This document shows positions 1 through 23,268 of a stretch of DNA of 23,268 nucleotides, piece by piece; positions within the stretch are counted from its first letter, which is position 1; every line of letters begins with the position of its first letter. Source of the stretch: a virus; IMG/VR virus record IMGVR_UViG_3300029268_000137, positions 1 through 23,268 of that record. One strand, given 5' to 3'. The notes below the pieces were generated by a model. It was not told the origin of the DNA and did no database searches. It was given only the letters and a program-made list of their open reading frames with translations. The position numbers and the translations under genes are program-made.

Positions 1-2
1 GT

Positions 3-221
3 GGTTATATTTATACTAAATTAACTCTTGATATTCGTGAATGGGTGTGTCCGGTTTGTGGTGAAAAACATGACCGTGATGTAAATGCAGCAAAAAATAT
101 AAAAAATTGGCCGATGGAATGTCGGTTGTTGAACGTGGAGGCCGGCTCTGTGGACGAACGTTTCATTTCGATGAAACCTAAGAAGCATCTTGTCTGTGAA
201 GCGTTAAAAAAGATGGGTTGA
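3..221 (+). CDS. tnpB: TnpB-like RNA-guided nuclease, C-terminal 72 residues (partial)
   Basis: An open frame enters from the window edge and ends at TGA (219-221). The translation contains [18 protein letters not shown], the C-terminal half of the TnpB zinc-finger (CPxCG) followed by the HDRDxNAAxNI motif that supplies the last RuvC acidic residue. This signature is diagnostic for TnpB/OrfB proteins of IS200/IS605/IS607 elements, which are omegaRNA-guided DNA nucleases. The tail after the RuvC III motif is about 40 residues and its codons (GGCCGGCTC, GTGGACGAACG) are GC-rich compared with phage genes. In this family the region doubles as non-coding RNA scaffold. The catalytic Asp and second zinc-finger half are intact here; the rest of the gene is not visible. 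Confidence 0.9.
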
Positions 222-262
222 AAACCCAGAAACCACTACATCTTTAGTGTAGTGGTAATTCA
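110..262 (+). ncRNA. Probable omegaRNA (reRNA) 3' half overlapping the tnpB end
   Basis: Three hairpins can be read directly. The first is a perfect 7-bp stem closed by a UUCG tetraloop (160-166/171-177, GTTTCAT-TTCG-ATGAAAC) inside the tnpB coding end. The second is a 6-bp stem that includes the stop codon region (214-219/223-228). The third is a perfect 8-bp stem (233-240/248-255, CCACTACA/TGTAGTGG) at the element end. In characterised TnpB systems the guide RNA is processed from the transcript covering the tnpB 3' end and right end, with the guide lying just outside the element. By that rule the guide here would start near 263 in phage DNA. The 5' boundary given is approximate. Confidence 0.6.
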
Positions 263-270
263 TTGAACCA

Positions 271-888
271 TTATAAAAATTTTAAAAGATATTTAGAATA
301 ATAATTTCCATCCACAATTCCCTTAATAAATTGTAATTCATCATTAGATAACATTGGTGATTTTTTATCTTTTGTATTTATGGAATTATCATAAATGGAA
401 AAACAATTATCTTTATGTATTTTGATATTTTCAATAAAATCATTTGTTTTCAACCAGAAATTCGGAATATTTAATATCATTCTCAAAAAATGTATTAAAG
501 TTACAATAAACTGTCTATCATCAAAAATATTATTGTAATAAAAAAGTTTCTTCCTACCTTTAAAATTTTCAAAAAATTCTAAAAGTTGAACATATTTCTT
601 GTATTCTTTTTCAAAATTATCATATTTACAATCCATAGAATTCCAAATACATTCTTTATAATCCCTCAACAAGAAAACAATCCTATCACTCTTTTTAATT
701 TCATCTGGAATGATTTCGTGTCTTTTGATTATGATAGGTATAGTTGAAGTTAGTACAATAGGTGTATTATCGAATCTCTGACTTATGGCAAACTTTTCGT
801 GTCCCCAAGTAGGTTGACTAGTCAAATATTCTAGAATGTATCTGACCCAAGTATTACCACTTCTATTGTAAGATAGTAAATAATTCAT
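271..888 (-). CDS. Sulfotransferase-like protein
   Basis: A 205-residue protein with the layout of PAPS-dependent sulfotransferases. Near the N-terminus SYNRSGNTWVRYIL (residues 6-19) matches the 5'-phosphosulfate-binding loop (YPKSGTTWL in cytosolic enzymes). IIIKRHEIIPDEIKKSDRIV (52-71) matches the segment around the catalytic His (H57). VFLLRDYKECIWNSM (71-85) matches the 3'-phosphate-binding RNPKD...S block, with R75 and S84. The protein is somewhat shorter than typical family members (250-300 residues), so the C-terminal acceptor part may be reduced. No signal peptide or membrane segment is evident, so it should act in the cytoplasm. The acceptor is unknown; a phage glycan, host surface precursor or small molecule are all possible. 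It lies 26 nt downstream of the preceding minus-strand frame and its stop abuts the IS element end. Confidence 0.7.
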   Translation of the reverse strand: MNYLLSYNRSGNTWVRYILEYLTSQPTWGHEKFAISQRFDNTPIVLTSTIPIIIKRHEIIPDEIKKSDRIVFLLRDYKECIWNSMDCKYDNFEKEYKKYVQLLEFFENFKGRKKLFYYNNIFDDRQFIVTLIHFLRMILNIPNFWLKTNDFIENIKIHKDNCFSIYDNSINTKDKKSPMLSNDELQFIKGIVDGNYYSKYLLKFL

Positions 889-914
889 TATAGTTCGTTC
901 ATCAACATTAATAT

Positions 915-1148
915 TTACATTTTATACCAAATAATATTCCAAATAATATTCCACCCCTTTACAAATTTCAAAAATTTATTAAGTTTTTTAATAGTTACAT
1001 ATTTTATTGGTGCTCTTTCATTAAAATAATCATCCTTGGCATATCTTGGTTCTGAATAATCTCCAAATGTTTTCAAAACCCAATCTATATATGCCTTTTT
1101 TCTATTTTTTGAATTGAGAATTTCATCCGGTTTCTTCCCAAGGATCAA
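915..1148 (-). CDS. C-terminal continuation (other frame) of the unknown protein at 1123-1530
   Basis: A 77-residue frame whose only possible start is a TTG inside the 3' end of the upstream gene; it has no internal ATG except the last residue. It overlaps that gene by 26 nt in the +1 frame. Removing one base of the GGG at 1137-1139 would fuse the two into a single 204-residue protein reading ...IIDPWKKPDEILNSK.... This looks more natural than either piece alone, so I treat this as the displaced C-terminal part and not an independent gene. The last residues WNIIWNIIWYKM come from a 12-bp tandem duplication (927-938 and 939-950). Function not recognised. Confidence 0.55.
   Translation of the reverse strand: MILGKKPDEILNSKNRKKAYIDWVLKTFGDYSEPRYAKDDYFNERAPIKYVTIKKLNKFLKFVKGWNIIWNIIWYKM
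927..950. repeat. 12-bp perfect tandem duplication
   Basis: CCAAATAATATT occurs twice back to back (927-938, 939-950). It lies in the last codons of the minus-strand frame ending at 915 and produces the duplicated tetrapeptide WNII. This is probably recent replication slippage. Confidence 0.85.
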
Positions 1149-1530
1149 TTATATCCCCGTTTAAAATTTCTGTTAATCTTTCGTATCTTATGGAATTTTG
1201 AGCCAATTCCGGATGCCATGCGAATCTATCTGTCAATATCCAAACTTTTTTATTTTTATCGTTTAAAATTTGAATACAAGTATCACTGCCCGTTCTAACA
1301 TTTGGTTTAATTTTTTTGTCTAAAATTTTATAAATTTTACCTTGTGTTAAGGTTGCCATTTTTTCAGTATTGAAATCTTGACTCCAAAAATCTAAAACTT
1401 TATCATTAAAACAAATTGAAAAGTCACCGGGACTTACACTATTGAAATGATAGGCCATGGTATCTTCATGTTTAATTTTTCGAAAATCAAATCCCGGTTT
1501 CCTTATTTGATCTATAATATTTTCTTCCAT
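1123..1530 (-). CDS. Unknown protein, apparently frame-broken at its 3' end
   Basis: A 135-residue frame starting at ATG 1530 and ending in TGA. I do not recognise the family. It is predicted soluble, with alternating charged and aromatic residues (TCIQILNDKNKKVWILTDRF near residues 84-103) and no signal or membrane segment. A Bacteroidetes-type promoter lies immediately upstream (TATATTTG at 1536-1543 with a T-tract at 1558-1567), so it is probably the first gene of a short transcript that continues into the sulfotransferase gene. The C-terminal residues WEETG are probably out of frame (see the 915-1148 entry); the intended product may be about 204 residues. Confidence 0.65.
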   Translation of the reverse strand: MEENIIDQIRKPGFDFRKIKHEDTMAYHFNSVSPGDFSICFNDKVLDFWSQDFNTEKMATLTQGKIYKILDKKIKPNVRTGSDTCIQILNDKNKKVWILTDRFAWHPELAQNSIRYERLTEILNGDIIDPWEETG

Positions 1531-1535
1531 GATTA

Positions 1536-1567
1536 CAAATATATAATTATTTTGTCGAAATAAAAAA
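1536..1567 (-). promoter_or_regulatory. Bacteroidetes-type promoter upstream of the gene at 1123-1530
   Basis: On the minus strand the order is TTTTTTATTT (1567-1558), 14 nt, then TATATTTG (1543-1536), which fits the Bacteroidetes -7 consensus TAnnTTTG. The ATG follows 5 nt later. The same T-tract plus TAnnTTTG arrangement precedes four other minus-strand starts in the window. The very short leader would make the transcript almost leaderless. Inferred from pattern only. Confidence 0.55.
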
Positions 1568-2623
1568 TTAACTTGATTTTATTTCCCATCCATTTGTATT
1601 GTTTATAATAAAATTCTTTTTTCTGTTGGTTGGTTCTATTTTACCTTTATCTAACCATTTTCTTATTATATTAACATTCAAATTATGTTCTTTACAAAAA
1701 GTTGGCAATTGTCCCTTCACTGTAAATTTTTCATTCTGTGGTGAAATAAGATAGAATGTTTTTGCATTAATATTATTTTCACCACAATTTCTTTGTTTTA
1801 AAATCATTCCTATTTTTTCACGTGTTTCAATTGATGCTTTTCCTTTTCTTTTTTTCGCAGATTCACTCATTTTTAATTTAACATATGTTGGAAAAAAATT
1901 TGGATCTATTGTTTTGTGGTATTTCAATGACCTTATTTCCCAACCAATTAAATTGATTCTGTTTTGAGAACTTTTTCTTAATGATTCTTTTATAATACCT
2001 TTGTTTATATACCATCGAAGTGTTGTAAATGGTAAATTATTTTCTTTACAAAAATTTTGTAAAACACCATATACTTCATTAATTTTACCAAACTGTGATA
2101 TAACAATATATGTTTTTTTTGATTTATTTATTAATTTTCTTTTTTGATGTTCTACTTTATATTTATGTTCTGGTGAATAATCTTCTTTTTTTAAACCTTT
2201 ATTCCATGTTGAAATTCCTGATCTTTGTCCCTTTTTATGTTTTGAAATTTTCTTTTTGGATTCTTCGGTATGACTTCTTCTAAACATACCATTTTTTTCT
2301 CCCAATTTAGAATATTTTAATCTAATTTCTTCTTTATTCGGATTATTAGTAAATAAATCACCACCATTACCACCTTTTCCTATATTATAACCAATTGTTA
2401 AATCAGTTGAATTTAAATATTGAATCCAATATTTTTCTTTTTCATTCAATTCTTCAATAGAAAATGCCGTATCAATTATTTCTTTTTTGAAATTTTCAAT
2501 TCCATATTTTTTAATAGAATGTTTAATTAATATACCGGAACCGAAATATTCAGGATAATCTTTTTTTATCTTACCAATATAAATTTTTTTGTTTATAAGA
2601 TTTGTTACTTTGTATATTTCCAT
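1568..2623 (-). CDS. GIY-YIG homing endonuclease with NUMOD modules
   Basis: A 351-residue free-standing homing endonuclease. The N-terminal GIY-YIG nuclease core is IYKVTNLINKKIYIGK (residues 3-18), SGILIKHSIKKYGIENF (29-45) and the Glu-bearing helix ELNEKEKYWI (58-67). A NUMOD3-like DNA-binding module follows (NGMFRRSHTEESKKKISKHK, 111-130). Then come two homologous helix-turn-helix-type modules of about 62 residues (171-232 and 289-350), each with the pattern F-CKE-NL---------W---G-I and ending NxxGWEI. Between them is a second NUMOD3-like stretch (SESAKKRKGKASIETREKIG, 253-272). The product is expected to nick or cut a specific site in related phages lacking the gene and to spread by recombination. 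It lies between the radical SAM gene and the 1530 gene with its own hairpin/TATA-like leader. Confidence 0.9.
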   Translation of the reverse strand: MEIYKVTNLINKKIYIGKIKKDYPEYFGSGILIKHSIKKYGIENFKKEIIDTAFSIEELNEKEKYWIQYLNSTDLTIGYNIGKGGNGGDLFTNNPNKEEIRLKYSKLGEKNGMFRRSHTEESKKKISKHKKGQRSGISTWNKGLKKEDYSPEHKYKVEHQKRKLINKSKKTYIVISQFGKINEVYGVLQNFCKENNLPFTTLRWYINKGIIKESLRKSSQNRINLIGWEIRSLKYHKTIDPNFFPTYVKLKMSESAKKRKGKASIETREKIGMILKQRNCGENNINAKTFYLISPQNEKFTVKGQLPTFCKEHNLNVNIIRKWLDKGKIEPTNRKKNFIINNTNGWEIKSS

Positions 2624-2626
2624 AAT

Positions 2627-2673
2627 AAAAATGACCTTTTTATTCTATATATTAAAATAAAAAGGTCATTTTT
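2627..2673 (-). terminator. 16-bp perfect stem between the radical SAM and endonuclease genes
   Basis: Arms 2627-2642 and 2658-2673 are perfectly complementary over 16 bp (AAAAATGACCTTTTTA and its reverse complement) around a 15-nt loop. T-runs fall at both ends, so it can act as a terminator in either direction. For the minus strand it terminates the radical SAM gene (stop at 2690) and sits immediately before the endonuclease ATG (2623). The arm nearest the ATG contains AAAAGG, the only purine-rich ribosome-binding candidate, so folding could also repress endonuclease translation on read-through transcripts. The loop contains TTAATATATA (2655-2646), a motif also seen before two structural genes, which could start a shorter transcript free of the hairpin. 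Confidence 0.75.
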
Positions 2674-2689
2674 GTAAAAACTACAAACA

Positions 2690-3676
2690 TTAATGAAGTT
2701 CTCTAAATTTGTTGGAATAAGAAATACAAGCATCAAGGCAGTTTTTTTTACAAATTGGATCTTCGTAAGTATTATGATTATCAAACCATTTCGATCTTTC
2801 CTTTCGCATATTTTCAGAAACCTCACCAATTGGTTCACCACCCTCACGCATATAAATGACACATGGAAAATGTAGTGAACCGGCTATGACACTATCATCC
2901 AGAACTAACGCACACCTATTATAATCGGTTTCTACCATTCCCCTTACATTAATACCGTTTTTAAAATGATTTACTCTGTATTTAAGGATAGGGTATTTAT
3001 TCATCAAATTTTCAGGAACCATACCAAGTGCTTCAATAGGCTGATCCCATTGTGAAGAGGAGATTATTCTTATATCAGATACACCCAATGAATCAGCTAA
3101 TTTAATGGTATCAATAGTTTTCTGAACGTTTTCTGGTGTCAAAACAACACCAACGGTAACATAAGTGAGTTTCGAAATATATCTGATGTTTTCAACAACC
3201 TTTTCAAATGATCCGACAACACCACCCGACATTTTATCACCATCATCAGCACAACAAGCATCTAATGATATTGAAAAATCATTAACACCGGATTCAACCA
3301 ATTTGAAATAAAGTTCAGGTTTATTTGAACCATTAGTAGAAAGGGCGATTCTTTTAATACCCTTTGATTTTGAGTATTTAACGATTTCAATAATATTTGG
3401 ATGTAACGTAGGTTCACCTCCGGAAAATCTAATATTTTCCAATGGAAAAGGAACACACCATAAATCAATGTTCCTTTTGATTTCTTCCAGAGAAAGCATT
3501 TTCAGTTTACGGTCACCATAGATCCAATCTTTCAGACCACGACAATAGGGACATTTAAAATTGCAATATTCTGTTATAATCATTTCGCATCTTTTCATTT
3601 GTGAAATTGCAGAAGCTGATCCGGCACGATCATCGGAAAGTGAATAGAAACCAATATTTTTTAAATCTTCTGACAT
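2690..3676 (-). CDS. Radical SAM enzyme with C-terminal cysteine cluster (SPASM/Twitch-like)
   Basis: A 328-residue protein. The CxxxCxxC motif that binds the catalytic [4Fe-4S] cluster is at residues 38-45 (CNFKCPYC). The SAM-binding motif FSGGEPTLHP is at 84-93, followed by the typical STNGSN and SISLDA strands of the MoaA/PqqE-like fold. The last third has further cysteines (one in NRCALVLDD, one in HFPCVIY, then C309, C313, C317), which could hold an auxiliary Fe-S cluster as in SPASM or Twitch enzymes. Such enzymes modify peptides, nucleosides or cofactors by radical chemistry; the substrate here is not known. The gene is preceded at 12 nt by a 38-codon frame with a CxxC (3689-3805), so the two are probably co-transcribed. 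The 16-bp stem downstream ends the unit. Confidence 0.85.
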   Translation of the reverse strand: MSEDLKNIGFYSLSDDRAGSASAISQMKRCEMIITEYCNFKCPYCRGLKDWIYGDRKLKMLSLEEIKRNIDLWCVPFPLENIRFSGGEPTLHPNIIEIVKYSKSKGIKRIALSTNGSNKPELYFKLVESGVNDFSISLDACCADDGDKMSGGVVGSFEKVVENIRYISKLTYVTVGVVLTPENVQKTIDTIKLADSLGVSDIRIISSSQWDQPIEALGMVPENLMNKYPILKYRVNHFKNGINVRGMVETDYNRCALVLDDSVIAGSLHFPCVIYMREGGEPIGEVSENMRKERSKWFDNHNTYEDPICKKNCLDACISYSNKFRELH

Positions 3677-3688
3677 AGTGTTGAATAT

Positions 3689-3805
3689 TTATTCTAATTC
3701 TAATTTACATTTTGAACAAAGCCTACCACTGTTGTTTGAATTATATAACACAGATGAATAACTTCCCCATTTTGCTTCCCAATTTCCATCGGAAAGTTTC
3801 GTCAT
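3689..3805 (-). CDS. Small 38-residue CxxC protein upstream of the radical SAM gene
   Basis: ATG at 3805 to TAA at 3689 gives 38 residues: an N-terminal part rich in Trp, Ser and Asn (LSDGNWEAKWGSYSS) and a C-terminus LCSKCKLELE. It is read in the same direction as the radical SAM gene and ends 12 nt before its ATG. No ribosome-binding site is visible, as is normal here. It may be a small zinc-knuckle protein, a partner of the enzyme, or, speculatively, its peptide substrate. A 17-codon frame (MTSDKNTIK...) ends at the ATG of this gene with an ATGA overlap and may be a leader or noise. Confidence 0.5.
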   Translation of the reverse strand: MTKLSDGNWEAKWGSYSSVLYNSNNSGRLCSKCKLELE

Positions 3806-3912
3806 AATATAACGCTTACGTTAATCAGCTTAATTGTATTTTTATCTGATGTCATAACTAGTTGTTTTTAATTATGATGTAAATTTAATACATTTAAATG
3901 AATAATTCAAAT

Positions 3913-3981
3913 TTATTTTACGTTTTGTGTGTTATACCATTTAATAAATTCAACTACTGAACCATACTGCTTTGATTTTTG
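3913..3981 (-). other. Displaced C-terminal reading frame of the gene at 3950-4198
   Basis: A 22-codon frame without ATG, in the +1 frame relative to the 82-residue gene, encodes SKQYGSVVEFIKWYNTQNVK before TAA at 3913. Removing one A from the A5 run (minus strand; plus 3976-3980) would join it to the upstream frame, giving a 94-residue protein ending LTKSKQYGSVVEF.... The continuation has helix-like, protein-like composition, whereas the in-frame ending KAVWFSS does not add much. Confidence 0.45.
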
Positions 3982-4198
3982 TTAAAATTTTACCATCTAT
4001 TACATCTCCGGCCAAATGAAAAGCAATAAATTTTTCACCCGTTATTGGTATTAGATATGTCTTAATAGTACAACCTTTTTTTCCAATAATAAATTCATCA
4101 ATAAAAACTGATTCATCTGATATATTGTAACAGATAAGATTATTAAACATGTTTATAAGTGAACATAGATACTCCTCACTTGTTCTAGGAATCAACAT
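3950..4198 (-). CDS. Small unknown protein, probably frame-broken near its C-terminus
   Basis: 82 residues from ATG 4198, ending in TGA. Not recognised. Alternating hydrophobic strands (KGCTIKTYLIPITGEKFIAF, residues 41-60) suggest a small beta-rich soluble domain; there is no signal peptide. It follows the 44-residue gene by 18 nt and belongs to the same minus-strand string. The final seven residues may be out of frame because of an apparent one-base excess in an A-run (see the entry at 3913-3981). Confidence 0.6.
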   Translation of the reverse strand: MLIPRTSEEYLCSLINMFNNLICYNISDESVFIDEFIIGKKGCTIKTYLIPITGEKFIAFHLAGDVIDGKILTKIKAVWFSS

Positions 4199-4216
4199 AA
4201 TTTTAATTTTAATAAC

Positions 4217-4351
4217 TTATTCAGGTAAATTACAAAAATCAATACGATTCGAATCGTCAACAAAAGTCTTTTCCGACTTTTCAAAATTTGCATTTGGTTT
4301 AATTAAACTTGAAGAATCAAACCCAAATCCGGTTAAAAATATTTCGTCCAT
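4217..4351 (-). CDS. Small acidic unknown protein (44 residues)
   Basis: ATG 4351 to TAA 4217. The product begins MDEIFLTGFGFDSSSLIKPN and is acidic with a single Cys near the end (DFCNLPE). It sits in line between the minus-strand genes starting at 4609 and 4198, with gaps of 30 and 18 nt, which is the main support for it being real. No function recognised. Confidence 0.5.
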   Translation of the reverse strand: MDEIFLTGFGFDSSSLIKPNANFEKSEKTFVDDSNRIDFCNLPE

Positions 4352-4381
4352 TTTTATTATGTTTAAATTTTAAAATAGTTG

Positions 4382-4609
4382 TTAATCAATATTAGAATCA
4401 CGTTCTTCTCTTTGAAAAAAATCACCACACAATTCCTGAAACTTTTCAATATCTTTCAAATCCCACCCTTTATTTTTCAATTCTTCAACAAACAATCTTA
4501 ATTTAACATCTTCTGGTGTTAAATTGAAACTTAAACCATCTATTTCGACAGTAACATAACCGTACTTTGTAGATTTTTTCAATTCTGATTCACCCTGTAA
4601 AATTTTCAT
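4382..4609 (-). CDS. Unknown 75-residue protein
   Basis: ATG 4609, TAA at 4382. The N-terminal half forms predicted strands (YGYVTVEIDGLSFNLTPEDV) and the C-terminal half is a charged helix (KLRLFVEELKNKGWDLKDIEKFQEL) ending in an acidic tail. Soluble, no recognised family. It is the first gene after a Bacteroidetes-type promoter (TAATTTTG at 4642-4635), so it heads the minus-strand string that runs to the radical SAM gene. Confidence 0.65.
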   Translation of the reverse strand: MKILQGESELKKSTKYGYVTVEIDGLSFNLTPEDVKLRLFVEELKNKGWDLKDIEKFQELCGDFFQREERDSNID

Positions 4610-4634
4610 AAAGTTAGTTTTAAAATTTAGATTA

Positions 4635-4670
4635 CAAAATTACAATTTATTTTTGTTATAAAAAAATATT
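4635..4670 (-). promoter_or_regulatory. Bacteroidetes-type promoter for the 4609 gene string
   Basis: Minus strand: T-tract ATTTTTTTATA, a 14-nt spacer, then TAATTTTG (4642-4635), matching TAnnTTTG. The ATG at 4609 lies about 25 nt downstream of the element. Same architecture as at 1536, 5293, 6258 and 7224. Confidence 0.6.
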
Positions 4671-4671
4671 A

Positions 4672-4699
4672 TTAAAAATTATTTATTAAAAATTATTTA
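4672..4699. repeat. 14-bp perfect tandem duplication in the divergent intergenic region
   Basis: TTAAAAATTATTTA occurs twice back to back (4672-4685, 4686-4699), followed by a partial third TTAA. It lies between the minus-strand promoter at 4635-4670 and the plus-strand gene at 4753. It could be a regulator-binding or DNA-bending site, or simple slippage in AT-rich DNA. Confidence 0.8.
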
Positions 4700-4752
4700 T
4701 TAACAATGTCAAACAAATTCTAAACAAGAGATGAAAATTAATATATAGAAAT

Positions 4753-5025
4753 ATGAAAACAATTAAAGAGTGTCTTACAGTATTAGCAGAAAAAAATATT
4801 GATATGAATATCAATAGAACAATATTTAATCTTAAAAATATAGATGATGACCAATTAGAATATAAATTATCAAATGGTATAAAAATTGATAATCACATGT
4901 TAAATTTATATTTTTACAGAAATATGGGTTTCAAATGTAATAATAATTTTTCCGATAAATATGGAAACTTACCCATATGTAACTATATAGAAAAGACTTT
5001 AAATCAGGCTTACAAATCGAAATAA
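4753..5025 (+). CDS. Unknown 90-residue protein, plus strand
   Basis: ATG 4753 to TAA. It begins MKTIKECLTVLAEKNIDMNI and is rich in Asn, Lys and Ile with two Cys (FKCNN, PICNY). Not recognised. It is the only plus-strand gene in the first 15 kb apart from the IS fragment, diverging from the 4609 gene and converging with the 5272 gene with one base between stop codons. TTAATATATA (4738-4747) lies just upstream, only 5 nt from the ATG. Kept as real because no minus-strand gene covers the region and the composition is protein-like. Confidence 0.6.
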   Translation: MKTIKECLTVLAEKNIDMNINRTIFNLKNIDDDQLEYKLSNGIKIDNHMLNLYFYRNMGFKCNNNFSDKYGNLPICNYIEKTLNQAYKSK

Positions 5026-5026
5026 T

Positions 5027-5272
5027 TTATTCGACCTTTTTGAATTCTTCTAAATGATCTTCAATAATCCAAACTGGAACTTTTGATTGTCTCAAAATTT
5101 CAGATATTTCAGTTTGAAGAGCACCAACTGTGAACGGATATACTGATGTTCTATCACCATTCGAATTATCTTCTGCCAATTTTTTCATTTTATCGACAAT
5201 TGATTTTGCCATTTTTTCAGATTGTTCTTTTGTCAATTTTTTATAAATGAAATTTTCTACTGATTTTTTCAT
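5027..5272 (-). CDS. Unknown 81-residue helical protein
   Basis: ATG 5272 to TAA 5027. The N-terminal half is Lys/Glu-rich and helical (KKLTKEQSEKMAKSIVDKMK); the second half includes GALQTEISEILRQSKVPVWI and an acidic end. Soluble, no recognised family. It has its own Bacteroidetes-type promoter (TAACTTTG at 5300-5293). Confidence 0.65.
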   Translation of the reverse strand: MKKSVENFIYKKLTKEQSEKMAKSIVDKMKKLAEDNSNGDRTSVYPFTVGALQTEISEILRQSKVPVWIIEDHLEEFKKVE

Positions 5273-5292
5273 AGTGATTTATTTTTAGAATA

Positions 5293-5324
5293 CAAAGTTA
5301 CAATTATTTGATGAAATAAAAAAA
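5293..5324 (-). promoter_or_regulatory. Bacteroidetes-type promoter for the gene at 5027-5272
   Basis: Minus strand: TTTTTTTATTT (5324-5314), a 13-nt spacer, then TAACTTTG (5300-5293), matching TAnnTTTG; ATG 20 nt downstream. One of the clearest of the five similar sites. Confidence 0.65.
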
Positions 5325-5327
5325 TTT

Positions 5328-5816
5328 TTAATCTTTGTAACTCCCATCCGGATAAATTTCATCAGTGAGTTTTTTTGAATCATATTTCGTTAAGGGACCA
5401 ATTCCTTCTTCGGTTATATTATCCCATTCACCTTCACTTATAAACGAACCCCAACAAAGTTTCAAATTACCATTGGGATAACAACCAGCATTCCTATTGT
5501 GTTTATTAGAACGTTCACCCAAAGTCATATAACCAAAATTACTATTATACATATAACCATATTTACGGAAAATGGAATAAACATTCCCACTTTTAGTATA
5601 TTCTTTTTTCAACATATCAACAAAAACATTCCAATCAATCGGTTGATATATCGAGTTTTCGTGTTGATATTTTTTGATTAGACTGTTATCTGTCCATTCA
5701 GGATTGTTTGTAATTATTTCAATTTTATTGGTATTGTACCAATCAAGGGTATTAATATATTTTGTGACAACATCAATCCATTCGTTGAAATCGGTATATT
5801 TATGGTCGTATTTCAT
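5328..5816 (-). CDS. Unknown 162-residue protein
   Basis: ATG 5816 to TAA 5328. Rich in Tyr, Trp and Asn, with no signal peptide or membrane segment. The C-terminal third reads like a small globular domain (AGCYPNGNLKLCWGSFISEG; ends DEIYPDGSYKD). Not recognised. The frame that continues the upstream gene (5800-5943) overlaps its start by 17 nt, as expected of translationally coupled neighbours. Confidence 0.7.
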   Translation of the reverse strand: MKYDHKYTDFNEWIDVVTKYINTLDWYNTNKIEIITNNPEWTDNSLIKKYQHENSIYQPIDWNVFVDMLKKEYTKSGNVYSIFRKYGYMYNSNFGYMTLGERSNKHNRNAGCYPNGNLKLCWGSFISEGEWDNITEEGIGPLTKYDSKKLTDEIYPDGSYKD

Positions 5817-5943
5817 TTAAAAATTTATCAACAACACCCTTTGGTGTTTGAGAATAATAATCTTTTATTTCTTGATCAGATGGATCGGTTATTATTTGTA
5901 AATGACTGTGTATTTTCAGTAATTCTTTTATATTCTTCCACAA
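5800..5943 (-). other. Displaced C-terminal reading frame of the gene at 5876-6220
   Basis: A 47-codon frame with no ATG (a TTG at 5943 is the only possible start), in the +1 frame relative to the 114-residue gene. It encodes KNIKELLKIHSHLQIITDPS... and ends GVVDKFLNEIRP. This is clearly more protein-like than the in-frame tail of the upstream gene (TENTQSFTNNNRSI). Removing one A of the AAAA in TATAAAAGA (minus strand) would join them as ...EEYKELLKIHSHLQ..., about 139 residues. Its stop (5800-5802) lies just inside the next gene, which is normal spacing for a real C-terminus. Confidence 0.55.
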
Positions 5944-6220
5944 TCATTTTGTGTAAATTGTACATCTTAGTGTAAAGTCCTGAAAATTCACAATTAAGAC
6001 TCAATTCAATAGCCTTACACGCATTATCAATTTGTCTATCTGTGAACAATAAATCTTCACCCCAATTAAAACGATTTTTGTTACCAAACATGAATTCACC
6101 TTGTTCGAGATATCTTTTTTGTTCACACCCAAATTCGAATGCTTTCCAAAGTAAATCAAATTCTTCTTTGGTAAATTTTACCCTGATGGTTATATTGTAA
6201 TCAAATCCTGTCTTTTCCAT
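5876..6220 (-). CDS. Unknown protein, apparently frame-broken in its 3' third
   Basis: ATG 6220, TGA at 5876, 114 residues as written. It begins MEKTGFDYNITIRVKFTKEE and contains a helical core (FDLLWKAFEFGCEQKRYLEQ). Not recognised. It is preceded by a Bacteroidetes-type promoter (TAATTTTG at 6265-6258). The likely intended product switches frame near the EEYK residues and ends at 5800 (see that entry). Confidence 0.65.
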   Translation of the reverse strand: MEKTGFDYNITIRVKFTKEEFDLLWKAFEFGCEQKRYLEQGEFMFGNKNRFNWGEDLLFTDRQIDNACKAIELSLNCEFSGLYTKMYNLHKMIVEEYKRITENTQSFTNNNRSI

Positions 6221-6257
6221 TTTCTTTTATATATTTAGTTAAAGTTATTTGACAATA

Positions 6258-6289
6258 CAAAATTACAACAATTATTTAAATAAAAAAAA
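6258..6289 (-). promoter_or_regulatory. Bacteroidetes-type promoter for the gene at 5876-6220
   Basis: Minus strand: TTTTTTTTATTT (6289-6278), a 12-nt spacer, TAATTTTG (6265-6258), ATG 37 nt downstream. Further upstream (6290-6395) I see no gene, only a short inverted repeat TACCAT/ATGGTA near 6316-6334 that could contribute to ending the 6396-6722 transcript. Confidence 0.6.
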
Positions 6290-6395
6290 CTTTTCGGAAA
6301 AACATTTATATATATACCATAAATGCGATGGTAGCATAAAAGTAATGTGTTTTATTTTTCCAATGAAAAGATTCTGTTCAAATCAGACCATTCGC

Positions 6396-6722
6396 TCAAA
6401 TTTTAGGAATATATTTAAAATTCACACCATTACTTACCATTCCCCAGTGTGGAATAGATTCATTTATTCTTCTGAAACCAAATTTTTCAATACTATTAAA
6501 AATAAATTTCTCAACACAACACACATAAATAATCTTATCTCTGTGATTATTTACAAGTTCCCCGAATAAAATATTAAAGTAACCATTTCCTCTGAAAATC
6601 TTATTAATGAATGTTCCCATCAGAACAATTTCATCATCAATTATTTTGTATTTTAATTCACCAATTTCTTTTTCATTATCATCAAATAAAACAATGGTTT
6701 CAATATTATGTTCAATTTTCAT
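6396..6722 (-). CDS. GNAT-like N-acetyltransferase (small)
   Basis: 108 residues from ATG 6722, ending in TGA. An N-terminal beta-rich half (KEIGELKYKIIDDEIVLMGT, residues 18-37) is followed by KIFRGNGYFNILFGEL (41-56). This fits the acetyl-CoA pyrophosphate-binding motif R-G-x-G-x at the start of the GNAT helix. Then come IIYVCCVEK and FNSIEKFGFRRI, like the late GNAT strands and helix (neighbour strand then 'FYxKxGF'). It is shorter than a full GNAT domain (about 140-150), so it is minimal or divergent; the substrate is unknown. Its ATG overlaps the stop of the kinase gene by 11 nt, so the two should be translated from one transcript. Confidence 0.5.
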   Translation of the reverse strand: MKIEHNIETIVLFDDNEKEIGELKYKIIDDEIVLMGTFINKIFRGNGYFNILFGELVNNHRDKIIYVCCVEKFIFNSIEKFGFRRINESIPHWGMVSNGVNFKYIPKI

Positions 6723-7197
6723 TCCATGATGTGACTATTTTGAAACCTTCTTTTGGAAGATTGATTAATGACTCCATATATCTATTATATTGTGAGTCGA
6801 TAATTTCAAATGGAACATTCGCCCTATCAATTCCATTTTCAATATCTTTTCTAATTCTTTGTTTAGCTTCTTCACGAGAAACATAAAATACGAGTGCTAT
6901 TTTTTTGAAATCCACTTCATCACTAACATCATCCACAAATGGGGTTCTATATATGGTATCAATATTTGTTGCATCCAAAACGACATTTTTACCTTTTTTT
7001 AAGTTATCAATTGTCAAAAGTTTCACAAATTGAAAAACATCAGAATTCTTGGATTGATTATTTATACTTCCGGTTAATTCTCTTCTGATTTCATCTGGAG
7101 AAATAACAACAGTATTTTTCCATTTTGGTTTGTTGTTTTTAATCCAAGTCGATTTTCCTGATCCTGAAATTCCTAAAAGAAGCACCAAATTTGCCAT
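6712..7197 (-). CDS. P-loop polynucleotide-kinase-like protein
   Basis: 161 residues from ATG 7197. Walker A GISGSGKST is at residues 9-17, SPDEIRREL (33-41) carries the acidic residue at the position of the T4 Pnk general base, and LDATN is at 74-78. An Arg-rich lid REEAKQRIRKDIENG (108-122) and VPFEII (128-133) follow. This matches the 5'-kinase domain of T4-type polynucleotide kinase (AAA_33/zeta-toxin-like kinases). The 3'-phosphatase half of T4 Pnkp is absent. Likely role: 5'-phosphorylation of RNA or DNA ends in repair. A longer frame opens at 7248, but the conserved promoter element (7231-7224) lies inside that extension, and MANLVLLLG starts right at the first core strand, so I chose 7197. 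Confidence 0.8.
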   Translation of the reverse strand: MANLVLLLGISGSGKSTWIKNNKPKWKNTVVISPDEIRRELTGSINNQSKNSDVFQFVKLLTIDNLKKGKNVVLDATNIDTIYRTPFVDDVSDEVDFKKIALVFYVSREEAKQRIRKDIENGIDRANVPFEIIDSQYNRYMESLINLPKEGFKIVTSWNEN

Positions 7198-7223
7198 ATT
7201 AAATTCTTTAAAGTTTTCGATTA

Positions 7224-7257
7224 CAAAATTACTATATTTATGTTTCATAAAAAAATA
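7224..7257 (-). promoter_or_regulatory. Bacteroidetes-type promoter for the kinase/GNAT-like pair
   Basis: Minus strand: ATTTTTTTAT (from 7257), a 15-nt spacer, then TAATTTTG (7231-7224); ATG at 7197 lies 26 nt downstream. It decides the start of the kinase gene because it falls within the longer alternative frame. Confidence 0.6.
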
Positions 7258-7258
7258 T

Positions 7259-10200
7259 TTAGAATTTTATTATATAAAATCTACCAGAATCAATGATATA
7301 ATAACCATAATCTGTTGTGAAATATTTATAATCCAAACTATTAAAATTACTATTTACCAACATAAAAGCCTTACCTTCATTATATTTGAACAATTTATTA
7401 TTTACAAACCCCAAACCATAATCATTATAAGATTGTGTTTCAATATACATATATGGGTCTACACTTATGTCAACATTGAAACTATATGATAATAAATCTC
7501 TTTTATATAATTCGTGATATTGAACTGGTTCCAATTCATTTGTTGTTTCGTTTAGTTTGAATGTTTTTATTTTCGCTGTCCAGTAATCTAGCATTGTACA
7601 TCCAGTAATCATTCTAAAATTGACTGTCATTAAATAATCAGTTCCGGTATTTAATGTTTGAATATAATCGAAATTGATAGCGTTTACTTGTTGTGTAACT
7701 GATACTTTTTTAAGATAAGTTGCAGAATTATAATTCATATACATTGTTGTTCCAACTTCGGCAATACCAGTTAAATCCATAATATTTGCAGATAATGGTA
7801 TTATATTTTTTCTTAACCATTTAACAAGACCAGTGAGTTTTATTTGAACTTCATCCAATGAATATAAATTTACATAGGTTCCATCAAAATCTGTTATTCT
7901 ATATTGTAAATTAAATAAGTTTGTTTTCTTGTAATTAAGTGATGATGGTTCATTTGATGTCCAACCCGGAACATTTCTATCAAAAATATCTTGAATCAAA
8001 ATTTTATTTAATTTTCCAAATAATGGTGATGTTTTTTTAATATTTCTATAATATTCATAAAGTTCCAGATTATCAAAACCAAAATAATGAATCGCGTTGA
8101 TTAGTGCTTTATAAGAACCTATATAATTATAAATTTCCGGATATACAGATAATAATTCTTTTCTTTTCCTATTTAAAATAGTAAAATCTATACCAGCATC
8201 TTGAATATCTGTTTCATCAAATATTGGATATGAATCAATACCAAAATCAGCACCAAGTAATTTTAAATGTTGTTCAAAACGTTCATCTTCTACTTCTGTT
8301 TGACCATATAATTGTATAGTCACGATTAAAGATGGTTCCACTTTTAATACAAATTCATAAGTTTTTCCACTCAATGATGTGTCAAAATATGATATATTTG
8401 TATCTAATGTTATTACATTCCTTGATATATCAATTATTTTATAAATTTCATAATTATCACATAAAGTTTCACCAGTAATTGTTATTTCATAAAAATCCAT
8501 TGAAATATTTTGACCAATTTCAAATCCATATGTTTGTGGATTATCTTCACTATCATATTTATAAATTGCAAAATTTTGAAAATCAAAAAATGGATTTGTT
8601 GTTATATATTTGATTGTATTACCACTTATTAAAAAGTTATTTGTTGTTGATGTGGTTCCAGAAAAAGTTGTATATTCGACTTGTTCAATTTTCATAGTAT
8701 CAATTACAACACCCTCATCTGGTGAATTAAATCCCAAAAATATTTCTAAAGGAACAGGATGATAATCATAAAAATTATTAGAATTATATTCTTCTAATGG
8801 ATATAAAAGTTCATCAAATATTGTTTGTTGATATTCCGGGTTTGATATTTCTTCCGGATTTGTATTTGGTTCACTTTTTAAAAATACTAAATTTGTATAA
8901 TCGGAGTTAAATAAAGGTTTTGGACCAGTATATGTTAAATTACCATTCGATGCTAATTGATCACCTGAATAATCATAAAAGAAAATACTATTATCATAAG
9001 GATCATTCCAACTCATTCTATAATAGACATCTTTATTATATGTCCCCCTTGGTTTTCTTAAAAATTCATTTATAGAAATGTGTAATAATTTATTATATTC
9101 ATAAAAAAATGGTCCTTGATAAGATAATTGAATTGTATTTTCTGTAAGTCTCAAAATATTATATTGTTTATTATTTAATGTGTGACTAGTACCACTAACC
9201 GAAATAATCATTCCGGTTGTTAATTCATAATTATATGTACTACCAGTTACCAAATAAAGTTCATTACCCGATATAACAAGAGTGTGATTAGTTATATTTT
9301 CAACCATTCTATAAGTAGAATAAGAATTAACTTTCACTTCCAAATTTACAATTTCAACATTTGGAAATTGTCCTTCTAATGTTAAAGTATATCCACTTGT
9401 TGTACTCCCACTACTTAATGTTATACCTTTTTTATCAAACATTACATAATATTTATTGATAAATCCATTTATAGTATCAATTGTAAAATTACCCGATGTT
9501 CCAGCGGGTATTCCAACTAAATTAACAAACCAACTACTATAATTACCACTACCACTGGTTGATGTAATATTGACTACAAATTTACCATTTAAAGAATCAT
9601 ATGATGTTATATCACCAATCATAAAATTAGTATCATCATAAGATATAATAATTGTTTGTCCAGTAAAATTTGAAGATTCATAAGATAAACCAGTACCACC
9701 AGTAAAGGATGTAGTTCCGGTTTGAATTGTTAAATTTGTTGTACTGGTTGTACTATATTTAGACATCGGTACATAATAATCATCTTGATCAATTGTTAAA
9801 TTTATTCCGAAATTAAGTGAATCCCTTTGGAGATCAAAAAGAATTGTATTTTTAAAATTTCTAGCTAATTTACTAGTTTCAAAAAGTTGTATTTTTTCAT
9901 TAGTTAATTGTTCATCTACACCAAAATAAAAAACATCGGTTACACCAGTAGTTGTTCCACTATAATAATCTAAAGTATGACCAACATTAAGTGGAATACC
10001 ATCTATTTTTGCAGAACAAGAAAAATATTGATTCCAGTTCCAATCCAATCCATCAAAAATAAGATAATTTTGATCACTATGCCAATGATATGCATCAAAT
10101 CCATATCTATTAAACATATTTCTATATTTGTTTCTTAAAGCTGTAATTGTATTTTCATAAAAATATGTTGTATTACCGGAATTTAAAATTTCCTGACTGA

Positions 10201-11521
10201 TATTTATTTTATTTGTAGTTGAAAAACAAACAGTATATCCACTCCAATAATCGGGTGTTGAAACCGCCCCTTGACTAGCATATAATTTTTTTATTTTCCT
10301 CGAATTTAAAACTTTATCTATTTGATATGAATAACCACTTTCTGTTATTATATATCCATCGACATTTAATCTATTACCTAGTATATCTAATATTTTAAAA
10401 GTTCTATTATTATGAAAAGTATAACCAGATAAGTTTGGTATTGCTGTAAATTTTATATTATCATTGTAAGTATATCCGGTAAACCCACTAGCTATTTCAA
10501 TATAATTTAATCCGTTTAATGTATAGAAACTACAAAAATCTGTTGTGAGTGTTTGTTTATCATAATATCCAGTAATTGTAAAAGTTGGATTATTAGGATC
10601 AATATAATTACCATTGACATCTTCAAAAATAATAGTTTGTCCGGTTGATGTGAAATCAATATTTGTATTAATACCATTTACAAATTCAATTGTTGTTCCA
10701 GTATAACTAGAATTATTATAGGTTATTTTAACGTCACCCTCATAAAGTTCAGGTCGTTGTGTGAACAATTCTATTTCCATAGTTAATGTACTCCCTGTTA
10801 CCTGTGGTGTAACACCACTTAAAATGAAATCAAAAGTTCTATTTCTTAATATTTCATAATTATTATAAGTATAAACACCATCATTTGTAGTACTATTAAA
10901 AACTGTTAATTTTTTTTCTTTATAATAATTAAGGTTGTTAATATCAACTAATTTTTGATTACCATAATCCGGAACTTTGATAATATTATAACTTGATAAT
11001 GTACCACCGGAAAAATAAGTAAAATCAAATGTACTATTATCTGTTTTTGTTTGAACCAAAATAGCATTTTTTCTGGAACCCAACACATTGAAATATGTCG
11101 TACCACTTGGAACAAAATCCAAATTTCCAACCCCTGTTCCAACAACATTATTAAAACCAACAACCTGACCAATTAAAAATTTCTTATCAAAGTCTGTACC
11201 AAATATCCATTTTGAATAAAATTTATCACTGGAATTGACTTTTGTTATTTTAGTAATGGTTTCATTTTCAAATGATTTTGCTACGAATGTCATTCCACTA
11301 TAATTAAAAAGTTGTGATTCACGTAGATCAAAGATATCTTCGAAATTATAAGACTTAACATCTTCGAATGTATAAATACATAGTGTTCTAAAAGTATCAC
11401 TACTATTTTCATCAAAAAATATTTTTCCTGACCAAGTGTTTCCACTCGGATCATAAACGAAATTGTATGGATATCCTTCCTTATTGAAGAACATTAAAGT
11501 GTCAAATTTTGTTGAATTCAA
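7259..11521 (-). CDS. Giant tail/baseplate structural protein (1420 residues)
   Basis: A single uninterrupted 1420-residue frame, rich in Thr, Ser, Tyr, Asn and Gly and in beta-strand patterns. A Tyr/Gly/Thr-rich stretch spans roughly residues 120-1050 and looks like a chain of beta-sandwich or fibre domains. Near residues 1115-1165 a helical segment stands out (KRKELLSVYPEIYNYIGSYK followed by ALINAIHYFGFDNLELYEYY). It resembles the 'G-xx-AL---l-lG----v-ew' core of P2 gpI-like baseplate proteins, so I infer a baseplate attachment part. There is no signal peptide. The start is TTG: an A-rich leader like that of the 14893 gene abuts it and no ATG lies upstream in frame; the next ATG is residue 10 (11494). 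It follows the fibre gene by 18 nt. The specific family is not recognised. Confidence 0.75.
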   Translation of the reverse strand: MNSTKFDTLMFFNKEGYPYNFVYDPSGNTWSGKIFFDENSSDTFRTLCIYTFEDVKSYNFEDIFDLRESQLFNYSGMTFVAKSFENETITKITKVNSSDKFYSKWIFGTDFDKKFLIGQVVGFNNVVGTGVGNLDFVPSGTTYFNVLGSRKNAILVQTKTDNSTFDFTYFSGGTLSSYNIIKVPDYGNQKLVDINNLNYYKEKKLTVFNSTTNDGVYTYNNYEILRNRTFDFILSGVTPQVTGSTLTMEIELFTQRPELYEGDVKITYNNSSYTGTTIEFVNGINTNIDFTSTGQTIIFEDVNGNYIDPNNPTFTITGYYDKQTLTTDFCSFYTLNGLNYIEIASGFTGYTYNDNIKFTAIPNLSGYTFHNNRTFKILDILGNRLNVDGYIITESGYSYQIDKVLNSRKIKKLYASQGAVSTPDYWSGYTVCFSTTNKINISQEILNSGNTTYFYENTITALRNKYRNMFNRYGFDAYHWHSDQNYLIFDGLDWNWNQYFSCSAKIDGIPLNVGHTLDYYSGTTTGVTDVFYFGVDEQLTNEKIQLFETSKLARNFKNTILFDLQRDSLNFGINLTIDQDDYYVPMSKYSTTSTTNLTIQTGTTSFTGGTGLSYESSNFTGQTIIISYDDTNFMIGDITSYDSLNGKFVVNITSTSGSGNYSSWFVNLVGIPAGTSGNFTIDTINGFINKYYVMFDKKGITLSSGSTTSGYTLTLEGQFPNVEIVNLEVKVNSYSTYRMVENITNHTLVISGNELYLVTGSTYNYELTTGMIISVSGTSHTLNNKQYNILRLTENTIQLSYQGPFFYEYNKLLHISINEFLRKPRGTYNKDVYYRMSWNDPYDNSIFFYDYSGDQLASNGNLTYTGPKPLFNSDYTNLVFLKSEPNTNPEEISNPEYQQTIFDELLYPLEEYNSNNFYDYHPVPLEIFLGFNSPDEGVVIDTMKIEQVEYTTFSGTTSTTNNFLISGNTIKYITTNPFFDFQNFAIYKYDSEDNPQTYGFEIGQNISMDFYEITITGETLCDNYEIYKIIDISRNVITLDTNISYFDTSLSGKTYEFVLKVEPSLIVTIQLYGQTEVEDERFEQHLKLLGADFGIDSYPIFDETDIQDAGIDFTILNRKRKELLSVYPEIYNYIGSYKALINAIHYFGFDNLELYEYYRNIKKTSPLFGKLNKILIQDIFDRNVPGWTSNEPSSLNYKKTNLFNLQYRITDFDGTYVNLYSLDEVQIKLTGLVKWLRKNIIPLSANIMDLTGIAEVGTTMYMNYNSATYLKKVSVTQQVNAINFDYIQTLNTGTDYLMTVNFRMITGCTMLDYWTAKIKTFKLNETTNELEPVQYHELYKRDLLSYSFNVDISVDPYMYIETQSYNDYGLGFVNNKLFKYNEGKAFMLVNSNFNSLDYKYFTTDYGYYIIDSGRFYIIKF

Positions 11522-11539
11522 TTTTTTAATTTTTATTTT

Positions 11540-14500
11540 TTATATAAATTCTATTGTTCTCCAAAGATTAGAAGTTTGAATTGGGGTACATAAGTATATT
11601 TTGTTGTTACTTGAGGTATATAACATTACTAAATATCCTATATCATATGTACTCGCATTCCCCAATGCATTTTGTAAATTAACTTGATTGAGTGTAGTCC
11701 AAGAAGAAACTGTTATTATTCTTAATTTAATAGCACCAGATGTTTCAACTAATGTTACAGCGGTATCTCCCAATCTAATTTTATTTGATGCATTAACAAC
11801 AGCATTGGCACCAATTGCAGTGGCGTTGGATAAACCATCATTGCTCACATTTGCTGAACTGCCGATCGCTACATTATTATTACCATTTGTATTAACTGAA
11901 AGTGTCGAATTACCGATTGCTACATTATTATCACCTTGGATATTAAATGATAGTGCCAAATTACCGATTGCTACATTATTACTTCCAGTAGTATTATTAT
12001 AAAGTGATTGATAACCAAATGCGGAATTTCCACCCCCATCAGTATTTTGATGAAGAGATTGATAACCCAAAGCTGAATTATTATCAGCTGTTGAAGAATA
12101 AAGTGATTCAAAACCAATTGCGGTATTTCCAAAAGAATCTCTACTCAAAAAAAGTGAACCAAAACCAACAGATGTATTTTTAATACCTGTTGTAAGATTT
12201 AACATGGAATTTGCACCAATCGAAGTATTATAAGCATCTGATAAACTATTATAATTGAAAAGTGATCGATAACCAATTGCAGTATTATAACCAGATTGTG
12301 ACGATTTATTTAATGATTGTGATCCAATTGCAGTATTACTTTGACCAACTGTATTGGTTACAAGTGATTGATAACCAATAGCAACATTGTGTGAACCCGA
12401 AGAATTATTTTCAAGTGATGATGATCCAATAGCAGTATTATAACCATTAAGTGTTTCAACAAGAGATCGATATCCAATAGCTGTATTATCACTTGAAGTT
12501 AAATTAGTATAAAGTGAATAATTACCAATTGCTGTATTTTGATAACCGTTTGTATTTGAAAAAAGAGATTGATGACCAACAGCTATATTATGATAACCAT
12601 TTTGATTCAATCTAAGTGATTCATATCCTAACGAAGTGTTGTATGTACCATTATTAGAATAAAGAGAATATGATCCTATTGATGTATTATATGATCCAGT
12701 AGAATTAGTATAAAGTGATTGAATACCAAAGGCTGAATTTCCAGTTCCAGTAGAATTAGTATAAAGTGATTGAAAACCAAAGGCAGAATTTCCACCTCCC
12801 GTAGAATTATTAAAAAGTGACATAGAACCAAAAGCGGAATTTCCAGCACCAGTGGAATTAAAATAAAGAGATTTAAAACCAAATGCTGTAGAATTATCAG
12901 CCGTATTTAAATAAAGTGCTTGATAACCAAAAGCTGAGATTTGACTTGTTGTTAAATTGCTATAAATAGTTCCAGAACCAAATGCAGTATTATATTGTCC
13001 ACTAGTATTAGAATAAAGAGATTGATAACCGAATGCTGAATTGTAATTACTAATATTATTATATAAAGATTCAGAACCTATTGCCGTATTACCATGTGCC
13101 GTGTTTAAATAAAGAGATTGAAACCCTATAGCTGTATTATGTTCACCATTATAATTCGTATAAAGAGATTGATAACCAATAGCAGTATTTTTATTACCAG
13201 AAACATTTAAACAAAGAGATTTATAGCCAACGGCAATATTTTCATAACCAATTGTATTATTTGAAAGTGATCGTGAACCAATTGCCGTATTATAACTACT
13301 AGAAGTACTGTTATAAAGTGCATAACTGCCGACTGAAGTATTTTCGTCACCTGTTTGATTTGAATAAAGAGATTGTTCACCAATTGCAGTATTATAATCA
13401 CCTGACGTATTAGTGTATAAAGAGTTAGAACCAATTGCTGTATTATAACTACCATCTGTATTATTAAGCATAGACTGATAACCAATTGAAGAATTTTCAA
13501 CTCCACTAATATTTTTATTAAGAGATCTATATCCTAAAGTAGAATTAAAATTACCTGTGGAATTAGTAAAAAGTGATTCATGACCAACTACTGAATTATA
13601 ACCACCAGACGTATTTGTATATAAAGACTTAAAACCAATTGCTGTATTCCAACTACCATTCGTATTAGAAATCATAGATTGATAACCCATTGATGTGTTT
13701 TCAGTTCCAGTGGTATTATTATTAAGTGATTTCGTTCCAAAAGCAGAATTAAAACTAGCTGTAGTATTATAGAAAAGTGATTGATATCCAAAAGCTGTGT
13801 TTTCAGAACCACTAATATTTTTATCAAGAGATTGAAATCCAAATGCTGAATTATATTCACCAATAGTATTAAAATAAAGTGACGTATAACCAAATGCAGA
13901 ATTTCCACTACCTGTAGTATTTGAATTAAGAGATTGAAAACCAAATGCTGAATTATAATTACCAGTAATATTATTATAAAGTGAATTTGAACCAACCGCT
14001 GAATTTTTTTGACCACTGGTATTATGATATAAAGAAAGATAACCAATTGCAGTATTGGACTGACCAGCATCATTATAAGTTAAAGAATTAACCCCCAAAG
14101 CTGTATTATATGATCCTTCATAATCCGAACCTGTTACATATTCACCTCCACCACCAATCCATATATTATTACCATACCCACCATTTGCCAGACTAGAAAA
14201 TAAAATTTCAGTTCCATCTGTATTTATTTTCATTTTTCCATTAATATTAAGTATAGAATTTGGTTTTTCCCAATTCAATTCAGATACCGCATTATATCCA
14301 TATCCTGAAATATTAGTACTATCTCTCCATATTAAATTATAATCATTACCAAGTATAGGTAAAAAACCAGATGTACCACCAGAACCGGAAGTTCCAGATG
14401 TAGCAGATGTTCCACTAGATCCACTAGTTCCTGATGTTCCCGAACTTCCACTAGTTCCTGATGTTCCGGATGTTCCAGAACTACCACTTGTTGCAGAAGA

Positions 14501-14893
14501 TCCTGACGTACCACTAGTTCCTGATGTTCCCGAACTACCACTGGTTCCACTGGTTCCACTGGTTCCAGAACTTCCCGTCCAATCTGATCTTCCACTAGAA
14601 CCACTAGAACCACTCGTTCCACTAGAACCATGATTTCCCCTAATACCGGACGTTCCACTTGTTCCAAAACTAGAAGTACCACTTGAACCACTTTTTCCAC
14701 TAGTCCCACTAGTTCCATTTATAACACTAGTAACACCACTTTGAATATATGAAATGTTACCATATTCATCCATTTGTGCCAACGAACCAGTTAAATTTGT
14801 ATTTCCAGATGTATCATAACCCAATAAAACCCACCCCTCTCTTGGTCTGTCTATTTCATTAAAATCTTGCACTTTAAGTTTAAGGATACTCAT
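11540..14893 (-). CDS. Repeat tail fibre with TSG-triplet stalk and 45 head repeats
   Basis: 1117 residues. An N-terminal cap (1-59, possible attachment domain with GWVLLGYDTSG at 20-30) is followed by a collagen-like but proline-free stalk of TSG/SSG triplets (about 60-176). A short linker (177-262) leads to about 45 tandem 17-residue units of consensus NTAIGYQSLYxNTTGxY (263-1022), and then a C-terminal domain starting with ATAIGANAVVNASNKIRLGD. The S-x-A-x-G rhythm and the IRLGDT cap are those of left-handed parallel beta-roll heads of YadA-type trimeric adhesins. The protein is expected to be a trimeric fibre displayed on the tail. TTAATATATA (14923-14914) and an A-rich leader precede it. 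It is divergent from the plus-strand island. Confidence 0.85.
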   Translation of the reverse strand: MSILKLKVQDFNEIDRPREGWVLLGYDTSGNTNLTGSLAQMDEYGNISYIQSGVTSVINGTSGTSGKSGSSGTSSFGTSGTSGIRGNHGSSGTSGSSGSSGRSDWTGSSGTSGTSGTSGSSGTSGTSGTSGSSATSGSSGTSGTSGTSGSSGTSGTSGSSGTSATSGTSGSGGTSGFLPILGNDYNLIWRDSTNISGYGYNAVSELNWEKPNSILNINGKMKINTDGTEILFSSLANGGYGNNIWIGGGGEYVTGSDYEGSYNTALGVNSLTYNDAGQSNTAIGYLSLYHNTSGQKNSAVGSNSLYNNITGNYNSAFGFQSLNSNTTGSGNSAFGYTSLYFNTIGEYNSAFGFQSLDKNISGSENTAFGYQSLFYNTTASFNSAFGTKSLNNNTTGTENTSMGYQSMISNTNGSWNTAIGFKSLYTNTSGGYNSVVGHESLFTNSTGNFNSTLGYRSLNKNISGVENSSIGYQSMLNNTDGSYNTAIGSNSLYTNTSGDYNTAIGEQSLYSNQTGDENTSVGSYALYNSTSSSYNTAIGSRSLSNNTIGYENIAVGYKSLCLNVSGNKNTAIGYQSLYTNYNGEHNTAIGFQSLYLNTAHGNTAIGSESLYNNISNYNSAFGYQSLYSNTSGQYNTAFGSGTIYSNLTTSQISAFGYQALYLNTADNSTAFGFKSLYFNSTGAGNSAFGSMSLFNNSTGGGNSAFGFQSLYTNSTGTGNSAFGIQSLYTNSTGSYNTSIGSYSLYSNNGTYNTSLGYESLRLNQNGYHNIAVGHQSLFSNTNGYQNTAIGNYSLYTNLTSSDNTAIGYRSLVETLNGYNTAIGSSSLENNSSGSHNVAIGYQSLVTNTVGQSNTAIGSQSLNKSSQSGYNTAIGYRSLFNYNSLSDAYNTSIGANSMLNLTTGIKNTSVGFGSLFLSRDSFGNTAIGFESLYSSTADNNSALGYQSLHQNTDGGGNSAFGYQSLYNNTTGSNNVAIGNLALSFNIQGDNNVAIGNSTLSVNTNGNNNVAIGSSANVSNDGLSNATAIGANAVVNASNKIRLGDTAVTLVETSGAIKLRIITVSSWTTLNQVNLQNALGNASTYDIGYLVMLYTSSNNKIYLCTPIQTSNLWRTIEFI
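11828..14107 (-). repeat. About 45 tandem 51-bp units encoding 17-residue head repeats
   Basis: Reading the protein I count about 45 consecutive units with N-[ST]-[AS]-[IFV]-G-x-x-S-L-x-x-N-x-[ST]-G at 17-residue spacing; a few have 16 residues and one has 19. At least one higher-order duplication is visible. Units 8-11 and 12-15 correspond one to one (for example SLNNNTTGTE/SLNKNISGVE, then GYQSMISNTNGS/GYQSMLNNTDGS, then SLYTNTSGGY/SLYTNTSGDY), implying a 204-bp block was copied. Such arrays change length by recombination. Confidence 0.85.
14366..14716 (-). repeat. TSG/SSG triplet-repeat stalk region
   Basis: About 117 codons encode Gly at every third position with Thr/Ser in the other two, interrupted by short irregularities such as GIRGNHG and GRSDWTGSS. 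At the DNA level the run is built of ACTAGTGG-, ACCAGTGG- and ACATCAGG-type 9-mers and is richer in G and C than the rest of the gene. Similar GGTACTAGTGGT and GGTCCTAGTGGA codons appear in the portal-like gene at 15791-15858. Confidence 0.85.
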
Positions 14894-15008
14894 TTTATTT
14901 TTATTTTTATTTTTATATATTAAAAATTCAACAACCGTTTTCTATTATGAAAAAGATTTTAAACTTTTTTTGTTTTTTATTTTATACATTAAAAATATAT
15001 TTAAATTA
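14894..15008. promoter_or_regulatory. Divergent intergenic region between fibre gene and plus-strand island
   Basis: 115 nt, almost pure A/T. On the minus strand TTAATATATA (14923-14914) lies 20 nt before the fibre ATG and is a candidate late-type TATA element. On the plus strand TTTTATACATTAAAAATATA precedes the DUF1599 gene. A plus-strand TTG at 14970 opens the frame earlier, but the ATG at 15009 is the better start. Confidence 0.45.
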
Positions 15009-15542
15009 ATGAATAATACATCCAAACAATTTGATGAAGTTGTAGATAAATGTAAAAATTTGTTCATCAATAAAATGAACGATTATGGAACATCGTGGAG
15101 AATATTAAGACCAACATCTTTGACAGATCAGGTTTATATAAAAGCGTCTAGAATTCGAAGTATTGAAATAAAAAAAATAAATATGGTTAGCGACGGTGTG
15201 GATTCTGAATATATTGGTATTATAAATTATTCAATAATGGCTATAATTCAATTAAAATTTTCATCTGATACACCTTTATCAAATGAAAACATTATAGATA
15301 TTTATACCACAGAAATAAATAACACAAAAGAATTAATGATGAATAAAAATCATGATTATGATGAAGTATGGAGAGAAATGAGAATAAGTAGTTTAACAGA
15401 TATAATTCTACAAAAACTTTTACGAATAAAACAAATAGAAGATAATGATGGTAAAGTTAAAGTATCAGAAGGCTTAGAAGCAAATTATCAAGATATAATA
15501 AATTATTCTATATTTGTACTTATAAGATTATCAGAAAAATAA
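15009..15542 (+). CDS. DUF1599 / Nmad1 (nucleotide modification associated) protein
   Basis: 177 residues made of two tandem copies of the same fold. Copy 1 spans residues 7-83 and contains KMNDYGTSWRILRPTSLTDQ and YIGIINYSIMAIIQL. Copy 2 spans 100-174 and contains KNHDYDEVWREMRISSLTDI and YQDIINYSIFVLIRL. The DYGxSWR...SLTDQ...RI...IINYSI pattern is that of DUF1599 proteins (PF07659), common in Bacteroidetes at this length and listed as a nucleotide-modification-associated domain. The biochemical activity is not established. I chose ATG 15009 over the upstream TTG because family members start close to the first helix. It heads the plus-strand island, 43 nt before the portal-like gene. Confidence 0.8.
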   Translation: MNNTSKQFDEVVDKCKNLFINKMNDYGTSWRILRPTSLTDQVYIKASRIRSIEIKKINMVSDGVDSEYIGIINYSIMAIIQLKFSSDTPLSNENIIDIYTTEINNTKELMMNKNHDYDEVWREMRISSLTDIILQKLLRIKQIEDNDGKVKVSEGLEANYQDIINYSIFVLIRLSEK

Positions 15543-15585
15543 AAACAAACAACAAACAAAAAACAAAAAACAATCAATAAATTTA
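15543..15585 (+). promoter_or_regulatory. A/C-rich unstructured leader before the portal-like gene
   Basis: The 43-nt gap is nearly all A and C (repeated AAAC/CAA steps such as AAACAAACAACAAAC) with no Shine-Dalgarno. Such unstructured A-rich leaders support ribosomal S1-dependent initiation in Bacteroidetes, where Shine-Dalgarno pairing is little used. Confidence 0.4.
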
Positions 15586-16416
15586 ATGGAAGAAGAAAAA
15601 AAAGAAATTTCTTATCAAGAAAAAAGGTATTTAGATAAGAGAAGAATATTAAGACAATTATCTGTAAAAGATGAAATTCGAAATTATTTGGATATAATGG
15701 TTGACAAAATATTTGAAAAATTGAGAGGAAATAATGGAACTATATATTATCCCGGTACATCTTCGGATAATACAGTTTTCGGAAGTATTGGTACTAGTGG
15801 TGGATGGTCTGGTCCTAGTGGATGGTCTGGTCCTAGTGGTGGATGGTCTGGGACTAGTTTTATATCAGATATTGAATTATATAATTATATTAAAATATTA
15901 TTAATTGATGGGTTCGAAGCCTTTGAAGTAATATATGATGAAAGACAAACACAAATTATTGATTTAAATCCAATTGATCCTTGTAATTTATCAAACGATG
16001 ATGAAAAATGGATATTATTTCCAAATAATCAAGATTTAAAAAGAATTTTATCTAAAGATCAAATCATTTATTTATCATATTCAAATGGTGTAGATTCACC
16101 AATGTCTTATGTAGAAGAATTGAAAGAATCATATGAACAAATGAAAAGAATTGAAAATGAATTGGTTGTTAGTAGACTTAATCCCGGTGATGTTTTTAAA
16201 AACATGAATAAAGAAGTCACTTTTAAAGAATTGAAAAGGTCAGATAAAAAATTAAAATTTATGTCAAAAATTCCAAAATCAATTTTAAAGAATGAAATGA
16301 TGAATAGTAATGATATTAGATACAATAAATTTATAGAAAGAATAGTCGAAATATTTACAAATCAATTTTTTGAAGAATTATCAAAAATAAAAAATAATCT
16401 TAATCAAAATGCCTAA
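15586..16416 (+). CDS. Shortened T4-type portal (gp20-like) protein with W/S/G-rich insert
   Basis: 276 residues; full portals of this family are about 500. Residues 16-46 (LDKRRILRQLSVKDEIRNYL...) resemble the gp20 N-terminal helix. 98-130 (ELYNYIKILLIDGFEAFEVI, then IIDLNPIDP) and 152-200 (KRILSKDQIIYLSYSNGVDS, YVEELKESYEQMKRIENELV, VSRL) follow the order of the gp20 wing/stem: a 'dG---y--i' strand, 'l-pidP', 'I-y--sG--d', 'sYl----k-y-ql---ed-lvi-Rl'. The region after it jumps to RYNKFIERIVEIFTNQFFEE, like the later crown helix, so the clip and much of the core are missing. Residues 68-91 are a GGWSGPSG repeat insert. It is either a repurposed portal paralogue or a minimal portal; I am fairly sure of the relationship, not of the role. 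Confidence 0.6.
   Translation: MEEEKKEISYQEKRYLDKRRILRQLSVKDEIRNYLDIMVDKIFEKLRGNNGTIYYPGTSSDNTVFGSIGTSGGWSGPSGWSGPSGGWSGTSFISDIELYNYIKILLIDGFEAFEVIYDERQTQIIDLNPIDPCNLSNDDEKWILFPNNQDLKRILSKDQIIYLSYSNGVDSPMSYVEELKESYEQMKRIENELVVSRLNPGDVFKNMNKEVTFKELKRSDKKLKFMSKIPKSILKNEMMNSNDIRYNKFIERIVEIFTNQFFEELSKIKNNLNQNA
15802..15858 (+). repeat. 18-bp tandem repeat encoding GWSGPS
   Basis: GGATGGTCTGGTCCTAGT is repeated exactly at 15802-15819 and 15820-15837, with a third variant copy after a GGT at 15841-15858 (GGATGGTCTGGGACTAGT). It encodes a Trp/Ser/Gly-rich insert in the portal-like protein and is far richer in G than the gene around it. Confidence 0.9.
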
Positions 16417-16780
16417 ATCGAAAACAAATAAAAAAAGAAAAAATAAAGTTTTGGCTTATAGTCAAAACATAAAGAATCGTCAGAAAAAATTCAGAAGTGA
16501 ATTTATTAAGAAATTACAAGAATCACATAATAAGGATTTGGAAAACAAAGTGAATGAAACATCAGATAGTAATGTTAATGATGTTAATGAATTTGGTGAA
16601 TTTGGTTTGGAAAATTTAGATCAACAATCAATAATACAATCAAACGATTTAAGTGAATTCAGCCTAGATAATTTACCAACAACGGAATCATCAGATTTAA
16701 GTGAATTTAGTTTAGACAATTTACCAATTGTTGAACAAACAGAACCATCACCAGATATTTCAGGTTCATATTCCAAGTAA
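16409..16780 (+). CDS. Basic/acidic repeat protein, possible scaffold-like partner
   Basis: 123 residues; its ATG overlaps the end of the portal-like gene by 8 nt. The N-terminal 46 residues are strongly basic (PKSKTNKKRKNKVLAYSQN). The rest is acidic and low complexity, with three copies of an EF-x-L-x-NL motif: FGEFGLENLDQQ (about 63-74), then two near-identical copies of DLSEFSLDNLP. There is no fold I recognise. In T4 the gene after portal gene 20 encodes a small prohead core protein (gp67), so a scaffold/core role is conceivable by position; this is inference only. Binding to nucleic acid through the basic end is another option. Confidence 0.65.
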   Translation: MPKSKTNKKRKNKVLAYSQNIKNRQKKFRSEFIKKLQESHNKDLENKVNETSDSNVNDVNEFGEFGLENLDQQSIIQSNDLSEFSLDNLPTTESSDLSEFSLDNLPIVEQTEPSPDISGSYSK

Positions 16781-16782
16781 TA

Positions 16783-16810
16783 AAAAACCCAATCAAATGA
16801 TTGGGTTTTT
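16783..16810. terminator. Bidirectional terminator between convergent genes
   Basis: AAAAACCCAATCA (16783-16795) and TGATTGGGTTTTT (16798-16810) are perfectly complementary (13 bp around a 2-nt centre, so the innermost pairs would open). GC-containing stem flanked by A- and T-runs: a classical rho-independent terminator in both directions. It ends the plus-strand island (stop 16780) and the minus-strand gene ending at 16815. Confidence 0.9.
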
Positions 16811-16814
16811 CTTT

Positions 16815-17792
16815 TTAGTCGATTTTTGTACCACAAATGGGACAAAATGCATAATTTGATTTTCTCACTCTATAATTACATCTTTTATTTGGACAATATT
16901 CTCTATATTCAGATCTAACATAAGAATTATTAAAAACTTGTGGTTGATTTTGAAGAATATATGGGTTAGTGCTAGATGTAGTTTGTGTTGGTTCATCTTT
17001 CTTTTCAGAAAATGGCAATAATTTAAAAACATATGTTTTAATAATTGTTCCACTTTTAAATTCCGTTTGGGAAAAATATTGATTAGAATGGTTTCCTTTT
17101 TCTATTCTTCCAGTTTCAGATAATCTAGCTCTTTTTGTTTTTAATTCGTCATTAACATTTAAATTCCCATTAAGATTCAAATTTCCATCTATTTGAACAT
17201 CACCTTTTACTTCAAAATCAGAATTGGATGCTGTAATATTAGATGTAGTAGTATCATTTGTTGTTGTTCTAAAAGTTGTACCGTTTCCGGTTCCGGATGA
17301 TGTATACCAATAATTATTTTGATAATAAGGATATGTTATTGGATAAGGTGTTATTGGAACATACGGAACATACGGAACATATGGGATATTTATTGGTTGT
17401 GGAATATATGGTTGAACAGTATAATTCGATTTATATTCACTCCAAAAAATAACTTCCAATCTTCCGTTATCTTTAATAGCTTGTTTTGTTTGTGGGTTAT
17501 TTTTATCCACAACATAGGTTGTAAATTTCAATTTCCTATTTGTACCAATAAATCTTTCAATAATCGCGGTTTGACCCGGATTTACAATTAATAAACCATT
17601 ATCGGTATCAAAACCATTCATTTTTAATTGAAAACCGACTCTATCGGATAGTGGATTGTAAACTTTTAATTGAAATTCGTCTCCGTTGTTTAGGTAGACT
17701 TTGTTTTTGTTTTTACCATAAAACTTACGTTTTTGGCCATTTACTAAAATTTCACAGCTTGGATATACCAAACCATAGTTGTTTGTGTTCAT
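16815..17792 (-). CDS. Virion-associated-type protein with Pro/Tyr-rich linker and zinc ribbon
   Basis: 325 residues. The N-terminal domain (about 1-115: CEILVNGQKRKFYGKNKNKV, GDEFQLKVYNPLSDRVGFQL, GLLIVNPGQTAIIERFIG) resembles a beta-sandwich found in large phages and some bacteria (EIxVNGxxxxxY...G..yxI.v.N......vv.vDGl...). Next is a Pro/Tyr-rich linker (about 127-160, PYVPYVPYVPITPYP), a Thr/Asn-rich part, short beta-repeat steps (VKGDVQIDGNLNLNGNLNV), and a second strand-rich domain. The C-terminus is a zinc ribbon with C300, C305, C317 and C320. Function unknown; possibly a surface or decoration protein. Unlike its neighbours it has a perfect Shine-Dalgarno (AAGGAGGT, 17804-17797). Confidence 0.7.
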   Translation of the reverse strand: MNTNNYGLVYPSCEILVNGQKRKFYGKNKNKVYLNNGDEFQLKVYNPLSDRVGFQLKMNGFDTDNGLLIVNPGQTAIIERFIGTNRKLKFTTYVVDKNNPQTKQAIKDNGRLEVIFWSEYKSNYTVQPYIPQPINIPYVPYVPYVPITPYPITYPYYQNNYWYTSSGTGNGTTFRTTTNDTTTSNITASNSDFEVKGDVQIDGNLNLNGNLNVNDELKTKRARLSETGRIEKGNHSNQYFSQTEFKSGTIIKTYVFKLLPFSEKKDEPTQTTSSTNPYILQNQPQVFNNSYVRSEYREYCPNKRCNYRVRKSNYAFCPICGTKID

Positions 17793-17796
17793 AATT

Positions 17797-17804
17797 ACCT
17801 CCTT
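17797..17804 (-). promoter_or_regulatory. Full-strength Shine-Dalgarno for the gene at 16815-17792
   Basis: AAGGAGGT lies 4 nt before the ATG at 17792. It is the only complete anti-16S match before a gene in this window and fixes the start. The upstream region 17805-17945 holds no gene; it contains an AT palindrome (TTATTTTT-G-AAAAATAA, 17814-17830) and a direct repeat of CAAAAAGTT near 17892 and 17929, with no clear promoter box. Confidence 0.85.
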
Positions 17805-17945
17805 CTTTGTTTTTTATTTTTGAAAAATAAGTTTCTTCGATGTTTTTACACAATCTCTAAAGCAACTAAAGTCACTCAAAACTCATTATTTCCAAAAAGT
17901 TAATTATTCTTGATATTTGTAAGAACTCAAAAAGTTTAAAAATTT

Positions 17946-18188
17946 TTATCCCCAATTTATTGACAATGATGTTCTGTCATCCCATTTGAATAAAAAATAA
18001 TCAGTAACAGTATTATGACCTCTTGGTGGGAGTGCATATTCAATTTTCGTTAAAGAACCATTTATTGTAATTCTTTTTAATCTCCATTTTGGATCACTTG
18101 GTAGTGTTCCGGGCCAAGAATATCCTATAATGGTTAAACCACTATTAACCACTTCTATATATTTTCCTTCATCTAAAAATCCAGCCAT
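17946..18188 (-). CDS. Small 80-residue virion-type protein
   Basis: ATG 18188 to TAA 17946. Composition is beta-rich: YIEVVNSGLTIIGYSWPGTL, KWRLKRITINGSLTKIEYAL, then YFLFKWDDRTSLSINWG. Small proteins of this type (a 'GYS-PGT--S---W--k-i' core and a terminal W-DR-SL-Y/W) are frequent next to phage fibre genes; the function is not known to me. TTAATATATA (18216-18207) lies 18 nt upstream of the ATG. It lies just after the mosaic fibre gene, with a 59-nt gap. Confidence 0.65.
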   Translation of the reverse strand: MAGFLDEGKYIEVVNSGLTIIGYSWPGTLPSDPKWRLKRITINGSLTKIEYALPPRGHNTVTDYFLFKWDDRTSLSINWG

Positions 18189-18206
18189 AATAACAATTTT
18201 TTTAAG

Positions 18207-18216
18207 TATATATTAA
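18207..18216 (-). promoter_or_regulatory. TTAATATATA element (late-promoter candidate)
   Basis: Exact TTAATATATA on the minus strand, 18 nt before an ATG. The same 10-mer occurs 20 nt before the fibre ATG (14914-14923) and 22 nt before the endonuclease ATG (2646-2655). The fixed distance suggests a TATA-type late promoter similar in spirit to the T4 late box TATAAATA. In AT-rich DNA chance occurrence cannot be excluded. Confidence 0.4.
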
Positions 18217-18247
18217 AAAATCAAGTTCATTTTTGAAAATTTATTTT

Positions 18248-21200
18248 TTACCAATTCCAAGAAAAATCCCCTTGACTTTCCGAATCAGTTTTATAAATTC
18301 CTAAATATGGTGAATATGTACGGAACGATACACTATTAGAACCAAAACTAAGTAATAATAAATATCCGGGATAATTTGAAAAATATTGCCAATTACCCAT
18401 AATTTGATAAACGTGACTATTATCTGAATGTGTAGAATCTCGAAATCCGGATCCAACTGTTACAGTACCATCGTGACCACAAATTACAAATTTCACATTA
18501 TTATTTGGATACACAAGATTAGTCCATAAATCTGTTCCATCGTTTACATCTGGTGGTCCAGACCCCAATCCATATCCATTACTTGGTGCATGATTATCGG
18601 AATGTGCTAATAATTCACCATCGTATCTTAGATAAGAATGTACAATTATAATAGAATTTATTGTTGAATATGTTGATAAAATATTATTTGCCCAAGTAAC
18701 AATATTACTTCTAGGTCCAAATTCTAATGATAATATAAGTAAATCATGTCCATTGATATTAACAATATGATAAGTATTATCACTATTTGTATCATATGAA
18801 CCACCGTATGTTGACATTGATTCAAATGTTGATAATGGAAAATATGAATTGAACATTGCACTATCTCTTGTTAATTCATTATAATCATGATTACCGGGAA
18901 GTACAGAATATGATATTCCAGAATTTATAAATCTTGTCATACCACTTTGCACAAATGACCATTGAGACGTAGATTCAGTCCAATCTTGAACCAAATCACC
19001 AATATGACCAACAAATTTTAAATTTTTAGAAATTTTATTATTTATTAACCAATCTATTTGAGATGTCATTACTTCTTCTTTATACTTTACATATGATTGA
19101 GTATCTGGTAAAAATGCTATAGTGTATGTGTTCCATTTTGCGTAAAGTGAAACATTTGAACCAACTATAAAAGTTGTACCTGTATAATAATCTGTACCTG
19201 TACCATCTGCTAATGTGTTCCAACAAGCAAATACATCACTATCACGAAGAAGATTATTTGTTGGAATTTGAATTGATGTCCCTTGGTTATATGTACCACC
19301 ATTAGGTACAGAACCACTTGTATATCCATTACCATTATATGTTAAGGTGTATGTTGGTATTGTAGTAAATCTTCTTATTGCCCTTGCTCTATATGTATTT
19401 GATTTTGATGATGAACTTTTCAATCCAGTGCCAAATGCTTGTCTATAAGCATTTGTTGAACTAACTTCAGATGAACTCCAATAACTTACATTTGACAAAT
19501 TACCAACTCCAAATAGATAAAGATTTTGATACATTAAATTTAATTCGTCCTGTGATGGTAAGAACCAATCATCAAAAGTATTTAGAATTAAATTATTACA
19601 TAATGATGCTGCTCCAGATGTAAATCCAGATTGAGATATTATAGCATAAGTATTACCTGATCCAGTACCTATTGATGTACTGGTTGTTTCTATGGCTGTA
19701 GTTATATTACTCCATCTAATTACTGTTTCATCCTCTACACTAGACGCTTCTATATATCTCCAACCATCATTTAAATAATTCGGATTTATATAAAATATCG
19801 TTCCACCTGCTGGTCCTATATCCCTAACACTATATGTTAAATTACCAAGTTTTCTTTGTTGTCCTCTAATATCAACAGGTAATGTAATATTTGTATTTAA
19901 TCCGGCATTAATTAAAGGTGACGTTCCTTTTAATCTATAATCACCTAAAGTATTAGGAGTATTTTCACTTGTTGGTACTATTGGGTCAACAAATATTGGA
20001 TCAGATGTTGTACAATTTGTTACTGTAAAAGTTGCACCTAAATAAATATAATTGTCTGTTGATCCTGTTGTATATTGACAATAATCTAAATTCATTGTAC
20101 ATCCAGAAGAATCTAAATATAAATTATTTCCATTTGTTGCTCCTATATTTCCACTTAAAATTGAATTTTTCAAATATAATTGAGAATTAGATATGATACC
20201 TATAGCACCACCTCTTTCAGCATAATTTCCACTTATAGTACAATTTATAACTTGTGATAGTGTTGTACTTGCTGGTACAGAGTTATAATACATACCACCA
20301 CCATAATTAACCGCTTTATTACCAGTAATTAAACAACTCGATATAATAGGTCTTCCGTATCTGTTATATATACCACCAGATTGTTGTAAAGCATAATTTC
20401 CTATTATTTTAGTATTATTTATTTTAGTATTGTGATTATCGTTAAATATACCACCACCATAAGTTGCAGTGTTTCCACTAACTATACAATTAGTTATATT
20501 AATAGTTGATGCTTCTCTATATGAATCATTACCAGTTCTAACTAATATTGCACCACCATATTCAGCGGTATTCCCACTAAAAAAACAATTTACAATATTT
20601 AAAGTTCCGGGTTCACTTATAGTGTATATCGCACCACCTTTTCCACCATCAGTTACACCAATTCCGTTAGAATTATTATTATAAAAATTACAATTGGAGA
20701 TATTATTTACATTTGTTGCATATGATGTTCCGATGTGTATAGCACCACCACCATATGTACCAGTTCCTGATGTTTTACTATTATTATAAAAATTACATTT
20801 CATAATATTTGTATTGTTACTTATTGAAGTAATTGCACCACCCTTGTATAAAGTAGTATTATTATCAAATGTACAATTATAAATTGTTGGACTACAATAT
20901 CTACTAATATAAATTGCACCTCCACTATCAATAGATAAATTATTAGTAAATCTACAATTTCTTATCAAACATGTGTTTGTTAAAGTACTACTTGTTGTGT
21001 AATTTAAAATGCCACCACCATAATTGTGTGGTGTTGAACCTGATGCTGTTCCACCTGAAATTGTGAAACCATCTAATATGTCCGTTGATGTTAATACTAA
21101 ATCTTTATTATTGAAAACGTGATAACAATTTGTACCATTTAATATAACTATATTTGTTGCATAATCTCTTTGTGATAAGTCTGTCTCTGTTCCATTAAAA

Positions 21201-21424
21201 CCACCATAAATTGGAACTCCTCTTTTCATTGTAAATGATTTGAATAGTGATCCAGAACCACCAACTTCAGTTGATGGATAATATGTTCCTGCAGCAACCC
21301 AAACCTGATCAGAAGTTCCAGAAGATGCCATTGTTATACCAGATTGAAGAGATGTGTAAGCATTAGTCCAACTTGAACCATTATTACTTCCTGTTGCATC
21401 ATATTTTACATAAATTGTTGCCAT
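18248..21424 (-). CDS. Mosaic tail fibre: beta-helix, DUF1566, InlB repeat, metallophosphoesterase
   Basis: 1058 residues. Residues 1 to about 530 form a right-handed beta-helix with repeated GGAIY and NCxFxxN steps (Chlamydia Pmp-like), opened by IYVKYDATGSNNGSSWTNAY. Next is a DUF1566/Lcl-type C-type-lectin-like domain (GPAGGTIFYI, DDWFLPSQDELNLMYQNLYL, SYWSSSE, RARAIRRF). A Listeria-Bacteroides (InlB B) repeat follows (YTLTYNGNGYTSGSVP ... VSLYAKWNTY). From about 769 there is a calcineurin-like phosphoesterase: DTQ (D774), GDLV (D810), GNHD (N845, H846, D847), IIVHS (H929), CGHDG (H984). The metal ligands are present except that the first motif has Gln for His and the last GHxH lacks its second His. 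No secretion signal; expected on the virion. It follows the next fibre gene by 15 nt, with AAAGGA upstream of the ATG. Confidence 0.8.
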   Translation of the reverse strand: MATIYVKYDATGSNNGSSWTNAYTSLQSGITMASSGTSDQVWVAAGTYYPSTEVGGSGSLFKSFTMKRGVPIYGGFNGTETDLSQRDYATNIVILNGTNCYHVFNNKDLVLTSTDILDGFTISGGTASGSTPHNYGGGILNYTTSSTLTNTCLIRNCRFTNNLSIDSGGAIYISRYCSPTIYNCTFDNNTTLYKGGAITSISNNTNIMKCNFYNNSKTSGTGTYGGGAIHIGTSYATNVNNISNCNFYNNNSNGIGVTDGGKGGAIYTISEPGTLNIVNCFFSGNTAEYGGAILVRTGNDSYREASTINITNCIVSGNTATYGGGIFNDNHNTKINNTKIIGNYALQQSGGIYNRYGRPIISSCLITGNKAVNYGGGMYYNSVPASTTLSQVINCTISGNYAERGGAIGIISNSQLYLKNSILSGNIGATNGNNLYLDSSGCTMNLDYCQYTTGSTDNYIYLGATFTVTNCTTSDPIFVDPIVPTSENTPNTLGDYRLKGTSPLINAGLNTNITLPVDIRGQQRKLGNLTYSVRDIGPAGGTIFYINPNYLNDGWRYIEASSVEDETVIRWSNITTAIETTSTSIGTGSGNTYAIISQSGFTSGAASLCNNLILNTFDDWFLPSQDELNLMYQNLYLFGVGNLSNVSYWSSSEVSSTNAYRQAFGTGLKSSSSKSNTYRARAIRRFTTIPTYTLTYNGNGYTSGSVPNGGTYNQGTSIQIPTNNLLRDSDVFACWNTLADGTGTDYYTGTTFIVGSNVSLYAKWNTYTIAFLPDTQSYVKYKEEVMTSQIDWLINNKISKNLKFVGHIGDLVQDWTESTSQWSFVQSGMTRFINSGISYSVLPGNHDYNELTRDSAMFNSYFPLSTFESMSTYGGSYDTNSDNTYHIVNINGHDLLILSLEFGPRSNIVTWANNILSTYSTINSIIIVHSYLRYDGELLAHSDNHAPSNGYGLGSGPPDVNDGTDLWTNLVYPNNNVKFVICGHDGTVTVGSGFRDSTHSDNSHVYQIMGNWQYFSNYPGYLLLLSFGSNSVSFRTYSPYLGIYKTDSESQGDFSWNW

Positions 21425-21439
21425 ATTATAGTCCTTTTT

Positions 21440-23268
21440 TTATTCATTTGGATCAATATTAACATTATATTCATACGCACCAATATCAACTGTTCCGTTC
21501 TCAATAATTTCTAAAACATTTATGTACATGTTTTGTGTCGATGTTGGTGTTAAACTTAATCCAATTTTACCTTCAATAGAGGGTGTTATATTATCAATAT
21601 TAACGGTATTAAACATATTATTTATAACTTGAAGTGATACTGTTGTTGAATTTATTGTATAATTTGATATATTACTTGATGTTGATGAACTACCAAATAT
21701 AACAATATTATAAGTTTTTCCAGTATTTAAACCACATATATCAATAATAGGTCTTAATGTAGATGCTGCATAAACCATACCTGACATTCTCGAATCTGGA
21801 TAAATACCACTATCATCACTTGTCTGTGCTCCACCTGAACTTTTATTAGTAAATCCAGAAATGATTGTAAAATAAACTGAACCAGTCACACCATTTAAAC
21901 TACTTTCTGATAAATTATAAGATGTTGTTCCACTTAAATATAAATTTGTTCTATTCCAAGTTATACCGGAAACAGTTTCGGATGAATTTGAAGAACTACC
22001 AAAATCTATTAAATATTTATATGGTAAAACAACTGGAATTACAATAGCATCAAGTCTTGCTTGATATATAGTTTTCGTTTCAGGTATATATATCTGATTT
22101 ACAAAATATTGAGCTTTATCTATTGATGCTAATAATCCTAATGTCGAATCATTTTCTGCTAAGGATACATATTTTTCTGCCATATTGAGAACTGATTGAG
22201 ACCATTCTAAATTAATAAGAGATGAAGTTGTTCCTGTCCCATTATATGAATAATTTGTAAATCCTCTTATTTGAATATTTATTATATTTGCTGAAGAATC
22301 TGATGCCAATAAAGATAATGAATTAGTTCTAAAATAATCTGGTGTTATTTTATTTTCTAGATTTACTATTACTTGATTTCCATTGGTTGTATATGTTACT
22401 GTTGTATTATCTCTTATGTAAAGATATTCATATATATCTTGATATGGTGCCATCCATACTGAATCATTACCATTTTTACCATAATTATTTTCAACATAAT
22501 TCATATAGTAATTGAATGTTTCTGGATCTAAATTACCATTAGATGCAATTATTGAATGTGAAAAATCATGCCACCAGTAATTAGTAATCCCACTACTTTT
22601 ATTAGCGATAGATATGATATTACTTGTTATTCCAGTGTTTGGTACATTACCATCTATCCAATATATAAATTTTTTATACATGCAATATTGATCAAAATTT
22701 ATATCACTAACATCAACTCCTGTAGAAGAAACTATTTTTGTTCCACCGGATAATTCAAAAGTTGTAATTTGTGCTGTTAAAGATAATTCTCCACTATCTA
22801 AAGCTGGAATATTATAACCTTGATCACCATTAGGCACAACCATATGAATAGGAATATATCCAGTTTTTAATGTAATATATGCCGTATTACCAGTAACTTC
22901 ACCATAATATTCATTATATGTATTACCTGTTGCAATACCAGCTTTAAATCCATGATTAAAAACGTTCCATCCAAAATCACATAATTCGGTTATTTGTGAC
23001 CAAGTTAAATATGATGGTATGTCTATATGAACATCATTACCATCTAAATTAAGAGAATAGATAGATAATCCAGCTTTAAAATTGACATCATGACCACAAC
23101 CATCTGTATATGTTAGACCTGATGAATATGTACCGCCTGTGCTTTGAAGAAGTGGAAATGCTACTGTATATTGTGGTCTTAATCCATCATCCATAGTGAA
23201 GCTATAAGCAAAATCTTTATCATATTTAAGATTTGCTTTAGATACTGAAAAATTTGTAGGAGGTGAAT
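21440..23268 (-). CDS. Fibre with N-terminal polysaccharide-deacetylase-like domain (5' end outside window)
   Basis: At least 608 residues. An ATG at 23194 exists, but the frame stays open to the window edge and the upstream codons complete the NodB motif: DKDFAYSFTMDDGLRPQYTV. The gene therefore starts outside and 23194 is an internal Met. The rest of the N-terminal domain fits the NodB fold: AFPLLQ after the motif, a conserved TDGCGHDV, WSQITELCDFGWNVFNHGF (the 'E-G-WEIgNH' block) and VVPNGDQGYNIPAL. The middle has HDFSHS and a long soluble domain; the C-terminal part (after about 400) is beta-rich with SGITWNRTNLYLSG and ends GAYEYNVNIDPNE. Likely a tail fibre or spike modifying or binding N-acetylated host surface polysaccharide. 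Catalytic competence is uncertain because the second metal motif is NHG and not HSxxH. Confidence 0.7.
   Translation of the reverse strand, partial: SPPTNFSVSKANLKYDKDFAYSFTMDDGLRPQYTVAFPLLQSTGGTYSSGLTYTDGCGHDVNFKAGLSIYSLNLDGNDVHIDIPSYLTWSQITELCDFGWNVFNHGFKAGIATGNTYNEYYGEVTGNTAYITLKTGYIPIHMVVPNGDQGYNIPALDSGELSLTAQITTFELSGGTKIVSSTGVDVSDINFDQYCMYKKFIYWIDGNVPNTGITSNIISIANKSSGITNYWWHDFSHSIIASNGNLDPETFNYYMNYVENNYGKNGNDSVWMAPYQDIYEYLYIRDNTTVTYTTNGNQVIVNLENKITPDYFRTNSLSLLASDSSANIINIQIRGFTNYSYNGTGTTSSLINLEWSQSVLNMAEKYVSLAENDSTLGLLASIDKAQYFVNQIYIPETKTIYQARLDAIVIPVVLPYKYLIDFGSSSNSSETVSGITWNRTNLYLSGTTSYNLSESSLNGVTGSVYFTIISGFTNKSSGGAQTSDDSGIYPDSRMSGMVYAASTLRPIIDICGLNTGKTYNIVIFGSSSTSSNISNYTINSTTVSLQVINNMFNTVNIDNITPSIEGKIGLSLTPTSTQNMYINVLEIIENGTVDIGAYEYNVNIDPNE

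Follow-up and report, generated by a model that had tools for sequence, protein, structure and literature searches.

A half-length T4-type portal paralogue outside the head module of huge phages

The portal is otherwise a single-copy gene in named phages: matches to a T4-type portal fell at 2,403 places in 2,399 named phage records, and the only records with more than one portal-like place were two entries of a 735-kb phage, which have three each and so account for the four extra places. The stretch of viral DNA analysed here (hereafter the window; 23,268 nt, IMG/VR record IMGVR_UViG_3300029268_000137) carries, amid fibre genes, an open reading frame of 276 codons (15586–16416, plus strand) that is related to the T4-type portal, gp20, at half length. 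Its presence raises the question of whether such a protein could be a working portal and, if not, what it is kept for.

A portal relative without clip and crown

Judged by sequence, the portal resemblance of the 15586–16416 frame is far beyond chance. It matched one place in the 735-kb genome LR756501 (tblastn, E=1e-34), the full-length portal of that phage (blastp, E=4e-29) and the full-length portals of other huge phages (tblastn, E=7e-17). Pfam Portal_T4 (PF07230) and phrog_213 gave no direct match to the window protein at E≤1, and a PF07230 search within the window record was silent, as were its controls, and so weighs neither way. Both profiles matched 18 of the 21 aligned family members, 18 being the count of full-length rows, and the best full-length relative reached E=4.5e-73 with PF07230. 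Because the window protein has no direct profile match, its homology rests on full-length intermediates and on fold. In the PDB, a sequence search with a half-portal-only profile returned chance matches, and the PADLOC matches of the half portal and of its downstream neighbour were weak (E 0.003–0.005).

Half portals were found in four further huge-phage sequences: LR756501 (342 aa), G001 (IMGVR_UViG_3300037087_000760, 211 kb), G002 (IMGVR_UViG_3300025162_001865, 32 kb) and G016 (IMGVR_UViG_3300042261_001186, 130 kb). A complete 735-kb genome has been reported (PMC7162821), and LR756501 is one of those brought to completion by curation. Among viral contigs, scanning with the half portal as a single sequence recovered no relative and alignment queries did; a search of genome contigs added only three weak relatives, all of the full-length type. 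With orthologues in four other huge-phage sequences and dN/dS of 0.3–0.5, the frame is evidently a real gene.

To locate the missing half, the half portals were aligned to the T4 gp20 sequence taken from a T4 genome record, with domain borders from the cryo-EM study (PMC4493910). The gp20 segments occur in the same order. The wing domain corresponds to residues 11–172 (15616–16101), split by an insert and modelled with pLDDT mostly of 70–92 outside it; it is followed by the equivalent of stem helix a5 (YVEELKESYEQMKRIENELVVSRL; 16108–16179), a short linker in place of the gp20 clip, stem a7 and tunnel loop (16180–16305), and the first half of wing helix a8 (DIRYNKFIERIVEIF...) with the C-terminus, which has no crown (16306–16413). 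The 80-residue clip of gp20 is replaced by 7–21 unrelated residues in the half portals, and its 74-residue crown aligned with 0–2 residues. T4-type portals measure about 524–608 aa against 276–342 aa for half portals, which lack clip and crown and have a shortened tunnel loop. The structure models, all single chains, are consistent with this assignment: an AlphaFold2 model of the L012 orthologue (pLDDT 78), which has the predicted wing-and-stem portal fold, aligned with T4 gp20 at Z 16.6 over 221 residues (gp20 74–428). T4 gp20 was the best fold match, and 8dgf, an Avs4-bound portal structure, was another fold relative. Model confidence for the window protein was low in both the insert and the linker that replaces the clip.

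The insert is a G/S/W-rich segment that starts at residue 69 and is predicted to be disordered. Its repeat array (15789–15858) has an 18-bp unit, encodes GTSG-GWSGPS-GWSGPS-GGWSGTS, with GWSGPS repeats from residue 73, and contains the tandem repeat GGATGGTCTGGTCCTAGT, exact at 15800–15839. The insert belongs to the window protein only (0 of the 4 other half portals have one), and an N-terminal extension present in all four others is missing from it. An origin of the insert as a recent copy of fibre DNA was unsupported, as no stretch of at least 12 bases was common to the insert and the fibre gene or the rest of the window. An earlier note, made from the letters of the window, had described a half-length T4-type portal relative with gp20-like segment order, no clip region and an 18-bp tandem repeat encoding GWSGPS after residue 68. 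BLAST E values, segment order and predicted fold bear out the relationship, the gp20 alignment agrees on the clip, and the repeat is present as described; the match to PF07230 by which that note had proposed to check the assignment was found in 18 full-length intermediates and not in the window protein itself.

An ancient extra copy, outside the head module

Both a half and a full-length portal (608-aa frames) are carried by LR756501 and by G016. In a tree built on shared columns, the four half portals then known formed one clade with 100/100 support, apart from all full-length portals. The closest full-length kin are the LR756501 portal and its relatives (Mahaphage clade, PMC7162821), with 33–37% identity over the wing. 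By these comparisons, the half portal is an extra, ancient portal paralogue kept beside the full-length portal in the closest relatives. A full-length portal was found neither on the 23-kb window nor on G001. Capsid and protease genes of full length are likewise missing from G001, which places its head module off the contig. LR756501 and G001 both align with the window across its tail genes, and the window phage therefore belongs to the same group; its own genome presumably encodes a full-length portal. The earlier suggestion of a paralogue with a second portal elsewhere thus holds directly for LR756501 and G016, which have both forms, and by extrapolation for the window phage, represented here by 23 kb. 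In LR756502, LR756504 and LR756500, a single portal of this kind was seen in each.

Portal duplication was also seen in related large phages, many of which have a tandem pair of full-length T4-type portal genes (on contigs of up to 434 kb; L033:6128-9398, L109:6128-9419 and L127:6146-9416 are examples among 64 fetched loci, some of them from the same contig). Here both copies are full length and adjacent. They form two clades in the tree, which points to one ancient duplication, separate from the half-portal event. The tree, with its 100/100 half-portal clade, gives no support to an origin of the half portal in one of the tandem copies. No tandem full-length portals were found among named phage records.

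Unlike T4-type portals, the half portal lies outside the head module, as a second copy beside the full portal. In the window, it is the middle gene of a plus-strand trio flanked by minus-strand fibre genes, an island recognized in the earlier note with its DUF1599 and acidic-repeat proteins. The first gene encodes a DUF1599 (nucleotide modification associated domain 1) protein (15012–15542; Pfam E=1e-55) that starts with ATG at 15012, with a TTG upstream at 14970, and is syntenic in G001 and G002 at 69–70% identity. The third, 16409–16780, overlaps the half-portal stop codon and encodes an 'MPKS' protein with a basic N-terminus and acidic LSEFSLDNL repeats. The order DUF1599, half portal, MPKS is the same in the window, G001 and G002, where the trio stands amid fibre genes. 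In LR756501 and G016, the half portal instead follows a thymidine kinase gene and precedes, after other genes, a HAD gene. In none of the five does it lie beside protease and capsid genes. LR756501 also has a region syntenic to the window operon (258073–259368) that consists of a dNMP-kinase-like gene, a gene for a 126-aa protein and an MPKS gene, without a half portal. At the left edge of the window (3–221), we noted by eye the C-terminal end of an apparent IS200/IS605 OrfB/TnpB-type protein.

Two sequence motifs were noted around the operon. The element TTTTAAACTTTTT (14957–14969, plus strand) lies 51 nt upstream of the DUF1599 ATG, and matches to AAACTTTTT lie 52 nt (G001) and 62 nt (G002) upstream of the DUF1599 start, so that a AAACTTTTT element 51–62 nt before this start is common to the three. 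The second motif, TTTTTAATATATA (14914–14926, minus strand), precedes the start of the divergent fibre gene by about 30 nt. In the window, G001, LR756501 and LR756502 it recurs approximately 28–32 nt upstream of fibre or baseplate genes, and it also precedes the LR756502 portal gene; from the genes downstream of it, it is probably a late promoter. Ahead of the half-portal operon, none of the window, G001 and G002 carried it. In LR756501, the thymidine-kinase operon has ATTTTTAATATAAAG, which comes close to this late-type motif.

The half portal changes fast. Among 80 orthologues compared between LR756501 and G016, the full portal was the most conserved (identity 0.88, rank 80/80) and the capsid protein the second most conserved (0.83), whereas the half portal, at 0.41, was 18th from the bottom; the nearby thymidine kinase and HAD genes stood at 0.65–0.66. 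For the same two phages, dN/dS was 0.07 for the full portal and 0.30 for the half portal, about 4 times as high. Half-portal orthologues overall gave 0.30–0.52 (Nei–Gojobori; dS is high and the values are rough). The substitution pattern thus indicates a gene kept by purifying selection and evolving far faster than the true portal. The open frame in five lineages and these dN/dS values, rough as they are at high dS, speak against a pseudogene or remnant.

Short copies of head genes

Other partial copies of head genes accompany the half portal in these genomes. Comparison of the 995 LR756501 open reading frames with one another revealed scattered short copies of three adjacent head genes: four of portal, three of protease/scaffold and seven of capsid. 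Some are rearranged. W01_48028 is a permuted portal copy with the order N-terminal, clip, then stem pieces, and in W01_276342 distant capsid pieces are joined together. We then searched five sequences for short partial paralogues of the 62 core genes that LR756501 has in common with LR756502. Head genes, whose length share is 6.9%, were the source of 23 of the 29 paralogues found (length-weighted binomial p ~5e-12 for LR756501 alone and 2e-5 for LR756502; since fragments with orthologues in other genomes are not independent, these single-genome values are the safer ones). Short copies as a general trait of all core genes were rejected, because 54 of the 62 have none. Other conserved genes, at 45–65% identity, also lack fragments, which argues that the pattern is not merely one of easier detection. 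Fragments of capsid or portal are also present in LR756502, G001, G015–G018 and others; LR756504 (636 kb) had neither at E≤0.001.

The capsid fragments include W01_276342, 542326, 552409, 565330, 730457 and 145582/145891 in LR756501, 80294, 277261, 315773 and 543010 in LR756502, and 32817, 125652/125854 and 196838 in G001. One conserved form is a 'mini capsid' of approximately 160–196 aa in which the N-terminus, spine helix and last strand are joined; another, present in several large phages, is a paralogue of about 300 aa resembling the C-terminal half of the capsid protein (G001:32817-33782, L256, L257, L258, L261). W01_497197_498567 of LR756501 (456 aa) appears to be a patchwork of DNA polymerase B, capsid and tail sheath, the capsid part recognized by BLAST and the rest by eye. 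The N-termini of some capsid fragments have what we take to be a resemblance to T4 capsid-targeting peptides. Many open reading frames of LR756501, LR756502, G001 and G002 have M..(Y/F)..F.NE-like N-termini, which presumably share this resemblance and would suggest a large internal head proteome. A separate tag-like peptide with the consensus DPYGEE(N)W(E) occurs in 102 copies in 88 of the 995 LR756501 frames (L174–L188), and DP(L/Y/F)GEE in 29 copies in G016 (L355–L361); LR756502, G001, G002 and the window have zero DP[YF]GEE.

What the half portal may do

As possible roles, the earlier note had suggested a decoy, a plug, an inhibitor of packaging in competing phages or a packaging accessory. 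We favour, with a probability of roughly 0.4, the reading that the half portal is a fast-evolving portal mimic used in conflict, as a decoy or an assembly poison, and not a working portal. In T4, the clip binds the packaging ATPase and the neck, and the wing is the main capsid contact (PMC4493910). A protein that keeps the wing and stem core and has lost clip and crown could present a portal core to a portal recogniser without building a functional gate, and it may be made before or apart from the late head genes. The recogniser might be a host sensor of the Avs4 kind, for which the half portal would be a decoy; Avs4 recognises portals (PMC12724215; see also PMC12931631). Alternatively, a related competing phage might be the target, its head assembly being poisoned by a subunit that lacks the motor-docking clip. 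Known Avs sensors are triggered by recognising a phage protein, so a decoy would have to bind without activating. Rapid change and the lack of a late-type motif speak, short of proof, for a role in conflict over a structural one; the full portal present alongside in LR756501 and G016 counts for a mimic over a working portal, and the drawing of the short copies mainly from portal, protease and capsid genes counts in the same direction, as do the single origin of the half portals and their dN/dS below 1. Several points count against conflict: relaxed constraint fits the fast evolution as well, ATTTTTAATATAAAG in the LR756501 operon nearly matches the late-type motif, T4-like capsid-targeting N-termini on some capsid fragments would suit virion proteins, and neither portal nor capsid fragments turned up in LR756504 at E≤0.001.

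The main rival, possible in our estimate though doubtful, is an accessory of the phage's own virion or assembly, whose wing would bind the capsid protein or the true portal and which would help to build, size or plug a very large head. The wing, which contacts the capsid, has been kept, a giant head may require additional parts, and the tandem full-length portals of a separate large-phage clade indicate that extra portal subunits can be useful; other head-derived proteins also have N-termini that resemble T4 capsid-targeting peptides. Yet portal and capsid surfaces change slowly, and a protein that mainly touches them would be expected to change less than the half portal does: between the same two phages, identity is 41% for the half portal, 88% for the full portal and 83% for the capsid protein, its would-be contact. 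The absence of the late-type motif before the operon in three genomes and a neighbourhood of nucleotide-metabolism genes, not a head module, also speak against an accessory. An unlikely alternative is a regulator that joins portal rings or caps monomers and so limits nucleation to one portal per head. In its favour, wing and stem helix a5 are kept and the full portal co-occurs in LR756501 and G016; against it, the partner is the slowest of 80 orthologues while the half portal is fast, and LR756502, LR756504 and LR756500 each showed a single portal of this kind.

We consider it quite unlikely that the half portal is a by-product of genome inflation, in which strongly expressed head genes leave copies that drift, have little function and gradually disappear. 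Many fragments are indeed scrambled patchworks, and the half portal exceeds the true portal fourfold in dN/dS; against drift stand frames open across five lineages, dN/dS well below 1, conserved operon synteny and source genes that are far from random among core genes. The reading of the half portal as the genuine, if divergent, portal of its phage is nearly refuted. The window and G001 have no full-length portal, but the clip needed for the motor and neck docking is missing, both relatives with a head module (LR756501 and G016) also have a normal portal, and the G001 head module lies off the contig.

Returning to the portal mimic, the half portal could be the largest portal member of a wider set. 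We put forward tentatively, as a doubtful but possible extension, that huge Bacteroidota phages keep an arsenal of short, fast-evolving, often patchwork copies of portal, prohead protease-scaffold and capsid genes, as decoys or assembly poisons against host head-protein sensors or competing phages. There is a functional analogy in Ty1 p22, a truncated capsid protein that restricts its retroelement by poisoning assembly; the likeness would be one of working principle only, a truncated copy of an element's own structural protein, and not of homology. For huge phages, our literature search, which covered few subscription papers, returned no account of a second portal, of half-length or tandem ones, or of fragmentary head genes. 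Taken singly, the half portal is a paralogue with the portal fold; taken together, the fragments could amount to more. What these phages have retained is a portal copy without a clip, kept over long evolutionary time despite fast change. Should the head-gene copies prove to be decoys, they would point straight to the systems by which hosts sense phage heads, and to how giant phages evade those systems; as parts of the virion, the copies would instead shed light on the construction of very large heads.

Follow-up and report, generated by a model that had tools for sequence, protein, structure and literature searches.

The window, the whole stretch of DNA analysed here, is a 23-kb virus record (23,268 nucleotides). 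Positions 18248-21424 of its minus strand comprise one open reading frame of 1058 amino acids that begins with ATG and has no internal stop, confirming the uninterrupted frame claimed in the first-pass annotation, which left the strand unstated. The ATG lies 15 nt past the stop of the upstream gene, and a purine-rich, ribosome-binding-like stretch, AAAAAAAGGAC, is found ahead of it. Base composition is even along the whole length of the frame (GC 0.28-0.34), with a low GC3 (0.05-0.12). The translated sequence displays four parts in one chain: a beta-helix, a DUF1566/Lcl-type lectin-like domain, an InlB-type repeat and, last, a calcineurin-like metallophosphoesterase (MPE) (Table 1). The same domains had been named at first reading; the Pmp-like beta-helix, DUF1566 and InlB repeat are recognised by profiles and the phosphoesterase by motifs.

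Table 1. Features of the window and of the phage proteins compared with it
Feature	Position	Strand	Basis
Mosaic fibre gene, 1058 aa, uninterrupted frame	18248..21424	-	ORF analysis
N-terminal right-handed beta-helix, Pmp-like repeats, residues ~1-518	19871..21424	-	PF13229, PF02415, NF041518, model beta-strands, repeats
DUF1566/Lcl_C lectin-like domain, residues ~530-690	19355..19837	-	phrog_4245, PF07603, alignment to L007 and L002
InlB B-repeat/List_Bact_rpt (Flg_new), residues 692-763	19136..19351	-	PF09479 6e-9; same position in L007
Calcineurin-like metallophosphoesterase domain, residues 764-1058 (295 residues)	18251..19135	-	Motifs, conservation, AlphaFold2, Foldseek, PF00149 in relatives
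Upstream gene, open at window edge; N-terminal half polysaccharide-deacetylase-like	21440..23266	-	Polysacc_deac_3 4e-6, below cut-off
Collagen-like stalk and repeated head-type motif; tail or virion protein, same module	11540..14893	-	phrog_23837, 6002, 4636
Large protein, 1420 aa, anchoring the window to the 735-kb phage LR756501	7259..11521	-	52-56% identity over most of length
Phage G gp352, LTD+MPE	L092 19583-22183		
crAss002 gp19, LTD+MPE	L093 6273-9734		
Bacteroides phage DAC16 gp85, LTD+MPE	L094 6156-9689		

Judged from sequence, the window is a relative of the 735-kb Bacteroidetes Mahaphage LR756501, and gene order is conserved between the two. Genomes larger than 634 kb belong to the Mahaphage clade, and Bacteroidetes hosts are predicted for them (PMC7162821). 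The mosaic fibre gene and the gene upstream of it form a two-gene cassette (18248-23266) that adjoins genes syntenic with LR756501 and is missing from the corresponding place in that phage; LR756501 has no MPE of the window type. The MPE fibre gene is located among tail or fibre genes. In the product of 11540-14893, many copies of an 'NTAIGYQSLYxN' head-type repeat come after the collagen-like stalk, and the N-terminal 55 residues alone resemble shorter genes at the same place in the 735-kb phage. At the other end of the window, a radical SAM gene (2690-3676) is 63% identical to its counterpart in the 735-kb phage; it is adjoined by a GIY-YIG homing-endonuclease-like gene, identified by eye (1568-2623, minus strand).

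The upstream gene of the cassette, which probably encodes a second fibre, has a relative in a 636-kb phage, LR756504, where it lies beside a fibre-like gene. Its deacetylase-like domain keeps the DD of motif 1 and displays N-H-G-F-K-A against S-H-S-W-S-H in the LR756504 relative, with Ala where that relative has the second His of H-S-W-S-H. This comparison suggests that one metal His appears lost and that the domain may have decayed to a binding domain.

The N-terminal half of the mosaic fibre matches Beta_helix PF13229 in Pfam at residues 126-299 (7e-9) and carries Chlam_PMP repeats (PF02415, 6e-6) and a choice-of-anchor-Q-like stretch at residues 495-528 (NF041518). The full-length AlphaFold2 model has beta-strands at residues 110-465. 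No virion-anchoring N-terminal domain was recognised in this half, which matches beta-helix profiles only. Many phage fibres have no recognisable anchor domain, and the protein is a probable fibre by context, not by an N-terminal anchor. The full-length model (mean pLDDT 58) captures the MPE and part of the beta-helix; the DUF1566/InlB part, for which the alignment is shallow, is unmodelled, so that the packing of the domains cannot be read from it.

The lectin-like domain is matched by phrog_4245 over residues 532-688 (2e-33) and by PF07603 (DUF1566/Lcl_C) over residues 594-684 (8e-6, with 26.6 bits against a curated cut-off of 34.9). HbP1 (8q4e), a solved chain among the entries used for the Lcl structure paper, aligns to this region at 2e-5. 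In Legionella Lcl, DUF1566 forms a trimer that binds glycans (PMC11162425); in Bacteroides phages it is a variable domain linked to tropism (PMC8143477). The domain was also considered as a target of a diversity-generating retroelement and rejected: the three phage records, which are fragments, contain no RVT_1, and the fibre genes contain no repeat of the DUF1566 region. The end of the beta-helix meets DUF1566 at 'SVRDIGPAGG' (~19838-19880, minus strand), and the upstream gene ends in 'TVDIGAYEY', an ending of a type usual for such beta-helix proteins. The beta-helix and DUF1566 may have been fused at the short common DIG sequence.

A search for a like domain order in other phages, suggested at first reading, finds it in two. 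One is L007, a phage contig from another metagenome, in which DUF1566, InlB and MPE share a single frame (55% identity over 535 residues) that begins just before DUF1566. The other is phage L002, in which DUF1566 and MPE are adjacent separate genes, with a collagen-like fibre before and after that has a common N-terminus, and then a SASA sugar esterase. A fourth phage, L076, has the same DUF1566 type within a collagen-bearing tail fibre. The window, L007 and L002 are the only three phage members known of the MPE clade, and all have tail-fibre neighbours around the MPE. DUF1566-(InlB)-MPE is a phage module common to the three, situated among tail-fibre genes.

The single frame of L007 also bears on how the window was assembled. 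It rules out a join of two genes at the MPE, a concern of the first-pass annotation. A partial chimera, with the beta-helix joined in silico to a DUF1566-InlB-MPE gene, is highly improbable. No relatives of the beta-helix part were found in the viral contigs searched, and the beta-helix/DUF1566 junction (near window position 19850) is therefore without an independent witness; however, the 1058 codons form a single open frame of even GC3, the three downstream domains are joined in L007 too, and the start of the L007 frame just before DUF1566 is what is expected of a natural module boundary.

The phage MPEs group in a single clade (support 100/100), separated by a long branch from their cellular kin, of which L078 and L080 are the nearest. 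In view of this long branch, the MPE was not acquired recently, to judge from the genomes searched. Four tblastn hits labelled as phage (MT835827, MT837443, MT836095 and MT835944; L003-L006) were set aside as phage evidence because of their bacterial gene content. They are faecal 'Bacteriophage sp.' records with SusC/SusD loci, glutamate dehydrogenase and transporters, and are probably mislabelled bacterial contigs. L073 was rejected as a phage gene as well, since it resembles a bacterial gene situated next to a prophage.

In the phosphoesterase domain, the five motifs noticed initially are all found, and in order: DTQ at 774, GDLV at 809, GNHD at 844, IIVHS at 926 and CGHD at 982. The key residues are D774, Q776, Y778, D810, N845-H846-D847, H929, G983-H984 and Q1013. 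The window domain alone gives no credible match in Pfam, NCBIfam or PDB sequence searches, and PDB profile searches with A1 and A2 return weak or unrelated matches only, some on short MPE-like stretches. Alignment by hhalign to a canonical MPE family covers the GD-to-GNHD region only. PF00149 is matched by 42 of the 43 aligned MPE relatives, and the MPEs of L007 and L002, which are 54-60% identical to that of the window, pass with 27.6 and 29.8 bits (cut-off 21.5). As it is the close relatives that match, and not the window sequence itself, the window MPE is placed by profile in the PF00149 superfamily through them. As to fold, the structure check proposed earlier was favourable: AlphaFold2 predicts the domain well from a 43-sequence alignment (pLDDT 88.5, pTM 0.91), and the best Foldseek match of this model in the PDB is Lmo2642 (4e-11), followed by purple acid phosphatases, with probability 1.00. 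At the level of the predicted model, a calcineurin-like MPE fold at the C-terminus of the fibre is confirmed.

Invariant in the 43 sequences, which come from phages and three bacterial phyla, are D774, Q776, GD, GNHD, H929 and GH, and Gln 1013 also; in all, 18 alignment columns are invariant, most of them motif residues, and the conservation is far beyond chance. For Q776 the conservation is partly by construction in the first genome scan, which was seeded with the D[TP]Q motif, but D-x-Q is kept in all relatives found without a motif filter (tblastn hits, and profile hits in 396 Bacteroidota-phylum genomes). The profile hits have GD, GNHD, H929 and GH as well. The canonical set, D-x-H/GD/GNHD/H/GHxH, is departed from in motif I, which is D-x-Q in the window, and in motif V, which is GHDG. 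The second His of motif V is gone in the phage and Bacteroidota lineages: the actinobacterial branch has His at this position, Bacteroidota mostly have Cys, and the window (G986), L007 and Lunatimonas, among others, have Gly. As read from the alignment, the canonical di-metal ligand set is incomplete and the classical metal-1 site is affected (motif I His to Gln, motif V second His absent); as both departures are common in the clade, the window MPE keeps its place in the superfamily.

This incomplete metal-1 set is consistent with a fold used for binding only, as a glycan- or phosphate-binding tip that has lost catalysis. The adjacent deacetylase-like gene points in the same direction, as it appears to lack the second NodB-type His that its huge-phage counterpart has, and suggests that enzyme folds of the cassette can decay to binders. 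Loss of catalysis is nevertheless somewhat unlikely. For the most part the substitutions recur across the family, in secreted cellular kin encoded within nutrient-use loci; all three phage MPEs keep the catalytic His of GNHD and intact metal-2 ligands; and the motif-I His is missing in purple acid phosphatases too. Since the departures are mostly family-wide, we infer an altered metal-1 site rather than a dead enzyme. To our knowledge, no member of the MPE clade has a reported activity.

The MPE kin from Bacteroidota and Verrucomicrobiota are ~330-410 aa long with signal-peptide-like N-termini, and those from Actinomycetota are long LTD-bearing surface proteins. Many of the Bacteroidota copies are encoded in SusC/SusD loci that also contain EEP phosphatases, nucleotide-pyrophosphatase-type phosphodiesterases, a second MPE or sulfatases; GH92/GH20, sialidase and fucose genes are also found in Bacteroidota MPE loci (read by eye). 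L014, L017, L034, L039 and similar loci, which combine SusC/SusD and one or two MPEs with an EEP phosphatase, a nucleotide-pyrophosphatase-type phosphodiesterase or sulfatases, may be uncharacterised loci for the use of phospho- or sulfo-glycans (or phospholipids).

Because the cellular kin are secreted and often encoded in Bacteroidota glycan-use loci, a surface-glycan phosphate is the likeliest target. A phosphorylated substrate on the host envelope had been proposed from the sequence at the outset, and the occurrence of the kin beside other phosphatases in glycan-degradation loci favours it; the teichoic-like polymer listed among the candidates is unlikely, as Bacteroidetes, which are Gram-negative, are the predicted hosts of the nearest huge phages.

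On balance, the gene probably encodes an accessory fibre or spike on the tail of a Mahaphage-like huge phage, in which the C-terminal enzyme would cleave a phosphoester of a glycan at the host surface. Domains, fold and fibre-gene context support the mosaic phage fibre with a C-terminal MPE that was first put forward; its location in the virion, the tip position, the substrate and catalysis are predicted. The beta-helix and DUF1566 would bind a surface polysaccharide of the Bacteroidota host, with the InlB repeat as a spacer. The MPE, with a non-canonical metal site formed by D774, Q776, D810, N845, H929 and H984 and with H846 as general acid, would hydrolyse a phosphomonoester or phosphodiester on the bound glycan, and this may open the coat or expose a receptor.

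A protein that is not part of the virion, acting in or at the surface of the infected cell, e.g. in phosphate scavenging or nucleotide counter-defence, would fit the lack of a recognised virion anchor, and jumbo phages do encode calcineurin-like phosphodiesterases for counter-nucleotide roles (PMC7824862). Such a role is quite unlikely in view of the beta-helix, DUF1566 and InlB modules, the tail-fibre neighbours in all three phages, the presence of such a DUF1566 inside the collagen-bearing tail fibre of L076, and the extracellular types of the cellular kin.

Phosphate-cleaving domains on Bacteroidota phage tails have barely been studied. With a defined 295-residue domain, a confident model, two phage relatives and cellular kin with genomic context, enzymatic editing of host-glycan phosphate becomes testable. 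The MPE fibre is also a further detail of host recognition within the group to which the largest known phages belong.

Phage tail proteins with an MPE are not without precedent. Phosphatase domains in tail spikes are listed in a Crassvirales review (PMC10136315), and crAss002 gp19, DAC16 gp85 and Bacillus phage G gp352 are large LTD+MPE proteins (866-1177 aa) in or beside tail modules. As in the window protein, the calcineurin-like domain is in the C-terminal half and motif I reads D-x-Q; very large genes of tail or fibre-like type adjoin. Unlike the window protein, all three carry LTD instead of beta-helix/DUF1566/InlB, motif III is GNND, in which the usual catalytic His is absent, and GHxH is intact; phage G gp352 also has Mtd_N and purple-acid-phosphatase N-terminal domains. 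Sequence similarity to the window MPE is at or near noise. The window protein displays neither LTD nor the GNND/GHxH motifs of crAss-type tail-spike phosphatases, and its MPE may work like one of these, though it is not a member. The phage G MPE domain aligns weakly with actinobacterial LTD-MPE surface proteins. A tentative, rather doubtful extension is that an altered-metal-1 D-x-Q phosphoesterase clade entered the tail fibres of unrelated Bacteroidota phages on more than one occasion, with a link to DUF1566 in huge phages and to LTD in crAss-like ones, and would define enzymes that remove or cut phosphate on host capsule or LPS glycans.

The secreted Bacteroidota D-[TP]-Q phosphoesterases (L078, L011, L014) belong to the same MPE clade as the window domain, with 26-32% identity over the whole domain and the same motif set, and L078 has in common with it a Y-G-[IL]-G...N-D-G insert; they differ as standalone signal-peptide proteins of ~330-370 aa in cellular loci. 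The Legionella collagen-like adhesin Lcl resembles the window protein in its C-terminal DUF1566 domain, and L002 resembles Lcl in having a collagen-like gene directly ahead of the DUF1566 gene; Lcl, however, has no enzyme domain and is a bacterial adhesin for sulphated glycans (PMC11162425). The GDPD-type phosphodiesterases on the tails of Gram-positive phages (Ld17 baseplate; enterococcal tail lysins, PMC10194240) likewise provide a phosphodiester-cleaving domain, but differ in fold and in host envelope (teichoic acid). A tail-borne phosphoesterase is thus a known idea; what is new is the linkage to DUF1566-InlB, the particular MPE subfamily, and the fact that a relative of Mahaphage carries it.
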